64,000 bases of DNA from Sediminicola luteus (GTDB lineage Bacteria; Bacteroidota; Bacteroidia; Flavobacteriales; Flavobacteriaceae). Position numbers and translations under genes: made by a program. Location of the stretch: assembly GCF_002514735.1 (NCBI RefSeq), contig NZ_NBWU01000001.1:992001-1056000 (forward strand), in the 5' to 3' direction. Positions 1-64,000 of the stretch are shown here, piece after piece (positions within the stretch are counted from its first letter, which is position 1; each line of letters begins with the position of its first letter). Below the pieces are notes generated by a model. The model was not told the origin of the DNA and did no database searches. It saw only the letters and a program-made list of their open reading frames with translations.

Positions 1-673
1 CATCGGTTCCATCTTTAAAACCAGCATTTACTGCTTTTATTGCATGGGTAATGGCCACGGGGGAATTCTGGGCGATTTTTGCCGCCAATTTCTCGGCCAA
101 AGGCACCAAATTCTCTTGGGCCACCACTTCGTTTACCAAACCATAGGCCAAGGCTTTTTCAGAAGGAATCATTCCGGCGGTCATGATCAATTCCATGGCC
201 CTTCCCTTTCCAATGAGTTGGGGTAAACGTTGGGTGCCACCGTATCCGGGAATTACGCCTAAACTTACTTCGGGCAATCCCATTCGGGCATTGTCGGAGG
301 CCAAACGGAAATGACAGGCCATGGCCAGTTCCAGGCCACCTCCCAAGGCAAAACCGTTTACCGCGGCAATGACCGGGGTACCTAGGTTTTCGACCAAATC
401 GAAGAGCTTTTCTTGGCCTTCGGCAGCCAAACGTTGGCCCTCGGCCTCCCCGAAATGGGCAAACTCTGAAATGTCGGCCCCGGCCACAAAAGCCTTTTCA
501 CCACTACCGGTTATAATAATGGTCCGTACATCGGGATCGGCATTCAAATGACCAAAAGCATCGCTTAACTCGGCAATGGTAGCCTTGTTCAAAGCATTTA
601 GTTTTTTAGGCCGATCGATAATGATCACCGCCCATTGCTCTTTATATTCGATACCGATGTTTTCGTAAGTCAT
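1..673 (-). CDS. Enoyl-CoA hydratase/isomerase (crotonase family), 3' end cut off
   Basis: The gene reads leftwards from an ATG at 671-673 and runs off the window edge, so about 224 of the usual 255-260 residues are visible. Crotonases hydrate trans-2-enoyl-CoA in beta-oxidation and related acyl-CoA pathways in the cytoplasm. The sequence shows the oxyanion-hole stretch KAFVAGADISEF, the block GGGLELAMACHFRLAS with the first catalytic Glu, and PEVSLGVIPGYGGTQRL with the second catalytic Glu. Both acid/base residues of true hydratases are therefore present. The family call is secure; the exact substrate cannot be read from sequence. It is divergent from the parDE pair, with a 120-bp gap. Confidence 0.93.
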   Translation of the reverse strand, partial: MTYENIGIEYKEQWAVIIIDRPKKLNALNKATIAELSDAFGHLNADPDVRTIIITGSGEKAFVAGADISEFAHFGEAEGQRLAAEGQEKLFDLVENLGTPVIAAVNGFALGGGLELAMACHFRLASDNARMGLPEVSLGVIPGYGGTQRLPQLIGKGRAMELIMTAGMIPSEKALAYGLVNEVVAQENLVPLAEKLAAKIAQNSPVAITHAIKAVNAGFKDGTD

Positions 674-739
674 GATTCCGTGTATTTTGATTTCAAATTT
701 CGGGTTTTTTGGATGGATTAAGAAGCTTCCTGTTATGTC

Positions 740-747
740 TATTTTTG
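740..747 (+). promoter_or_regulatory. Candidate Bacteroidota -7 element for parDE
   Basis: TATTTTTG fits the TAnnTTTG consensus used by the Bacteroidota primary sigma factor and lies about 46 bases before the parD start. No convincing -33 TTTG at the expected spacing was seen, so the call rests on one element. Confidence 0.35.
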
Positions 748-793
748 CTAAATATGGACAAAATACATATCTTTTAACTTAAAACTCATCGAG

Positions 794-1012
794 ATGAATA
801 TCAGTTTTACCAAAAAACAGGAAGACTACATCCTTGACCAAGTGGCTTCAGGCGATTATCAAAACAATAGTGAGGTCGTTAGGGATGCCCTGAGATTACA
901 CAAACTATACCGGGACAAGGTTTTGGAAGATTTAAAAAAAGCCATAGAAGAAGGGTGGGATGGCCCTGATAGTAAAATGACTATGGCAGAAATCATTGCT
1001 TCCAAAATGTGA
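794..1012 (+). CDS. parD: ParD-family antitoxin (type II toxin-antitoxin)
   Basis: A 72-residue protein with the ribbon-helix-helix pattern of ParD antitoxins: an N-terminal strand (MNISFTKKQEDYI), then NNSEVVRDALRLHK, the typical helix-turn-helix of the DNA-binding half, and an acidic C-terminal tail (EEGWDGPDSK) of the sort that wraps the toxin. ParD binds and neutralises ParE and represses their shared promoter. Its stop overlaps the start of the toxin gene by one base (TGATG), so the two are translationally coupled. Length and order (antitoxin first) are as usual for the family. Confidence 0.93.
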   Translation: MNISFTKKQEDYILDQVASGDYQNNSEVVRDALRLHKLYRDKVLEDLKKAIEEGWDGPDSKMTMAEIIASKM

Positions 1013-1308
1013 TGGATAATTACATTTTATCTATAGCTGCTGAAAGGGATATCGATGCTATATTTTCATATTCTGAAAGCCAATTCGGAACAAAACAAGC
1101 CATTACTTATCTCAAAGGACTTCAAGGAACTTTTGAAAAACTTTCGGAACAACCGACCCTTGGCCAGAAACGCGATGAAGTAAAAGAAGGACTGTATAGC
1201 TATTCATTTAAATCGCATATCGTCTTTTTCAGGATGCTCCCCCAATTTATACGCATTGTTCGGGTTCTCCATTATCGACGTGATTTACCAAAACTTGATT
1301 TTGACTAA
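1012..1308 (+). CDS. parE: ParE-family toxin (RelE/ParE superfamily)
   Basis: A 98-residue protein from the ATG at 1012; a GTG at 1009 is also possible and adds one residue. The sequence has the ParE layout: two N-terminal helices (RDIDAIFSYSESQFG, then a helix ending LSEQPTLGQKRDEVKEGLYSY) followed by beta strands (HIVFFRM, IRIVRVLHYRRDLPKL) with the conserved VLHYRRD motif near the end. Family members poison gyrase or, in RelE relatives, cleave mRNA; which applies cannot be told here. The last four bases overlap the convergent histidine kinase gene. Confidence 0.92.
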   Translation: MDNYILSIAAERDIDAIFSYSESQFGTKQAITYLKGLQGTFEKLSEQPTLGQKRDEVKEGLYSYSFKSHIVFFRMLPQFIRIVRVLHYRRDLPKLDFD

Positions 1309-2756
1309 CTCCCCTTCGGCAAAATCACCGTAAACACCGTGCCCTTGCCCGGTTGTGAGGTAAAATCGATTTGGCCTTGGTAACTATCTACAATGTTCTT
1401 GACCATGCCCAGTCCCAGTCCCATGCCACTGGTTTTGGTAGTGAATTTGGGCTCGAAGACTTTTTCGCGGTTGTCGTCTTCAATACCGATACCGTTATCG
1501 GCCACTTGGATCTTAACGCTTTCGGCCTCTTCGTTTACCGATACCAAAATATAGGGATCGCTGACCTCAGGTACGGCCTGTAGGGCATTTTTGACCAAAT
1601 TGGTCACCACCCGGATCAATTGGGTACGATCCATATGGGCCCAAATACTATCGGAGCCGGCCCGGAAATGGATGCAATCCTCGGTAAAGATGTCGAGGGC
1701 ACGTTTTACAACCTCCACCACATCCAGGCTTTCGTTCTTTTGTACGGGCATATGGGCAAAATTGCTAAAGGCAGAGGCAATATTGCTCATGGTATCTATC
1801 TGTTGGATCAGGGATTCGGAAAAGTCGGCCATTTTCTCGGCCATTTTGGGATCGTCGGGGTCAAATTTGCGCTGAAAACTCTGTACCGTAAGCCGCATGG
1901 GTGTCAGCGGGTTTTTAATCTCGTGGGCTACTTGTTTGGCCATTTCGCGCCAGGCCTGCTCCCGTTCGCTACGGGCCAGTTTTACAGCACTTTCTTCCAA
2001 CTCATCGATCATACCGTTATAGGCCGCTACCAAAGAAGCGATCTCGCCCGAAGGCCTATCGAGGTAGATCTTTTGGTTGCGTTGGGCCAAGTTGGTACGG
2101 TTCAACAGATCGGAAATGGTTTTTAAGGATCGGGTAATGTACTTGGAAATAAAATAGGCCAGGGCAATGGCCAAGGCGAACATAAGTATATACACTAAGG
2201 ATAAGCGGCCCAGAAATTCCTTTAGTTCTTTATTCGTAAAGGAATTATCTTCATAATAGGGCAAATTCAAAATGGCGATAGGCTTAAAACGGGTGTCAGT
2301 GATATACCGATACGCTGCCTGATAGTTATCGCCCGCCGCCACCAGTTTCTCTACATAGCGCTCATCTTTGGCCAGTTTTAATCCGTCTAGAATCTGTGCA
2401 TCCAATTGTTGTGCGATGGAGTCGTTCTCTAAACGCGGACTACTACTGATCAACAGATGCCCCTTTAGGTCGTACATATTGAAGGATACATTCAATACAT
2501 CGGAAATACGATAGATCTCTTCGCGAAAAATATGGGGCACATTATCGGTACGCACTTCATAACTAGTGGCCCGAATCACATTATCTATACTTTGCTTTAT
2601 CTGGAGTTCTTTACGCTCTAATTTGGCCCGGTGGTAGTCTTTGGCCTGTTCGCGATACTGGTAAATGGTTACGGCGAAAATAAGTACCGAGGCTATCAGT
2701 ACCAAGAGGATCATACCGAAAAATATTCGGGAACGGAGCGACAGGTTTTTGATCAC
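1305..2756 (-). CDS. Sensor histidine kinase with HAMP domain (NtrY-like)
   Basis: A 483-residue membrane kinase. A first transmembrane helix (about 11-32) is followed by an extracytoplasmic sensor region (about 35-180), a second helix (about 186-206), a HAMP linker, a dimerisation/phosphoacceptor helix with AHEIKNPLTPMR (phospho-His near 278), and an HATPase domain with DNGIGIEDDN and GMGLGLGMVKNI (N, G1 and G2 boxes). NtrY-type kinases pair with NtrC-like regulators, but no response regulator is nearby. The start is GTG at 2754-2756; an in-frame TGA lies a few codons upstream and the next Met is inside the first membrane helix. The 3' end overlaps parE tail to tail by four bases. Confidence 0.9.
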   Translation of the reverse strand: MIKNLSLRSRIFFGMILLVLIASVLIFAVTIYQYREQAKDYHRAKLERKELQIKQSIDNVIRATSYEVRTDNVPHIFREEIYRISDVLNVSFNMYDLKGHLLISSSPRLENDSIAQQLDAQILDGLKLAKDERYVEKLVAAGDNYQAAYRYITDTRFKPIAILNLPYYEDNSFTNKELKEFLGRLSLVYILMFALAIALAYFISKYITRSLKTISDLLNRTNLAQRNQKIYLDRPSGEIASLVAAYNGMIDELEESAVKLARSEREQAWREMAKQVAHEIKNPLTPMRLTVQSFQRKFDPDDPKMAEKMADFSESLIQQIDTMSNIASAFSNFAHMPVQKNESLDVVEVVKRALDIFTEDCIHFRAGSDSIWAHMDRTQLIRVVTNLVKNALQAVPEVSDPYILVSVNEEAESVKIQVADNGIGIEDDNREKVFEPKFTTKTSGMGLGLGMVKNIVDSYQGQIDFTSQPGKGTVFTVILPKGS

Positions 2757-2796
2757 GTTTTTGACTTCAAAGGATTTTTTCCAAGGGCATCAAAAA

Positions 2797-3015
2797 TTAT
2801 TCCAAGGCCAATTTTTCGAGCAGGTCACTGGCCTTTTCATATTCGGCATGGGTCAGAAATACCTCTTGACCGGGCGCAGTTTGTCCGAAACCCGCCAAAC
2901 GGGCCGACTCGTTGCGATCTTTGATCACGGGAACGATATCCAATTCCGTTAAGGCTGCCTTGATTTTGTTTACGTTAACGATGCTTCCGGTGTATATACG
3001 TCTGTAATCGGACAT
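2797..3015 (-). CDS. DUF2007 domain protein
   Basis: A 72-residue soluble protein matching the DUF2007 ('putative signal transducing protein') family. It begins with the typical RRIYTGSIVNVNKIKAALTELDI and ends with the helix HAEYEKASDLLEKL. The family folds like a small ferredoxin-like/ACT module and has no established role. It lies 40 bases upstream of the kinase gene on the same strand, so co-transcription is likely. Start is an ATG. Confidence 0.82.
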   Translation of the reverse strand: MSDYRRIYTGSIVNVNKIKAALTELDIVPVIKDRNESARLAGFGQTAPGQEVFLTHAEYEKASDLLEKLALE

Positions 3016-3146
3016 GGGCGGGCGGTTTTAGTATGAACAAGGTACTGATAATTGTTGAAAAGGTCGGTTTTAGAGTTCAGAATTCAGAATTAATGGATTC
3101 AAGTGGATGGCCGATAATAAAACACATGTACACCCAATAGGGCTAA

Positions 3147-3203
3147 CCCTCACCCCCCGCCCTCTCCTCCCGCCATTCCGCGGGACAGGCGCCAGAGAGG
3201 GAG
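3147..3203 (+). repeat. GC-rich palindromic repeat, copy R1 (long-loop form)
   Basis: Starts CCCTCACC and ends GAGAGGGAG, with the arms CCCTCTCC and GAGAGGG able to pair. The loop holds a second hairpin, TCCCGC...GCGGGA. Copies R2-R5 lie at 44267, 44454, 61971 and 62387. R1 and R3 share the nested hairpin. It sits in the 272-bp gap between DUF2007 and the 44-aa gene. Confidence 0.85.
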
Positions 3204-3287
3204 CCAGAAGTAAATCCAATTCCTATATATTTTCGTTTATTTTACCCCATACCTTCTAATGCTAGTTTAGGGTGAAACCGAAAGAAT

Positions 3288-3422
3288 TTAATTACTTCTG
3301 TTTTCGAAGTCTTCTTCTTTTTTTAATCTCATCCTTCTAAAGATAAGATAGATAAGACCACCGATTAACGCTGCCCAGACGAGCACATGTATTCCTAAGA
3401 AAAACCATGAAATACCATCCAT
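3288..3422 (-). CDS. Small single-span membrane protein (44 aa)
   Basis: An unrecognised 44-residue protein whose start lies directly after the stop of the YbjQ-like gene (one intervening base), so coupled translation is likely. It has one hydrophobic helix (SWFFLGIHVLVWAALIGGLI, about 5-24) continuing into LIYLIF, followed by a basic stretch RRMRLKKEEDFE, which predicts an inner-membrane protein with a cytoplasmic C-terminus. Codon use resembles that of neighbouring genes. No function is proposed. The placement and membrane topology make a real gene likely, though short ORFs always carry some doubt. Confidence 0.65.
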   Translation of the reverse strand: MDGISWFFLGIHVLVWAALIGGLIYLIFRRMRLKKEEDFENRSN

Positions 3423-3423
3423 A

Positions 3424-3738
3424 CTATTCTAGTTTAACCGCTGTGCCGTAGGCTAAAATTTCAGAGCAACCCTGCATCACCATTGAAGTCGTTAGCCGTA
3501 TGTTTACTACGGCATCGGCTCCTAAACGTTCTGCATCCCTGACCATGCGTTGTAGGGCTTGTTCCCTGGCATCGGCTTGGAGTTTGGTGTATTCCTCTAT
3601 TTCACCCCCCACAATATTCTTTAGGCCGGCAAAAATATCCCTGCCTATATTTCGGGCCCTTACGGTACTTCCTCTTGCAATGCCTAGCACTTCAGAAATG
3701 TTTTTACCTGGTATCTTATCGGTCGTTGATGTTATCAT
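3424..3738 (-). CDS. YbjQ/UPF0145 family protein
   Basis: A 104-residue protein of the YbjQ (UPF0145, DUF74) family of putative heavy-metal-binding or oligomerising proteins. It has the characteristic pattern VLGIARGSTVRARNIGRDI near the start, then LQADAREQALQRMV, LGADAVVNIRLTTSMV and a final strand ILAYGTAVKLE. It lacks a signal peptide, so it is probably cytoplasmic. Family members form rings, and their role is not established. It heads a two-gene unit with the 44-aa membrane protein immediately downstream. Confidence 0.88.
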   Translation of the reverse strand: MITSTTDKIPGKNISEVLGIARGSTVRARNIGRDIFAGLKNIVGGEIEEYTKLQADAREQALQRMVRDAERLGADAVVNIRLTTSMVMQGCSEILAYGTAVKLE

Positions 3739-3844
3739 AGTTTATCATTTTAAAGGTTAAAAACATTGGTTTAGCCACCACTTGAGGTAGTTGTAGAATA
3801 TCCGAACGTTTGCCGTAAGGGGTTCAACCTAAGGTAAAAACACC

Positions 3845-4561
3845 CTACTCCTCTTCCCTACTGACTACCTTGCCAAAGAAGCTTTCCAATTCGGCCAGGG
3901 TTTCCTTTGAGGTGGCGATATCGCGCACGACCTCTCCTTTTTCGAGTACTACGATACGTTCGCAAACTTCGGTAACATGGGCCAGGTCGTGACTCGAGAC
4001 CAATACGGTAACGTCTTCTTTGGCGGCCAATTCACGGATAATGCCTTTTAGTCGGATCTGGGTAGTGGGATCTAGGTTGGCAAAAGGCTCATCGAGAATC
4101 ACCACTTCGGGGTTTCCGATAAAACTGGCCACGATACCTACTTTTTTCTGGTTTCCTTTCGATAGGTCGCGCAGATATTTCTTCTGTCCCAAAATCTCGC
4201 CATGGAAAAAATCCTCAAATCCGGCCAAGAGGGCATCTACATCGGATTTGGAGGTTTGTCTTAACTCCCCAATAAAATAGAAATACTCTTCGGGGGTAAG
4301 ATAGCCGATCAAAAAGCTCTCATCTACAAAGGCCGAGGTAAAGGGTTTCCAGTCTTCCGAAGTATTGATTTGTACTTCTTTATTGCTAATATGCCCGGTA
4401 GAAGGCGAGATCAAATCCAACAACAGACTAAAAAAGGTGGTTTTTCCGGCACCGTTGTTCCCGACCAGACCAAAACTTTGTCCGCGCGGAATTTCTAGGG
4501 CGGGTATATTCAGTACCGTATTGGTACCATAGGTTTTCGAAATAGAATCTACTTGGATCAT
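3845..4561 (-). CDS. ABC transporter ATP-binding protein partnered with DUF5687
   Basis: A 238-residue nucleotide-binding subunit. Walker A is GNNGAGKT (34-41), the signature LSKGNQKK (133-140) is the variant found in ABC-2-type exporters, and Walker B is VVILDEPFANLD (153 onward), with the switch His in SSHDLAHV. The gene follows the DUF5687 membrane gene after 8 bases on the same strand, so the two should form one exporter. The substrate is unknown. Confidence 0.93.
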   Translation of the reverse strand: MIQVDSISKTYGTNTVLNIPALEIPRGQSFGLVGNNGAGKTTFFSLLLDLISPSTGHISNKEVQINTSEDWKPFTSAFVDESFLIGYLTPEEYFYFIGELRQTSKSDVDALLAGFEDFFHGEILGQKKYLRDLSKGNQKKVGIVASFIGNPEVVILDEPFANLDPTTQIRLKGIIRELAAKEDVTVLVSSHDLAHVTEVCERIVVLEKGEVVRDIATSKETLAELESFFGKVVSREEE

Positions 4562-4569
4562 AGTGGTGG

Positions 4570-6042
4570 TTATTTTTGTTTATAAGCCAACAAAGTGGCG
4601 TATTTTTCGCGTTTATAAATACGTTCAATCATTCTAAAGACCATGCCTTTAAAGGCAAAGCCGGCCAGGCCTAATAGACCTACCAAAACATAGCCCAACC
4701 AAGGGCCTACCGTATAGTGACCCGCGGCATAGACCAGCATGGGTAATAGTATTTTGGGCAGGGTTAGCAACAGAGTCTTTACATTAAAGGCCTGCGAATC
4801 GCCAAAGGCTTTTTTATTGGTGGTAAGGTCTATCGGGGTTTTAATATAGGCCCCGCCCCATAGTACCAGGTAGGCGTTAACCCCAATATTGAAAATACCG
4901 CCTACGAAAACCGCCGCATAGGCCTCCCAGCCAAAATACAGATAGGGAAGCGCCAAAAGCATACTAATAGAAGTGGCGATAATAACCAAATACCATTTTG
5001 AGTCGAGATAATCTTTATAGGTAATGTTCTGGCTCATCATCAGCGGGTAATAAGACGAATCCCAACTGGGTACAAACTGGCCAAAAGTGAACAAAAAGCC
5101 GCCCGAGACAAAAATACCGGCGAAAATCTTCCACATGGGATTTTCATAGGCTTCAATGGCCCCGGTAAAGAACAGGAGGCCATAGAGCAAAAAGAACCCA
5201 CTCATGATTACGGCCGTTTTGGATCGCTTGTTACGCTTGATCAAGCGGATATCGTTCTTTAAAAAAGTCCCCAAATGTCCGAAGCGATCCAACCAGCCCA
5301 TTTCCTCGGTCTTGGCATCTACCGATTTTGCGGCCAATCCGCCGTCGAGGTACATTAACGAACGGTAACTTTTAAAAGCCCCGAAATACAAGGCCCCCAA
5401 TAACAAGAATGGGAGTATTACCAAATACGGACTCTTATAAAAGGCATGGAAAACCGGACCGGTGTACAGGGTAAAATCCCACCAGTCGTAATATTGGCAA
5501 AGCCCTAAAAAGGCCACAACCGAAACCACGATGTAAAACACCACGTTTTTGTTGTTTAGCAGTATATTGATATAGTTATTGCAAAAAATAAGGGCGGTTA
5601 TGGCAAAATGCCACCCGAGCATGCCCCAAAGGTTCTCGCCATTGATCAGGGCGGTTACCGTAAAGGGTATCAGCAAAAAGGCATGGCCCCAGTTAAAGAA
5701 GGAAGCCGCGGTCTCGCCCATGGCAAAGTGCACGATCTTATCTTTTTTAACCGGTTGGTACAAAAAGGGTTTGATGTTGAGCACCGGTAACTTTTGCATC
5801 ATATAGCGAATGATCAGATCCAGAATCAGGTAATAGATCATAAATCGGGATACGGTTTCCAAAGGCTCAAAGCGCTCCGACTTGTCGAGCCCAACATAGG
5901 CCACGGCACCCATGACTACGAAAATGACGGCAAAATAGAGGAATCCGAAGCCCATTAAAATCTTCATGACCAGTTTGGTGGCAAAAGAAGCCGAACGGAT
6001 CATGGATAGCCATTGCAGGCGGATAAAGTGTTTGATTTTCAT
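4570..6042 (-). CDS. DUF5687 family membrane protein (ABC exporter permease)
   Basis: A 490-residue polytopic protein with roughly ten to twelve hydrophobic segments and a cytoplasmic loop around 245-270 (YLDGGLAAKSVDAKTEEMGW). It matches the DUF5687 family of Bacteroidota, which is regularly encoded just before an ABC ATPase, as here. A permease role is inferred from that pairing. It is the first gene of the two-gene unit and is divergent from the PaaE-like reductase gene across about 140 bases. Confidence 0.85.
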   Translation of the reverse strand: MKIKHFIRLQWLSMIRSASFATKLVMKILMGFGFLYFAVIFVVMGAVAYVGLDKSERFEPLETVSRFMIYYLILDLIIRYMMQKLPVLNIKPFLYQPVKKDKIVHFAMGETAASFFNWGHAFLLIPFTVTALINGENLWGMLGWHFAITALIFCNNYINILLNNKNVVFYIVVSVVAFLGLCQYYDWWDFTLYTGPVFHAFYKSPYLVILPFLLLGALYFGAFKSYRSLMYLDGGLAAKSVDAKTEEMGWLDRFGHLGTFLKNDIRLIKRNKRSKTAVIMSGFFLLYGLLFFTGAIEAYENPMWKIFAGIFVSGGFLFTFGQFVPSWDSSYYPLMMSQNITYKDYLDSKWYLVIIATSISMLLALPYLYFGWEAYAAVFVGGIFNIGVNAYLVLWGGAYIKTPIDLTTNKKAFGDSQAFNVKTLLLTLPKILLPMLVYAAGHYTVGPWLGYVLVGLLGLAGFAFKGMVFRMIERIYKREKYATLLAYKQK

Positions 6043-6182
6043 ACGGTCGGTTTACAAGGTTTCGGCTGTGGTACCGAAAAGTTTTCGATGGTATAGGTCA
6101 ACAAAATCATAAATTCGTTACAATCTTGGCGGAACTCTTCTTCATGGCCAATGTTTTCGTAGCTTTGCGAAAATTTTTTAGC

Positions 6183-7232
6183 ATGGCGCTATTCCATTCA
6201 CTTCAAGTAGAATCCGTAGAATCATTGACCTCCGATGCCGTTAAGGTAACTTTCGGAGTTCCCGAGACCCTTCAGGCCGATTATCGCTTTAACGCGGGGC
6301 AATATGTAACCCTGAAACATCCGGCCGATGATTCGGTGCGTAGGGCCTATTCCATTTGTTCGCCCAGCCATCAGAAAGGCAATTTCTCGGTGGGGATCAA
6401 ACAAATCGAAAACGGACTATTCTCTTCGTATGCCAACAACAGGATCAAGGCAGGAGATACCTTAGAGGTCATGGTACCCGAAGGTCGTTTTACCTACGAA
6501 GCCAGCGGAAAACCACAGCATATAGCCGCCTTTGCCAGTGGTAGTGGTATTACGCCCATCATGTCCATCGCCCATGCTGTGCTCACCGGAAACGAGCAGA
6601 GTACCTTTGTATTGGTGTACGGAAACCGCTCGAATGAAGACACCATGTTCCTGTCTGAAATACAGCGCCTTGAACAAAAATATACTGATAGGTTCTTTGT
6701 ACAACACCTGCATAGCCGCTCCTTGGCCGATGGCGCCCTCTTTGGCCGTATCGATCAAGGCACGGTGAACCTTATCGTTAAAAATAAATTTGCCGAACGC
6801 AGTTTCGATGCCTTTTACCTTTGCGGACCGGAGGGGATGATTCAAACCGTGAAAAACACCCTTTTGGAAAATGGGGTAGCTGAAGACCAGATCTTCTTTG
6901 AGCTCTTTACCACCTCCGATACCAAGGCCAACATACAACGTGGGCCATCAGGCTCCGTACAATTGAAGGTTACCGCCGATTTCGAGGATTTCGAAATCGA
7001 GATGCCCGCCGGAAAAAATGTCCTCGATACCGTGCTCGATGCCGATATCGATGTCTCCTTTTCTTGTAAAGGGGGTATCTGCAGCAGCTGTATGGCCCGG
7101 GTTACCGAAGGCAAGGCCTCTATGGTGAACAACCAGATCTTGACCGATAGTGAAATTGAAAGCGGACTCATACTCACCTGTCAGGCACATGCCGAGACCG
7201 ATACCTTGGCCGTAGACTTCGACGATGTATAG
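6183..7232 (+). CDS. PaaE-like NAD(P)H oxidoreductase with 2Fe-2S ferredoxin domain
   Basis: A 349-residue electron-transfer flavoprotein from the ATG at 6183; the in-frame extension to 6126 adds a non-conserved hydrophobic stretch and is not used. Order: FAD-binding barrel with RRAYSICSPS, NAD(P) domain with GSGITPIMSIA and YLCGPEGMI, then a plant-type ferredoxin domain with CKGGICSSCMARV and a fourth Cys in LTCQAH (C-x4-C-x2-C spacing). This is the architecture of PaaE/KshB-type reductases, commonly annotated in this group as ferredoxin-NADP reductase. It precedes the suf genes, which may reflect a role in supplying electrons to cluster assembly, but that is inference. Confidence 0.9.
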   Translation: MALFHSLQVESVESLTSDAVKVTFGVPETLQADYRFNAGQYVTLKHPADDSVRRAYSICSPSHQKGNFSVGIKQIENGLFSSYANNRIKAGDTLEVMVPEGRFTYEASGKPQHIAAFASGSGITPIMSIAHAVLTGNEQSTFVLVYGNRSNEDTMFLSEIQRLEQKYTDRFFVQHLHSRSLADGALFGRIDQGTVNLIVKNKFAERSFDAFYLCGPEGMIQTVKNTLLENGVAEDQIFFELFTTSDTKANIQRGPSGSVQLKVTADFEDFEIEMPAGKNVLDTVLDADIDVSFSCKGGICSSCMARVTEGKASMVNNQILTDSEIESGLILTCQAHAETDTLAVDFDDV

Positions 7233-7304
7233 TCATAGAAGTTGTTTATAGTGCCTATACTATTTATTAATGATACCTTATATGACATTCGTCAGTTTAT
7301 GGCG

Positions 7305-7312
7305 TATATTTG
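7305..7312 (+). promoter_or_regulatory. Candidate -7 element for the sufABCD unit
   Basis: TATATTTG matches the Bacteroidota TAnnTTTG consensus, 29 bases before the sufA start. No clear -33 motif is seen. Confidence 0.45.
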
Positions 7313-7341
7313 TGAACTATTTGGACTAAATCCAAAGTCGT

Positions 7342-7671
7342 ATGATAAAAGTATCTGAAACAGCACGAAAAAAGGTAGTCTCCCTTATGGGCGAGGAAGG
7401 TTTCGATGCCCAAAACGACTATGTACGTGTAGGCGTTAAAAGTGGGGGTTGCAGCGGACTGTCGTACGAGCTTACCTTTGATAAAGAGGTGGCCGAGGCC
7501 GATAAGGTTTTTGAAGATAATACGGTACGTATCGTGGTAGATAAAAAGAGTTTTTTATACCTCGTAGGTACCACTTTGGAATATTCCGGAGGTTTGAATG
7601 GCAAAGGATTCGTTTTTAACAATCCGAATGCCCAGCGTACCTGCGGATGTGGCGAGAGTTTCTCGCTCTAA
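7342..7671 (+). CDS. sufA: A-type Fe-S cluster carrier (SufA/IscA/HesB family)
   Basis: A 109-residue carrier that accepts a cluster from the SufBCD scaffold and hands it to target apoproteins. The three conserved cysteines are visible: CSGLSYELTF in the middle and the C-terminal CGCGESFSL. Length is normal for the family. It opens the suf cluster and is 66 bases from sufB. The gap contains an AT-rich copy of the intergenic TTTGAAAAT-type repeat (about 7671-7737). The A-type family is certain; the choice of sufA over an IscA/ErpA name rests on context. Confidence 0.93.
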   Translation: MIKVSETARKKVVSLMGEEGFDAQNDYVRVGVKSGGCSGLSYELTFDKEVAEADKVFEDNTVRIVVDKKSFLYLVGTTLEYSGGLNGKGFVFNNPNAQRTCGCGESFSL

Positions 7672-7737
7672 TTTGACAATTTGAAAATGAGATAATCTGC
7701 CAATTGATACATTTTCAAATTGGTACATGGATGGGTT

Positions 7738-9183
7738 ATGGCATATACTGAAGAAGAATTAAAGAAAGAACTGGAAACCAAGGAATATGAATATGGTTTC
7801 TATACGGATATAGAGTCGGATACCTTTCCGAAAGGATTGAACGAAGAGGTGGTGATCGCCTTGTCCAAAAAGAAGGAAGAACCCGAATGGATGACCGAAT
7901 GGCGCCTAGAAGCTTTCCGTATATGGAAAAGCATGGAAGAACCCGATTGGGCCAATGTACATTACGAAAAGCCCGACTTTCAGGATATCTCCTACTATTC
8001 CGCTCCCAATAAAAAGCCCAAATACAACAGTCTCGACGAGGTTGACCCCGAGTTGTTGGACACCTTTAAACGTTTGGGTATTTCCTTAGATGAGCAAAAG
8101 AAACTGGCCGGGGTGGCCGTAGATATCGTAATGGACTCCGTTTCGGTGGCCACAACCTTTAAAAAGACCTTGGCCGAAAAAGGTATTATCTTCTGCTCCA
8201 TATCAGAAGCTATCAAAGAGCATCCGGAATTGGTGCGTAAACACCTCGGTACCGTAGTACCCCAACAAGATAACTTTTACGCAGCCCTAAATTCGGCCGT
8301 GTTCTCCGATGGGTCGTTCTGTTACATTCCCAAAGGGGTGCGTTGTCCTATGGAGCTTTCCACTTATTTTAGGATCAACCAAGCGGGTACGGGTCAGTTC
8401 GAGCGTACTTTGGTAGTGGCCGACGAAGGCAGTTATGTCAGTTATCTCGAAGGTTGTACCGCTCCGTCACGAGACGAAAACCAATTGCATGCCGCTGTGG
8501 TCGAACTTAAGGCCATGGACGATGCCGAGATAAAATACTCAACGGTACAAAACTGGTATCCCGGTGATAAAGAAGGAAAAGGAGGTGTTTTCAATTTTGT
8601 TACCAAGCGTGGTTTATGCGAAACCAACGCCAAAATCTCGTGGACCCAGGTAGAGACCGGTTCTGCAGTAACCTGGAAATACCCCAGCTGTGTTTTGAAG
8701 GGAAACAACTCGGTAGGGGAATTTTATTCCATTGCCGTGACCAATAACTATCAGCAGGCCGATACGGGTACCAAAATGATTCACTTGGGCAAAAACACCA
8801 AGAGTACCATTATCTCTAAAGGTATCTCTGCCGGTAAATCGCAGAACAGTTACCGCGGGTTGGTACAGATTCAACCCAGGGCCGAAAACGCCCGTAACTT
8901 TTCGCAATGCGATTCGCTCTTGATGGGAAATAGCTGTGGGGCCCACACCTTCCCGTATATCGAAGCCAAAAATAAATCGGCCCAGATCGAACACGAGGCC
9001 ACGACCTCCAAAATCGGGGAAGATCAGATATTCTATTGCAACCAAAGGGGTATAGATACCGAAAAGGCCATTGCGTTGATCGTAAACGGTTTTAGTAAAG
9101 AGGTATTGAACAAATTACCCATGGAATTTGCCGTAGAGGCCCAAAAATTATTAGAGATCAGCCTCGAAGGTTCGGTAGGTTGA
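7738..9183 (+). CDS. sufB: Fe-S cluster assembly protein SufB
   Basis: A 481-residue scaffold subunit of the SufBC2D complex. The start is the ATG at 7738 ([12 protein letters not shown]); an in-frame non-ATG start 18 bases upstream gives a poor N-terminus. Hallmarks include the beta-helix core with [40 protein letters not shown], and the C-terminal [19 protein letters not shown] followed by [16 protein letters not shown]. Length agrees with other flavobacterial SufB proteins. It is followed after 29 bases by sufC. Confidence 0.97.
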
Positions 9184-9212
9184 TCCCAAAATCGATTTAA
9201 CTATTACTACAT

Positions 9213-9953
9213 ATGTTACAAGTTAAAAACCTACATGCCGGGGTAGAGGACAAAGGAATCCTGAAAGGCATAAACCTAGAGGTAAAACCCGGAGAGGTAC
9301 ATGCCATTATGGGACCCAACGGTTCGGGCAAGTCTACCCTTTCGTCGGTTATCGCCGGGCGCGAAGATTTTGAGGTTACCGAAGGGGAGATTCTTTTGGA
9401 AGGTGAAAACCTAGAAGATGTAGCCCCGGAAGAGCGTGCCCATAAAGGTATTTTCCTATCGTTCCAATATCCGGTGGAGATTCCTGGGGTATCGGTGACC
9501 AACTTTATGAAAACCGCCATTAACGAAAGTCGTAAGGCCAAAGGGCTCGAAGAAATGCCTGCCAACGAAATGTTGAAACTCATCCGTGAGAAATCGGCTT
9601 TGTTGGAGATCGATCGTAAGTTTTTGTCACGCTCGTTGAACGAAGGCTTTTCGGGAGGTGAGAAAAAGCGTAACGAGATCTTTCAAATGGCCATGCTGGA
9701 ACCCAAACTCGCCATTTTGGACGAAACCGATTCCGGACTCGATATCGATGCCTTGCGTATCGTAGCCAATGGCGTAAACAAACTTCGATCCGAAGAGAAC
9801 GCCATTGTGGTGATTACCCACTATCAAAGGCTGTTGGACTATATCGTTCCTGATTTCGTACACGTATTGCACGATGGTAAGATCGTAAAATCGGGTGGCA
9901 AGGAACTAGCTCTGGAGCTCGAGGAAAAAGGATATGATTGGGTAAAAGCCTAA
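9213..9953 (+). CDS. sufC: Fe-S assembly ATPase SufC
   Basis: A 246-residue ABC-type ATPase that energises the SufBCD scaffold. Visible motifs are Walker [10 protein letters not shown], the SufC signature [13 protein letters not shown], Walker [15 protein letters not shown] and the H-loop [16 protein letters not shown]. It lies between sufB and sufD on the same strand, as in other SUF operons. The 126-bp gap to sufD is long for an operon and contains a repeat-flanked hairpin (10032-10070). Confidence 0.97.
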
Positions 9954-10031
9954 GACTTAAAGGAGTTTATGGTTTACAGGGTTTATAGTTCTCCAATTAT
10001 GGCCTTTGAAAACCTAAAAACACAACAGTGA

Positions 10032-10070
10032 AAACTAGAAACATCAAACGAAGTTTGATAAACTAGAAAC
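10032..10070 (+). repeat. Hairpin flanked by exact 11-bp direct repeats before sufD
   Basis: AAACTAGAAAC at 10032-10042 and again at 10060-10070 directly abut a 17-nt hairpin (ATCAAAC, loop GAA, GTTTGAT; 10043-10059). The second repeat ends 9 bases before the sufD start codon, so the hairpin lies in the translation initiation region of the mRNA. Confidence 0.85.
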
Positions 10071-10079
10071 TGAAAAAGC

Positions 10080-11396
10080 ATGGATTTAAAAGAAAAACTG
10101 GTCTCCTCCTTTATGGTATTCGAAAATCGGGTCGATATCGATCATCCGGTGCACGATATCCGTTCCGAGGCCATCAAGCAATTCGAAGAAAAAGGTTTTC
10201 CTTCCAAAAAGGAGGAAGCTTGGAAATATACCTCGCTTAAAAGTCTTCAAAAACACGATTTCAGCTTGTTTCCAAAAGAAGTTGGGGCCTTGGAGTACAA
10301 AGACGTTAAAAAATATTTTCTGCACGAGATTGATACCTATAAAATCGTATTCGTAGATGGGGTATATAGTTCCTTCTTGTCGGAGACTACCCACGATGGG
10401 GTCGATGTTTGTTTGTTGAGTGCGGCTTTATCCAAAGAAAAGTACGCCCATATCATTGAACGCTATTTCAATAAAACGGCGGCCGCTTCCGATTCCATGA
10501 CCAATTTGAACACGGCTTTTAGTAAGGAAGGTGCCTACATCTACATCCCCAAGGGGAAAATGCCTTTAAAACCTATTGAGATCGTGCATTTCTCTACAGG
10601 TACCGAGGCGGCACTTATGGTGCAGCCCCGTAACCTGATCATCGCCGATGAAAATGCCGAGTTACAGATTATAGAACGCCATCAAAGCCTGACCAAGAAT
10701 CCGGTATTTACCAATGCCGTTACCGAGATTTTTGCCGAAAAAGATGCCCGGGTCGATTTTTACAAAGTGCAAAACGACCATAAAGAGGCTTCTTTGGTAG
10801 ACAACACCTATATCTCGCAACAGACCAATAGTAGGGTCAGTGTGCATACCTTCTCTTTTGGAGGGAATATTACCCGCAACAACCTGAACTACTACCAACA
10901 CGGTGAGCATATCGATTCTACCTTAAAGGGTATTACCATTTTGGGCGATAAACAGCATGTAGACCACCACACCTTGGTACACCACCAACACCCGAACTGT
11001 GAAAGCCACCAAGATTATAAGGGTATTTTCGGCGATAAATCGACCGGGGTGTTCAACGGGAAGATCATTGTGGACAAGATTGCCCAAAAGACCAATGCCT
11101 TTCAACAGAACAATAATGTACTGATCAGTGATAAGGCTACCATTAACGCCAAACCGCAATTAGAGATCTTTGCCGACGATGTTAAATGTTCACACGGTTG
11201 TACCATTGGCCAATTGGATGAAAACGCCCTGTTCTATATGCGTTCACGTGGTATCGGTAAAAAAGAGGCCCAAGCCTTGCTTATGTATGCCTTTTCCAAT
11301 AACGTAATGGAAAGTGTGCGTATTCCGGCCCTAAAACTGCGTATTAACCGATTGATCGCTGAAAAATTAGGGGTTGATTTGGGGTTTGATCTTTAA
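10080..11396 (+). CDS. sufD: Fe-S cluster assembly protein SufD
   Basis: A 438-residue partner of SufB in the SufBC2D scaffold. It has the N-terminal helical part with KKEEAWKYTSLKSL, the beta-helix core, and the C-terminal signature CSHGCTIGQLDENALFYMRSRGI followed by a helical tail. The conserved DVKCSHG segment is part of the site at the SufB-SufD interface. Length matches flavobacterial SufD. In relatives sufS usually follows at once. Here sufS is about 18 kb downstream, and the region after sufD begins with an inverted-repeat element. Confidence 0.96.
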   Translation: MDLKEKLVSSFMVFENRVDIDHPVHDIRSEAIKQFEEKGFPSKKEEAWKYTSLKSLQKHDFSLFPKEVGALEYKDVKKYFLHEIDTYKIVFVDGVYSSFLSETTHDGVDVCLLSAALSKEKYAHIIERYFNKTAAASDSMTNLNTAFSKEGAYIYIPKGKMPLKPIEIVHFSTGTEAALMVQPRNLIIADENAELQIIERHQSLTKNPVFTNAVTEIFAEKDARVDFYKVQNDHKEASLVDNTYISQQTNSRVSVHTFSFGGNITRNNLNYYQHGEHIDSTLKGITILGDKQHVDHHTLVHHQHPNCESHQDYKGIFGDKSTGVFNGKIIVDKIAQKTNAFQQNNNVLISDKATINAKPQLEIFADDVKCSHGCTIGQLDENALFYMRSRGIGKKEAQALLMYAFSNNVMESVRIPALKLRINRLIAEKLGVDLGFDL

Positions 11397-11505
11397 CAGA
11401 AAGATTCACTAAGATTAGAAAATCTTTCATTCTGGAGGGATATCATGTCCATACCGCAATGAACGAGATTTTTCGTCCTTTCGTACTGTCGAATTGACCA
11501 GCGCA

Positions 11506-11692
11506 GTCATTTCGAGCTTAGAGAGAAATCGCATCCAGAACTGATATTCACTCAAAGGTTTCAGATTATCTAACTGATGATTCGACGATTCTGCACTGCC
11601 TAAGTTTCGAAGTTGCAGCAACAAACTAATACCTTAACTACATCCTCCTAAACATGATGCGATTTCTCGGTCGTTACCTCCTTCGAAATGAC
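11506..11692. repeat. Inverted pair of GTCATTTCGA...GAGAAATCGCAT repeats
   Basis: The arm at 11506-11534 (GTCATTTCGAGC ... GAGAAATCGCAT) is repeated in inverse at 11657-11692 (ATGCGATTTCTC ... TTCGAAATGAC), about 120 bases apart. Together they occupy most of the 306-bp gap between sufD and the convergent cytochrome gene. Similar 'GTCATTTCGA' repeats are, from memory, widespread in Flavobacteriia; no gene lies between the arms here. A diverged half copy lies at 45229-45255. Confidence 0.8.
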
Positions 11693-11702
11693 TGATACGG
11701 TC

Positions 11703-13751
11703 CTAATTGATAACAATCTCGTCCAAGAAAATCCAGCTCTTACCACCGGGATTGGGGTGCCAATTGGGGTTGCGCAGCGGACTTTTTACCCGTACCCGAA
11801 CATAATTGGCTTGGCGGGAAGGGAATTCGATAGGAAAGAAATCCATACGTACGTTAGTATTGGGTTTTTCCTTAGGGAAATCGAGATGCGCGACCTGGGT
11901 ATAATTTTCTCCGTCGACCGAGGTCCAAACCGTGGCCCCGGTTGGGAAAAATATCCAATTCGAAGGGGTGGAGAGTGCCCCAATGGAAACCGAAGAGATA
12001 TTACCCCCTTTTTCGAGTTTTAAGGTCGTGGTGGCATGGGTGCCTTCGAAGCCCATCCATTTGCCGTCTACAAAATTGATGGTGCCCCGCCTTCTATCGG
12101 CCAAGGTCTGTGCGCCTGTACCCGGATATTTTTCATGGGGTTGCGGTTGTTGGCCTGTTACCTCAGCCGGATATTTTATTTGGGTAAAGCGCTCTTGTGC
12201 CACCTCGCTCAAGGCCCACCCCCTTTTATGCGCTATGGCCTTTAGTTGTAGGCTTTTATCAACCACCAATTGTCCTTCGTATTGGGTACTGGTGGTATCG
12301 GGTTCGGTACCATCGGTTGTATAATGGATATTTACCCCTTCAAAGAAGTTCTGTAATTGCACCTGGACCGTATCGGTAAAGAAATTGCCACTGGCCAATA
12401 TGAGTGGCGGTTCTACACTGGAAGCGGCAAAGACCGAATCGTGAATCTTCCCTAAAACCAAATTGGGCCGCGACTTTGACAATGCTGTTAAATGGGGTGC
12501 CAAACCTTGGGAGTCCCATAGGTACAATGACCGTAACGCCTTCATTTTTTCCAATAGGGTTAGTGCAGTACTATCTAGATCCGTTCCATAGAGGTTCAAA
12601 CTTTCTAAATGGGGCAATCGCGACAGCACCTTAAGGGTCTCGGCATTCACATCGGTTTGTTGCAATTGTAGTTTTACTAGATTCTTAAAGCGTTTGAGTG
12701 TGCCAGAGATTGTATCGTTGAAATTACTGTAGCCTAAATCGAGCTCGACGATATGCTCGGCCAACGGTTTTAAGGCCGAAAGGCTATTCTCGTCCAAATC
12801 TTTTTTATGGGCCAGACTGACCCGTAATAAGGGATTGCCCTCGGCCAATGGATAGACCGAAACCCCTTGGCTCTGCAACTCCGTCAGTTCATCGCCATCA
12901 AAGGGTGCTAATTCTTGAGCCAAAACGGCCAAAAAGGTGGTGTCTTGTTCCAATTCGCCTAAAATATGGGCCATTTTTGGGGATTGTGCCAAATTCCCCG
13001 CTTGGCAATCGGTACAATGGCCATGGGTGGCCCACCAATCCAGCAAAGCGATTTCTTCTGGACTTAGTTGTACCTTGCCCTTGGGTGGCATATGGGCATC
13101 ACTGTCCAAAGGGACATGTAAACTGGCACCTAAAAGCGGCATTTTCCCCTGAAGTGAATCTAGAACAGAGCCGTTATCGCCCCCTGCCCTGAGTCCGGAT
13201 AGGGTACTCAAATCCAAGCCCCCTTTTATTTTTTTTGGATTATGGCAGCCCACACATTTGGCATCTAGGATAGGCTGCACGATATCGGCATAGACCTGGG
13301 CTTTGGACACATCGGTAATTACCTGGGTATCCGAAGCGGGTTTAGCGGTCAAAAAGTCTTCCCCGTGGGTCATACTTCCGCCATAATGCCCGGTTAAGGT
13401 TATAAGTACCAGCGCTAAAACTATTTGTATACCATATAGTATTTTATTTGATTTCCTCTGAAAATATAGTGCCAAACCGTTAACGATGGTAAAGGCCACC
13501 GCCAACCAACGGTGTGTATCGAGCAAACCACTTTCGTAACCCGTACCATTGCCCAAGATCCAGCCCGTTACTAACGACAAACCGGAAGTGATAAAAGAAA
13601 CCCATAGAATCAGCCGTACCGTACCCTTATGATGTTGCTCGGGTTTCCATAAACCGTAACCTTCCAAGAAGGCCACTAGCATTATGGCCCCAATGGGCAG
13701 GTGTACCAATACCGGATGGAAATTTCCTATGGGAAGGGCGAGTAGGTTCAT
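11703..13751 (-). CDS. Membrane-anchored c-type cytochrome with LRR and chitobiase-C-like domains
   Basis: A 682-residue mosaic. An N-terminal DUF2231-like membrane domain (about four helices, 1-125) starts MNLLALPIGNFHPVLVHLPI. A planctomycete-type cytochrome domain follows with one CxxCH heme site (CVGCH, 166-170), then leucine-rich repeats (about 300-440, e.g. LKRFKNLVKLQL), a chitobiase/FN3-like C-terminal domain with NIHYTTDGTEPD, and a discoidin-like beta sandwich at the end. It is the last gene of a five-gene operon and starts 6 bases after its upstream neighbour ends. A periplasmic redox role at the inner membrane is inferred. Confidence 0.85.
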   Translation of the reverse strand: MNLLALPIGNFHPVLVHLPIGAIMLVAFLEGYGLWKPEQHHKGTVRLILWVSFITSGLSLVTGWILGNGTGYESGLLDTHRWLAVAFTIVNGLALYFQRKSNKILYGIQIVLALVLITLTGHYGGSMTHGEDFLTAKPASDTQVITDVSKAQVYADIVQPILDAKCVGCHNPKKIKGGLDLSTLSGLRAGGDNGSVLDSLQGKMPLLGASLHVPLDSDAHMPPKGKVQLSPEEIALLDWWATHGHCTDCQAGNLAQSPKMAHILGELEQDTTFLAVLAQELAPFDGDELTELQSQGVSVYPLAEGNPLLRVSLAHKKDLDENSLSALKPLAEHIVELDLGYSNFNDTISGTLKRFKNLVKLQLQQTDVNAETLKVLSRLPHLESLNLYGTDLDSTALTLLEKMKALRSLYLWDSQGLAPHLTALSKSRPNLVLGKIHDSVFAASSVEPPLILASGNFFTDTVQVQLQNFFEGVNIHYTTDGTEPDTTSTQYEGQLVVDKSLQLKAIAHKRGWALSEVAQERFTQIKYPAEVTGQQPQPHEKYPGTGAQTLADRRRGTINFVDGKWMGFEGTHATTTLKLEKGGNISSVSIGALSTPSNWIFFPTGATVWTSVDGENYTQVAHLDFPKEKPNTNVRMDFFPIEFPSRQANYVRVRVKSPLRNPNWHPNPGGKSWIFLDEIVIN

Positions 13752-13757
13752 GGGCGG

Positions 13758-14543
13758 TCAGTTAATTAAGATTTCATCCAAAAAAAGCCAAGGGGTGGTA
13801 CCGGCACCATCGTGCCAATCGGGAATACTTGCCAAGGGCTGAATAAGAATGCTGAGTTCGGTATAGGTGCCTTTTTCAATGGGTATGCTAATTAGGGCTA
13901 CTTCTTTGGCCTGGGAACTGGCGGCCTCTTTATATAGTACGGCCCCTACGGCATCCCCCTTATGAAAAACGACTATATGGGAAGGGCCAAAAATCCAGGA
14001 TCCCTGATCTTCTAAAAAACCTACTTTGACTTCTTCAATTTCTAAAGGGGATTTTAAGCGTAAAATCAGCTGTAGGGAATCGGTTTGGAAACCCATCCAA
14101 GCGGAATTGCCCCGAAATGCAGTACTGCCCCGCTTAAGGTCTACCAATCCAGACGGACCAAGGCCCTTATAGCTTTCATGAGGCCTTTCGCTAGTTTGAA
14201 TGATAGCCGTTCGTATATCGTATCTTATTTTATCTACCGTCATGCTAACGTAATCACTACTTTGTAATTCCGGATGAAACGCCTTGGCCATTATTTGACT
14301 GCTTTGGGTTAAGGTGAGTGGGCCATTATACAAGGCATCGGATTCGGTTACTTCTTGCCCATCGGTGCGATACCGGATTTGGACATCCGGATAATCGAGC
14401 TGCAACTGAACTTGTACACTGTCGGTAAACAACTGACTGCTAGCCCAGAGTTGGGGTGGGGCCAGTCCAAATTCTGACATGGCGTTGAATTGCTGTCCAT
14501 AGACCAGGGGGATCATCAACAAGAAAACAAAAACACTTCTCAT
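13758..14543 (-). CDS. Secreted chitobiase-C-like/discoidin-like protein
   Basis: A 261-residue exported protein with a signal peptide (MRSVFVFLLMIPLVYG). An FN3-like chitobiase C-terminal domain follows (DVQIRYRTDGQEVTES), then a discoidin-like domain with KGLGPSGLVDLKRGS and WLFLDEILIN. The whole protein mirrors the last 270 residues of the downstream cytochrome protein, which ends WIFLDEIVIN, so one probably arose by duplication from the other. Its start overlaps the stop of the propeller gene by four bases (ATGA). The ligand is unknown; a carbohydrate or surface-binding role is inference. Confidence 0.8.
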   Translation of the reverse strand: MRSVFVFLLMIPLVYGQQFNAMSEFGLAPPQLWASSQLFTDSVQVQLQLDYPDVQIRYRTDGQEVTESDALYNGPLTLTQSSQIMAKAFHPELQSSDYVSMTVDKIRYDIRTAIIQTSERPHESYKGLGPSGLVDLKRGSTAFRGNSAWMGFQTDSLQLILRLKSPLEIEEVKVGFLEDQGSWIFGPSHIVVFHKGDAVGAVLYKEAASSQAKEVALISIPIEKGTYTELSILIQPLASIPDWHDGAGTTPWLFLDEILIN

Positions 14544-15574
14544 TGGCGTATCAATTTAATAGGATAGGTTTTACCCGCATTCCATTGGGCTACATAGAGG
14601 TTTTCGTCTTGATCTACGCAAACATCATGCGGATGCTGGAATACCTTTACCGTTTGGTACATGGGCGTCAATCCCTTGTCCGTGTAATGTGGTCGGCAGC
14701 CCCCTGGCGCAGAAACCAATCGGTTTTTTTCGTCAAGGATCGATACAAAACCAGTACCTTCGGAACCGTCGCCACTCCAAATCGTAGCTAAATAGACCTG
14801 ATTACCTTGTATTACGGGCCTACAGATAAAAGCACCCGGAAAATCGTAACGTTCCAGATACTTACCATCCATACTAAAGCGTTTTAGGCTATTTTGCTGA
14901 CGGGCCGTAATCAATAGGCTTGGGTTGTTCGCATCGCGATTATCGATACAAATACCATGGGCATTGTTGAAATGGGCATCGGTTGCGCCCCTACCACCAA
15001 AAACGTTCAATAACTCCCCTTTGGCATTATAATGCATAATGTACTGCAAGCCGTAACCATCGGCCACATAAACATCGCCGTTGGCGGCCACAGCTGTTTC
15101 GGTTGGAATGTACTGTTCTGGTTTTTCGTATTTACCACTATCGGCCGGGTAAGGAAAAACCTGTACGATCTGCCCTTCTAGCGTGGTTTTGATTACCTCA
15201 TGACGGGCATTGTCTGAGATATACAGAAAATCTTCCCCGTTTTCCACGTTTAAGGTGAGCCCGTGTGCCCCAGGGAACTCGGTGCCCCAAGTCTCGATCA
15301 ATTTTCCCGAGGTATCGTAAATGATGACATTGTTCTGGGTATGGTTGGTCAGTAATACGATACGCCCTTTGGAATCTTGCACCATTTCGTGGCAGTCGTT
15401 CACCGGATATTTGGAGCTGTCCAAAGCGCCCCAGTCCATATCTATTTTATACCGATGGGTACCATGGCCGATTACCAAGTCTTTATAGGGTTGTAAGGCG
15501 GCTAGGGCCGATGGTGCCGCTACCAGGCCCAAGGCGGTCAACCCCGTTTGTTTTATAAATCCCCTGCGCTGCAT
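14540..15574 (-). CDS. Tat-exported NHL-type six-bladed beta-propeller protein
   Basis: A 344-residue protein with a twin-arginine signal (MQRRGFIKQTGLTALGLVAA). Repeated blades are typical of NHL/SMP-30-like propellers, for example HGLTLNVENGEDFLYISDNA, HGICIDNRDANNPSLLI and HPHDVCVDQDENLYVAQW. Tat export implies folding, perhaps with a cofactor, before transport. It overlaps both neighbours by one to four bases, so the operon is tightly coupled. No catalytic residues can be assigned. Propellers of this kind are often fused to or paired with planctomycete-type cytochromes. Confidence 0.85.
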   Translation of the reverse strand: MQRRGFIKQTGLTALGLVAAPSALAALQPYKDLVIGHGTHRYKIDMDWGALDSSKYPVNDCHEMVQDSKGRIVLLTNHTQNNVIIYDTSGKLIETWGTEFPGAHGLTLNVENGEDFLYISDNARHEVIKTTLEGQIVQVFPYPADSGKYEKPEQYIPTETAVAANGDVYVADGYGLQYIMHYNAKGELLNVFGGRGATDAHFNNAHGICIDNRDANNPSLLITARQQNSLKRFSMDGKYLERYDFPGAFICRPVIQGNQVYLATIWSGDGSEGTGFVSILDEKNRLVSAPGGCRPHYTDKGLTPMYQTVKVFQHPHDVCVDQDENLYVAQWNAGKTYPIKLIRQ

Positions 15575-17064
15575 TAGGCCAAAATATCTTTTACCAGTTT
15601 GCCATGTACATCGGTAAGTCTAAACCGCCTTCCTTGGTATTTATAAGTTAGTTTTTCATGATTTATACCCAACAAATGCAGCATGGTGGCCTGAAAATCG
15701 TGTACATGTACCGGATTCTCGGTGATATTATATCCAAAATCGTCGGTCTCGCCATAGACCATGCCCGGTTTTATACCCCCACCGGCCATCCACATACTAA
15801 AGCTACGCGGATGATGGTCCCGGCCATAATCGGTATCGGTCAGTATTCCCTGGGAATAATTGGTACGACCGAATTCACCGCCCCAAATGATCAAAGTATC
15901 TTCCAAAAGACCCCGTTGCTTTAGGTCGGCCACCAAGGCGGCGGAGGCCTGATCCACATCCTTGGCCTGTTTTTCTATGGCCGCGGGTAAATTAAAATGC
16001 TGGTCCCAACCCATATGGTACAATTGTATAAAACGCACGCCTTGTTCGGCCAATCGGCGCGCCAATAGGCAGTTGGCCGCATAGGTACCCGGCTTACGGG
16101 CCTCTGAACCATACATTTTATAGATATAATCGGGTTCACCACTGATATCCATCACCTCGGGTACCGAAGTTTGCATACGATAGGCCATTTCGTATTGGGC
16201 GATACGGCTTTGGATCTCTGGATCGCCAAAATCTTGATAATGTTTATCGTTCAAAGCGGCAATACGATCCAACATCTCCCGCTTACCGGCCTTTGACATA
16301 CCGTTTGGATCGTTTAAATAGAGTACGGGATCCTTCGCAGCCCTGAACTGCACGCCTTGGTGAAGGGAATGTAAAAACCCGTTGCCCCATAATCGGGTGT
16401 ATAAAGGTTGTCCGGCAGGCCGACCGGTACCCCGGGACAATAATACCGTAAAGGCCGGTAGATTGTCGTTCTCGCTGCCGATACCATAGCTTAACCAAGA
16501 ACCTATACTGGGTCTACCGGGTTGTTGCGAACCGGTTTGGAAAAAGGTGATGGCCGGATCGTGGTTAATGGCCTCGGTATACATGGACTTTACAATACAG
16601 ATATCGTCGGCCATTTTTGCGGTATAGGGTAACAAATCGCTGATCCATGCGCCACTTTTCCCATATTGTTTAAAGTCGAACATAGAGCCGACCATGGGAA
16701 AACTTTCTTGGTTGGAGGTCATTCCGGTTAGGCGTTGCCCATCGCGGACCGATTCGGGCAGGTCTTCTCCCCTACGTTGGTTCAATAAAGGTTTGTAATC
16801 GAACAGTTCGTATTGCGAAGGGCCTCCACTTTGGAACAGGTATATGACCCGTTTGGCCTTGGCCGGTAAATGGAGGGCATCCAGCTCCCCCTTGGTACCA
16901 AAACCACTTTGGGCCACCAATTCGCCCGAGGCATCCTTGGAAAAAAATCGGTACCCCAAGGTGGTCGCCAAGGCGGCCCCACCGATACCGAGGGCAGTTT
17001 TACCCAAAAAAGCCCGGCGATTCAAGTTCAAGGCCCTGTCTTTGATAATCTTTTTTTCTCCCAT
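15574..17064 (-). CDS. DUF1501 protein (Tat-exported, sulfatase-like fold)
   Basis: A 496-residue protein with a Tat signal (LNRRAFLGKTALGIGGAALA) and a DUF1501 core. Typical stretches are AKRVIYLFQSGGPSQYELFD near the start, SWLSYGIGSENDNLPAF, VRFIQLYHMGWDQHFNLP, and TLIIWGGEFGRTNYSQG with DYGRDHHPRSFSMWMAGGG. The metal-binding-like His/Asp residues of the alkaline phosphatase/sulfatase superfamily are plausibly in the GWDQH and GRDHH segments. DUF1501 genes nearly always accompany DUF1549/DUF1553 cytochromes in Planctomycetes, as here. The biochemical role is not established. The stop overlaps the next start (TAATG). Confidence 0.92.
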   Translation of the reverse strand: MGEKKIIKDRALNLNRRAFLGKTALGIGGAALATTLGYRFFSKDASGELVAQSGFGTKGELDALHLPAKAKRVIYLFQSGGPSQYELFDYKPLLNQRRGEDLPESVRDGQRLTGMTSNQESFPMVGSMFDFKQYGKSGAWISDLLPYTAKMADDICIVKSMYTEAINHDPAITFFQTGSQQPGRPSIGSWLSYGIGSENDNLPAFTVLLSRGTGRPAGQPLYTRLWGNGFLHSLHQGVQFRAAKDPVLYLNDPNGMSKAGKREMLDRIAALNDKHYQDFGDPEIQSRIAQYEMAYRMQTSVPEVMDISGEPDYIYKMYGSEARKPGTYAANCLLARRLAEQGVRFIQLYHMGWDQHFNLPAAIEKQAKDVDQASAALVADLKQRGLLEDTLIIWGGEFGRTNYSQGILTDTDYGRDHHPRSFSMWMAGGGIKPGMVYGETDDFGYNITENPVHVHDFQATMLHLLGINHEKLTYKYQGRRFRLTDVHGKLVKDILA

Positions 17065-17066
17065 GG

Positions 17067-19409
17067 CTATCCCCTTGAAATGGTTTCGTCTAAATTCAAT
17101 ATCGTCTGTACGGTAACCGCCAATGCGGTGAGTTGTTTTTTGTCTATGCCGTCGGGTACCTGGGCCATACCAATGGACAAATACGCTTCGGGCAACAATT
17201 CCTGGGCCTCAATCTGCTGTAATGCATCCGCATAAAAGGCTTCCAGCTGTTGCAATTCTTCCGGTTGTGGTTTTCGGGAAGTTGCCTTTTCGAAAATGCT
17301 TGAAATCTGGTTGCCCACATCGGAAGGGCCACCCACATACGATTGGGCCATTACCCGGGCCGCCTCGATCAGTTGGGGATCATTAAGCAAGATCAAGGCT
17401 TGCAGAGGTGTATTGGTTTCTTGCCGTTTTACCGAACATATATCGCGGCTAGAGGCGTCGAAGGTCATCATACTCGGGGGCGGCACGGTACGCTTCCAGA
17501 AGGTATACAGGCTTTTACGGTACAATTCGTTTCCGGTACCTAATACATAAGATGCCGTGGTACCACCCCCTCCTCCAGTGGTTTCTTCCCATATCCCTTC
17601 CGGTTGATAGGGTTTTACACTGGGGCCACCGACTTCTTTATGTAATAAACCACTCAACAGTAAGGCTTGATCGCGTATGGTCTCGGCGGGCAAACGCAAC
17701 CTAGAGGCTCGGGCCAACCACAGGTTCTCTGGATCTTTTTCCAAGAGCTCATCCGACAGTTTGGTTGTTTGTTGATAGGTAGCTGAAAGGGCCATATATT
17801 TTAATAGGGCCTTCATATCCCAACCTTCATTCTGGAATTTTAGGGCGAGATAATCCAACAATTCCGGATGCGTGGGCAAGGCACCCTGGTTGCCAAAGTC
17901 ATAACTACTGGCCACCAGTCCCTGACCGAACATACGCTGCCATAGACGGTTTACCGCCACCCGCGCTGTTAAAGGATTTTTCGAATGGAAGAGCCATTGG
18001 GCCAATCCCAAACGGTTTTTTGGAAACTCAGCAGGAAAATCGAGCAAAGCTTTTGGGGTATTCGGGGCCACGGCATCGCCATGCTGGTCGTATAAACCCC
18101 TATTCAAGATATAGGCCTGTCGGGGTTTTTCCATTTCTTCCATCACCATTATAGGTAGGGTTTTGCCCTCACTTTTGGTAAAATTGACAAAGTCGAGCAC
18201 CCCATCTACTTCTTTCTGACTTAGATTGATAACCGGCACCGGAATAACACCGGAGGGTACCAAACCTGCTTCAGGCACATTATTGAAGAAACTAAAAAGC
18301 TCAAAATGCTCTTTTTGGCTAATGGGGTCGTATTTATGGTCGTGGCAACGGGCACATTCCATGGTAAGGCCCAAAAAGGCAGTGCCGAAGGTATTGGTGC
18401 GATCTTCTACATACTCTACCCGGTATTCTTCGGGAATAACCCCACCTTCACCGGTTATCTTATGATTGCGGTTAAACCCTGTAGCCAAAATTTGATCGAG
18501 GCTTGCATTCGGAATCAGATCACCGGCCAACTGTTGGGTAACAAAGTCTTTATAGGATAGGTTTTCGTTAAAGGCATGGATTACCCAATCGCGCCAAGGC
18601 CACATGGTCCGTTCAAAATCGTCTTGGTAGCCATGGGTATCGGCATAACGCGCAATATCCATCCATTCTGCAGCCATATGTTCGGCATAATCTTGGGAAG
18701 CCAAAAGCCGATCGACTACTTTTTCAAAGGCCTTGGCACTTTGATCCTTGACAAAAGCGGCTATATCTTTTGGTGATGGGGGTAATCCGGTAAGATCAAA
18801 ACTGACCCTGCGGATCAATTTTTCCTTACTGGCCGCATCGGAAGGTTGCAAACCTTTTTCTTGTAAGGTCTCAAAAACAAAGGCATCGATCTCATTTTGG
18901 GCCCAATCGGTTTTAGTGGGTACTTCTTGGGGCTCTGGGGCCACAAAGGCCCAATGGGGTTTATACTCGGCCCCTTGCTCGATCCATTTTTCCAACAAGC
19001 GTTTTTCGTAGTCGGTCAACGAAAGGTTCGATTCCGGTGGCGGCATACGCAAAGTGGCATCGGTAGCATTGATCCGGGCCACCAAGCTACTTTTTTGGGT
19101 ATCGCCAGGTACTATGGCCGCATGATCTTTGAGTTCCCCTAAAGCAGCATAAGCGGTTTCGGCCGTATGCAAGGACAAGCCCCCTTCAATGGCATTTTGA
19201 TCGGGGCCATGGCAGGCAAAACAACGGTCGGAAAGTATAGGTTTGATATCGAAGGTAAAATCGACCTTCTCCGGCAACCGGACCTCCGTCAAGTCAGACC
19301 CGCTGTTCCCGGAAGCTTTTTGGCCTTGGTTACAGGCCATAAAGGCAACTAAGCCACATAATAGACCTATGCCGCCCATAGTTCGCAATCGTTCGGTTCG
19401 CCTCATCAT
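17067..19409 (-). CDS. PSD1-type multiheme lipoprotein (PSCyt1 - DUF1549 - DUF1553)
   Basis: A 780-residue lipoprotein (lipobox ending at Cys26, FMAC) and first gene of the operon. A PSCyt1 domain has a heme site CFACH (63-67). A DUF1549 domain follows (about 165-365; FDLTGLPPSPKDI, EWMDIARYADTHG, and a second heme-type motif CARCH at 352-356), then DUF1553 (about 465-720; NPLTARVAVNRLWQRMFGQG, QTNTPLQALILLNDP). This is the classic planctomycete arrangement and is unusual in flavobacteria. Two CxxCH motifs indicate periplasmic heme c. It ends two bases before the DUF1501 start. Confidence 0.93.
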   Translation of the reverse strand: MMRRTERLRTMGGIGLLCGLVAFMACNQGQKASGNSGSDLTEVRLPEKVDFTFDIKPILSDRCFACHGPDQNAIEGGLSLHTAETAYAALGELKDHAAIVPGDTQKSSLVARINATDATLRMPPPESNLSLTDYEKRLLEKWIEQGAEYKPHWAFVAPEPQEVPTKTDWAQNEIDAFVFETLQEKGLQPSDAASKEKLIRRVSFDLTGLPPSPKDIAAFVKDQSAKAFEKVVDRLLASQDYAEHMAAEWMDIARYADTHGYQDDFERTMWPWRDWVIHAFNENLSYKDFVTQQLAGDLIPNASLDQILATGFNRNHKITGEGGVIPEEYRVEYVEDRTNTFGTAFLGLTMECARCHDHKYDPISQKEHFELFSFFNNVPEAGLVPSGVIPVPVINLSQKEVDGVLDFVNFTKSEGKTLPIMVMEEMEKPRQAYILNRGLYDQHGDAVAPNTPKALLDFPAEFPKNRLGLAQWLFHSKNPLTARVAVNRLWQRMFGQGLVASSYDFGNQGALPTHPELLDYLALKFQNEGWDMKALLKYMALSATYQQTTKLSDELLEKDPENLWLARASRLRLPAETIRDQALLLSGLLHKEVGGPSVKPYQPEGIWEETTGGGGGTTASYVLGTGNELYRKSLYTFWKRTVPPPSMMTFDASSRDICSVKRQETNTPLQALILLNDPQLIEAARVMAQSYVGGPSDVGNQISSIFEKATSRKPQPEELQQLEAFYADALQQIEAQELLPEAYLSIGMAQVPDGIDKKQLTALAVTVQTILNLDETISRG

Positions 19410-20022
19410 CAGCTTTTGAATATTTCAGTATGATCTACTTATTTACCAGGATTTTTGGGAAACTCCAATCCCCGAATTATCCTTACATCACTTTGCTTTA
19501 GTCAGGACATTAATCCTGCTTTTGGGTAAAACTAGAATAAGTGATTTGTAAAAAACTGCTATAATTTACAAACATTATGCTCATTTACACATCCAAGGCC
19601 AAGAGATTGCTTCCCATAAACTTTCATCTTCCTGAAAATAAGGTAGGTACAAGGCCAGTACTACTATTACAAATTGAAGGGATATTGGGTATATCGGGTT
19701 TCCTTCCTATGCATGACTGCTTGCAGATTAACGCTACAAGCAGTCCCACATTGCTGGATTCAGGAAAAGCCCATTATTGGTAATAAGTAGTTTCCCCTCA
19801 TTTATATAGAAGTTTGGATTCCCATAAACTAGGCACAACCCTACTAAAATGGAAGCGATCTCGACGGATTACGTCTCACTAAAGACCAAAGTCTTGTATA
19901 ACTGTATAAAAACAAGTGTATTACTCCCATATTAAAGTTGAAAAACAATATAGGCTGTGGCGTCTACACAGATAATTTTTACCACAATTGCCCGTACTAA
20001 AACTAGGCGGAAATGGGTTATA
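19410..20022. other. 613-bp gene-poor region upstream of the PSD1 operon
   Basis: No convincing gene. It must hold the promoter of the PSD1 operon. Two inverted repeats lie about 95-165 bases upstream of that start: CAGGA...TCCTG (19503-19518) and TTTGTAAA...TTTACAAA (19545-19572, 12-base loop). A 68-codon ORF at 19577-19783 has no recognisable features and is not called. Confidence 0.6.
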
Positions 20023-21261
20023 TCACTTGCCTGTTACGGCCTTGTGAATGGCATCCATAAGGCCATTATCTTCTTTGGTGTCTATGCCCAATTCCCAAAA
20101 CATGAGTCCGCCAATCTTTTGATCACGTACATAATCTACCTTAAGGGCCAAAGATTCGGCATCGTCATATGAAATATAGATGCTATCGGTAGGGCTGTAA
20201 AGATAGGGTGCTTTGGCCACGGGATCCCAATGGCGCGTAAACCCATTTTTCGATTCGTATTTCTCGCGGATGTCCACATAGGGCAACCAGTGTACGAATA
20301 CCCCTTTGTTAGGTTGGTATAGTCCGTTTCCTTGGGGTGGTACCCCTTTATAGGCCCTGCCATAAAAAGCGCCACCTATGACCAATTTTTCTTTGGGCAC
20401 CCCTCGTTTTATACAATAATCGATGATGTTTTCAACCGAACCTGGTTCCCATTCACGACCCATATCTGCCCAGGCCTTTTTGGTCTCCTGTACCAAATCA
20501 TGGGCCGGATAACCTTCCATATCCGATTCCTTTAGCCAACCCAGCGGGGTATGGTGACCCGCATAGGGGGTATTCCCCCCGATTTGGTCGTAGGTCATCA
20601 CATTCATATAATCGATATACGGAATCACTTTCTCCAATTCAATAAAATCGTAATAGGCCTTCCACCCGGCTGAGGCAAAAGACAACAACTGCGGCCGTTC
20701 TAGGGTATCCAAAGCTTCGCGTAGGCCTTTCATAAGTGCGGTGAAATTTTGTTTGTCTTCCGGAAGGGCCTCTATCCCAGCCTCATCACTGGTGGGGTAT
20801 TCCCAGTCCATGTCCATTCCGTCGAGGTCGTATTCCTTAATAAAAGCTATGGCGCTTTCAATAAACTTGGCCCTACTTTCAGGGGTCTCGGCCATAGGCG
20901 AAAATCCGCCCGAGCCCCATCCCCCACAGGCGATCATGATCTTTAAATCTGGATATTTGGCACGTTGGGCCACCAATTGTTTTAATTTCTCATCGTGGCC
21001 CTCATCTTTAAAAGCCATTTTGCCATCGATGACATGGGAAAACGAGAAAATGATATGAGTGAGTTTATCCAAAGGGATTTTGGCCGCATCGTAATTGGCT
21101 TCAGGCACATAGTAGGCCATTACCTGCATAGGGTGCTGCGTTGATTCTGTGGTAGTCTCCGGTTGGGTTTGGGTTTCCTTTTCCTTTTTCTCAGACTTAC
21201 AGGCCGTTGCCATCAATACTAGGGCCAAGGCCCCGGCTATATTTTTCCAGTTCGATGCCAT
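20023..21261 (-). CDS. GH18 chitinase-like lipoprotein
   Basis: A 412-residue lipoprotein (lipobox ATAC, Cys21) with a low-complexity Glu/Thr/Gln linker (22-44) and then a GH18 TIM barrel. The catalytic DxxDxDxE motif is intact as DGMDMDWE (147-154), with Glu154 the expected acid. The preceding ACGGWGSGG strand is the second GH18 signature. A late GGLMFWELGID strand closes the barrel. It should hydrolyse beta-1,4-GlcNAc polymers (chitin) or a related glycan at the cell surface. It is transcribed alone from a region with an inverted repeat (21288-21309) just upstream. Confidence 0.93.
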   Translation of the reverse strand: MASNWKNIAGALALVLMATACKSEKKEKETQTQPETTTESTQHPMQVMAYYVPEANYDAAKIPLDKLTHIIFSFSHVIDGKMAFKDEGHDEKLKQLVAQRAKYPDLKIMIACGGWGSGGFSPMAETPESRAKFIESAIAFIKEYDLDGMDMDWEYPTSDEAGIEALPEDKQNFTALMKGLREALDTLERPQLLSFASAGWKAYYDFIELEKVIPYIDYMNVMTYDQIGGNTPYAGHHTPLGWLKESDMEGYPAHDLVQETKKAWADMGREWEPGSVENIIDYCIKRGVPKEKLVIGGAFYGRAYKGVPPQGNGLYQPNKGVFVHWLPYVDIREKYESKNGFTRHWDPVAKAPYLYSPTDSIYISYDDAESLALKVDYVRDQKIGGLMFWELGIDTKEDNGLMDAIHKAVTGK

Positions 21262-21667
21262 TTTCGTGTGGATTTAGTTTTTGGTAGGCGATAAAATACG
21301 GCTTATCGCAGCAAGGCGCAAGTTTGTTCGCTAGATGATAGTGGCTTGAACGAAATAGAACCTATACACCAAGGAACTAATCTGCAATAGCTGTTAAGAT
21401 TTATGGTGGAGAACACAAATAATGGGATGTCTCTTGACATAAATGACAACCCAAGGATTCAACAATTACTAAAACAAGTTATGAGTGAGGAGTTATAGGT
21501 TATGCCGATTAAACTAACTTTTTACCTCGAACATCGTACCTACCGCACTCATTTTCAAATCTTCAAATTAGCAAATTGCTACATTGTACATTAATGAATT
21601 GCTATATTAATACGAATTTCACGAATTTTTCCTTCGTAGCTTGTATTTCCCACTACGTATCCAGCCC
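21262..21667. repeat. Intergenic region with a reverse-orientation composite repeat
   Basis: About 21487-21632 carries, in reverse orientation, the composite repeat seen at 45.3 and 47.3 kb. It holds a TTATAGGTTATG block, a TCATTTTCAAATCTTCAAAT block, a CAAATTGCTACATTG block and a CGAATTTCACGAAT block. The inverted repeat GCGATAA...TTATCGC (21288-21309) is 27 bases upstream of the chitinase start and is a possible operator. No gene was found. Confidence 0.7.
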
Positions 21668-23791
21668 TTATTCCTTACCCATCCAGACCCAGTTCAGGTT
21701 GCGGTATTGGTAGGCTTTTTCGCCGGTGGCTTTTGAGCTTCCTTTCCATTTGCCTTTTTTGGCGATGGCCTGTAGTTGGGTTTGGGCAAAGGCACCTTTT
21801 TCATAGTCGTAACTTACCCCATCGTCGTTATACAGGGTATACGTACTTGGTTTTTCGCCATAATGGCGTACTTCGAGACTGTTTTCATCTTCCTCCGATA
21901 ACATAGGGATTATACCGCCATCCTTTACGTAAAGCGGAATTTTCGATAATTCGGTCGTAATGGTAATGGTCTCGCCGTTTCCAACATACTTACCGGTATA
22001 AAAATCGTACCAATTACCTTGGGGCAATACCACTTTACGTTCTTCCTCACCCCAAAATACTGGGGCTACCAGTAACGAAGGTCCCATCATATATTGGTCG
22101 GTCACCTCAAGCTTTTCTTGCTCGGCATAGGGGTTTTTTACGCCATCCAATATGGCTTTTGATAAAGATTCTTGGTTGGTATAGCCTTCCTCCAAAACCA
22201 TAGCCCGAAACGGTGGGATACCTTGGGTTTGATACGCATGGAATGCGGTGTACAGATACGGCAGCATACGCTTACGCAGCTTGATTACATCGCGGGCCAT
22301 ATCGGTTACCTCAGGGAAACTCCAAGGTTTTTTGCCCGAAGACCAAGCATTGAGCATCATCAGCGGCGAAAAACAAACGGTCTGGAATCTACGGATCCAT
22401 TCTTCGCCAGAACGGGCATTTCTGATCTCGGGGGTCCATAGCAGCCCGGCTAGTGACGAATTGACCAATGCGGTCACGTAACCTTTGTGCCCATAATAAT
22501 CGCTATAGATTACGGCATTTTTACTGGCCGCCCCAACATAAGACGAGCGTACTAGGTTATAGGTACGTTTATTCTGCTTTTTAAAATGATCATCGAAGGC
22601 ATCTTGCATAATCAACCCATAAAGCTGACGGATCTCTACGGCATCGTTACCCGATGGAAAAGTGGCATGATCGGGCCACAACCACTGGTCGTACCCGTCT
22701 ACCTCATCTATTTTATAACCACTGACACCTAGCGAGATATGGTTTTTTTGATGGTGCTCCAACATCAGTTCGCGGGCTTTAGGCAGGGTATAATCGGGTA
22801 CCTCGCCCAACCAAACCATATGGCTTCCGGTATAGGGTTTAATGTCGTTGAATAGGGTAGAGCTCGGTGCGATATAGGGATTTTCCCATAGGTTTACTTT
22901 AATATTCTTATCGGCAAGACCTTGAACGAATTTCTCCGGATTCGGAAAACGACCCGGGTCCCAATCAAAAGAGCAGGGATAGGCAAAACTTTGCCAACCG
23001 GGTTCCAGGCCTACGACATCCAACGGAAAATCGTGTTTCTCAAAAGCCTCGATCTCGGCCATGACATCGGCATCGGAGCTTTTGGTATGTAGGCGATGCC
23101 AAAACCCGAGTCCCCATTTTGGGGGTAAGGCCCCACCGCCCGAAAACAGGTTATAACGTTGTACCACTTCCAAAGGGGTTTTTCCGGCAAAAACATAAAT
23201 TTCCAATCCGGAACCTGCCACATTGGCCTCTATGGCATCGGTTTGTGGGCGCGCCGGCCAATTCTTGCCCGTGGTACGATCTATCGGGGCCGGATTTTTG
23301 CCATCCTTATGGTTACCCACACCCACATGGATCTTTACCCGTTGGGGCGCATTGATCAACACGCCATACCCGGCACTCGATACATAAAAGGGTACCGGGG
23401 CATGGGTAAAACCCTTTACCCCGCCGTAATGGTCCACTTTTAGGGCATATACATTTTTGCGACGGTTCAATCCTTGGAACTCCAAGCCCAGTCCGTATAT
23501 TTTTTCGGTTTCTCCCAAAGGCATACGTACACTGAAAAGACTAGGGGTCTTTTGACCCAAGGTCGCTTTTTTGTCCAGCGGAAAATCGGGCTCCCCAAGA
23601 TCTTGTAGGCCTTCCAGTTTTGGCGCCGCCGCATAATCAAAGGCATTAAGTTTTAAAGCCCCCATTTCGGCTTTCCAAACCCCTGGGGCCACTTTTTCCC
23701 ATTGCAATTGCTGCATATCGCTCAAATGGGTCTGGGCCTGTACGCCCATTAAGGGGATTAGGAAAAGGTAAAAACGGAAGAAATGTCTCAT
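21668..23791 (-). CDS. GH31 family alpha-glycosidase, secreted
   Basis: A 707-residue protein with a signal peptide (cleavage near VQA-Q, residue 20). A beta-sandwich N-domain (to about 220) has PLGETEKIYGLGLEFQGLNR. The TIM barrel includes KWGLGFWHRLHTKSSD, GLEPGWQSFAYPCSFDWDP and YKIDEVDGYDQW. Asp362 in KIDEVD is the likely nucleophile, and the Asp in VIYSDYYG may be the acid/base. C-terminal sheets contain a GGIIPM strand and DDGVSYDYEKG. GH31 enzymes cleave alpha-linked glucose, xylose or other sugars, so the substrate is uncertain. It is a monocistronic unit with repeat-rich DNA after its 3' end. Confidence 0.93.
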   Translation of the reverse strand: MRHFFRFYLFLIPLMGVQAQTHLSDMQQLQWEKVAPGVWKAEMGALKLNAFDYAAAPKLEGLQDLGEPDFPLDKKATLGQKTPSLFSVRMPLGETEKIYGLGLEFQGLNRRKNVYALKVDHYGGVKGFTHAPVPFYVSSAGYGVLINAPQRVKIHVGVGNHKDGKNPAPIDRTTGKNWPARPQTDAIEANVAGSGLEIYVFAGKTPLEVVQRYNLFSGGGALPPKWGLGFWHRLHTKSSDADVMAEIEAFEKHDFPLDVVGLEPGWQSFAYPCSFDWDPGRFPNPEKFVQGLADKNIKVNLWENPYIAPSSTLFNDIKPYTGSHMVWLGEVPDYTLPKARELMLEHHQKNHISLGVSGYKIDEVDGYDQWLWPDHATFPSGNDAVEIRQLYGLIMQDAFDDHFKKQNKRTYNLVRSSYVGAASKNAVIYSDYYGHKGYVTALVNSSLAGLLWTPEIRNARSGEEWIRRFQTVCFSPLMMLNAWSSGKKPWSFPEVTDMARDVIKLRKRMLPYLYTAFHAYQTQGIPPFRAMVLEEGYTNQESLSKAILDGVKNPYAEQEKLEVTDQYMMGPSLLVAPVFWGEEERKVVLPQGNWYDFYTGKYVGNGETITITTELSKIPLYVKDGGIIPMLSEEDENSLEVRHYGEKPSTYTLYNDDGVSYDYEKGAFAQTQLQAIAKKGKWKGSSKATGEKAYQYRNLNWVWMGKE

Positions 23792-24012
23792 GGTGGTCTG
23801 GTAAAAATTGAAGTGTCCAAATTAGTTTATATTGATGTATAGTATGCGATTATTAACTGGGGTATTTTGTTATATTCCTGTTTTACAGTACAATACACAG
23901 GATGAACTGGTGGCTACTGGTAGGGTTATTGTTGCTGTGACCACGATTGAATTCCTTATGCAAATTCCTTGTATCTTGTCCGTGGCATCCAAACCACTAG
24001 AAAGCCTTTCTT

Positions 24013-25113
24013 ATGAAAAAAGTAATAGTCATTTTTGTTTGTGTATTGGGAATGCAGTGGGGCTATTCCCATGAGCAACCGATACGTTTAGGGGTGGTTG
24101 GACTCACGCATGCCCATGTGGGTTGGATACTGGAACGTGATACCAGTCTTACCGATATACGTATGGTCGGTATCGTAGAACCCAACCAAGATTTGGCCCA
24201 ACGTTATTCCGAACAATTCGGATTCCCTTTAGAAATGGTCTATGCCGATATCGACAGTATGCTGGATGCTGTTAAACCCGAGGCCGTTGCGGCATTCAAT
24301 GACATTTATGGGCATTTGGAGGTGGTTCGTGCCTGTGCGCCCCGCGGAGTCCATGTCATGGTGGAAAAACCTTTGGCAGTAAGCAATGCCCATGCCAAGG
24401 AAATGGCCCAACTGGCCCAGAAACATGGCATTCATTTGCTGACCAACTATGAAACGAGTTGGTATGCCAGTAACGAAAAAGTGTATCGTAGCCTAAAGGC
24501 TGGGGCTGTTGGTCCGGTGCGAAAAGTGGTTATCCGAGACGGACATAAAGGCCCCAAGAAAATTGGGGTAAATGCCGAATTCTTGGCCTGGCTTACCGAC
24601 CCCAAATTGAACGGTGGCGGGGCACTAACCGATTTTGGCTGTTATGGGGCCAATCTTATGACTTGGCTTATGGATGGGGAACGACCTAAATCTGTCACCG
24701 CCATTACACAACAAATGCAGCCCGAGAATAACCCGAATGTCGATGACGATGCCACGATAATCTTGACCTACGATACGGCCAACGCCACCATTCAGGCCTC
24801 TTGGGACTGGCCCATGGGCCGCAAAGATCTTGAGGTGTACGGACTAACCGGAGCCCTCTATGCCGATAGCCCCAATCGTTTTCGAATCCGGAAGGCCCAA
24901 GGGTATAGCGACTATAGCGAACAAGTACTGGATTTGGAAGATAGGCCGGCACCATGGAATGAACCTTTCGCCCTATTTGCAGCAGTAATCCGTGACGAAA
25001 TTACCCTAGAAAAATACGATCCCTATAGTTTGGAAAACAACCTGTTGGTGGTCGCCATTTTAGAAGCCGCCCGTACCAGTGCTGAAACCAAACGGACTGT
25101 TTCCCTGAATTAA
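24013..25113 (+). CDS. Gfo/Idh/MocA family oxidoreductase, exported
   Basis: A 366-residue NAD(P)-dependent dehydrogenase-like protein preceded by a signal peptide (MKKVIVIFVCVLGMQWGYS). The Rossmann domain starts IRLGVVGLTHAHVGWIL, followed by HVMVEKPLAVSNAHAKEM, which contains the EKP motif with the conserved Lys, and a C-terminal alpha/beta domain with GGGALTDFGCYGANLMTW. Exported members of this family act on sugars in the periplasm of Bacteroidota; the substrate is not evident. The downstream serine hydrolase follows after about 15 bases, so the two are probably co-transcribed. Confidence 0.9.
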   Translation: MKKVIVIFVCVLGMQWGYSHEQPIRLGVVGLTHAHVGWILERDTSLTDIRMVGIVEPNQDLAQRYSEQFGFPLEMVYADIDSMLDAVKPEAVAAFNDIYGHLEVVRACAPRGVHVMVEKPLAVSNAHAKEMAQLAQKHGIHLLTNYETSWYASNEKVYRSLKAGAVGPVRKVVIRDGHKGPKKIGVNAEFLAWLTDPKLNGGGALTDFGCYGANLMTWLMDGERPKSVTAITQQMQPENNPNVDDDATIILTYDTANATIQASWDWPMGRKDLEVYGLTGALYADSPNRFRIRKAQGYSDYSEQVLDLEDRPAPWNEPFALFAAVIRDEITLEKYDPYSLENNLLVVAILEAARTSAETKRTVSLN

Positions 25114-25128
25114 TTCAAGTTGAGAAAG

Positions 25129-26289
25129 ATGATGAAACTGATAAAGAAGCTTCTTTTTATACTCTTTGGTTTAATTCTATTGCTGTCCCTTTGGCTCGTA
25201 CTCGCCGACAGAACCTATCTGGTTGAAGCTGTCCGGGTAACTTGGTTACAGGGTAAAGGCGATGTGACCATAGACGATTTTAGGTTGCAAAAGACCCGTA
25301 TCGTAAAAAAAGGTAGGCCCCAAACCTGGAAAAAACATACCGATTATAATAAAGTTACCCTATCGCCTGAAATTCGACAGCTACACGACAGTCTGCAAAG
25401 CCTGGCATTTTTGGTCATCAAGGACGGTAAACTTTTACAGGAGCGATACTTTCGAGAGGGTGGCCCCGATCATGCTACCGGATTGTGGTCGGTAACCAAA
25501 AGTTTTACGGCTATGATGATGTTAAAGGCCATTGAGGAAGGTCATATTGGAAATGTAGACGACCCCTTGACCCAATATTTACCTGACTGGCCCGTTACAC
25601 AAGATCCGGCCTTGACCTTAAAACATTTAGGTAGTATGAATACGGGCTTATTTTGGGACGAACAGGCCCACGACCCATTGGCCCTGATTACCAAACTGAA
25701 TTTTACCTCGGATCTGGAGGCCTTTGTTCTGGAGGATATGTACGCCGTAAGCCCACCCGGGACCAAACAGCATTACAATTCCGGCGGCACCCAAACCTTG
25801 GGATTGGTCTTGGATCGTATACTCCAAAACACCACCATTAGCGAGTATTTCGCCACACGTTTTTGGCAACCTTTGGGTTGCGAAAACCATGGTCAATTCC
25901 TTGTTGACGGCCAGGGTTTCGAGAAAACCTTTGGAGGTATGGTGTCCACCGCACGAGATCTGAGCAAGTTCGGCCAATTGCTATTGAACCGTGGCCAATG
26001 GCAAGGTAAACAGCTACTAAGTGAAGCGAGTATCCGTCAGCTCACCACCAAACCATATAACAATACGACTTACACCTTCGGAATGTGGACAGGGGCCTTT
26101 GAAGGAACGCCCTTTTACTACCTATCCGGCTTTTTAGGGCAGGTCTGTATCGTAGTACCAGAACATAATCTCGTCATTACCCGACTAGGTCACAAAGCCA
26201 CTGCAAAACCCCATTTGGAAGCTGTTTCGCCCGATGTGTACGATTATATTGCCGAGGCCATACGCATTTCCAATGATTCACTTGATTAG
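25129..26289 (+). CDS. Serine hydrolase of the beta-lactamase/NylB type
   Basis: A 386-residue protein from the ATG at 25129; a TTG nine bases earlier is less likely. A membrane anchor or uncleaved signal (KLLFILFGLILLLSLWLVL) is followed by a class-C beta-lactamase-like domain. SVTKSF supplies the nucleophilic Ser and Lys (SxxK). The motif KQHYNSGGTQTLG holds the Tyr of the second motif in the arrangement of NylB-like amidohydrolases or esterases rather than YxN lactamases. A final GFLGQ strand replaces KTG. It is likely an esterase or amidase facing the periplasm. Confidence 0.87.
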   Translation: MMKLIKKLLFILFGLILLLSLWLVLADRTYLVEAVRVTWLQGKGDVTIDDFRLQKTRIVKKGRPQTWKKHTDYNKVTLSPEIRQLHDSLQSLAFLVIKDGKLLQERYFREGGPDHATGLWSVTKSFTAMMMLKAIEEGHIGNVDDPLTQYLPDWPVTQDPALTLKHLGSMNTGLFWDEQAHDPLALITKLNFTSDLEAFVLEDMYAVSPPGTKQHYNSGGTQTLGLVLDRILQNTTISEYFATRFWQPLGCENHGQFLVDGQGFEKTFGGMVSTARDLSKFGQLLLNRGQWQGKQLLSEASIRQLTTKPYNNTTYTFGMWTGAFEGTPFYYLSGFLGQVCIVVPEHNLVITRLGHKATAKPHLEAVSPDVYDYIAEAIRISNDSLD

Positions 26290-26397
26290 TTCAGATAATA
26301 ACCAAGCTGCATATATGGTTATTTGCAATGACCAAATACTACCCATACCCTAGCCCTTACTTTTTTAATTTGGCCCAAGGAACATAAAAACCTTTCC

Positions 26398-26913
26398 ATG
26401 GATAAACAGGCCTTCATCAAACAAAAATTTGAACGTAACCAAACAGCCTTACGTTTAAAACCCAGTCTAGGCCTGGGTACGGCTATTTCGAAAACCAAGA
26501 TCAGCGGACTCACTTGCGAATCTACCGAAGGTACTTGGTCTTTCATTACCGATATGCCCGAACAAATGGGCGGCGCGGCAGCCGGGCCTACACCCGGGGT
26601 CTTAGGTAGGGCCGCCTTGGGCAGTTGTTTGGCCATGGGCTATATGCTTTGGGCATCCAAAATGGAAATCGAGATCAATTCTTTAGAGGTAGAGGTTCAA
26701 ACCGATTATGACGATGGGGCTTTATTAGATACCTCAACGGCCTTCCCCGGATATTCCCAGGTGCGATATGTGGTGCATATAGAAAGTGAAGCTTCGGAAG
26801 CAACTATAGCGCAATTACTGGACAAAGCCGATGCCCATAGCCCCTACCTCGATGTATTCTCACGGGGGCAAAATTGTGTACGACAGACAAAAATCATAAC
26901 CCCTAAATCTTAA
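26398..26913 (+). CDS. OsmC family peroxidase-like protein
   Basis: A 171-residue protein of the OsmC/Ohr superfamily. The two redox cysteines are present, one in AALGSCLAMGYML and one in RGQNCVRQTKI, with the typical spacing of about 85 residues. Such proteins reduce organic hydroperoxides using a Cys pair in the cytoplasm. The methyltransferase gene starts three bases after its stop, so the two are co-transcribed. Confidence 0.88.
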   Translation: MDKQAFIKQKFERNQTALRLKPSLGLGTAISKTKISGLTCESTEGTWSFITDMPEQMGGAAAGPTPGVLGRAALGSCLAMGYMLWASKMEIEINSLEVEVQTDYDDGALLDTSTAFPGYSQVRYVVHIESEASEATIAQLLDKADAHSPYLDVFSRGQNCVRQTKIITPKS

Positions 26914-26916
26914 GGT

Positions 26917-27732
26917 ATGGGTCCGGAATTACAACGAAGGGTACAACGATACGGTTGGGACAAGGCCGCCAACTTTTATGAAGATTCGTGGCAAGAGCAG
27001 TTGCGGCCCGCCCACGATTTGGTCATGGCCCATTTAGATCCCGAACCGGGTCAACATATTTTGGAATTGGCTGCCGGTACCGGTCTGGTCAGTTTTCGTA
27101 TGGCCCAATCGGTGGGTATAAATGGTCAGGTGTTGGCTACCGACATTTCAGACAGCATGGTAACTATCGGAAATTCGAGGGTAGAAAAACTGGGGCTAGA
27201 AAATATTAGTTTTGAACGGGCTGAGGCGGAAAAGCTCTCCTATCCCGACGCACATTTCGATAGTGTGGTCTGTGCCTTGGGCTTGATGTATTTCCCGCAC
27301 CCTGAACAGGCTCTAGCAGAAATGTACCGGGTGTTACAAAAAGACGGTAAAGCCGTGGTTGCGGTCTGGGGAAGTCGGAAACACTGTGGTTGGTCCCCGA
27401 TTTTTCCGATAGTAGATGCCCGAGTAAAAACCGATGTCTGCCCAATGTTCTTCCATTTGGGTGAAGGCGGGGTATTGGAATATCATTTTGAACAGGCCGG
27501 TTTTCGTGAAATCAGTTTCGAGAAAATTAAAACGGAACTACACTATGCCTCTGCAGAAGAAGCCTGCGTGGCTTCCTTTTTGGGCGGCCCTGTGGCCATG
27601 GCCTATTCCCGCTTCGATGAGGTAACCAAACAAGAAGCCCAAAAAGAATACATTCAGGCCTTAACCCCTTTTAAAACTGAAAATGGATATAAAGTTCCCG
27701 CCGAATATGTGGTTTTGAGTGCCATAAAATAA
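26917..27732 (+). CDS. Class I SAM-dependent methyltransferase
   Basis: A 271-residue cytoplasmic methyltransferase of the UbiE/Methyltransf_11 type. Motif I is HILELAAGTGLVSF, motif II includes LATDISDSM, and a motif IV-like stretch DSVVCALGLMYFPHP is followed by EMYRVLQKDGKAVVAVWG. The methyl acceptor cannot be read from the sequence. Pairing with OsmC in one transcript is visible; a functional link is speculative. It converges on the DoxX-like gene with 19 bases between stops. Confidence 0.88.
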   Translation: MGPELQRRVQRYGWDKAANFYEDSWQEQLRPAHDLVMAHLDPEPGQHILELAAGTGLVSFRMAQSVGINGQVLATDISDSMVTIGNSRVEKLGLENISFERAEAEKLSYPDAHFDSVVCALGLMYFPHPEQALAEMYRVLQKDGKAVVAVWGSRKHCGWSPIFPIVDARVKTDVCPMFFHLGEGGVLEYHFEQAGFREISFEKIKTELHYASAEEACVASFLGGPVAMAYSRFDEVTKQEAQKEYIQALTPFKTENGYKVPAEYVVLSAIK

Positions 27733-27751
27733 ATGTTTCAATCCGCGATAA

Positions 27752-28192
27752 TCAACCTAGTTTGGTCTGGGGAAACCAAGGTTTCCGAATCGGGAAAATC
27801 GCTAAAAGTGCGGCCACGATGATCAGGTTCTTCATAATGTATTGCCCCACTAGGGTCAGAGAAACCGGTGCCGACCCAAAAGTAACCTCGGAAAGCAATA
27901 CCAATGGCATAAAGGTGCCCAACATATGAAGCAAGGCCAAGGTAATGGTACATTTCGGACACAGACCTATAACCAACATAAGGCCAAGTACGGTTTCCCA
28001 TAGGGCAAGTATCAAATACGAAGTTTGGGTGGGGATCAGACCCAGGGTGAGTAAATCTATGGTGTCTTTGGCTAGAACCTCGGCCGGACTCACCTCAGGG
28101 AAAAATTTTAAGGCACCGAACCAGATATAGATAATTCCAATACTGACACGGATCAAACGGTAACGCCAATCGGGGCTTGCGGTCAACTTCAT
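27752..28192 (-). CDS. DoxX-like four-helix membrane protein
   Basis: A 146-residue integral membrane protein with four hydrophobic helices (VSIGIIYIWFGALKF; SYLILALWETVLGLMLVIGL; ITLALLHMLGTFMPLVLL; IVAALLAIF), the layout of DoxX/YkgB-family proteins. A CPKC pair lies between helices 2 and 3 (GLCPKCTIT). Role unknown; relatives act in sulfur metabolism or redox stress. An almost perfect palindrome, CACGAAAACGTTTGCGTG (28285-28302), lies about 95 bases upstream. Confidence 0.8.
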   Translation of the reverse strand: MKLTASPDWRYRLIRVSIGIIYIWFGALKFFPEVSPAEVLAKDTIDLLTLGLIPTQTSYLILALWETVLGLMLVIGLCPKCTITLALLHMLGTFMPLVLLSEVTFGSAPVSLTLVGQYIMKNLIIVAALLAIFPIRKPWFPQTKLG

Positions 28193-28284
28193 AGGGCGGT
28201 AATTAAGGGCAAGACGGTAGCTTGCAGTGTAGTTAGCCCCTAAATATGCGAAAAATCTATAGTACTATCAAGAAAACCTATCAA

Positions 28285-28302
28285 CACGAAAACGTTTGCG
28301 TG
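28285..28302. promoter_or_regulatory. Palindrome resembling a LacI-family operator
   Basis: CACGAAAACGTTTGCGTG is palindromic except for one mismatched pair and has the central CG flanked by AA/TT that LacI-type regulators favour. It lies between the DoxX-like start and the terminator of the DUF6249 gene. No regulator is encoded nearby. Confidence 0.35.
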
Positions 28303-28311
28303 TAACAACAA

Positions 28312-28342
28312 TAAAAAGTCCGGGTGTTTTTCACACCCGGAC
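28312..28342 (-). terminator. Rho-independent terminator of the DUF6249 gene
   Basis: A perfect 10-bp stem (GTCCGGGTGT/ACACCCGGAC, 28318-28342) with a 5-base loop is followed on the minus strand by a T-rich run (28317-28312). It begins 25 bases after the DUF6249 stop. T residues on the other side too mean it may work in both directions. Confidence 0.85.
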
Positions 28343-28367
28343 ATACTTTTTTTAAAGGATAGGAAGT

Positions 28368-28709
28368 CTACTCCTGCAGTTTTTTGGTCATAAAGAAGCC
28401 GACCAACAAACCAATACCACCAAAGGTAAAGATTGCACTTGGGTAAACGGCATCGTTAAGGAAGCCTGATTGTTCCAGAATAGCGGCGATGAAAATACCA
28501 ATACCCAAACCGATCATTAAAAGCGAAACGTTTAGTATGAACACCTTCCAAAAAGGCGTAAGACGTTTGGCTTTATTAAAAAAGATAGAGGCATCGGCAC
28601 CTTTTTCTATCAAGGCCAAGCGTTCTTTGTTGCGGGCACTGATGTAGAGGTAGAACATACCGAATACAATGCCAAATAATGCGGGTACTATAATTACTTC
28701 TGCTCCCAT
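28368..28709 (-). CDS. DUF6249 family membrane protein
   Basis: A 113-residue protein with three hydrophobic helices (VPALFGIVFGMFYLYI; VFILNVSLLMIGLGIGIFIA; IFTFGGIGLLVGFFM). A conserved cytoplasmic segment ARNKERLALIEKGADASIF lies after the first, which is the signature of the DUF6249 family in Bacteroidota. In relatives the gene often sits beside a sigma factor gene, but none is here. Function is unknown. A perfect palindrome lies 58 bases upstream of the start, and a strong terminator follows. Confidence 0.82.
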   Translation of the reverse strand: MGAEVIIVPALFGIVFGMFYLYISARNKERLALIEKGADASIFFNKAKRLTPFWKVFILNVSLLMIGLGIGIFIAAILEQSGFLNDAVYPSAIFTFGGIGLLVGFFMTKKLQE

Positions 28710-28766
28710 AACTGTCGATTTTTGATGTTTTTAATTTCGTTTGTTTGGCGGTTTGACGACACATAG

Positions 28767-28785
28767 ATTGTGTAGGTTACACAAT
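28767..28785. promoter_or_regulatory. Perfect palindrome upstream of the DUF6249 gene
   Basis: ATTGTGTA and TACACAAT are exact inverse copies around a 3-base centre, 58 bases upstream of the DUF6249 start. Size and position suit a dimeric repressor or activator site. No regulator was identified. Confidence 0.5.
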
Positions 28786-29314
28786 TATCATTTTATTATT
28801 GGTGTTATCCGAATAAAAGGCCCGAAAAGCCATTTCAAGTCACCACGATTTTGCACGAACCTTAAGCTGTTTGGTAAGTTTCTCAACCATTTGTGATGTG
28901 GGCTGTTACACAGAGTTTCACTGAGAAGCCACAGAGTTGCGCAGAGGTATTCTATCCCCAATTAAACTATTCAACACCTTCACGATTCATCAGTAATTAA
29001 TTTCTATCTGACACGAATTTCGCTAATTACTCGAATAATGGGGCTAATTTCCGACAGTTATTTTTCCAACTAAAAAATGAAGCTGTTTCACAGAGGTATT
29101 ACTTTGCCAATTCAATAAAACCAGGTTTTACCATTTTCAAATCTTCAAATTAACCCATTATCAAATTGCTTCATTGCTACATTGATTAATTGGTACATTG
29201 CCGCAGGCGTACACGAATTCCACGAATCTGCCCAGGGATTACCTGTTTTCAATTAAACGATGCAACTACTCAACGATTAAACAGCCGAATAAACAAGTTT
29301 AGACCGCTAAGCCC

Positions 29315-29322
29315 TACCTTTG
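29315..29322 (+). promoter_or_regulatory. Candidate -7 element for sufS
   Basis: TACCTTTG matches TAnnTTTG and lies 19 bases before the sufS ATG, which implies a very short leader. Its presence supports independent transcription of sufS now that it is separated from sufBCD. Confidence 0.45.
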
Positions 29323-29340
29323 CAGTTCAATAGTGTACCT

Positions 29341-30555
29341 ATGTTGGACGTATCCGTTATTCGAAAAGATTTCCCGATTCTAGACCGTCAGGTTCATGGT
29401 AAACCTTTGGTCTATTTTGATAATGCCGCCACTTCACAGACCCCAAAACAGGTGGTATCGGCCATATCGGACTATTATTTTGGGTATAACTCCAACATAC
29501 ACCGGGGCGTGCACCGCCTATCGCAAGAGGCTACCGACGCCTACGAGCAGGCTCGTATCAAAATGCAGCACCATTTTAACGCGGCCCATGCCCATGAAAT
29601 CATTTTGACCTCGGGTACCACCCACAGTATTAATTTGGTGGCCCATGGTTTTGGTGCCCTTTTAAAAAAGGGGGACGAAATCATAGTCTCGGCTTTAGAA
29701 CACCATTCCAATATCGTGCCTTGGCAAATGTTATGCGAGCGTACCGGGGCCCAATTAAAAGTGATCCCCATGATGGAAAATGGATCGCTTGACCTAGAAG
29801 CGTATGGCCAATTGTTGAACGAAAACACCCAATTGGTATTCTGTAACCATGTTTCCAATGCCCTGGGCACGGTAAACCCTATAGAAAAGATCATTGATAT
29901 GGCCCATGGGGTAAATGCCGTCGTATTGATCGATGGCGCCCAGGCCGCACCACACATACAGGCCGATGTACAGGCCTTGGATGTAGATTTCTATACCGTG
30001 TCGGCCCATAAAATGTGCGGACCTACCGGAGTAGGGCTATTATATGGCAAAGAATCTTGGCTGCGTAAACTGCCCCCCTATCAAGGTGGGGGAGAAATGA
30101 TCGCCGAGGTCAGTTTTGAAAAAACCACCTATGCCGATTTGCCCCATAAATTTGAGGCCGGGACCCCAAACATAGCTGGGGGAATTGCCTTTGGGGCCGC
30201 TTTAGATTATATGCATACCATAGGGTTCAAAGCCATTGCTGAATATGAGCAAGAGCTGTTGGACTATGCCACCGAACAATTAAGTGCGATTGACGGACTG
30301 CGTATATACGGTACCCAACACCCTAAAACCGCGGTGATTTCCTTTAATTTGGAAGGCGTACACCCTTATGACGTGGGTACCATTTTAGATCAATTGGGCA
30401 TTGCCGTACGAACCGGACACCATTGTGCCCAACCGATAATGGACTTCTACCAAATTCCCGGTACCGTTAGGGCCAGTTTTTCGTTTTATAATACCAAGGC
30501 CGAAATCGACGCCCTGGTCGATGGGGTAAAACGGGCGAAGATGATGTTGCAATAA
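29341..30555 (+). CDS. sufS: Cysteine desulfurase SufS
   Basis: A 404-residue PLP enzyme that takes sulfur from cysteine and passes it to SufE. The start is the ATG at 29341; an in-frame TTG at 29320 lies inside the -7 promoter element. Features are SALEHHSNIVPWQ with the cofactor-stacking His, VSAHKMCGPTG with the PLP lysine (Lys224), and RTGHHCAQP with the catalytic Cys362. The class II length matches SufS. It stands alone, 18 kb from sufBCD and 16 kb from sufE. Confidence 0.96.
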   Translation: MLDVSVIRKDFPILDRQVHGKPLVYFDNAATSQTPKQVVSAISDYYFGYNSNIHRGVHRLSQEATDAYEQARIKMQHHFNAAHAHEIILTSGTTHSINLVAHGFGALLKKGDEIIVSALEHHSNIVPWQMLCERTGAQLKVIPMMENGSLDLEAYGQLLNENTQLVFCNHVSNALGTVNPIEKIIDMAHGVNAVVLIDGAQAAPHIQADVQALDVDFYTVSAHKMCGPTGVGLLYGKESWLRKLPPYQGGGEMIAEVSFEKTTYADLPHKFEAGTPNIAGGIAFGAALDYMHTIGFKAIAEYEQELLDYATEQLSAIDGLRIYGTQHPKTAVISFNLEGVHPYDVGTILDQLGIAVRTGHHCAQPIMDFYQIPGTVRASFSFYNTKAEIDALVDGVKRAKMMLQ

Positions 30556-30578
30556 GGTAACCCTGGAAGTACCCTCAC

Positions 30579-31370
30579 CTACCCCAAATGTCTCAAATAC
30601 AAATCAGGGTTGTTTAAAAAACCTTTGGTTAGGCTGTAATGTTCCAGTTCTTTCAAAGGGGTGGCCACCATGGCCCCTTCGGTGATCTCGTAATGGAACC
30701 CACCTGGAATAGACATAAGTATAGGCGAATGTGTGGCGATTATGAATTGGGAAGTATACTGTTTTAGATGTTGGTTTATATGATAGATCAAGGCGATTTG
30801 TTTGGCGGGCGAAAGGGCGGCTTCCGGTTCATCGAGTAGGTAAATACCGCGTTGGTTTATCTTGTCCTGCAAAATCTTCAGATAGGCCTCCCCATGGGAA
30901 AAAGAGTTCAAATCTTGCCCATATTCCTTTCGCATATGATGTATCTGATAGTTGGCATTGTCCTTCATCTGTTGGATGATATGCGGGGGTACGGCCCCAT
31001 CCAATCCATCCATTTGTTGGTGCAATTTAAAATCGGTACGGTCGATACTGTTCATAAAATCGCCAAAATCTTCCGCCCTAAAAAAGAAGCCGATGGGTCG
31101 GTCTATACCAAATTCCAATTCTAGATAAGGGGCCAACTCTACCGCGGCCTGAAAGGCCCGTTTACCATATCCGCCCCCATCCATATGGGGTAATTGTAGG
31201 CGGAAGGCCAAGGCTTCCAGCAAGGTAGATTTGCCAGAACCATTATCACCTACCAAAAACAAAATGGGATGATCCGTATCGAGCCTTTTGGCATATTGGA
31301 TGCTGGGTACATCATAGGGAAACGGATGGGTACGTTCGGTATTGATATGTATTTGTGTAATGTACGGCAT
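30579..31370 (-). CDS. AAA-type ATPase (SMC/Rad50-like, small)
   Basis: A 263-residue ATPase. Walker A is GDNGSGKS (41-48), a signature-like FSHGEAYL sits near 157-164, Walker B is YLLDEPEAAL near 177, and the switch region is IIATHSPILMSIPG. It resembles the single-domain AAA_21/AAA_15-type ATPases found in Bacteroidota, and in some genomes as parts of defence or DNA-repair loci. No nuclease partner is adjacent, so no specific role is proposed. It is convergent with sufS, with 23 bases between stops. Confidence 0.85.
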   Translation of the reverse strand: MPYITQIHINTERTHPFPYDVPSIQYAKRLDTDHPILFLVGDNGSGKSTLLEALAFRLQLPHMDGGGYGKRAFQAAVELAPYLELEFGIDRPIGFFFRAEDFGDFMNSIDRTDFKLHQQMDGLDGAVPPHIIQQMKDNANYQIHHMRKEYGQDLNSFSHGEAYLKILQDKINQRGIYLLDEPEAALSPAKQIALIYHINQHLKQYTSQFIIATHSPILMSIPGGFHYEITEGAMVATPLKELEHYSLTKGFLNNPDLYLRHLG

Positions 31371-31668
31371 GGCTCTAATTCACCCAAAGATACACACCCT
31401 AGGGGGAATATAAATGGTTTGTGACGTAACCCACGCTTGAACCAGGAAAAGACTACCCAGTCGGTTCTTAACGGTAATTCCATTCCAAGGCCATCAAAAA
31501 CAACAGGTGAATAACCCCTCAACTCGTTCAAGTGATGCTTTCCCACAGAAATTGCTTTGAAAAATCATTTTATCAAACTAGGTGGTTGGTATTCTTCACC
31601 AATTCCGAAACAGTCATAAACCAAATCGTTGGAAAAATCGCTACTTTAGGTGCCCTAAAACACCACAC

Positions 31669-32772
31669 ATGAACCTTATCAAAATCGCTCCCGTGATTAT
31701 GTTGATCTTATTTGCCAGTTGTAGTCCATCTAAAAAGCCGGGTAAGACCTACCCTTTATTCGTAGGCACCTATACCGATGGAGCTAGTGAAGGAATCTAT
31801 GCCTACACCTTCGATTCGGGTACCGGTCTACTTTCTGAAAAGGTTCTGGCCAGTCCCTTGGTGAATCCGTCTTTTGTAAAGATCAGTCCGGATAAGAAAT
31901 TCTTGTTTGCTGTACAGGAGACCGATAATTATGACTCACTCGGGGGTGCCATAACGGCTTTTAAGGTAAAGGACAAACGCTTGGGATTTATCAATACCCA
32001 GGCTACGAAAGGGGCGCATCCTTGTCATATCGGTATTTCCAAAACTGGTGATAAAGTGGCCGTTTCCAATTATACCGGTGGCAATGTCGCTATCTATGGT
32101 CGGGATGAAAGGGGCGGATTGACCAACGAGCCACAAGTATTGGATCATAAACTTTTGGATAGTAGTACAACCTCGCATGCCCATGCCGCTCAATTTAATG
32201 GTGATGATCTGTTCGTTGCCGATCTTGGATTGGATGCCGTACAACGCTACCAAGCTACCGATTCTATTTTCGTACCACATACCCAGTCCCGTTTGGCTAT
32301 GGCCCAAGGGGCCGGACCACGACATTTTACCTTTAATGCACAAGGCGAGGTAATGTACGTGATCAACGAATTGAATTCGACCCTAACCGTGCTCAAAAAA
32401 CAGGCCGATGGTGGTTTTTCGGAAATGGAAAGCCATGCTACCCTGGCCGATGGGTTTTCTGGCGACAGTTACTGTGCGGACATTCACCTATCGCCAGACG
32501 GAAGTTTTCTATACGGCTCCAATAGGGGTGAGAATACCATCGTGATTTTTGCGGTTGCGAAAAATGGTAATTTGACCTTGGTCGGACGCAGCAGCGTTGA
32601 AGGTGATTGGCCCCGAAATTTCGTTATTGATCCTAGTGGGAATTTTCTATTGGTAGCCAACCAAAAAAGCGATAATATAACCGTATTCGAACGCGATGCC
32701 GAAAAAGGTACTTTGCGTTTTATGCATGAAGTAGCCCTTTCCAAACCCGTTTGTCTCGAATTTTTGGATTAA
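31669..32772 (+). CDS. Lactonase-family seven-bladed propeller lipoprotein
   Basis: A 367-residue protein from the ATG at 31669; the longer in-frame ORF from 31582 lacks a plausible N-terminus. A lipoprotein signal (LILFASC) is followed by a 6-phosphogluconolactonase-like (YbhE/YkgB) propeller, with FVGTYTDGASEGIYAY at the start and repeated SPDKKFLFAV, HLSPDGSFLYGSNRG and VIDPSGNFLLVANQ blades. Because it is exported, a role in the pentose phosphate pathway is unlikely; it may open other sugar lactones. Substrate unknown. Confidence 0.85.
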   Translation: MNLIKIAPVIMLILFASCSPSKKPGKTYPLFVGTYTDGASEGIYAYTFDSGTGLLSEKVLASPLVNPSFVKISPDKKFLFAVQETDNYDSLGGAITAFKVKDKRLGFINTQATKGAHPCHIGISKTGDKVAVSNYTGGNVAIYGRDERGGLTNEPQVLDHKLLDSSTTSHAHAAQFNGDDLFVADLGLDAVQRYQATDSIFVPHTQSRLAMAQGAGPRHFTFNAQGEVMYVINELNSTLTVLKKQADGGFSEMESHATLADGFSGDSYCADIHLSPDGSFLYGSNRGENTIVIFAVAKNGNLTLVGRSSVEGDWPRNFVIDPSGNFLLVANQKSDNITVFERDAEKGTLRFMHEVALSKPVCLEFLD

Positions 32773-32782
32773 TGCCGTTGTA

Positions 32783-33430
32783 TCACTCTTTGGTGCTTAC
32801 CAACCTATAGGTATAAGGCCTTAGCTGGCCCTGGTAATCGGTAAATTGGCCTTTGACCTCAATATACAAACGTTGACTTTGGTCCAAACGACCCAATACC
32901 AATTTATAGGTTTTTTGTCCGGTTGAATCACGGTAATTATGCTTCCACAACATACCTTCCCAAGGACTTTTTAGAATATTATCGTTTTCCTTTATCCGGA
33001 AACAATTTTTTAGGGCCATTTCCTGTCCGTTAAACTGGGCCGTTTTAGTACGGGCATCTATGGTAATGGCCGGAAGCGCGGTCTTTAGGGGATTAAGCCT
33101 CCACCCTAAGGAATCGCTTTGTGTTTCTAGTGTTAGTCGGGCGATTACCCCGCGTTTTACCGACGGACTTGTAGATTTGCCTTTGTAAAGACTACTACCA
33201 TCGGCATGGCCGCCCGATTCGGTATACACTTCGGTAAGAGAGCGCTGTTGAGTTAGATGTTCGTCGATATGAACGCCGATTAAATTGAAATGCTGTTCAC
33301 CTTTTGAGAAGAGTTCCGCAATCCGCAGAGACAGGGAGTCGCATTTAGTTTGGGCCCAAAGTCCTGAAAGACAAAGGCAACATAAAAGTAGGAAACTGAA
33401 TCTGGGTGTAGGTGATACCAACTTAACCAT
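32783..33430 (-). CDS. Secreted protein of unknown function (215 aa)
   Basis: Unrecognised. It has a signal peptide (FSFLLLCCLCLSGLWAQ) and a predicted mature region of mixed strands ending in a run of beta strands (TYKLVLGRLDQSQRLYIEVK). A single Met gives the start, and a perfect 12-bp inverted repeat (33431-33463) ends exactly at that ATG. It converges on the lactonase gene with 10 bases between stops. No homologous family comes to mind. Confidence 0.6.
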   Translation of the reverse strand: MVKLVSPTPRFSFLLLCCLCLSGLWAQTKCDSLSLRIAELFSKGEQHFNLIGVHIDEHLTQQRSLTEVYTESGGHADGSSLYKGKSTSPSVKRGVIARLTLETQSDSLGWRLNPLKTALPAITIDARTKTAQFNGQEMALKNCFRIKENDNILKSPWEGMLWKHNYRDSTGQKTYKLVLGRLDQSQRLYIEVKGQFTDYQGQLRPYTYRLVSTKE

Positions 33431-33463
33431 GCCCTAAAATAAGCAAAGCATTTATTTTAGGGC
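33431..33463. promoter_or_regulatory. 12-bp perfect hairpin abutting a start codon
   Basis: GCCCTAAAATAA (33431-33442) and TTATTTTAGGGC (33452-33463) are exact inverse copies with a 9-base loop. On the minus strand the hairpin ends directly at the ATG of the 215-aa gene. No T-run follows, so it is unlikely to be a terminator; control of translation initiation is possible. Confidence 0.6.
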
Positions 33464-33481
33464 GTGGTTTTCGTTGAGTGG

Positions 33482-33592
33482 TTAATGCGAAGAATTCTTT
33501 TTACCGAATTTCTCCTTCAGTTTTTCGACTGTAAAAAAGAGACACATAAAATAAAATAGTCCCCAGCAAATCATCAATAGCTCCATAGTCAT
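33482..33592 (-). CDS. 36-aa membrane microprotein
   Basis: Unrecognised. It starts MTMELLMICWGLFYFMCLFF, a single hydrophobic helix, followed by a basic tail (VEKLKEKFGKKNSSH), the usual shape of a small inner-membrane protein. It lies on the minus strand 240 bases after the start of a gap that begins at the DASS transporter stop, and its own stop is 51 bases before the 215-aa secreted gene. Bacteroidota often carry such small proteins beside transporters, so an accessory role is possible but not shown. Short length limits confidence. Confidence 0.5.
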   Translation of the reverse strand: MTMELLMICWGLFYFMCLFFTVEKLKEKFGKKNSSH

Positions 33593-33831
33593 TCTTTTAT
33601 CGATTCATTTTCAGTGTTGCTGGTTAGGAAAAGCTTCCCTACTAAAAAGAAAGTACCTTTAAGAGTATAACGCTTGTTCAAGCAAAAACCCTACCGCTAT
33701 TTACGGGGGTATTTACTATTCGGTTGTGCATCAACGATAAAGCGCTTATATTTTGTGATATTTTTAACCTTATGAAACCAAAACGTTAAATAAGTCACTT
33801 TAGTGTTTTCCCCTTTCAGGTAAGTTGTGTT

Positions 33832-35271
33832 TTATAACCATAACCTAAATACGAGGACAAGACCAATAATAACGGCCGGTCCCAACAAACCGGCTACCAG
33901 TCCGCCAAAACGAAAATCGCGCTGAGAGATACGACCGGTGGCATAGGCAATGGCGTTCGGCGGAGTGGAAATGGGTAAAAACAAGGCCGTTGAAGCACTG
34001 AGTCCGATAACCAAGGGCAAAATCTCGGTGTTTTGGGAAACCAAGATAATGGCGATCGGAATTAAAATGGTAGTGGTTGCCGTATTGCTCATAAAATTTG
34101 AGAGCACTACCGTTAACAGGGAAAATACCACTACTAGGGCATAAAAGTTAAGCTGATAGCCTTGGATCATATTCACGTAGTAAGCGGCCAAGCCTGTTTC
34201 TTGTATGGCCAGACCCAAGGAGAGTCCGCCCGCCACCAACATCAAGGTATCCCAGGGCAACTGGCGCACCTCGGCCCCGGAAACAATGCGGAACATACTG
34301 AGCATGATTATAGGCAAAAGCGATACGGCCGAAGCGGGAATTCCATGTAGGTTACCCGTAAGCCAAAGCAAGAGCGTCAACAACAAAATGGCCAAGACAA
34401 AACGTCGTTTTAAGACATAGATACGGTCGTCGGCGTCTATGGTTTTTTCCTTAGGGGTAATAATGTTGATGCTGCTTACCTTAGGTACATATTTTAGGGT
34501 GAGGCACCACCATAGCAACACTACGAGAATCAAAGCTATGGGAAAGCCTATGGCCGCCCATTCCAAAAAGCCGAAGGGTATGCCATGGTTGTTCAGGGCT
34601 TCTACGGCAATCGCATTCGGGGGCGATCCTATAATGGTTCCAATGCCGCCCAAAGAAGCCGCGCCCGGAATGCCGATCAAAAGGGCTTTGGAGAACGGGG
34701 CCCCCTTATCCAAGGTATCGATAAAGGGGATTACCGCAGCGATCATCATGGCGGTTGTGGCCGTATTGGACATGACCATAGAGAAAATGGCCGTAATAAG
34801 CATAATACCCAATAGTACCACCCGGGGCTTGGTCCCCAACCGCTTAACACAAATACGGAACAAGGTTTTGTCCAACCCTACCTTTTGCATGGCCTCGGCC
34901 ATAAAAAAACCGCCCAACATAAGCCAAATGACCGAGTTGGACCAGGTTTGAATGTATTTCTGTACATATTTATTGGCGTTTTCGGGATCAATGGCTTGGT
35001 AATAATTGCCCAAGGCGAACACCAAAAAACCAAAAATAAGCAGTCCCACCGCAAAGGGCGGTACGGCCTCGGTTATCCATAGACCTACCGATAAAAAGAG
35101 TAAAAAGAGCACATAGATCTGTGCCTGATCCATTTGTGCATCGGCCAAAAAGTAAGTGAGCCCGAAAGCGAGAATGATACTCAATAAAAAATAGATGATC
35201 TTCTGTTGAAAATCGACTACCCCTTGTATTTTGGTCAAATAGCGTAACGAAGCCGTTCTGGAATCTGCCAT
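33832..35271 (-). CDS. DASS/SLC13 family sodium:anion symporter
   Basis: A 479-residue transporter with about twelve membrane helices. The two family signature repeats are visible: SNTATTAMMIAAVIPF and later SNTATTTILIPIAIIL, each with the SNT motif that binds sodium and substrate. Hairpin-loop motifs IIGSPPNAIAVE and ISTPPNAIAYA are also present. The family imports di- and tricarboxylates, sulfate or related anions with sodium; a marine lifestyle fits sodium coupling. Exact substrate unknown. Transcribed alone from a -7 motif at 35290-35297. Confidence 0.93.
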   Translation of the reverse strand: MADSRTASLRYLTKIQGVVDFQQKIIYFLLSIILAFGLTYFLADAQMDQAQIYVLFLLFLSVGLWITEAVPPFAVGLLIFGFLVFALGNYYQAIDPENANKYVQKYIQTWSNSVIWLMLGGFFMAEAMQKVGLDKTLFRICVKRLGTKPRVVLLGIMLITAIFSMVMSNTATTAMMIAAVIPFIDTLDKGAPFSKALLIGIPGAASLGGIGTIIGSPPNAIAVEALNNHGIPFGFLEWAAIGFPIALILVVLLWWCLTLKYVPKVSSINIITPKEKTIDADDRIYVLKRRFVLAILLLTLLLWLTGNLHGIPASAVSLLPIIMLSMFRIVSGAEVRQLPWDTLMLVAGGLSLGLAIQETGLAAYYVNMIQGYQLNFYALVVVFSLLTVVLSNFMSNTATTTILIPIAIILVSQNTEILPLVIGLSASTALFLPISTPPNAIAYATGRISQRDFRFGGLVAGLLGPAVIIGLVLVFRLWL

Positions 35272-35289
35272 AACCTTGGTTTTAGACTA

Positions 35290-35297
35290 CAAAATTA
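35290..35297 (-). promoter_or_regulatory. Candidate -7 element for the DASS transporter
   Basis: On the minus strand the bases read TAATTTTG (TAnnTTTG), 18 bases before the start codon. About 50 bases upstream is AACGCAAACGTT, a palindromic-looking AACG/CGTT element. Confidence 0.4.
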
Positions 35298-35421
35298 GGG
35301 TCTGAAGGGATTTAAACCCAGTAAAACCAGGGGTTTTTTAACGCAAACGTTATCGGGAACGATTTCGTTCTATTGGCTGATTATCAGCCCATAACCAAGG
35401 GGATACTTCCTATGATTTTGG

Positions 35422-35937
35422 TCATGGAAAGCTTGTTGAGTTCCCCTTATAGAACTCATTCACACAATGTAATCTTTGGCTTAGTTCCATAGGCTCAATT
35501 TTTCCAGAAATAGGATTGGCCTGCCATGCCGAAATAATCCTTTTTATTTTAATGCTATCGGTTTTCTCTACAATAGCAATGATATTCTCATCTTGGGCGT
35601 CACCTAAATAACAATAACCCATGGTTATCATTTCTTGTGTTCTTAAGTGTGGAATGGCCAAAGTATCCATAGCATAGTAAGTCCTTTGGAAAAGGGAATC
35701 ATAGGCGATACTATCAAAAACAATAAGATGGGATCTATTATCCCTTAAGTGAAGCATGCGATATATCGGGTCATAATCGCTACCATAAATAACTGTATCA
35801 ACTACTTTTTGGAAAGAAGCCAATGCAGGCAAGTCGGTAAAAATGCGATAAGGTGTATTAAAAAGGTTGATATCTGATTCTCTCTCGCGGCAAGAAAGGC
35901 ATGAAATCAGACATAACGCCCAGAATAAATGTCTCAT
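35422..35937 (-). CDS. Lipoprotein of unknown function (171 aa)
   Basis: Unrecognised. A lipoprotein signal with SCLSC (Cys16) is followed by a mature part of about 155 residues with no known motif. One Cys pair may occur in HLRTQEMITMGYCYLGDA and RLHCVNEF. It is AT-richer than its neighbours, which could mean recent acquisition. It is on the same strand as the SnoaL gene, which ends upstream of it by 52 bases. Confidence 0.6.
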   Translation of the reverse strand: MRHLFWALCLISCLSCRERESDINLFNTPYRIFTDLPALASFQKVVDTVIYGSDYDPIYRMLHLRDNRSHLIVFDSIAYDSLFQRTYYAMDTLAIPHLRTQEMITMGYCYLGDAQDENIIAIVEKTDSIKIKRIISAWQANPISGKIEPMELSQRLHCVNEFYKGNSTSFP

Positions 35938-35989
35938 AATAGGCTGGTTATTAGTATAAACCCAACAACAATCATGCCGTGGACAAATG

Positions 35990-36403
35990 CTAATGGCCCT
36001 CCTTATTTTGATGTTTCAACCTATAAATCGTATTTACCAACTCGGTTCGGTCAAAGTACACCTCGTTCCGTTTGATCTTGCCCCTAGCGTTGAATTGTAG
36101 AAAGCATACCCCGATACAAACCACTTGCTTTTCCCCAACCGGAATGGTGGCCTTCCATTTATTAAGGAATCCGCCTTCTAGAGGAATACCTTCGATCTGT
36201 TCCCAAACCCATTGCGGATTCTGGGCCAAGATCCTGGAGAAATAAACCGTTAACTCGGCTTTGCCATGTATACCGCCTGGGCAACCGGCATCGAGGTAAA
36301 AGCAATCATCGGCATAAAAATCGGCCAAGACCTCCGGACGGTTGCCTGTCCAGGCGGGCAGCCATTTTTCAGCAAACGCCTTGGCTTCTTCCCTAGTAAA
36401 CAT
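35990..36403 (-). CDS. SnoaL-like (NTF2-fold) protein
   Basis: A 137-residue soluble protein with the NTF2-like cone: N-terminal helix MFTREEAKAFAEKWLPAW, then LADFYADDCFYLDAGCPGG, HGKAELTVYFSRIL, and C-terminal strands ending VYFDRTELVNTIYRLK. The fold is used by cyclases, isomerases and many proteins of unknown role. It lies 11 bases after the DUF4440-like lipoprotein gene on the same strand, another NTF2-fold protein, so the pair may act together. Confidence 0.8.
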   Translation of the reverse strand: MFTREEAKAFAEKWLPAWTGNRPEVLADFYADDCFYLDAGCPGGIHGKAELTVYFSRILAQNPQWVWEQIEGIPLEGGFLNKWKATIPVGEKQVVCIGVCFLQFNARGKIKRNEVYFDRTELVNTIYRLKHQNKEGH

Positions 36404-36414
36404 AGAGCAGTTTT

Positions 36415-36858
36415 TTAACAGGAGGTATCAGCGATCACCTTCCACTCACCATCAATCTTTTTAAGGATGATCATAAAGATCCCATTAGCATCGCCCACGC
36501 TACGGGTTAGGTGGTATTCGCCCATTACCGAATAGGCCCCATCGGTAATTTTCGAGATATCGTTGATCACAAAACGTAGCTTACCGATATGCTCATTGGT
36601 CGGATAGCCCTTTTTGTAATTCGCCAAGGTCTGCTCCCAACCTTTGGTAACCCCGCGGCTTCCATAAAATTTAAGTTCGGGCGATTTCCAATAGCCGGCC
36701 ATAAAACCTTCAAGGTCAAAGTTGTTCCACGCGGCTTCTTGGGTCTTAAGTACGGCCATAATGGCTTCTTTATCCTCGGCTTCCGTGGTGGTGGATTGGG
36801 TAGATTTACAACTGAATGTTAGGGCCAGTAGGGCGAAAAGGAAAAGTGATTTTTTCAT
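36415..36858 (-). CDS. DUF4440/SnoaL-like lipoprotein
   Basis: A 147-residue lipoprotein (FALLALTFSC, Cys17) with an NTF2-fold domain: EAIMAVLKTQEAAWNNFDLE, FMAGYWKSPELKFYGSRG, VMGEYHLTRSV, IIKKIDGEWKVIADTSC-like ending. Members of this group often turn up as outer-membrane or periplasmic proteins of unknown role in Bacteroidota. It follows the aminotransferase gene by 14 bases and precedes the cytoplasmic SnoaL gene by 11. Confidence 0.83.
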   Translation of the reverse strand: MKKSLFLFALLALTFSCKSTQSTTTEAEDKEAIMAVLKTQEAAWNNFDLEGFMAGYWKSPELKFYGSRGVTKGWEQTLANYKKGYPTNEHIGKLRFVINDISKITDGAYSVMGEYHLTRSVGDANGIFMIILKKIDGEWKVIADTSC

Positions 36859-36872
36859 TATACGGTTGTTAG

Positions 36873-37721
36873 TTATTGATTTTTAAGTGCTAAAAAAGCC
36901 TGTTGTAGGCGTTGGGTTATGGGTCCTATTTCGCTGCCTTCAAAAAAGGTATGCGTACCCATACGCCCAATGGCCGCAATTTGGGTAGAAGTGCCTGTCA
37001 AAAAGGCCTCATCCATTTGGCTTATGTCAATTTGGGCCACGGCTTCTTCCCGAACCGGAATTCCGAGTGAACCGGCCAATTCAAGGGTAATATCCCGTGT
37101 TATACCGTCTAGTATAAACCGATTTTTAGGATGGGTAAACAATTCGCCATCCTTTACAAAGAAGACATTGCTATGCGAGCCTTCGGTTATTTTTCCGTTT
37201 CTGACCAAAACGGCTTCATGGGCACCGCCGGTTACCGCGCTATCCTTGGCCATCACATTGCCTAATAAAGAGGTCATTTTAATATCGCAGCGTTCCCAGC
37301 GTTGATCGGGGAGTACGGAAACTTCCATCCGTTTCGTATTGACATCGGGCAACGAAAAGGGTAATAAATACATGAAGGCTGTTGGGGTTATATCTTTCGG
37401 AAAAGCGTGTTGCCTTGGGGCCGTTCCCCGGCTTACTTGAATATACAGCAGAACATCTTGATCCAAAAGCCCGGCTACCTGGGCCAAATCGGAAACATTT
37501 TGCCGTAAGAGGCTTACCGAATACGCAATGCCAATCTTTTCCAAATTCCTTTCGAGGCGTTCCCAATGGGCCTCGCCATAAAAAAACCTCCCTTGCAAGC
37601 GTACCATGACCTCGTAAATTCCATCGCCAAAGAGGAATCCACGATCAAAAACAGAGATTTTGGCTGCTTCGGCCGGGAGCACCGCCCCGTTAAGCCACAC
37701 ATGGGAAGGATAATTGGGCAT
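36873..37721 (-). CDS. Class IV aminotransferase (IlvE/Dat-like)
   Basis: A 282-residue PLP enzyme of the branched-chain/D-amino-acid transaminase and aminodeoxychorismate lyase family. The start MPNYPSHVWLNGAVLP, FDRGFLFGDGIYEVM, the catalytic Lys in LLGNVMAKDSAV, EAVLVRNGKITEGSHSNVFF and the C-terminal DEAFLTGTSTQIAAI are all family hallmarks. Whether it acts on branched-chain, D-amino or aminodeoxychorismate substrates cannot be decided by eye. It starts two bases after the GNAT gene stops, so they form an operon with the NTF2-fold genes. Confidence 0.92.
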   Translation of the reverse strand: MPNYPSHVWLNGAVLPAEAAKISVFDRGFLFGDGIYEVMVRLQGRFFYGEAHWERLERNLEKIGIAYSVSLLRQNVSDLAQVAGLLDQDVLLYIQVSRGTAPRQHAFPKDITPTAFMYLLPFSLPDVNTKRMEVSVLPDQRWERCDIKMTSLLGNVMAKDSAVTGGAHEAVLVRNGKITEGSHSNVFFVKDGELFTHPKNRFILDGITRDITLELAGSLGIPVREEAVAQIDISQMDEAFLTGTSTQIAAIGRMGTHTFFEGSEIGPITQRLQQAFLALKNQ

Positions 37722-37723
37722 GG

Positions 37724-38245
37724 TTACAACAGTTGTTTTGACATGGCTATAAATTTAAAGTCTTCCCGACCAATGGAAAAGGTATGACTACCTATTTTTT
37801 CAAAACCGTGTTTTTTGTAAAACCCAATGGCCCGCTGGTTGCTTTCCAATACCGACAACCATAACTGTGGGCGTTGTTCGGCTGTAGCCCGATCGAAGAC
37901 CGCTTGTTGTAAGGCCTCGCCAATTCCCTGACCTAAAAAATCTTGTAATACATAAATTTTTTGCAGCTGCGCCTCAGTTCCAGAACTACCAAAACCCGAA
38001 TCGGAATGTAGTTTAAGCTTGGCGTAACCTACAGGTAAACCCCCACCCCAAGCCAACCAGAACCTATTGTTCGATTTTTTTATACTGTTCGTTATTTTAG
38101 TAACGGAAAAGGTACGCTCCAAATATTCGAGTACATCTTCAGGGGCCGAGAAAAGGTGACCAAAGGTGTCGTCAAAAGTTACCCTACCCAAAAGGGCTAT
38201 CAACGGGGCCTCGTTTTCCGTAGCGGGTTTTATTTCGATTTCCAT
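37724..38245 (-). CDS. GNAT family N-acetyltransferase
   Basis: A 173-residue acetyltransferase with the GNAT acetyl-CoA binding motif QDFLGQGIGEALQQAVF preceded by the strand LQKIYVL, and the C-terminal QRAIGFYKKHGFEKIGSHTF typical of the fold. The substrate is unknown. It begins the operon that continues into the aminotransferase and the two NTF2-fold genes. Confidence 0.9.
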   Translation of the reverse strand: MEIEIKPATENEAPLIALLGRVTFDDTFGHLFSAPEDVLEYLERTFSVTKITNSIKKSNNRFWLAWGGGLPVGYAKLKLHSDSGFGSSGTEAQLQKIYVLQDFLGQGIGEALQQAVFDRATAEQRPQLWLSVLESNQRAIGFYKKHGFEKIGSHTFSIGREDFKFIAMSKQLL

Positions 38246-38286
38246 GGGGTTAAGTTACTAAATTGAACCTTGTTAAAATCGAATGG

Positions 38287-40908
38287 TTACTTCCAGACGG
38301 TGGCCTGTTTGGTTGGGGCATCGGAATCGCCCAATTGACGTAATCTAATTTGCACCAACAGCCTTCTTCCTTCCAAAGTTCGGGTATATACCAAATCAGA
38401 TCTACCTATTAGATTACGCCAATGGTGGTGAAAAACAGTGGCCCTTTCCTTTTTGTCGGCAAATATATCCGGTACACTATAGTAGAGGGGTACACCCAAA
38501 GACTTTCGCCAAAAGGGTGTCCTACTTATTAGGTAACGGGGGTTTTCAATGGGTTGTAACAACGCTTCCAAGGCATCGATAAAAAGGGCACTTTCATATT
38601 CACTGCCGCCCACCAAAGCACAGTGTATTATGGCATCATCAGTGGTGTAACATTCAATTTTTAAATTTTCGAATGGGGTTCGCAGGTAACGAAGGTCGCG
38701 TAAACTGTACAATACGGCCCAACCCATTTTTTCGACATGGGTATGGATTTTACCGAAATAGAGGTAAGCCTTAACCAGCCTAAATACGCGAAGACCGTAA
38801 CCAAAAAACAAAACGGTGACTAGGGCGTATATAGCTTGGATCCAGCCCTTGGTCAGAATCAATTTTAGGTTCTTGACCAGAAATTCAGGAATAAAGTAGC
38901 CCAACGACCAAATAAACTGGGTAATGCCATATTGCACCAAATCGCGTTGTCGCAGGCTTTTCGTCTTCTGAAATTCGGTTTGTTTGGGCAAATAGCTTTT
39001 AAGTTCACGTATCAAAGTGCCCGGTTTTGCAATGGCCGTGGCCCAATTTGCCCGTATTTGGGCCAGGTTTTGTGAGGTATGTAGACTATCTGTATTGGTC
39101 TGGCGCATGGCTTCCGGTGTGGTAGGAAGACCAAGCCCTAACCTTTCCCATCCGTTTTCTATACTTAGGGGCGTATTTTGGGACACGCCCATAAAGGCCG
39201 AAAACCTACGTGACAAGCGGTGCATATCGGCCCCACCCGTGGGGTCGGAAAAATCGAGACAACACAAATGCCATATGACCGCGGTTTTATCGGGTACAGG
39301 CTTAAAAGTCCGTATGGCCCTACCTCGCATTTGGTTGGAGCTAACGAAAGAGCCCACAAACGAGGCCAATAGTAAGGTGTTTAATGCCGGGGCATCCCAA
39401 CCTTCGCCCAATAGTGCCTTTGTACCAATAAGTATTTTAATGTGCCCTTCTTGAAATAACTGGGTCAATACGCCTACCGGGTTAGCCGCTGAATCAATTT
39501 GCAATTGCACGAAATCCGGGTTGGTCGGTATAGGTTTGCCCTTGGCCTCCACCTCCGGAAATTGGGTTTGGATTCGGCTAAGAATAGTGTTGGATACCAA
39601 TACCACAGTCCCTGTAAGGACGGCCAATCCGTCGGTGTCTTCTAGTTTTTTACATAAAGCCTTGAAAATTGGAACAGCACCCAGTTTCCCAAAGTGTTGG
39701 TCTTTGTCTATTTCTTGATCTAAAAAAGCCTTTCGAATATAATCGGTGAGGATTACGGCTCGTAAGCCCTCGCCCCGTTGTCTTTGCGAGGCCTGACAAA
39801 TGGCTACGATACTGCGAAGTTTTGCCGGACTAGACGATAATTGCCTGTAAAAATCGGTTTCGCCTACTAGATCTACCCGGTGGCTCTTTAAAACCCCAAG
39901 CCTCCTTAAATCCGATTTTAGCGCCTTTTCCAATTCTATGGGTAAGCGATAAGCTTCGGAAGGGTTGAACAATAGCGCGTTTAAAAAAGTGGTGGCCCAA
40001 GCTAGCTGCCATGGTGGTATGGTTAGGCTTTCTTTCTCCTCGAATCCTAAGATTTGTAGCTTCTCTTTTGGAAAAGGGGTTCCGGAGGCTTTTAAATAGA
40101 TCAATAAGGCCGAAAACACTTCCGGTGCCTTGTAAATGGCTTCTAAATGATTCGCTGTATCGCTTAAATACGGATGCTTTTGTACATAGGCCACTAAAGC
40201 CTCTTGCTTTGGAAGGGAATCGATATAATCGGCCACCGCCAAGCGGAATTGTGCTATACGCTGAATCAAGGCCTCATCTGGGGTAGAAAAATGTACAAAA
40301 TCTTGATGCGGACATAAATCTTTTTCCCGGACCAAGTCAGGCACGGCAATTTCATCGTCAATGGGGCCACAAAGCTGAAAATACTTGTCCAGTTCGTGTT
40401 GCGGACTATCATAAGGCGGGGTTGCGGTCAGCGCCACCAGGGTAGCATCACTACTTTTTTTTAGCTGGAACAATGGGGTCCACCAACTGTTTTTTAGATG
40501 ATGGGCCTCATCCAAGACTATGGTGCCAAAGGCATGTTGTTCAAAGAAATGCAAATAGGCAGCGGTCGAACCACACCTTTTATAAAAGGCATATAACGCC
40601 TGATAGGTGGTAAAGGTTATTGCCTTGGGTTGCTCTAGATCAAAAGAGTGATCGGTGAACGCGTTATCCGTATTAAAATAGCTGCATAATCGATCGTACC
40701 ATTGGTTACGGATCGTGAGTGTTGGTGCCAAAACCAAGGTCTTTTGGTCCAGTTGCCGCACCATTTCGAGTCCCAACAAGGTTTTTCCAGATCCCGGTGG
40801 GGCCACCACATGCAAATGCCCATCGGTAATATGCGCTTGAAAATGCGCCAAAAAATGAGCTTGGTAGCTACGCCATGAAAGTTTAAAACGAAGGGAAGTA
40901 AAAGGCAA
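38287..40908 (-). CDS. Superfamily II DEAH-type helicase with a C-terminal membrane segment
   Basis: An 873-residue protein. Motif I is APPGSGKT (36-43), motif II is VLDEAHHL (131-138) and motif III is LTATPP (160-165). A helicase C domain has GTKALLGEGWDAP and QMRGRAIR (motif VI). After about residue 560 the protein leaves the helicase fold, and around 689-710 it holds a hydrophobic stretch (WIQAIYALVTVLFFGYGLRV) that looks like a membrane helix. A soluble-looking domain of about 160 residues follows. The start appears to be TTG at 40906-40908: a stop lies six codons upstream and the first ATG falls after motif I. Confidence 0.87.
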   Translation of the reverse strand: MPFTSLRFKLSWRSYQAHFLAHFQAHITDGHLHVVAPPGSGKTLLGLEMVRQLDQKTLVLAPTLTIRNQWYDRLCSYFNTDNAFTDHSFDLEQPKAITFTTYQALYAFYKRCGSTAAYLHFFEQHAFGTIVLDEAHHLKNSWWTPLFQLKKSSDATLVALTATPPYDSPQHELDKYFQLCGPIDDEIAVPDLVREKDLCPHQDFVHFSTPDEALIQRIAQFRLAVADYIDSLPKQEALVAYVQKHPYLSDTANHLEAIYKAPEVFSALLIYLKASGTPFPKEKLQILGFEEKESLTIPPWQLAWATTFLNALLFNPSEAYRLPIELEKALKSDLRRLGVLKSHRVDLVGETDFYRQLSSSPAKLRSIVAICQASQRQRGEGLRAVILTDYIRKAFLDQEIDKDQHFGKLGAVPIFKALCKKLEDTDGLAVLTGTVVLVSNTILSRIQTQFPEVEAKGKPIPTNPDFVQLQIDSAANPVGVLTQLFQEGHIKILIGTKALLGEGWDAPALNTLLLASFVGSFVSSNQMRGRAIRTFKPVPDKTAVIWHLCCLDFSDPTGGADMHRLSRRFSAFMGVSQNTPLSIENGWERLGLGLPTTPEAMRQTNTDSLHTSQNLAQIRANWATAIAKPGTLIRELKSYLPKQTEFQKTKSLRQRDLVQYGITQFIWSLGYFIPEFLVKNLKLILTKGWIQAIYALVTVLFFGYGLRVFRLVKAYLYFGKIHTHVEKMGWAVLYSLRDLRYLRTPFENLKIECYTTDDAIIHCALVGGSEYESALFIDALEALLQPIENPRYLISRTPFWRKSLGVPLYYSVPDIFADKKERATVFHHHWRNLIGRSDLVYTRTLEGRRLLVQIRLRQLGDSDAPTKQATVWK

Positions 40909-41123
40909 GGTAGGTTTCTTTGGCTATTTGCTCATAAAAATAACCCATTCTCCCTAGCCAAGCCATTCAATCTAATAAAACATCAATGAAAAGTTACTCT
41001 TTTGATTAGTTACCCAAAGGTAAGTGCAGCCCAAAATAGCCCATAACCCCACTGTACCCATAGGGAATCTATTCCGAGCATTTCCGTATTTTAGGGGATT
41101 GCTAACTTGAACACTTTTCGATC

Positions 41124-44100
41124 ATGATCAAAACTATGTGGGGGTTTTGCACGGTATTGTGCTTAGCCTTAGTGATTCCCATGCAAGACGGAATCGCCCA
41201 AAGAAGAAAAAAAAAGCAAACTGTATCAGAAACCTATCCTTCGGAACTGTACAGCAGTTTAAAATACCGCTTGGTCGGACCCTTTCGTGGTGGCCGATCG
41301 GCAGCGGTTACCGGTGTGCCCGGTCAGCCTAACCTTTATTATTTTGGCGCAACAGGTGGTGGGGTATGGAAAACTAACGATGGCGGCCGTAGCTGGGAAA
41401 ATATTTCCGATGGCTACTTTGGCGGTAGTATAGGGGCTGTAGAAGTGGCCCAATCAGACCCGAACGTTATTTACGTAGGGGGTGGTGAAAAAACCGTACG
41501 TGGTAATGTATCATCGGGTTATGGTGTTTGGAAATCGGAAGATGCCGGAAAAACATGGGAAGCGGCCGGGTTACCCAAAAGCCGACATATTTCCCGTTTG
41601 CGTATAGACCCCAATGATCCCAATACGGTTTATGCCGCCGTAATGGGAAATATCTATAAAGACACCCAAGAACGTGGTGTTTATAAGACCACCGATGGGG
41701 GTAAAACCTGGAACAAGATCTTGTTCGTCAATGCCGGTGCCGGTGCGGTCGATCTTATTATAGACCCCACCAACCCCAGGGTATTGTATGCCTCTACCTG
41801 GAAAATACAACGTACACCCTATAGCCTAAGTAGTGGTGGTGCAGGGTCTGCCCTATGGAAGAGTACCGATAGGGGAAGTACCTGGCAAGAGATCTCTAAA
41901 AACGAAGGTTTTCCGAAAGATACCTTAGGTATCATCGGGGTTACCGTTTCCCCCGTAAACCCGCAACGGGTCTGGGCCATGGTAGAGAATAAGGAAAAAG
42001 GCGGCTTGTACCGATCTGACAATGGGGGTAAGACCTGGAGCCAGGTGAACAGCGAACGTAAGTTGCGCCAACGGGCTTGGTATTATACCCGGTTGTATGC
42101 CGATACCCACGATGCCGATAAAGTTTATGTATTAAACGTGCGCTACCACCGCTCCACCGATGGGGGTAAAAGCTTTAGCACTTTTAATGCCCCACATGGC
42201 GATCACCACGACCTTTGGATATCGCCCGAAAACCCCAATCGTATGATTATCGGTGACGATGGTGGTGCCCAAGTTTCCTACGATGGCGGTGATACCTGGA
42301 GCACCTACCACAACCAGCCTACCTCACAGTTTTATAGGGTTACTACCGATAATGCCTTTCCGTACCGCATCTATGCGGCCCAACAAGACAATTCGACCAT
42401 ACGTATCAACCACCGATCCGATGGGGGTAGTATAGACGAAGGCGATTGGGAGGCCACCGCTGGGGGCGAGTCGGCCCATATCGCGGTAGACCCTACCAAT
42501 AATGATATAGTCTATGGTGGTAGTTATGGTGGTTTCCTTACCCGGGTGAACCATAAAAACAATACGGTTCGGGGCATAAACGTATGGCCCGACAACCCTA
42601 TGGGCCATGGGGCCGAAGGTATGAAATACCGTTTTCAGTGGAATTTCCCGATTTTGTTCAGTAAACACAACCCCAAACGTTTATACACCTTTTCGAACCA
42701 TGTACATGTATCGGAAAACGAAGGTCAAAGCTGGCAAGTAATCAGTGGCGACCTTACCCGAAACGACCCCGATAAACTGGTATCTTCCGGAGGGCCCATT
42801 ACACAAGACAATACCGGGGTAGAATATTATTGTACCATTTTCGCCGCTAATGAGAGTCCATTGAAAGAGGGCTTACTTTGGGTAGGTTCCGACGATGGTC
42901 TAATCCATATTTCCCAAGATGGGGGACAAAACTGGGAGAATGTAACCCCACCATCACTGCCTGAATGGTCTATGATCAACAGTATTGAACCCTCGGCTTT
43001 TGATGCAGGTACTTGTTATGTCGCCGCCACCCGATATAAATTGGGCGATTTTACCCCATACCTCTATAAAACCACCGATTACGGGAAAACCTGGAAAAAA
43101 ATAACGAATGGTATAGAGAGTGAACATTTTACCCGTGCCCTTCGCGAAGACCCCAAAAAGAAAGGGCTTTTATACGCCGGTACCGAAACCGGTATGTATA
43201 TCTCTTTTGACGATGGTGCCCATTGGAACAAATTCCAATTAAACTTGCCCATTGTGCCCATTACCGATCTTACGATCAAGGAGAATAATTTGATAGTAGC
43301 CACCCAAGGCCGTTCGCTTTGGATTATAGACGATCTAACGGTTTTACATCAGTTGCAAGCGGCTCAAAAAGATCAGGCCGCGGTACTTTTTCAACCTAAA
43401 GATGCGTATCGCACCAAAGGAAGGGCCGCCGAAAAACCTTCTAAAACGGCCGGACAAAACCATCCGAATGGGGTGGTTACCCATTTCTACCTGAAGGAGT
43501 TGGGCAAAAAAGACACCCTTAGTCTTAGCTATTTAAGTATGGCCGGCGATACCTTGGCCACATTTAGCAATCATGCCAAAGACAAAAAGCAGCGATTAAA
43601 GGTAGCCAAAGGAGGTAATACCCATGTTTGGAATACCCGCGGTACCGAGGCCGAAAAGCTAAAAGGTATGATTTTATGGTGGGCCAATTTAAGTGGGCCC
43701 AAAGCCGTGCCCGGAAAATACAAAGTGGCCTTGAACCTAAACGGAAACAGCCAAGAACAGGTATTTACCATTCTACCCGATCCCAGGGCTGAGGCCTCCG
43801 TAGCTGAGATGCAAGAGCAGTACGATTTTATCTCCGATATCAACACCACCATAAACCAGGCCCATGGCAGTATCAAAAAAATCCGGAAGGTAAATGCCAA
43901 ACTCGATGCCTTTGTTAAACAATATGGCGCTAACGAAGCCACGGCCGATTTGGTGGCAAAGGCCAAGGAAATGAAAAAAGGGTTTGAAAGCGTGGAAAAG
44001 GCCTTGTACCAGACCCAAAACCAATCGATTCAAGATCCTTTGAACTTCCCGATCCGATTGACCAATAAATTAGGACATTTGAACTCTTTGGTCGCTTTGG

Positions 44101-44264
44101 ACGATTTTCCGCCTACGGCCCAAGACCAGGCGGTGAAAAAAGAATTGACCCAACAGATCAATGCCCAGTTGGAAGCTTTTGATGCCTTGGTTGAAAAGGA
44201 AGTAGCCGATTTTAATGCCCAATTCAACCAATTGAAATTGGATTACCTATCGGTGGAGGAATAG
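41124..44264 (+). CDS. VPS10/BNR-repeat beta-propeller protein, secreted
   Basis: A 1046-residue secreted protein (signal MIKTMWGFCTVLCLALVI). It is a long run of sialidase-like BNR/VPS10 repeats, each with the Asp-box form S/T-x-D-x-G-x-x-W: TNDGGRSW, SEDAGKTW, TTDGGKTW, STDRGSTW, SDNGGKTW, SYDGGDTW, SQDGGQNW, TTDYGKTW. After about residue 720 a C-terminal region has strands plus a helical stretch (EEMQEQYDFISDINTT-like, to FNQLKLDYLSVEE). The family, common in marine Bacteroidota, is annotated as a glycosyl hydrolase, but activity is mostly unproven. A GC-rich repeat starts two bases after the stop. Confidence 0.9.
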   Translation: MIKTMWGFCTVLCLALVIPMQDGIAQRRKKKQTVSETYPSELYSSLKYRLVGPFRGGRSAAVTGVPGQPNLYYFGATGGGVWKTNDGGRSWENISDGYFGGSIGAVEVAQSDPNVIYVGGGEKTVRGNVSSGYGVWKSEDAGKTWEAAGLPKSRHISRLRIDPNDPNTVYAAVMGNIYKDTQERGVYKTTDGGKTWNKILFVNAGAGAVDLIIDPTNPRVLYASTWKIQRTPYSLSSGGAGSALWKSTDRGSTWQEISKNEGFPKDTLGIIGVTVSPVNPQRVWAMVENKEKGGLYRSDNGGKTWSQVNSERKLRQRAWYYTRLYADTHDADKVYVLNVRYHRSTDGGKSFSTFNAPHGDHHDLWISPENPNRMIIGDDGGAQVSYDGGDTWSTYHNQPTSQFYRVTTDNAFPYRIYAAQQDNSTIRINHRSDGGSIDEGDWEATAGGESAHIAVDPTNNDIVYGGSYGGFLTRVNHKNNTVRGINVWPDNPMGHGAEGMKYRFQWNFPILFSKHNPKRLYTFSNHVHVSENEGQSWQVISGDLTRNDPDKLVSSGGPITQDNTGVEYYCTIFAANESPLKEGLLWVGSDDGLIHISQDGGQNWENVTPPSLPEWSMINSIEPSAFDAGTCYVAATRYKLGDFTPYLYKTTDYGKTWKKITNGIESEHFTRALREDPKKKGLLYAGTETGMYISFDDGAHWNKFQLNLPIVPITDLTIKENNLIVATQGRSLWIIDDLTVLHQLQAAQKDQAAVLFQPKDAYRTKGRAAEKPSKTAGQNHPNGVVTHFYLKELGKKDTLSLSYLSMAGDTLATFSNHAKDKKQRLKVAKGGNTHVWNTRGTEAEKLKGMILWWANLSGPKAVPGKYKVALNLNGNSQEQVFTILPDPRAEASVAEMQEQYDFISDINTTINQAHGSIKKIRKVNAKLDAFVKQYGANEATADLVAKAKEMKKGFESVEKALYQTQNQSIQDPLNFPIRLTNKLGHLNSLVALDDFPPTAQDQAVKKELTQQINAQLEAFDALVEKEVADFNAQFNQLKLDYLSVEE

Positions 44265-44266
44265 GG

Positions 44267-44302
44267 CCCTCACCCCCGGCCCCTCTCCCCAAGGGAGAGG
44301 GG
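44267..44302 (+). repeat. GC-rich palindromic repeat, copy R2 (short-loop form)
   Basis: CCCTCACCCCCGGCCCCTCTCCCC-type sequence ending GGGAGAGGGG; the arms CCCCTCTCCC and GGGAGAGGGG pair over a few-base loop. It is nearly identical to R4 read in reverse. It begins two bases after the VPS10-like gene's stop codon. Confidence 0.88.
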
Positions 44303-44305
44303 AGC

Positions 44306-44341
44306 AAAAGCCGTGCTGGACCCTATTCTGCACGGCTTTTT
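44306..44341 (+). terminator. Rho-independent terminator after the VPS10-like gene
   Basis: AAAAGCCGTGC (44306-44316) pairs with GCACGGCTTTT (44330-44340), followed by T. The GC-rich core with A/T flanks is a normal terminator, placed directly after repeat R2. Confidence 0.85.
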
Positions 44342-44453
44342 GGTTTGCCAATACGTATGCGAATTCCGCTACAACTTGTCACACCGCAGACATGTTTAAT
44401 CTTGTACAAATCGTTAGTTGAAGGGCTTGTCAAGCAGATTTTTGGGCAGTCCG

Positions 44454-44513
44454 CCCTCACCCCCTGGCCCCCTCTCCTCCCGCCATTCCGCGGGACAGAC
44501 ACGGGAGAAGGGG
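44454..44513 (+). repeat. GC-rich palindromic repeat, copy R3 (long-loop form)
   Basis: CCCTCACCCCCTGGCC start, then CCCCTCTCC, a nested TCCCGC...GCGGGA hairpin shared with R1, and a GGGAGAAGGGG end. Same orientation as R1, R2 and R5. Confidence 0.85.
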
Positions 44514-44593
44514 AATTATTTTCTTTCGATGGTATCCCTATATTAAAACGATGGAACTAATATTTATCATTACCCGGTTTAACCAAGGCATCG

Positions 44594-44601
44594 TACCTTT
44601 G
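44594..44601 (+). promoter_or_regulatory. Candidate -7 element for hemJ
   Basis: TACCTTTG matches TAnnTTTG, 20 bases before the hemJ ATG. No -33 element was recognised. Confidence 0.45.
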
Positions 44602-44621
44602 TGGTTCTGAACCCAACCCTT

Positions 44622-45170
44622 ATGTTGTATCCTTATATCAAAGCTCTGCATTTAATTTTCGTAGTCACTTGGTTTGCGGCCTTGTTTTATATGCCGCGTT
44701 TGTTCATCTATAGGATAGAGGCCGAGGACAAACCCCAAACGGAACGCGATATTTTGGCCAAACAACTCAACCTTATGGCCAAGCGCCTTTGGGTAATCAT
44801 CGGTTGGCCGTCGGCCGTATTGGCCACTCTTTTCGCCGTTTGGTTGGTAATCATCCAACCTATGTGGCTTAGCGAACCTTGGATGCTGATCAAGCTCGCC
44901 TTTGTACTCTTGTTGTTTATCTATCATTGGAAAATACACCTCATCCAAAAACAACAAGAAGCGGGTATTATCAAACACAGCTCCAATTGGATGCGTATGT
45001 TCAACGAAGTGGCCACTTTGGTACTTTTTGCCGTAGTCTTTTTGGTAATCCTAAAAAGTATCTTCAACTGGATTTTCGGATTGGTTGGCATGTTCGTACT
45101 TGGCGTGCTTCTAATGCTGGGAATACGGATCTACAAACGCCTTAGAAAAGAAAAAGGTTGGGAAAAATAG
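44622..45170 (+). CDS. hemJ: Protoporphyrinogen IX oxidase HemJ (CopD-like membrane protein)
   Basis: A 182-residue membrane enzyme from the ATG at 44622; the upstream in-frame GTG lies at the promoter motif. Four hydrophobic helices are visible, the first with the conserved His (YIKALHLIFVVTWFAALFY) and the block YMPRLFIYRIEAE, then LWVIIGWPSAVLATLFAVWL and LIKLAFVLLLFIYHWKIH, which match HemJ. It oxidises protoporphyrinogen to protoporphyrin, the step before ferrochelatase. The hem genes of this window fit the identification. It stands apart from hemH by about 4.2 kb. Confidence 0.9.
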   Translation: MLYPYIKALHLIFVVTWFAALFYMPRLFIYRIEAEDKPQTERDILAKQLNLMAKRLWVIIGWPSAVLATLFAVWLVIIQPMWLSEPWMLIKLAFVLLLFIYHWKIHLIQKQQEAGIIKHSSNWMRMFNEVATLVLFAVVFLVILKSIFNWIFGLVGMFVLGVLLMLGIRIYKRLRKEKGWEK

Positions 45171-45761
45171 GCTCGAAATTGGGTGTTGATGATTGCCGAT
45201 TGATTATTGTAGAATCGTTTAATTGTCATGTCGACGGAAGGAGACATCTCACTTTTTATGGAAAGCTGTAAAAGTCAATTTAAGAATGGGCCAATCTAAC
45301 GATGTAGCAATTTGACAATTTGAAGATTTGAAAATGAGTGGGGTAAGTATGATGTTTGAGGTACGAAGTTGGATCGGCATAACCCATAACCAGATTGTAT
45401 TCGTGTTTAGGGTTTTATCGTTCAATTTGTGATAGAATTCTCCGTGAAACTCCGTGTCTTCTCCGTGGGACTCTGTGCAACAGTTTTATTTTCAGGCCCT
45501 AATACGGTTCAAGAAAAACAACACAAAAATTCGTGTCAATTCGTGAAATTTGTGTCAGCTCGAGGCCATGTAACCATATACCCATAAATCAATGTAGCCA
45601 TTTGAAGATTTGAAAATAAGTCGAGAGTAGGTAGTGGGAGGTATTAAACTTTGCCAAGCCTTGTAACGTTTCAACTCCTTTATCGTTTTAATGAAAGATT
45701 TGGCCCGTCAAAAACGAGCTGAATCTGTTAGGTAATTCGACCAATAAAAATCTATCACCGA
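45171..45761 (+). repeat. 591-bp intergenic composite repeat block
   Basis: At 45229-45255 lies a half copy of the GTCATxTCGA...GAxATCTCA repeat. From about 45301 the composite unit runs in order: GCAATTTGACAATTTGAAGA, AAAATGAGT, an ATAACCCATAACC block, paired TCCGTGAAACTCCGTG and CTCTGTGCAA blocks (45440-45485), AATTCGTGAAATTTGTGTC (near 45538), and a second TTTGAAGATTTGAAAAT near 45602. No gene was found. Confidence 0.75.
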
Positions 45762-46301
45762 ATGGAGTTCACCAAAAATGATAAACTTGACATATTCGAA
45801 AACGCCATCAGTTGGATCGTTGTATTAGCGATGTTTATTTACGGCGGGGCCAAACTATTTCAATTTGATGGGGCCACCGAAATCGATAAAACCGTTTCAG
45901 AATTGTCGGGTATGGAGCTCATGTGGGCTTTTTATGGCTATTCAAAATCATTCGCCATCACCCTTGGGGTTTTTGAAATCTTGGGCGGACTTTTAATCCT
46001 TTTCAAAAAAACACGATTGATAGGTTGTGTATTCACCTCCACCATTTTGGTAAACATCATTTTACAGGACATCTTTTATGGTGTGAACGAGGGCGCATTG
46101 CGCGCTGCCATACTCTATCAAGTTTTGTTATTGGTCATCCTATGGCTACATAAAGACCGAATCCTGAACAGTTTAAAAGCTCTACTTATCCAAGAAAAAT
46201 TGAAACAACCTACAACCAAAATCTTGATCAAACTATGCATCGCTTTCGCGAGCTTTGTGGTATTTCGTTTTCTGGAGTATTACATAACCATTAAATGGTA
46301 A
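45762..46301 (+). CDS. DoxX-like membrane protein
   Basis: A 179-residue protein with four main hydrophobic helices (AISWIVVLAMFIYGGAKLF; FAITLGVFEILGGLLILF; VFTSTILVNIILQDIFYG; ILYQVLLLVILWL) plus a C-terminal one (LCIAFASFVVFRFLEYY). It fits the DoxX-like superfamily. Role unknown. AT-richer than most neighbours and set between two repeat-rich gaps. It converges on the DUF59 gene with 68 bases between. Confidence 0.72.
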   Translation: MEFTKNDKLDIFENAISWIVVLAMFIYGGAKLFQFDGATEIDKTVSELSGMELMWAFYGYSKSFAITLGVFEILGGLLILFKKTRLIGCVFTSTILVNIILQDIFYGVNEGALRAAILYQVLLLVILWLHKDRILNSLKALLIQEKLKQPTTKILIKLCIAFASFVVFRFLEYYITIKW

Positions 46302-46369
46302 TCCTCTAAAATCGATATACCCCAAAACGATACTAATTTTGGGGAAGTATGAAAGGAAATCCGCTTTAA

Positions 46370-46696
46370 CTACAACATCCCCAATTCCAACTTGGCCTCT
46401 TCGCTCATCAAGTCTTGGCTCCATGGGGGATCGAAGGTAATCTCTACCTCGGCATCATTAACGGCGTCAATAGATTTTACTTTCTCCTCTACCTCAACCG
46501 GAAGGGTCTCGGCAACCGGACAGTTAGGCGTGGTTAAGGTCATCAAGATCTTAACGTCCATATCTTCATTGACGAAAACATCGTAGATCAATCCCAACTC
46601 GTAAATGTCGACCGGAATCTCTGGGTCGTATATGGTCTTGATTACGGCAACGATCTGTTCGCCCAAGGCTGCTGTATCTATCGTAGTATCACTCAT
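46370..46696 (-). CDS. DUF59/MIP18-family Fe-S assembly protein (SufT-like)
   Basis: A 108-residue protein of the MIP18/PaaD/SufT family. It has IKTIYDPEIPVDIYELGLIYDV near the start, the conserved Cys in MTLTTPNCPVAETLP, and the end VEITFDPPWSQDLMSEEAKLELG, typical of the 'SUF system Fe-S cluster assembly protein' annotated beside sufE. It matures or traffics Fe-S clusters. It starts 10 bases after the end of sufE on the same strand, so the two are co-transcribed. Confidence 0.93.
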   Translation of the reverse strand: MSDTTIDTAALGEQIVAVIKTIYDPEIPVDIYELGLIYDVFVNEDMDVKILMTLTTPNCPVAETLPVEVEEKVKSIDAVNDAEVEITFDPPWSQDLMSEEAKLELGML

Positions 46697-46706
46697 TTGC
46701 TTCTCT

Positions 46707-47132
46707 TTAAGAATTTAATTGGGTCTGATAGGCTACGGCATACAGTTTAAGCTGTTTTACCATACTAACCAATCCGTTGGCACGGGTAGGCGATAAATGC
46801 TCTTTTAAGCCGATCTCATCCAAAAATTCAGTATCGGCCTCCATAATATCCTTCGGATGTTGCCCCCCAAAGACCCGAACCAAAATAGCTATGATGCCCT
46901 TGGTGATTATGGCATCTGAATCTGCGGTAAAGTCCAAACGATCGTTGGTCATTTGGGCATGTACCCACACCTTGCTTTGGCAGCCTTTAATGATATGGTC
47001 ATCGGTCTTGTATTGCTCATCTATCAAGGGCAACGATTTCCCTAATTCGATGATGTATTCGTAGCGCTGCATCCAGTCGTCGAACATGGAGAACTCGTCT
47101 ACGATCTCTTCTTGAATTTCTTTTATGCTCAT
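46707..47132 (-). CDS. sufE: SufE family sulfur acceptor
   Basis: A 141-residue protein from the ATG at 47130-47132; a TTG nine bases upstream gives an atypical N-terminus. SufE takes persulfide from SufS. The active Cys51 is in IIKGCQSKVWV, preceded by RYEYIIELGKSLP and followed by ISALVRV-like IIAILVRVFGGQHP and the C-terminal LSPTRANGLVSMVKQLK. Neighbour of the DUF59 gene, 16 kb from sufS and on the opposite strand to sufBCD and sufS. Confidence 0.94.
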   Translation of the reverse strand: MSIKEIQEEIVDEFSMFDDWMQRYEYIIELGKSLPLIDEQYKTDDHIIKGCQSKVWVHAQMTNDRLDFTADSDAIITKGIIAILVRVFGGQHPKDIMEADTEFLDEIGLKEHLSPTRANGLVSMVKQLKLYAVAYQTQLNS

Positions 47133-47994
47133 ACCTATCAATTCCCCGCAAAAATACGATAAATCCGACTTTAGAAATACCCGACAACCCCAAACCCGTT
47201 AAAAGGGTTTTGCTTTTAAGATAAGATTGGGAAAAAGAGTTTGAAAATTGACAATTGATGAGTGTTGATGGAGTATTATTGAGTCGGAATACAACCTGAA
47301 GGTTCGTGTTGCCTATGGCCATGTAACAATGTATCAATTATTCAATGTAGCGATGAAGCAATTTGATAATGGGTTGATTTGAAGATTTGAAAATGGGGGC
47401 GGGAAGTACGATTTTGGAATTACAAAGTGGGAAGTTTGTTGCGTCATAACCCATAACTCATTTGTTGAATTGGCCAAGCAGAACCTCCGTGAAACTCTGT
47501 GTATTCTCTGCGAAACTCTGTGAAACAACCACTTTTTATAGTTGGGAAAAAGCCTAACGATGGTTAAACCCATTTTTCGTGTAATTGGTGAAATTCGTGT
47601 CCATCTTATGCAAGGAAGCAATTTGATAATGGGTTAATTTGAAGATTTGAAAATGGGGGCGGGAAGTACGATTTTGGAATTACGAAATGGGAAGTTGTTG
47701 CGATATAACCCATAACTCGTTTGTTGAATTGGCCAAGCAGAACCACCGTGAAACTCTGTGTATTCTCTGCGAAACTCTGTGAAACAACCTCTTTTATAGT
47801 TATGAAAAAAACTGTTGGAGGTTAACTCCATTATTCGGGCAATTAGTGAAATTCGTATCCGCCTGCGGCAATGAAGCAATTTGATCATGGGTTGATTTGA
47901 AGATTTGAAAATACTCATAACTGGTTTAGTTGAGGCGCAGTTTCCCAAAGACAGACCCAATAAACCATAAACCCATCAAACTAAAAAACAACCC
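47133..47994 (-). repeat. 862-bp gap with tandem composite repeats of about 260 bp
   Basis: Two full units lie in tandem (47355-47614, 260 bp; 47615-47872, 258 bp) with a third partial unit from 47873 to about 47918. Each holds GAAGCAATTTGATAATGGGT, TTTGAAGATTTGAAAATGGG, GCGGGAAGTACGATTTTGGA, ATAACCCATAACTC, GAAACTCTGTGTATTCTCTG, GCGAAACTCTGTGAAACAAC and a TGAAATTCGT block. ORFs read across it are repeat artefacts. No gene was found. Confidence 0.88.
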
Positions 47995-49368
47995 TTACCC
48001 CAAGCGTGCCATTTCCCTTTTTAAAGCAATACCCGTAACGATTGTAGCCAACAAATCGGCCAACGGAAATGCCAGCCAAACCCCTAGGGCACCCCAGTAG
48101 ACAGGCAAGATTAGAACAAGTGGTATAAAAAAGAAGCCCTGTCTACTCAGCGTCAGCAAAAAGGCAGGTATAGCCTTGCCTACGGCTTGAAAATAGGCCG
48201 AACCTATCAATTGCAGGGCTATGATGGGGGTGGCTGCGAATACCCAGCGTAGGGCATTGGGGCCATGTGCCCGTACATAGGCATTGATATCTAAAATGGA
48301 TTGGGGCAGATCGGCTTTGTCACTCAAAAAGAGATTCACCATAAAATCGGGAAATATCAACAAGCCCAAAAACACCAAAGTACCCACCAAAGAGGCATAT
48401 TTTATGGCCGTATAAATCGATGTTTTTACCCTATCGAATTTTTGGGCACCATAGTTATACCCCGCAATGGGTAAAAAACCCTGGGTTACCCCAAAGACCG
48501 GGAAAAGGGCGAACATAAGCATACGTCCGATTATGGCATAGACCGCTACTAGGGCCTCGCCGCCCAAATCGAAAAGCACATTGTTTAGAATCAGATAATT
48601 CACGCTGGTTACCGCTTGCCGCGCCAAAGTCACCGACCCTAGGGCACTGATTTCCTTTACGATCGACCATTGAAAACCTACGGCCTTCCACCAACCTATT
48701 ATCTCGGTGTTTTTCCCTAGAAAGAAATAGGCCACATACACAAAACAAGAGAGATAACCCACCGTAGAGGCCCAAGCAGCCCCTTGCATACCCCAATCGA
48801 ACAGGTAAATGAAAATATAATCCATTAGTAGGTTACCTACCGAAGGTACGATCATGGCGATCATGGCGAATTTGGGTTTGCCCTCGGCCCGTATTACCGT
48901 ATTCCCCATCATACAAAGCGCCAAAAAGGGTACGCCGTAGAGTATAATGGTATAGTAGATTTTTGCCGGCTCAAAAATGGCGCCTTTTCCTCCAAATGCC
49001 GGAATAAGGACGTCGCGATAACTTAAACCCACTACTACCAAGGCCACGGTAATCAGTATGGTAAGGGCAATCTGGTTGCCAAAAACCGAAACGGCTTTGG
49101 TACGGTCGCCCTGTCCAAGAGCCCGAGAAATAATACTACTACCACCTACCCCTATGGCAATGCCCAAAGCCCCAATAAAAAAGGAAACGGGTAAAACGAC
49201 ATTGATTGCCGCAATGGCCATGGGTCCGATCCATTTACCAACGAAAATAGAATCGACCAAGATGTTGAGCGACATCACCAGAATACCAATGGCTGCGGGT
49301 ATGGCTTGTTTTACCAAAAGCTTGCCAATGGGCCAAGTGCCCAATTCATCGGATGCCACACGGGCCAT
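47995..49368 (-). CDS. MATE family efflux transporter
   Basis: A 457-residue transporter with twelve hydrophobic helices in two similar halves and the MATE features QAIPAAIGILVMSLNILVDS, VLPVSFFIGALGIAIGVGGS and AVGKAIPAFLLTLSRQGFFF. MATE proteins export cationic drugs or metabolites using sodium or proton gradients. Its start codon overlaps the last base of hemH's stop (TAATG), so it is co-transcribed with hemH although functionally unrelated on current knowledge. Its 3' end faces the repeat block. Confidence 0.93.
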   Translation of the reverse strand: MARVASDELGTWPIGKLLVKQAIPAAIGILVMSLNILVDSIFVGKWIGPMAIAAINVVLPVSFFIGALGIAIGVGGSSIISRALGQGDRTKAVSVFGNQIALTILITVALVVVGLSYRDVLIPAFGGKGAIFEPAKIYYTIILYGVPFLALCMMGNTVIRAEGKPKFAMIAMIVPSVGNLLMDYIFIYLFDWGMQGAAWASTVGYLSCFVYVAYFFLGKNTEIIGWWKAVGFQWSIVKEISALGSVTLARQAVTSVNYLILNNVLFDLGGEALVAVYAIIGRMLMFALFPVFGVTQGFLPIAGYNYGAQKFDRVKTSIYTAIKYASLVGTLVFLGLLIFPDFMVNLFLSDKADLPQSILDINAYVRAHGPNALRWVFAATPIIALQLIGSAYFQAVGKAIPAFLLTLSRQGFFFIPLVLILPVYWGALGVWLAFPLADLLATIVTGIALKREMARLG

Positions 49369-50396
49369 TACACCGGAAGGGTATTATGTGCTTCCCAATC
49401 TTTGATCCACTGGGCCATAAGTTGGGCCCAATCGTCGTTGTCGTTTAAGCAGGGTACATGTTTATATTCGACACCACCGGCTTCCTCGAACTGTTCCTTA
49501 CCCTCCATGGCAATCTCTTCGAGGGTCTCTAAACAATCAGAGACGAAAGCTGGGGTTATCACGGCCAATTTCTTGACCCCTGATTTGGCCAAACGCTCAA
49601 ATTCGGCATCGGTATAGGGTTTTATCCAAGGGTCTCTTCCCAATCGCGATTGGAAAGAAGAGCTTACGTTCTCGCCCAAATCCATATGTTCGATTACCAT
49701 ATCGGTGGTAGCCAAACATTGATGACGATAGCAACTATGGTGTGCCACCGAATTGGTAGTACAGCAACTTTTGTTTAATTGGCAGTGGAATTTGGTAGGG
49801 TCGCCTTTGTAAATATGCCGCTCTGGAATGCCGTGGTAAGAAAATAGGATATGATCGGGTTCAAAATCGGCCAGACCCTCGCGAATGCTATTCCCCAATA
49901 CCTTGATATAGTCGGCATTCTTATAAAAGGCCGGCATGGTGGTCATTTTTAAATCGGGAAAAAGACTGCGTTGTACTTCTAGGGCCTTAACCACAACGGT
50001 TTCATAAGACGACATGGCATAATGCGGATACAGCGGCACCAATAACACCTCATCTACCCCTTGGGCCATCAACTTTTCGAGTCCTTCTTGAATGTTGCCC
50101 GAACCATATCGCATTCCCAAGGCCACGGGAATGTTCACCTGATCGGCCACTTTTTTGGTAAAACGCTCGGAGATGATAATCAAGGGAGAGCCTTCTTCCC
50201 ACCAAATTTTCTGATAGGCTTCGGCCGATTTTTTAGGCCGGGTATTCAAAATGATGCCCCGAACCAAAAGGTTGCGCTTCCAATACGGTAGGTCAATGAC
50301 CCGTTCATCCATCAGAAATTCATCTAAATACGGACGTACATCTTTCGCGGTCGGACTATCGGGCGAACCCAAGTTTACCAGTAAAACTCCTTTCAT
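49368..50396 (-). CDS. hemH: Ferrochelatase HemH
   Basis: A 342-residue enzyme that inserts Fe(II) into protoporphyrin IX, the last step of heme synthesis. Features are MKGVLLVNLGSPDSP at the start, LPLYPHYAMSS-like LVPLYPHYAMSSYE, and SYHGIPERH with the catalytic His188, then SDCLETLEEIAMEG. Between GDPT and HQCLATT there is a Cys-rich stretch (Cys205, 211, 212, 222, 227) that the classical E. coli enzyme lacks. I recall similar Cys-rich segments in other Bacteroidota, so it is likely clade-typical. hemJ, the previous pathway step, is 4.2 kb away. Confidence 0.96.
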   Translation of the reverse strand: MKGVLLVNLGSPDSPTAKDVRPYLDEFLMDERVIDLPYWKRNLLVRGIILNTRPKKSAEAYQKIWWEEGSPLIIISERFTKKVADQVNIPVALGMRYGSGNIQEGLEKLMAQGVDEVLLVPLYPHYAMSSYETVVVKALEVQRSLFPDLKMTTMPAFYKNADYIKVLGNSIREGLADFEPDHILFSYHGIPERHIYKGDPTKFHCQLNKSCCTTNSVAHHSCYRHQCLATTDMVIEHMDLGENVSSSFQSRLGRDPWIKPYTDAEFERLAKSGVKKLAVITPAFVSDCLETLEEIAMEGKEQFEEAGGVEYKHVPCLNDNDDWAQLMAQWIKDWEAHNTLPV

Positions 50397-50589
50397 ATAT
50401 GGGTCTAATTTTTTTTACCATTGCAAAAATACGGTTAAATGTGGCTCATTGGCGACCCCTTTCCCATTAAAAATCGAGGGCCCGTTGGCAGAATTTTACT
50501 TGTAATCTCTGGCTCGAATTTTGAGATGGGTTAGATTGAGGTAACCATAAGGGAACCCCTGAATAATACGGAATTAGTATCTTTATCTT

Positions 50590-50880
50590 ATGAAATCACT
50601 TGAGGAAATAAAAACTATTCTTTTACAGAATAAGAGTCATTTGTATTCGAAGTACCCTATTAAATCCTTGGCTATTTTCGGTTCCTATGCTAGGAAAGAC
50701 CAAAATGAGCAAAGTGATTTGGATTTACTTGTGGAGTTTAATGATAAGATTGGTATCCGGTTTATTGATCTCGCAGAAGAATTAGAAATCTTATTTGGTT
50801 TTAAAATCGATTTGGTTTCTAAGAACGGTATTAAAGAAAAGTATTTGAAGTCCATTAAATCCGATTTAATTTATGTCTAA
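50590..50880 (+). CDS. mntA: MntA-type nucleotidyltransferase antitoxin
   Basis: A 96-residue minimal nucleotidyltransferase. The signature GSYARKDQNEQSDLDLLVEF has GS at 31-32 and the two metal-binding Asp at 43 and 45. MntA antitoxins adenylylate a tyrosine of the HepT toxin. The stop overlaps the HepT start by eight bases, so the pair is coupled. AT-rich compared with flanking genes, consistent with recent acquisition. Confidence 0.93.
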   Translation: MKSLEEIKTILLQNKSHLYSKYPIKSLAIFGSYARKDQNEQSDLDLLVEFNDKIGIRFIDLAEELEILFGFKIDLVSKNGIKEKYLKSIKSDLIYV

Positions 50881-51208
50881 ACGAGACCATTTACTTCTTC
50901 TCGAGGACATGTTGGAATCTTGTAAAAAAATAGGTCGGTATACACAAGGGCATAACTTGGATTCGTTTTCAAATGATGAAAAGACCATTGATGCCGTTAT
51001 TAGAAACTTCGAAATTATTGGTGAGGCCGCTAATCGTATAGATGAAAAATTCAGAGCGCAACATCCTGAAATTGAATGGAGTCGATTACGTGGATTCCGA
51101 AATAGGATTGTTCATGAATACTTCGGCATCGATATTGAAATCGTATGGTCCATCATTCAAAATTATTTGACCGAATTAACGAATTGGCTTGAGGAAATCA
51201 CCGATTAG
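50873..51208 (+). CDS. hepT: HepT-type HEPN toxin
   Basis: A 111-residue all-helical HEPN protein. The RNase motif RNxxxH is present as FRNRIVHEYF (Arg76, Asn77, His81), followed by Tyr83, the residue modified by MntA in characterised pairs. NFEIIGEAANRI in the middle is another family mark. Expected to cut RNA or tRNA when freed from its partner. Confidence 0.93.
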   Translation: MSKRDHLLLLEDMLESCKKIGRYTQGHNLDSFSNDEKTIDAVIRNFEIIGEAANRIDEKFRAQHPEIEWSRLRGFRNRIVHEYFGIDIEIVWSIIQNYLTELTNWLEEITD

Positions 51209-51268
51209 TGTACAACTCCATGTATTAATCGAAAAGTTGTAAAAGTACCCCTACTCCACCTGAAACTC

Positions 51269-52780
51269 TTACCGACTATCGACCACCTTAATTTTAAACG
51301 TGGAAGCAGGTAAGCCCTCGCCATTGACCAAATTGGCCTCGGAAAAAGGTCGCCAAGCGTAATATACATATTCGGGGTTATTACGACAGGGAATCCATAT
51401 ACGATTATTGACTAGGGTACAGAGTATTTCGTTTTTCCCGTCTAAAGAAAAGCCGCGGATATTTTGTCCGTTTCCTCCCTGTAATCCTGTATCGAATTCA
51501 AAATCGACCACGACCTTGCTCCCATCGAAAATGGCACTTTTTACAAGTGGTCCAGAAGGCACTATGGGCCTGCCATAGGTTTGGTTAAGGGCCCAACGTG
51601 CCAATCGCTGGCCCACAGTTTTTTTATCGGTAGGGTGCACGTCATTTTTGGCTCCCACATCGCTACTTACGGCCATTCCCCCATGGGTTATTTTCGATAA
51701 CAAAAGCCTTTGTTGGTTTCTGAATTCAGGCCAAAACCGTGACTGGTACTTTAGGGTATCTATAGAAGAGAGTTGCACCCAATAAAAAGGCAATTCCGCA
51801 TTCGCCCATTGGCTTCTAAGCTCCTTTACCATCAATTGCTGCAAGTCCCCGTATTCCATTACACGTTCTATTTCTTGCGCATTGCTCTCCCCTTGGTACC
51901 AAGTAACACCTTTTATGGGCATAGGCAATATTTTGGCTATACCCGCGGCATTGGCAAAGCCGGGTTTAAAGGCATGGTTTGGTCCCAGGCTATCACCAGG
52001 TACATCTGCGATTCCGCCTACATTTTGCTTGCCCCGGGTTCGGATCCAAACCGCTAAGGCGTCGTTATCTAACCAAGGCGACTGGACTTTGGCCCCAAAG
52101 CTCGGATGGGTTTTTAAGATTTCGGTGCTCATAAATGTTTCTATCGGGGCCCCACCAATGGCCATATTAACCAAGCCAATCGGAATCTTCTCTGATTCTA
52201 AAAGGCTCGATCCAAAATAATAGCCCACGGCACTCATCCGTTTCGCTGTTTCGCTGTGGCTTTCTTGCCAACGGCCCTGAAAGAAATCAGTAGGGGTAAG
52301 CCGCTTGCGCAAGCTTTCATTAAAGGGTGCATTGTAAACACCCTTACCGGCATAATCCGGATTGTAAAAACGAAGTAAAGACTGTTTGGTATTTTTTATT
52401 TCGGAAAGATAGTAGTCTTCTTTTTCCAGCGGCCATTCCATATTCGATTGGCCTATACAAAGCCAAACATCGCCAATGACAATGTTCTGTAAAATTTGTT
52501 CCCCTTGGTTATGCCTAATGCGAAGACTTTGGGGCTTCAATACGGCCTGTTGTGGCGGAAAAAATATGCTCCACTGCCCTTCTGCATTTACTCGGGTGAC
52601 TACTTCCTGACCCATAAAGTGCGCTACGATTTGGGTTTTGGGCATACCCTTACCCCAAAAATGGATGGGTTGATCTCGTTGTAAGACCATATTATAGGTA
52701 AGTACATCGGCCAGGGAGAACTGGGCAAAAAGCCCAAAGCCCCAAAAACATAGGGCCAAAGGTAACAGCTTGCGGAGCAT
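51269..52780 (-). CDS. Sialate O-acetylesterase (SGNH family)
   Basis: A 503-residue exported esterase from the ATG at 52778-52780; a TTG 30 bases upstream would add residues before the signal peptide. Signal LRKLLPLALCFWGFGLFA is followed by an immunoglobulin-like N-domain, then CIGQSNMEWPL with the nucleophilic Ser, GVTWYQGESNA in the middle, and DVHPTDKKTVGQRLA with the Asp-x-His pair. It removes O-acetyl groups from sialic acids or from plant or algal polysaccharides. Neighbours give no polysaccharide context. It converges on hepT with 60 bases between. Confidence 0.93.
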   Translation of the reverse strand: MLRKLLPLALCFWGFGLFAQFSLADVLTYNMVLQRDQPIHFWGKGMPKTQIVAHFMGQEVVTRVNAEGQWSIFFPPQQAVLKPQSLRIRHNQGEQILQNIVIGDVWLCIGQSNMEWPLEKEDYYLSEIKNTKQSLLRFYNPDYAGKGVYNAPFNESLRKRLTPTDFFQGRWQESHSETAKRMSAVGYYFGSSLLESEKIPIGLVNMAIGGAPIETFMSTEILKTHPSFGAKVQSPWLDNDALAVWIRTRGKQNVGGIADVPGDSLGPNHAFKPGFANAAGIAKILPMPIKGVTWYQGESNAQEIERVMEYGDLQQLMVKELRSQWANAELPFYWVQLSSIDTLKYQSRFWPEFRNQQRLLLSKITHGGMAVSSDVGAKNDVHPTDKKTVGQRLARWALNQTYGRPIVPSGPLVKSAIFDGSKVVVDFEFDTGLQGGNGQNIRGFSLDGKNEILCTLVNNRIWIPCRNNPEYVYYAWRPFSEANLVNGEGLPASTFKIKVVDSR

Positions 52781-52854
52781 CAAAAAATCGCTAGGTTTGG
52801 TTCGTTTCAAAAGTACAGGGATTATATCGTAGCTAGCACTTAAGTTTGCTTGGC

Positions 52855-53607
52855 TTAATGCGTTTTCGTGTCAATGGTTTCGGTAGTATCTAAATCAACT
52901 ATCCATTCCTTTTGGTTTAAAAGCTCATTTTGTTGAAACAGTGCTTCACCTTCAACTTTTAAACTAAAAACCACCTCTGCAAAAAGATGGGAATCCGTTT
53001 CTACCGGTGGCGTTCCAACCCTCATGGCAAAATCGTATATAAATCCGTTGTGTTCTGTATACAAATTATAAAAGGCGTTATTCTTATCATCATCTTTGAC
53101 ATCGAACCTTAGATAAAAAACGTCTCTTTCTTCAAATTCTAGTTTAACACACAAACCATGTGTCTTATTATTAGCCTCCTTTTCTTTTAATTCAATTACC
53201 GCGGAATGAAAGTAATCTTCCAAGCTCAGGCCTATTTCAGAAATAGAGTACCTTTTTACCAAGAAAAAGTCATATGACCTGTTTTCTAAACGAGAGAAAA
53301 ACAAAAAGTCCTTATTTTCTTTTAGCTCCCAAGATGTTGGATAATTTATTTGAATAGAACCATTGTCATAAACCGACCAAATACGTGAAAATTTTTCACC
53401 ATCTAGCTCGTAATGCCAAAACCCTCTTTTTAATCCTCCGGCAATGGTGCCCTTTTTAGAAAATTTGGAGTAATCATTGGCATTCGTAAATGTATTACTT
53501 AACTCTGGTAAACTCCATTCCAAAAGGATTCTAGAAGAATTCCGCTTACACGAACCCAAGCAACCTAAAAAAATAATAAACAGTAGGATCCTTTTTAATC
53601 TGAACAT
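52855..53607 (-). CDS. Lipoprotein of unknown function (250 aa)
   Basis: Unrecognised. Start chosen at the ATG 53605-53607, giving a proper lipoprotein signal (LLFIIFLGCLGSC); the upstream in-frame GTG adds a stretch that does not resemble a leader. The mature part is rich in strands and polar residues, with no motif known to me. AT-rich relative to the window. It stands alone in front of the TraB-like gene. Confidence 0.6.
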   Translation of the reverse strand: MFRLKRILLFIIFLGCLGSCKRNSSRILLEWSLPELSNTFTNANDYSKFSKKGTIAGGLKRGFWHYELDGEKFSRIWSVYDNGSIQINYPTSWELKENKDFLFFSRLENRSYDFFLVKRYSISEIGLSLEDYFHSAVIELKEKEANNKTHGLCVKLEFEERDVFYLRFDVKDDDKNNAFYNLYTEHNGFIYDFAMRVGTPPVETDSHLFAEVVFSLKVEGEALFQQNELLNQKEWIVDLDTTETIDTKTH

Positions 53608-53872
53608 AAAAGTTGTCGTATGTCTTAAAAATAGTTGCCCCAGAGCTTCATTGAACACCTAGATTTTCAATTAACTGTTAAAGCTCTTGACAAGTTACTG
53701 CTTTAAATGAATTTTCATTCCTTCTTAAAACACTAAGGGTATACATAGATACTAAATCCAACAGTAGCATGGTGTTCAAAAAAACCGTGGACTAACTTCT
53801 CCTTAACAAACTTTAAGACCCCTTTAGGCGTTCTTATTTGGTAATGGGGCTATTTATGGTAATTTTTGTTTT

Positions 53873-56800
53873 ATGCGAAATCTGGTATTGATCCTATTTT
53901 CGGTAGTGTCCGGTCTGTATGCTCAAGAACCCAAAAGTCTGCTTTGGGAGGTTTCCGGTAATGGACTGGAAAAGCCATCTTATGTCTATGGTACTATGCA
54001 TGTGAGCCGAAAAATCGCTTTTCGGTTAGACGATGTCTTCTATACCGCACTACAAACATCAGAGGCGGTGGCCTTGGAGAGCGACCCGGCCACTTGGCTC
54101 GATTTTCAGGATGAGGATTATTTCGACCTTATGGGTATGCGAGCAGCCGACCATCAAGGGTTCTATATCTATCCGTTTGTTATGGAGAACCCCAAAAAGG
54201 AGAACTTGGCCCAAGTGCTTTCCTTTGAAGATCAGTTGTTGAATGGGTTGTTGTACAGAACCAGTCCTTTTAGCCAAGATTTTGAGGAAGAGACCTATCT
54301 GGATATGTTTTTATACCAAGCCGGTAAAAAACTGGGCAAAGATGTGGTCGCGCTGGAAGATTTGGAAGAGTCTCGCGCCCTGGTCGGGCGGGCCGCCCTG
54401 AACGCTATGCGCGATAAACCGGCCGAATGGCTTCAAAAACGGTTACAGCAGCAAAGCCTTCCGAACCTGATGCAAGAGGCCTATAGAAACCGTGACCTGG
54501 CCTTACTCGATTCCTTGGACCAGGGCATGTATTCCAATTACTATTTAGAGCATATGCTATATGCCCGGAATAGGAACATGTTGGAACGCCTGGTGCCCCT
54601 AATGCATTCCCGATCGGTCTTTACCGGTGTAGGGGCCGCACATTTGCCCGGGGAAAAGGGAATTTTGGAACTGCTCCGGCAACAAGGCTATACCGTAAAA
54701 CCCTTAGTCTCTAGACGAACCTCAAAGGGGACCAATGCCAAAGATGCCTTGGAAAAAGCTCATATACCCCCGGTTTTGACCGAAAGAAGGCCCGACGATG
54801 GCTTTTTTAGCCTAAAACTGCCCAACAAGCTCTACCCCATAAACGAGGGTTTGGGTACCACCTACGTTTCGCCCGATTTGGCCAATGGTAGCTATATGCT
54901 AATCCACCGTATGCCTACCCACCATTTTATAAAACAGGAATCGGTATTGACGCTGGCCGACATCGACGCCCTGCTCTTTGAGAATATACCCGGAACCATT
55001 CTTGATAAAACCCAAATTGAAAAAGACGGTTATCCCGGTATTGATATTAAAAATCGCTTAAAAAATGGCAAACACCAGCGCTACCAATTGTTTGTGACCC
55101 CCTTGGAAGTATTGGTGTTTAAAATGGGGGCCGACGGCGGCTATGTATCCCAGGCCTCCGATACGGTTTTTAATAGTTTGCGCTTTAGGCCCGAGACCGA
55201 TTTACCTGCCAAAATACAATCCCCCTATAAAGATTACCACTTCCAAATTCCGGGAAACTACCGTTTTACCAACCAATTACGCAAGGGAACCCGGCAGATG
55301 GAAGCTTATGATACCGATTCGTATTTTTTTATGCAGAAAGCCAGTTTGGCCGATATGGGGTATCTGGAATCGGATACTTTTGAATTAAAGCAGATCATAA
55401 AACGGTTTACTTCCGATCTGGGCCTAAAACCAAAATGGGGCAAGGCCTCTGCAAGGCGACTTCGTTCATTGTCCGATTGGCACCAAGATACCAGTAAAAA
55501 AATGCATTTGGAGACCCGTATTTTAGGGCCCGATTACTATTTGATTGGTTGTGTGACCCCAAGCGCAGAAAAGGCTGATGCCTATTTTGATTCTTTTCGG
55601 ATAAACCTTCCGGAAGAACAGCACCCCTATAAGGTCATCAAAGACACCAGTATGTTGTTCAGCACCAATACTACGGTACCGGCCAAGGTCTTTGTTATGG
55701 ATGCCAACCATACCAAAAACAAAAAATCCTATATGCCTTTCCATAAAAAGGCGACCTATACCAACGCTAATAATGAAGCAGTGCAGGTAAAGGTTATAAA
55801 ATCGCATGATCTGTACGGCTTGCCCAGTCTCGATTCGGTTTGGGCCAGACGTAAGGCCAAATACCGTAAATCGGGTTTTATTTTAGGGCCGGATTCGGTG
55901 CGGGTCGATACTACGGCCGGTTTGGCTTATTTCGATATTCAATTGCGCGATACCGCTACCCAAAGAACCTTGTGGGTACGCAATAGCCTAAGGGCCGGAT
56001 TGCTGCACGAATTGCGGGCCGTTCGGGACCAAGAAGCCGGTCCCAGTACCTTTGTCCGCAACTTTTTCGAACATTTTAAACCGCTCGACACCTTGGTAGG
56101 CAGCCCGGTATTAGGCGATAAGGTGCCCCTGTTTTTTTATGCCTTGCGGGCCAAGGACAGTTTGGCCTTAACAGGATACAAATCGGTATATTTTGATAAA
56201 CGCCATATCGATAGCCTTACCCATTACATTTCGAACTATGAATGGGCGGCCGCACAACAGCCCATACAATCCGATCTGATCCATAAGCTCATCCAAATCA
56301 ATGACCCAAGGGTGCGGCCTTTTCTTTGGCAACTCTATAGCCAAGCCTATGGTAATTCAGATGCCCAAATTCAAATTCTACAAGCCCTGACCAAAAAAGC
56401 CGATGAAAAGTCGGTTGCGGATCTGTTGACCCTATTGGAAACGGATTTGCCCTTACCCAATTCAGAACAAGAGATAACCTCAATTTTTGCTCCCTTCTTT
56501 GATAAACCCGAGTTGGCTTCGGCCTTGTTTCCGGAATTGTTGGGTTATAGTGGTGTACCGGAATACAAAGCTCCGATAATCTCGTTATTGGCCACCTATT
56601 ACAGGGCTGAGGCTTTAAAACCCAAAGTGTATAAAAGGTATAGGAATGCCTTAATAAACGATGCCCAATTGCTACTGAAACGCGTGTTGGCCGCTGAAAA
56701 ATCGGAACACGCCCATTTTACGTACCACAAAAAAGAACGCAATCGCTTGGCCGGCTTGTTAAGCGACTATATGGTACTGTTACAACCATTTTCCTCCGAT

Positions 56801-57349
56801 AAAAAAGTACAACGGTTTATGGAAAAGGTCCCCCGATCCCAAACCCCAAAGGTACAGGTACAGTATGTGCTTAACCAGGCCATTTTAAATGGGGATACCA
56901 AACCCGCATTGGTCAATGATTTGGCAAAAGACCCCGAATCGCGGGTATTATTATATGAAGGGCTGCAGAAAGCGGGAAAATTATCTTGGTTTCCTAAAAC
57001 CTATGCCAAGCGGGCTGAACTGGTGGCGAGTACGCTAATTCGGAATCAAGATAATCCGGAAATAAAACTGGAGTTCGTTAAAAAACAATCCCTAACCCGG
57101 AAAGGGGTGGCCTATGTAGCCTACTTTTTTAAGGAGACCGGGAAAAAGGGCCGGATTAAAATTCATGTATTGGCCTATACCGCCAACGACAAGCTATCGG
57201 AACCTTCGTATAACAATGGCGGATTTGAACTGGAAAATACCGAGAATGAAACCGATGGTTTGCGTTTGGTGTTGGAAGAGTTTGAATTGGCCGAACGAAA
57301 AAGAGCTATGGTCTACCGGCCCAATGCCTATTATTTTGGGGTTTGGTAA
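53873..57349 (+). CDS. Giant TraB/GumN family protein, secreted
   Basis: An 1158-residue secreted protein (signal MRNLVLILFSVVSGLYA). The N-terminal 280 residues form a TraB/GumN domain, with the two metal-site motifs YGTMHV (39-44) and TGVGAAHLPG (near 250). TraB/GumN/TIKI proteins are putative metalloproteases. The rest is about 870 residues without a recognised domain: beta-rich blocks with SYMLIHRMPTHHF and FNSLRFRPETDLP, then an alpha-helical repeat-like region (about 790-1050) before a final beta domain. This is several times the usual length. DUF1460 follows after 48 bases, probably co-transcribed. Confidence 0.82.
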   Translation: MRNLVLILFSVVSGLYAQEPKSLLWEVSGNGLEKPSYVYGTMHVSRKIAFRLDDVFYTALQTSEAVALESDPATWLDFQDEDYFDLMGMRAADHQGFYIYPFVMENPKKENLAQVLSFEDQLLNGLLYRTSPFSQDFEEETYLDMFLYQAGKKLGKDVVALEDLEESRALVGRAALNAMRDKPAEWLQKRLQQQSLPNLMQEAYRNRDLALLDSLDQGMYSNYYLEHMLYARNRNMLERLVPLMHSRSVFTGVGAAHLPGEKGILELLRQQGYTVKPLVSRRTSKGTNAKDALEKAHIPPVLTERRPDDGFFSLKLPNKLYPINEGLGTTYVSPDLANGSYMLIHRMPTHHFIKQESVLTLADIDALLFENIPGTILDKTQIEKDGYPGIDIKNRLKNGKHQRYQLFVTPLEVLVFKMGADGGYVSQASDTVFNSLRFRPETDLPAKIQSPYKDYHFQIPGNYRFTNQLRKGTRQMEAYDTDSYFFMQKASLADMGYLESDTFELKQIIKRFTSDLGLKPKWGKASARRLRSLSDWHQDTSKKMHLETRILGPDYYLIGCVTPSAEKADAYFDSFRINLPEEQHPYKVIKDTSMLFSTNTTVPAKVFVMDANHTKNKKSYMPFHKKATYTNANNEAVQVKVIKSHDLYGLPSLDSVWARRKAKYRKSGFILGPDSVRVDTTAGLAYFDIQLRDTATQRTLWVRNSLRAGLLHELRAVRDQEAGPSTFVRNFFEHFKPLDTLVGSPVLGDKVPLFFYALRAKDSLALTGYKSVYFDKRHIDSLTHYISNYEWAAAQQPIQSDLIHKLIQINDPRVRPFLWQLYSQAYGNSDAQIQILQALTKKADEKSVADLLTLLETDLPLPNSEQEITSIFAPFFDKPELASALFPELLGYSGVPEYKAPIISLLATYYRAEALKPKVYKRYRNALINDAQLLLKRVLAAEKSEHAHFTYHKKERNRLAGLLSDYMVLLQPFSSDKKVQRFMEKVPRSQTPKVQVQYVLNQAILNGDTKPALVNDLAKDPESRVLLYEGLQKAGKLSWFPKTYAKRAELVASTLIRNQDNPEIKLEFVKKQSLTRKGVAYVAYFFKETGKKGRIKIHVLAYTANDKLSEPSYNNGGFELENTENETDGLRLVLEEFELAERKRAMVYRPNAYYFGVW

Positions 57350-57397
57350 TCATCTTTGCTTGGTTTTCCTTTACTTTAACCTAGAAACACCTTTAGC

Positions 57398-58243
57398 ATG
57401 TACCGATACCTTCTTATCGTCTTTTGCCTTTTACAATTTTCGCCCGGTTCGGCCCAGCAGATCAGCTGCTCCCCGGCCGATAAAAAGGCGGCTTTAACCA
57501 AAATAGAAGCGTTAAATCAGGCCAATCTAGCCCAAATGGACATGGGAGACCTTATGGAGTTTATCGGGAAAAGCTTTTTACAAACCCCATATGTGGCCCA
57601 AACCCTAGAGGTTGGTGATACCGAATCTTTGGTGGTAAACCTACATGGCTTGGACTGTACCACCTATGTTGAAAATGTGTTGGCCCTGGCCTGTATGGTC
57701 CAGGAAGGGAAAACCAGTTTTGAAGATTTTTTGGACAATCTTGAAACCATTCGGTATTATAACGGCAAACTTAATGGCTATGGCTCTAGGCTACATTATT
57801 TTACGGCCTGGATCGCCAACAACCAATCGAAAGGTTTGGTGACCGATATTACGGCCCAGTTGGGTGGGGAACGCTTGGAAAAGGAAATCGACTTTATGGG
57901 TACCCACCGTAAAAGTTATCCTTTTTTGCAGGATGATAAAAACTACCAAGATATCTTGGCTATGGAAGCCCGTATGAAGCAACATCAGCTTTGGGTGCTG
58001 CCCCAAAACAAAATCAAGGCTGTTGAAGATAAGATCCACCCCGGCGATATACTGGCCTTGGCGACTTCCATAAAAGGTTTGGATGTAACCCACACCGGAT
58101 TGGCCACCAAGGTGAATGGCCGCTTGCATTTATTACATGCCTCGTCTAAAAATAAAGAAGTCGAGGTCAGCGAAAAACCCCTGGTCGATTACCTTAAAGG
58201 TATTAAAAGCAATATCGGGATTATTGTGGTAAGACCGCAGTGA
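57398..58243 (+). CDS. DUF1460 family cysteine amidase-like protein
   Basis: A 281-residue exported protein (signal up to GSAQ, near residue 20) of the DUF1460 (N-acetylmuramoyl-L-alanine amidase-like) family, an NlpC/P60-related fold. The catalytic Cys lies in HGLDCTTYVENVLALA, a His in DVTHTGLATKVNGRLHLLHA, and YNGKLNGYGSRLHYFTAWI is a family stretch. Characterised relatives cleave cell-wall muropeptide or N-acyl bonds in the periplasm. Follows the TraB-like gene and probably shares its transcript. Confidence 0.88.
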   Translation: MYRYLLIVFCLLQFSPGSAQQISCSPADKKAALTKIEALNQANLAQMDMGDLMEFIGKSFLQTPYVAQTLEVGDTESLVVNLHGLDCTTYVENVLALACMVQEGKTSFEDFLDNLETIRYYNGKLNGYGSRLHYFTAWIANNQSKGLVTDITAQLGGERLEKEIDFMGTHRKSYPFLQDDKNYQDILAMEARMKQHQLWVLPQNKIKAVEDKIHPGDILALATSIKGLDVTHTGLATKVNGRLHLLHASSKNKEVEVSEKPLVDYLKGIKSNIGIIVVRPQ

Positions 58244-58265
58244 TGGATTTTCTATGGTTTATTGC

Positions 58266-58373
58266 CTATTGATTATTGTCTAAAGAATCCTTTAGAACCC
58301 AATATTCATAGCTGTAAAACCCAACCCCTATAATCAAAGCCCACTGCCTTACTTTATTTCTGCTCTTTCTCAT
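58266..58373 (-). CDS. 35-aa microprotein overlapping the 59-aa gene
   Basis: Unrecognised. It reads MRKSRNKVRQWALIIGVGFY and ends YEYWVLKDSLDNNQ; the basic start followed by a short hydrophobic stretch suggests membrane association. Its ATG lies 20 bases inside the 3' end of the 59-aa gene in another frame, the arrangement expected for translational coupling. Being so short it could be chance. Confidence 0.4.
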   Translation of the reverse strand: MRKSRNKVRQWALIIGVGFYSYEYWVLKDSLDNNQ

Positions 58374-58533
58374 TTTTAAAAATTCCCCAAGCCGATGCCA
58401 CGATTAAGATTAGAGCAGCAAGAAAAAACCAAGTGCTTTTTGATTGCCAACTAAAAGTTGAAAAATCAAAATTGAGCACATGCAAGAGCATAGCCAGAAT
58501 AATCAAAACAGAAGACAGATTTCGTTTTACCAT
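58354..58533 (-). CDS. 59-aa two-helix membrane protein
   Basis: Unrecognised small protein with two hydrophobic helices (LSSVLIILAMLLHVL at 6-20 and STWFFLAALILIVASAWGIF at 33-52), a basic start (MVKRNL) and a charged tail (KNEKEQK). It lies between the AraC regulator gene and DUF1460 on the minus strand, 71 bases after the regulator's stop. The membrane pattern argues for a real gene. Confidence 0.62.
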   Translation of the reverse strand: MVKRNLSSVLIILAMLLHVLNFDFSTFSWQSKSTWFFLAALILIVASAWGIFKNEKEQK

Positions 58534-58604
58534 ATTAACAAGAGTTCGATTTTAAAAAACAAATACGTTGTTCCCTTTTGTTGGAGAAAGCTAACGGGAA
58601 AGGC

Positions 58605-59495
58605 CTAATTCCCGCCGGCCAAAGACATTAAATACTTCTTAGGTGTAGTACCGAATTTCTTTTTAAAGGCCGCGATAAAATGACTGGCCGTACTATAACC
58701 CACTTTTAAGCCTACCTCGTTAACATTGTGTTGTCCGGAAGCCAACAGTTTTCGGGCGAATTCCATCTTATAGTCGAATAGAAAGCCGTAGACCGGTTCG
58801 CCATAAATCTGTTTAAAGCCTTCTTTTAGTTTTTTTAAGGGCAAGCCGATCTCCGTGGCCAATTCGTTCAAAGTGGGGGGCTCGGCCATACGTTCGATCA
58901 TAATCTCTTTGGCCTTACGTATACGCTGTACGTTGTCTTCGTTGATCAAAAACGGACATTGCTCTACATCTACATCATTGCCTTTGTTAAAATACAGGGC
59001 CATCAATTCAAAAATCTTCCCGCGGATATATAACTCCTTTACCGATGGATGCATATTAAAATGGAAAATCTGGCTTAAAATAATGGCCATAGGCGGACTC
59101 ACCGGTTCTTGGGCATAGTGTTTCTGTAATTTGTTACCATCGGCCAAGAAAGGGATAAAGCTGGCCTCATGCGAAAAGAGGGTATGAAACTTACGCAGGC
59201 TCATAACTACTGAAATCAACCAAGACTGGGGTTGCAGTTGCAGGTTTAAGGGTAAATCAGTTTGGGTATTGTACAATAACAGCGATTGTTCTTCCGATAC
59301 TTCGAGTGCATAATTCCCTTGGTTGAACAAAAACTTCCCGCTGCCTTTTAAACAAAAATGGAACTGGATAAAACTACTATCAATTTCCCGCTCTACATGC
59401 AACACCTCATCACTATCGTTTTGAATCTTAAGCACATAGGAGTCTTCCCGTAGATATACGATATCAAAGGAACCTGTGGCGATATTTTTGTCCAT
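58605..59495 (-). CDS. AraC-family transcription regulator divergent from hemA
   Basis: A 296-residue regulator. The C-terminal 100 residues carry the double helix-turn-helix (PTLNELATEIGLPLKKLKEG, then VNEVGLKVGYSTASHFIAAF and KKFGTTPKKYL). The N-terminal 190 residues are a beta-rich sensing domain (FHFCLKGSGKFLFNQGNYAL). An AraC gene divergent from hemA is, from memory, common in flavobacteria, so control of the hem operon is likely. The 299-bp intergenic region contains a two-part palindrome (59597-59654) suited to bind it. Confidence 0.9.
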   Translation of the reverse strand: MDKNIATGSFDIVYLREDSYVLKIQNDSDEVLHVEREIDSSFIQFHFCLKGSGKFLFNQGNYALEVSEEQSLLLYNTQTDLPLNLQLQPQSWLISVVMSLRKFHTLFSHEASFIPFLADGNKLQKHYAQEPVSPPMAIILSQIFHFNMHPSVKELYIRGKIFELMALYFNKGNDVDVEQCPFLINEDNVQRIRKAKEIMIERMAEPPTLNELATEIGLPLKKLKEGFKQIYGEPVYGFLFDYKMEFARKLLASGQHNVNEVGLKVGYSTASHFIAAFKKKFGTTPKKYLMSLAGGN

Positions 59496-59596
59496 ACTAT
59501 CTGATTTTAACTTCCATTGAATTTATTTAGAACCCCTCTAAATAACCAAGGTAAAATGCCGTTTACCCCTCAAAAATAGCTGATTTCAACGATATT

Positions 59597-59654
59597 ATAA
59601 CGCCAGAAGTCTAATTTTCCCCGGTATCGTCATAATTAGAACCGCTGGCGTTAT
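59597..59654. promoter_or_regulatory. Two-part palindrome between AraC gene and hemA
   Basis: Outer arms ATAACGCCAG (59597-59606) and CTGGCGTTAT (59645-59654) are exact inverse copies. Inner arms TCTAATT (59610-59616) and AATTAGA (59634-59640) are also exact. The centre is 17 bases. The right end is 21 bases before the hemA -7 motif, overlapping the -33 region. It may be an operator for the AraC protein or, as RNA, a stable hairpin. Confidence 0.7.
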
Positions 59655-59674
59655 TTTTAGGTCTTATGTCCTAT

Positions 59675-59682
59675 TATTTTTG
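59675..59682 (+). promoter_or_regulatory. Candidate -7 element for hemA
   Basis: TATTTTTG fits TAnnTTTG and lies 113 bases before the hemA start, leaving a leader of about 100 bases. No clear -33 motif, but the palindrome's right arm lies at the -33 position. Confidence 0.45.
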
Positions 59683-59794
59683 TGCGGACGTTTTCATCTG
59701 GGCCTGTTTATAGGTATTTTAAAGGCTTAGATGTAATCCGCTTAAAAAACTTATGTCGCCATAGCCATATCTTTTTGGGCGTATTTCATAGCAA

Positions 59795-61051
59795 ATGAAG
59801 GGTTACCATATATCCAGACATAATTCATTTTATACTATTGGCCTGAATTACAAAAAGGCCGATGCCGAGATTCGGGGGCAGTTCAGTCTATCCGAAACGG
59901 CCATAGATGCCTTGTTGACCGAGGCCCATCGTATGGGTATCGATGGCTTGTTGGTAACTTCGACCTGTAACCGTACCGAGTTACACGGTTTTGCCCAGCA
60001 TCCGTTCCAGTTGATTAAATTGCTCTGCGCCCATTCCAATGGTAGTGTAGAAGATTTCCAGGAAGTCGCTTATGTGTACAAAAACAACGATGCCATCAAT
60101 CATTTGTTCCGTGTGGGTACCGGACTCGATAGTCAGATTTTAGGTGATTTCGAAATCATTAGTCAGCTAAAACAGTCTTTTACCCGTTCCAAAAAACACG
60201 GCTTGGCCAATCCGTTTTTAGAGCGTTTGGTGAATTCGGTGATCCAGGCCAGTAAGCGTATTAAAAATGAGACCGAGATTTCCTCTGGGGCCACCTCGGT
60301 AAGTTTTGCCTCGGTACAATACATTTTGAAGAATGTAGATGCCGTGGCCGAAAAGGATATCCTCTTGTTCGGTACCGGAAAGATCGGCCGAAACACTTGT
60401 GAAAACCTGATAAAGCATACCAAGAATCCGAATATCACCTTGATTAACCGTACCAAGGAAAAAGCAGAAAAGGTGGCCGGAAAGTTCAATCTTTCCGTTA
60501 AGGATTATGGCGACCTGCAAAGCGAAATCCGTAATTCAGATATATTGGTCGTGGCCACAGGGGCCCAACAGCCTACGGTTTCCAAAGCCATTCTACATCC
60601 CAAAAAGCCTTTACTGATTTTGGATCTATCCATTCCTAAAAACGTATCGGACGATGTGGCCGAATTAGAGGGGGTTACCTTGGTACATATGGATCAATTG
60701 TCTAAAATGACCGATGAGACCCTGGCCCGTCGCAAGTCGTTTATCCCACAGGCCGAAGCCATCAATGCCGAGATCATAGCCGAATTTACCCAGTGGTTAG
60801 AAACCCGGAAATTCGCCCCGGTAATCAAGGCACTAAAACAAAAATTGACCACCCTAAAGGCCGAGGAACTGGACTTTCAGTCGAAAAAACTGAACGATTT
60901 CAACGAACACCAGGCCGAGGTTATCTCGAACCGTTTGATACAAAAGATAACCACCCAATTCGCCAACCACCTCAAGGGCAACGGAAACGATGCCGACGCC
61001 AGTTTGGAACTTATCCAGCAGGTTTTCCAGTTAGAAATAGAAAAACGATGA
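59795..61051 (+). CDS. hemA: Glutamyl-tRNA reductase HemA
   Basis: A 418-residue enzyme making glutamate-1-semialdehyde from Glu-tRNA, the first step of the C5 heme pathway. Features are the catalytic Cys58 in VTSTCNRTELHG, FRVGTGLDSQILGDFEI, then the NADPH domain with LLFGTGKIGRNT and NITLINRTKEKAEKVAGKF, and a C-terminal dimerisation helix. It overlaps hemC by four bases (ATGA). First gene of hemA-C-D-E. Confidence 0.97.
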   Translation: MKGYHISRHNSFYTIGLNYKKADAEIRGQFSLSETAIDALLTEAHRMGIDGLLVTSTCNRTELHGFAQHPFQLIKLLCAHSNGSVEDFQEVAYVYKNNDAINHLFRVGTGLDSQILGDFEIISQLKQSFTRSKKHGLANPFLERLVNSVIQASKRIKNETEISSGATSVSFASVQYILKNVDAVAEKDILLFGTGKIGRNTCENLIKHTKNPNITLINRTKEKAEKVAGKFNLSVKDYGDLQSEIRNSDILVVATGAQQPTVSKAILHPKKPLLILDLSIPKNVSDDVAELEGVTLVHMDQLSKMTDETLARRKSFIPQAEAINAEIIAEFTQWLETRKFAPVIKALKQKLTTLKAEELDFQSKKLNDFNEHQAEVISNRLIQKITTQFANHLKGNGNDADASLELIQQVFQLEIEKR

Positions 61052-61962
61052 GCAAGACCATACGCATAGGCACCCGCGACAGCGAGTTGGCCTTATGGCA
61101 AGCACATACCGTTCAAGGCCGTTTACAGGCCTTGGGCTATGCTACCGAATTGATGCCCGTAAAATCGCAAGGCGATATTATTCTCGATAAACCCCTTTAT
61201 GAACTGGGTATTACCGGGATTTTCACCAAGACCCTCGATATTGCCATGATCCAAGGGCAAATCGATATCGCTGTACATTCCATGAAAGACGTACCCACAG
61301 CCTTGCCAAAAGGCATTATACAGGGTGCTGTTCTGGAGCGGGCCCGTACGGCCGATATTTTAGTGCACAAAGGCTTAGGGTTTTTAAACGGAGACGGTAC
61401 CATTGCCACCGGAAGTCTAAGGCGAAAGGCCCAATGGTTGCACCGTTACCCTGGCCATAAGGTTGAAGACTTACGTGGCAATGTGAACACCCGTATGCGT
61501 AAATTGGAGGAAAACGATTGGAACGGAGCCATTTTCGCCGCTGCCGGTCTAGAGCGTATCGATCTACTCCCAGAAAATTACGAGACCTTGGATTGGATGG
61601 TTCCTGCACCCGCGCAAGGGGCCATGGTAGTGGCCGTAAATGAAGCCGACGGCTATGCCAGAAAAGCGGTGGCACAACTGAACCATAGCGATACGGAAAT
61701 CTGTACCCAGATCGAACGCGAATTCTTGAGGGAATTGGAAGGAGGTTGTACCGCACCCATTGGCGCTTTGGCCACGGTTAATGGAGATCAGATCCATTTT
61801 ACCGGGGTACTCTTTTCCTTGGATGGCACCCAAAAAGTGGGAATCGAAAAGCAAATTAAACACCACGAAGCCACTGGATTTGGAAAGGCCTGTGCTCAAG
61901 AAGTATTGACCCAAGGGGGTAAAGCCCTTATGACGGAGATTAAAAAGACCTTGAATACTTAA
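61048..61962 (+). CDS. hemC: Hydroxymethylbilane synthase HemC
   Basis: A 304-residue enzyme polymerising four porphobilinogens. The dipyrromethane-binding Cys234 is in LEGGCTAPIGAL. Arginine-rich substrate motifs TGSLRRKAQ and DLRGNVNTR, and GAGLER-like AAAGLERIDLL are present. The start is the ATG overlapping the hemA stop; an in-frame extension back into hemA to 60793 is non-homologous and rejected. Only eight bases separate its stop from the inserted repeat R4. Confidence 0.97.
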   Translation: MSKTIRIGTRDSELALWQAHTVQGRLQALGYATELMPVKSQGDIILDKPLYELGITGIFTKTLDIAMIQGQIDIAVHSMKDVPTALPKGIIQGAVLERARTADILVHKGLGFLNGDGTIATGSLRRKAQWLHRYPGHKVEDLRGNVNTRMRKLEENDWNGAIFAAAGLERIDLLPENYETLDWMVPAPAQGAMVVAVNEADGYARKAVAQLNHSDTEICTQIEREFLRELEGGCTAPIGALATVNGDQIHFTGVLFSLDGTQKVGIEKQIKHHEATGFGKACAQEVLTQGGKALMTEIKKTLNT

Positions 61963-61970
61963 TATTTCCG

Positions 61971-62008
61971 CTCCCCTCTCCCTGTGGGAGAGGGGCCGGG
62001 GGTGAGGG
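61971..62008 (-). repeat. GC-rich palindromic repeat, copy R4 (left border of the DUF559 unit)
   Basis: Reads CTCCCCTCTCCC, a short loop, GGGAGAGGGGCC, then GGGGGTGAGGG; its reverse complement is almost identical to R2. It faces R5 across the DUF559 coding region. Confidence 0.9.
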
Positions 62009-62013
62009 CAAGC

Positions 62014-63090
62014 ATGCGATATAGAACCCAAATAGCAAGAAAGTTAAGGCAAGAACAAACCCAAGCTGAGCAACACCTTTGGGAATACCTACGCAACCGG
62101 AATTTTAGAGGACTTAAATTCCGAAGACAACATCCTTTAAAACAATATATCGTAGATTTCTTTTGCCATTCCCATGGCATTATAATTGAATTGGATGGTG
62201 GATATCATAAAAGGGGCGATGTGGCAAAACAAGATTATGCCCGCGACTTCCATTTAGAAGAATTAGGATATAAGGTTTTGCGATATAGGAACCATATGGT
62301 GTATAACGAACCCCACCATATTCTAAACGATTTGAAAAGAGCGGTAAGGCAGCAAAAAAAATATGCGCAACATAAAAAGCAAACCACCCTCACCCCTAAC
62401 CCCTCTCCCGGAGGTAGAGGGGAATCGGAGATCATTCTCTCAACCAAAACCCTTTCCCAATCGGATCGGGAACGGCTGCTTCAGGCTGGGGTACGTTTGG
62501 TCAGCTATGATGCCATTAGCATTTCACCCCTTGATTTTCAGTCCGCCAAGGTAATACCCCATGCGATCGTGACCAGCAAGAATGCAGCCCGATTGGTGTT
62601 AGAAAAAGGTATCCAAGTGGGAAACTGGTACTGTGTGGGTGATAAAACCCAATCCTTTTTAGCCAAAAAAGGGCAACAAGTGGTAGAAAAAGCCCAAAAT
62701 GCATTCGATTTGGCCCAACGGATCATAAAGGGCTATCATCAAAATAAGTTGGTGTTCTTTTGCGGACAAAGTCGGCGTGATGAATTGCCAAACGAATTGA
62801 AAAAGGCCCATATTCCGTTCGAGGAAATCGTAGTATATCGCACACAATTGATACCCAAAAAATTCAACCAAACGTTCTACGGCATATTGTTTTACAGTCC
62901 ATCCGGAGTACGTTCTTTTACTACAAAAAACAAGCTGGAAAGCCCTACCTTTGCCTTTTGCATTGGCCAGACCACGGCCCAAGAGGCAAAAAAATATACC
63001 GATAAGATTATTGTAGCCAAACAGTCCACGGTATCCCATACCGTAGCCAGTACGGCCCAACATATTAGAAATACGAGTACATGGAACTAA
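62014..63090 (+). CDS. hemD: DUF559 endonuclease fused in frame to uroporphyrinogen-III synthase (HemD)
   Basis: A 358-residue fusion. Residues 1-115 are a DUF559/Vsr-like nuclease domain, with the PD-(D/E)xK-type pattern [21 protein letters not shown] (Asp48, Glu59, Asp61, His65) and later [10 protein letters not shown]. Residues about 126-138 come from repeat R5 ([13 protein letters not shown]). Residues about 139-358 are HemD, opening [10 protein letters not shown] and including [35 protein letters not shown] and [13 protein letters not shown]. HemD cyclises hydroxymethylbilane. Its own start codon is gone: no ATG, GTG or TTG is in frame near the junction. An in-frame GTG at 61984 lies in R4 and is less likely than this ATG. 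Confidence 0.88.
62387..62422 (+). repeat. GC-rich palindromic repeat, copy R5 (right border of the DUF559 unit)
   Basis: CCCTCACCCCTAACCCCTCT, then CCCGGAGGTAGAGGGG. It is translated in frame and joins the nuclease to HemD. The GGAGG inside could by chance act as a ribosome-binding site, but no start codon follows. Confidence 0.85.
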
Positions 63091-64000
63091 AGAATGACCT
63101 TTTTTTACGTGCCCTAAAGGGTGAAACGGTAGAGCGACCACCGGTATGGATGATGCGCCAAGCCGGGCGTTACTTGCCCGAGTTTATGGAATTGAAACAT
63201 AAATACGACTTCTTTACCCGTTGCCAAACCCCAGAGCTGGCTTCCGAGATTACGGTACAGCCCATTCGTAGGTACGGCATGGATGCTGCTATTTTGTTCA
63301 GCGATATTTTGGTCATTCCGCAAGCCATGAACATAGAAGTTGAAATGAAACCCAATTTTGGACCCTATTTACCCAACCCCATCCGTTCCCAGGCCGATGT
63401 AGACCGTATTCAGGAAGTTGATATCGACGCCACTTTGGGCTATGTGATGGATGCCATAGACATGACCAAAGAAAAATTGGCAGGGGAAGTGCCTTTGATC
63501 GGCTTTGCCGGATCGCCATGGACTATCTTGTGCTACTGTGTACAAGGCCAAGGTTCCAAAAATTTCGATAAGGCCAAGGAGTTCTGTTTTACCCAACCAC
63601 TGGCCGCCCATGCCTTGCTGCAAAAAATTACCGATACCACCATTGCCTATCTAAAGCAAAAAGTGGCCCACGGGGTAAATGCCGTACAGGTTTTTGATAG
63701 TTGGGGCGGCATGTTATCGCCCACCGATTATACCGAATTTTCTTGGCAGTACATCAACCAGATCGTAGAGGCCTTGGCCGATGAGACCGAGGTTATCGTA
63801 TTCGGTAAAGGTTGCTGGTTCGCTTTGGGCGATATGGCCAAAAGTAGGGCGTCTGCCCTTGGGGTAGACTGGACCTGCTCCCCTAAAAACGCCCGTTATT
63901 TGACCGGTGGCAATATTACCCTTCAAGGTAATTTTGATCCTACCCGATTATTATCACCACCCGCTACCATTAAAAAAATGGTAAAAGAAATGATCGACGC
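63081..64000 (+). CDS. hemE: Uroporphyrinogen decarboxylase HemE, 3' end cut off
   Basis: The first 306 of about 341 residues. Uroporphyrinogen-III is decarboxylated to coproporphyrinogen-III. The signature [17 protein letters not shown] is intact, with [39 protein letters not shown] and the C-terminal GNFDPTRLL. The ATG overlaps the last ten bases of the HemD fusion, so translation of HemD and HemE is coupled. It continues beyond the window. Confidence 0.97.

Follow-up and report, generated by a model that had tools for sequence, protein, structure and literature searches.

A DUF559–HemD fusion lies downstream of hemC

The window, that is, the whole 64,000-nucleotide stretch of DNA analyzed here, carries a DUF559 nuclease domain between hemC and hemD, bordered by the inverse palindromic repeats R4 and R5 (Table 1). 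In the first-pass annotation the nuclease was a gene of its own, inserted between hemC and hemD, but its frame is continuous with hemD. The open frame (61984–63090) encodes 368 amino acids from an upstream GTG and crosses R5 without a stop, and Pfam places both DUF559 (residues 14–121) and HEM4 (residues 167–354) within it. Counted from the ATG at 62014, the fusion protein has 358 amino acids, and its linker is the translated palindrome R5. In the AlphaFold2 model of the fusion (mean pLDDT 92.5), two confident domains are joined by linker residues 126–135, the sole segment below 50. Because no ATG, GTG or TTG occurs among the 22 codons inspected from R5 to ILSTK, the conserved residues at which HemD begins, HemD is probably produced as a DUF559–HemD fusion; re-initiation at a rare ATT may be an alternative to a fusion-only product. 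The DUF559 element in front of hemD has apparently replaced the HemD start region.

Table 1. Coordinates of the repeats and genes described in the window
Feature	Position	Strand	Basis and remarks
R1, solo repeat copy, longer loop variant	3146..3201		Repeat comparison
R2, solo repeat copy	44266..44305	+	Repeat comparison; 95% complementary to R4
R3, solo repeat copy, longer loop variant like R1	44453..44511	+	Repeat comparison
hemC (hydroxymethylbilane synthase)	61048..61962	+	ORF list and sequence; TAA end just 5′ of R4
R4, left border repeat	61970..62009	-	Hairpin CCCCTCTCCC-TGT-GGGAGAGGGG and inward-facing head CCGGGGGTGAGGGC
DUF559 nuclease part of fusion ORF	62014..62385	+	Start ATG 62014; predicted catalytic D48, E59, D61; Pfam
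R5, right border repeat, inverse of R4	62386..62422	+	In-frame translation gives a 13-residue linker
HemD (uroporphyrinogen-III synthase) part of fusion ORF	62423..63090	+	Pfam HEM4 1e-26

The same DUF559–hemD fusion was found in eight relatives. A comparison of hemC–hemD junctions, suggested in the first-pass annotation, showed that empty sites exist and that the insertion is not common to all relatives: at loci L035 and L039, for example, hemD stands directly behind hemC. One fusion (L105) has retained an ATG immediately 3′ of the palindrome. In another HemD fusion (L100, 1939–2970), the catalytic E is changed to K (VMIKLDG); the nuclease is possibly dead there, and HemD is still fused.

The border hairpins belong to a dispersed repeat family

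R4 and R5 had been described as inverse copies of one GC-rich palindromic repeat, and complementarity, folding and a chance test agree with that description. Positions 44266–44305 and 61970–62009 form an inverted pair, and the copies at 3146, 44266, 44453 and 62386 make up one repeat group. When single-stranded DNA folding was compared with that of shuffles, the z value was -2.4 for R4, -2.3 for solo copy R2 (at 44266) and a weaker -0.8 for R5. The heads CCCTCACCCC of R4 and R5 face inwards, and all repeat copies are ordered from head to hairpin. The 22-nt core pattern has 10 exact matches in the genome, and 35 with at most three mismatches vs 12 for a reversed-pattern control. Since these matches are few and only 0.004 inverted pairs within 450 nt of each other are expected among 10 random sites, the pairing of R4 and R5 is not due to chance. 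The three solo copies listed earlier (R1–R3) are present in the window, but the family extends over the genome and exceeds the five copies then counted.

A second related repeat type, CCCCCTAACCCCC.., has nine copies in the window genome, and no DUF559 element bordered by this type was found there; these copies may have been left behind by an element since lost. Of 120 genomes, 13 had solo repeats of the CCCCCNANCCCCC / CCCCCNANCCCCCNAAGGGGG type, and the control matched once overall. A strong DUF559 match was present in 11 of the 13 genomes with CCCCCNANCCCCCNAAGGGGG vs 33 of the 107 others (Fisher p=2.7e-4; counts tallied by hand from genome-wide match lists). The window also holds another dispersed family, ATTTGAAGATTTGAAAATG with CTCCGTGAAACTCTGTG blocks, whose copies lie in both orientations (7668–7730, 21492–21587, 29010–29227, 45278–45621 and 47321–47933).

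Family, fold and selection of the nuclease domain

The nuclease-like ORF with D48 and E59-x-D61 had been read correctly, provided that residues are counted from the ATG at 62014. It matches Pfam DUF559 (PF04480) with E=6e-36 and 123 bits against a curated cut-off of 20.6, and E19, W23, D48, F49, E59, D61, G62, D74 and R90 are invariant across 29 aligned DUF559 domains. The AF2 model of the domain (pLDDT 87.7; structure predictions were run without plasmid-derived alignment rows) matches NGO0050 (3hrl), the catalytic domain of I-Bth0305I (3r3p; HMM E=5e-7, Foldseek E=3e-4) and Vsr (1cw0). The domain is thus predicted, from model and sequence, to have an EDxHD/Vsr-like PD-(D/E)XK fold with the active-site D..ExD present. 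DUF559 has been placed in the EDxHD family (PMC9403480), and the SOS response of Caulobacter methyltransferase mutants needs VsrA, a DUF559 protein (PMC12907096). The PADLOC hits were all weak and were to homing endonuclease, mREase and DpdF models. For DUF559 pairs with finite dS, dN/dS ranged from 0.03 to 0.26, the lowest values being rough with dS near saturation; the ratios point to purifying selection on the nuclease.

Vsr, YcjD, NGO0050 and Caulobacter VsrA share this fold, the last three belong to the same family, and standalone copies are often hairpin-bordered. Unlike the element considered here, these proteins are described as mismatch-repair-like or uncharacterized nucleases, and no role in a mobile element was found for them in the open-licence literature.

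DUF559 is fused in frame to many host proteins

The first-pass annotation lacked the key feature of the domain, its in-frame fusion to HemD and numerous other host proteins. DUF559 was present in 143 of 299 genomes of the window's family, and the matches listed for that family include 44 fusions with frames of at least 346 aa. From sequence motifs and Pfam, the hosts were identified as LeuS (in an editing-domain loop), MetH, RecG, IleS, HemD and HisD (C-terminal). Other Bacteroidota added HemF, HisF, RNase H, PurL, a methylmalonyl-CoA mutase fusion protein, a UvrD-type helicase, N-formylglutamate amidohydrolase, an M23 peptidase, HsdR, HsdM, and Type ISP, Eco57I-type and N4/N6 methylases. Across relatives, about 18 protein families besides HemD carry the domain. 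The fused domains are flanked by PSPxGRG-like peptides, which are palindromes translated in frame, and the insertion points are variable loops or termini of the host proteins. The related-locus search of genome contigs gave four loci, one of which (L096) is probably not DUF559.

Hairpins flank DUF559 domains on both sides

Borders were scored as hairpins of at least 20 within 130 nt of the domain on each side, with other windows of the same loci as controls. In the window's family, hairpins were found at 13/44 left and 13/44 right flanks of fusions, and at 20/46 and 26/46 flanks of standalone genes. The corresponding counts in other Bacteroidota were 24/30 and 21/30 for fusions and 7/16 and 12/16 for standalone genes. 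Overall, the rate per side in Bacteroidota was about 28–80%, depending on the group, vs 0.8–2.6% in control windows. The hairpins flank the domain on both sides and are gone farther out. Many fusions of the window's family have shorter CCCCC-AAA-GGGGG stems, which fall below the cut-off of 20. A comparison of left and right flank sequences had been tried as a border detector and was replaced by hairpin scoring; it under-detected borders because hairpin arms co-vary and remain palindromic.

The expectation that DUF559 genes of relatives carry inverse CCCTCACC repeats was borne out for flanking hairpins, which most of those examined have, but exact CCCTCACC is confined to some genomes. Border repeats of the same architecture read AGCCCCCC.. 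or CCCCCTAACCCCC.. in other genomes. DUF559 genes lacking the repeats, which had been named as evidence against the proposal, form a minority: no flanking hairpin was found, for example, at L002 (in the window's own genome), E. coli L254 and L136. Head polarity also varies. Among HemD units, whose nucleases form one clade, the heads point inward in the window, L101, L102 and L108 and outward in L068, L080 and L086, and a simple terminal-recognition model does not account for this mixture.

Empty, filled and scarred sites

Among the RecG loci examined, 66 were empty, 14 filled and 13 scarred. In scars L290 and L315, the left repeat head is fused in frame to the right repeat end, and some other RecG "scars" are too worn for recognition as palindrome remains. 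Within one genus, six genomes were filled, three to four scarred and the remainder mostly empty. A filled and an empty RecG locus (L309 and L318) share 89% identical flanking DNA; the insert lies between AAA and GTT codons and replaces 6 nt, and no target-site duplication was seen in this single RecG pair. The metH gene of genome G237 contains two copies of the unit (418 bp, gapless alignment, 82.5% identical, dN/dS 0.028), and both end exactly at the palindrome tips, AGCC...GGCT.

The earlier proposal of a mobile unit made up of the nuclease and the palindromes at its borders is supported by the empty hemC–hemD junctions, the scars and the duplicated metH unit. It had further been proposed that solo copies are remnants or were moved in trans. 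The RecG scars show that at least some short copies are products of internal deletion; movement in trans has only indirect support, from the co-occurrence of solo copies with DUF559.

At the insertion site, LeuS loci without the insert span 31 residues, or as many as 39 in a few cases, vs about 160–230 in carriers, and LeuS of the window genome is an empty site. At the DUF559 loop of LeuS loci L173, L189–L194 and L198, nuclease-free in-frame repeats, for example of the GTCATTCCGAACTTGTTTCGGAATCTC and CACCCTGAGCGCAGTCGAAGGGTCTC types, are present, and by sequence several palindrome families appear to have landed in this loop. LeuS of genomes G002 and G136 (L199 and L200) carries a long insert (~145–150 residues) at this site; palindrome peptides are not evident in the insert, which may be a highly diverged DUF559.

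Distribution and phylogeny

On the LeuS host tree, the presence of DUF559 needs 15 changes vs 16.3 for shuffled labels, so that it is as scattered as random labels. Conflict between host and element trees was supported by two AU tests (p 0.003 and 0.0005), and in a third the constraint was not rejected (p=0.118); the constraints forced host clades to stay together on the element tree or element clades on the host tree, with groups picked after the trees had been viewed. In a tree of 151 domains, the LeuS, MetH, RecG and IleS copies form one clade (SH-aLRT 98), and the HemD (9/9) and HemF copies form separate clades (SH-aLRT 99 each). The host label changes 18 times on this tree vs 71.6 times when shuffled. 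The patchy, site-specific presence and the tree conflict would fit a homing endonuclease gene. Long-standing vertical inheritance, accompanied by many losses, could account for some of the patchiness because the host-site lineages are mostly single clades.

Interpretation of the element and alternative explanations

The element is characterized at the sequence level by its anatomy, in-frame fusions, empty sites, scars, one exact-ended duplicated unit, a patchy distribution and purifying selection. We consider it likely to be a homing-type nuclease element with inverted REP-like hairpin ends that resides in frame, and non-spliced, in host proteins. The nuclease would recognize the hairpins and cut or nick its target, and repair would copy the element into the break, the hairpin ends delimiting the copied stretch. 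Because its borders and ORF are readable in frame, the element could form an additional domain within a host protein and be tolerated there. The palindromes would encode flexible linkers holding DUF559, no splicing would occur in vivo, and selection would retain only right-frame insertions in tolerant loops or termini. The fidelity of sub-lineages to their sites (LeuS, MetH, RecG, HemD and HemF) suggests homing from genome to genome at one and the same gene, which would keep gene-specific lineages. Internal deletion between the palindromes would lead to loss with short in-frame scars, and the remaining short copies may be mobilized in trans.

An improbable alternative is ancient domain acquisition, in which DUF559, as a useful nuclease or DNA-binding domain, was gained once per host protein and inherited vertically while ordinary REPs accumulated in the linkers. 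The strong purifying selection and the nearly monophyletic HemD, HemF, MetH and RecG labels on the DUF559 tree agree with it, and fusions with restriction-modification proteins could be functional. The hosts, however, are functionally unrelated (heme, leucine tRNA charging, methionine, riboflavin, histidine and purine), copies from different hosts cluster together, and DUF559 presence in LeuS is unclustered on the host tree. The two sister copies within one metH, the occurrence of filled, scarred and empty RecG sites in a single genus and the conserved catalytic residues also speak against this alternative.

We give still less credence to the idea that a Y1 (TnpA-REP) transposase encoded elsewhere in the genome moves the palindromes, with DUF559 as a passenger between two REPs. 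Three Y1_Tnp genes in the window genome and the REP-like repeat architecture (an asymmetric head and a hairpin, often in inverted pairs) would fit such a process, but the genes found between the repeats are DUF559. This explanation is weakened because no Y1_Tnp match occurs in G023 or G027, which contain 41 and 10 repeat copies, respectively, and because none of these repeats lies within about 1.5 kb of the ten Y1_Tnp loci fetched. Least probable, with only a very slight chance, is an intein- or intron-like insert that is removed after translation or transcription, so that the host proteins are not truly fused. In-frame insertion in conserved enzymes and kinship with the intron-encoded I-Bth0305I recall such elements. 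Against this, a Pfam scan of the window fusion and 17 other fusions found no Hint, intein or splicing domain, and Rfam gave no match over 60800–63300 at E up to 1, i.e., no group I/II intron RNA structure. The insertions lie in variable loops or termini, and the scars add residues to the protein.

Comparison with known systems

The resemblance to REP sequences and their RAYT enzymes noted in the first-pass annotation holds: hairpin repeats with an asymmetric head are dispersed in many solo copies, and inverse copies border the enzyme gene. In contrast to RAYT, a Y1 HUH transposase, the enzyme here is a PD-(D/E)XK nuclease, and its gene lies in frame inside host proteins. The GTAG/CGTC tag was not identified at the heads, which by inspection read CCCTCACCCC or AGCCCC. 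REPs can occur inside ORFs, and Rickettsia palindromic elements (RPEs) are palindromes inserted in frame in functional proteins (PMC3733652). A palindrome is likewise in frame in the host ORF here (the R5 linker and the LeuS and RecG examples), but RPEs lack an enzyme gene, whereas a nuclease domain of ~105 aa lies between the palindromes here. EDxHD homing endonucleases (I-Bth0305I) and free-standing homing endonuclease genes share the homologous catalytic domain and the site-specific, patchy, selfish-looking distribution. They differ in that no intron or intein was found here, the borders are REP-like palindromes and the domain is apparently permanent and in frame in its host. Inteins also place a homing-type nuclease in frame in conserved enzymes; the element here has no splicing domain, and its loss leaves scars.

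No earlier description of a palindrome-bordered, nuclease-coding element in frame in host proteins was found in the open-licence literature. We see an even chance that it represents a distinct class of bacterial mobile element, in which a homing-type nuclease with REP-like ends persists as a translated, non-splicing domain of housekeeping proteins and seeds REP-like repeats while moving or decaying. Such an element would be costly to remove because a deletion must preserve the frame. REPs inside genes and in-frame RPEs are already known, and the nuclease-coding in-frame unit may be a variant of mobile palindromic or homing elements, with a separate class being possible. If this interpretation is correct, RAYTs would no longer be the only enzyme class tied to REP-like repeats, the widespread but functionally uncharacterized DUF559 family would gain a role, and selfish DNA would have a route to persist inside essential proteins without splicing. 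The entry of new domains or loops into conserved enzymes also becomes testable in RecG, where alleles of all three states (empty, filled and scarred) exist at one site and several of them are found in one genus.

DUF559 loci outside Bacteroidota

The breadth beyond Bacteroidota is represented by a few loci (L094, L095 and L248–L258), with riboflavin synthase as the host in Peregrinibacteria. In the small non-Bacteroidota set, hairpins were found at 5/13 left and 6/13 right flanks, with 6.6% in controls, which is a weaker signal. On cyanobacterial plasmids (L251 and L255), standalone DUF559 genes have a DUF1156 gene and a BREX PglX methyltransferase gene as neighbors, which is a defence-island context. 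On two Deinococcus plasmids (L253 and L257), the DUF559 gene occupies differing positions in the hpa (4-hydroxyphenylacetate) cluster.
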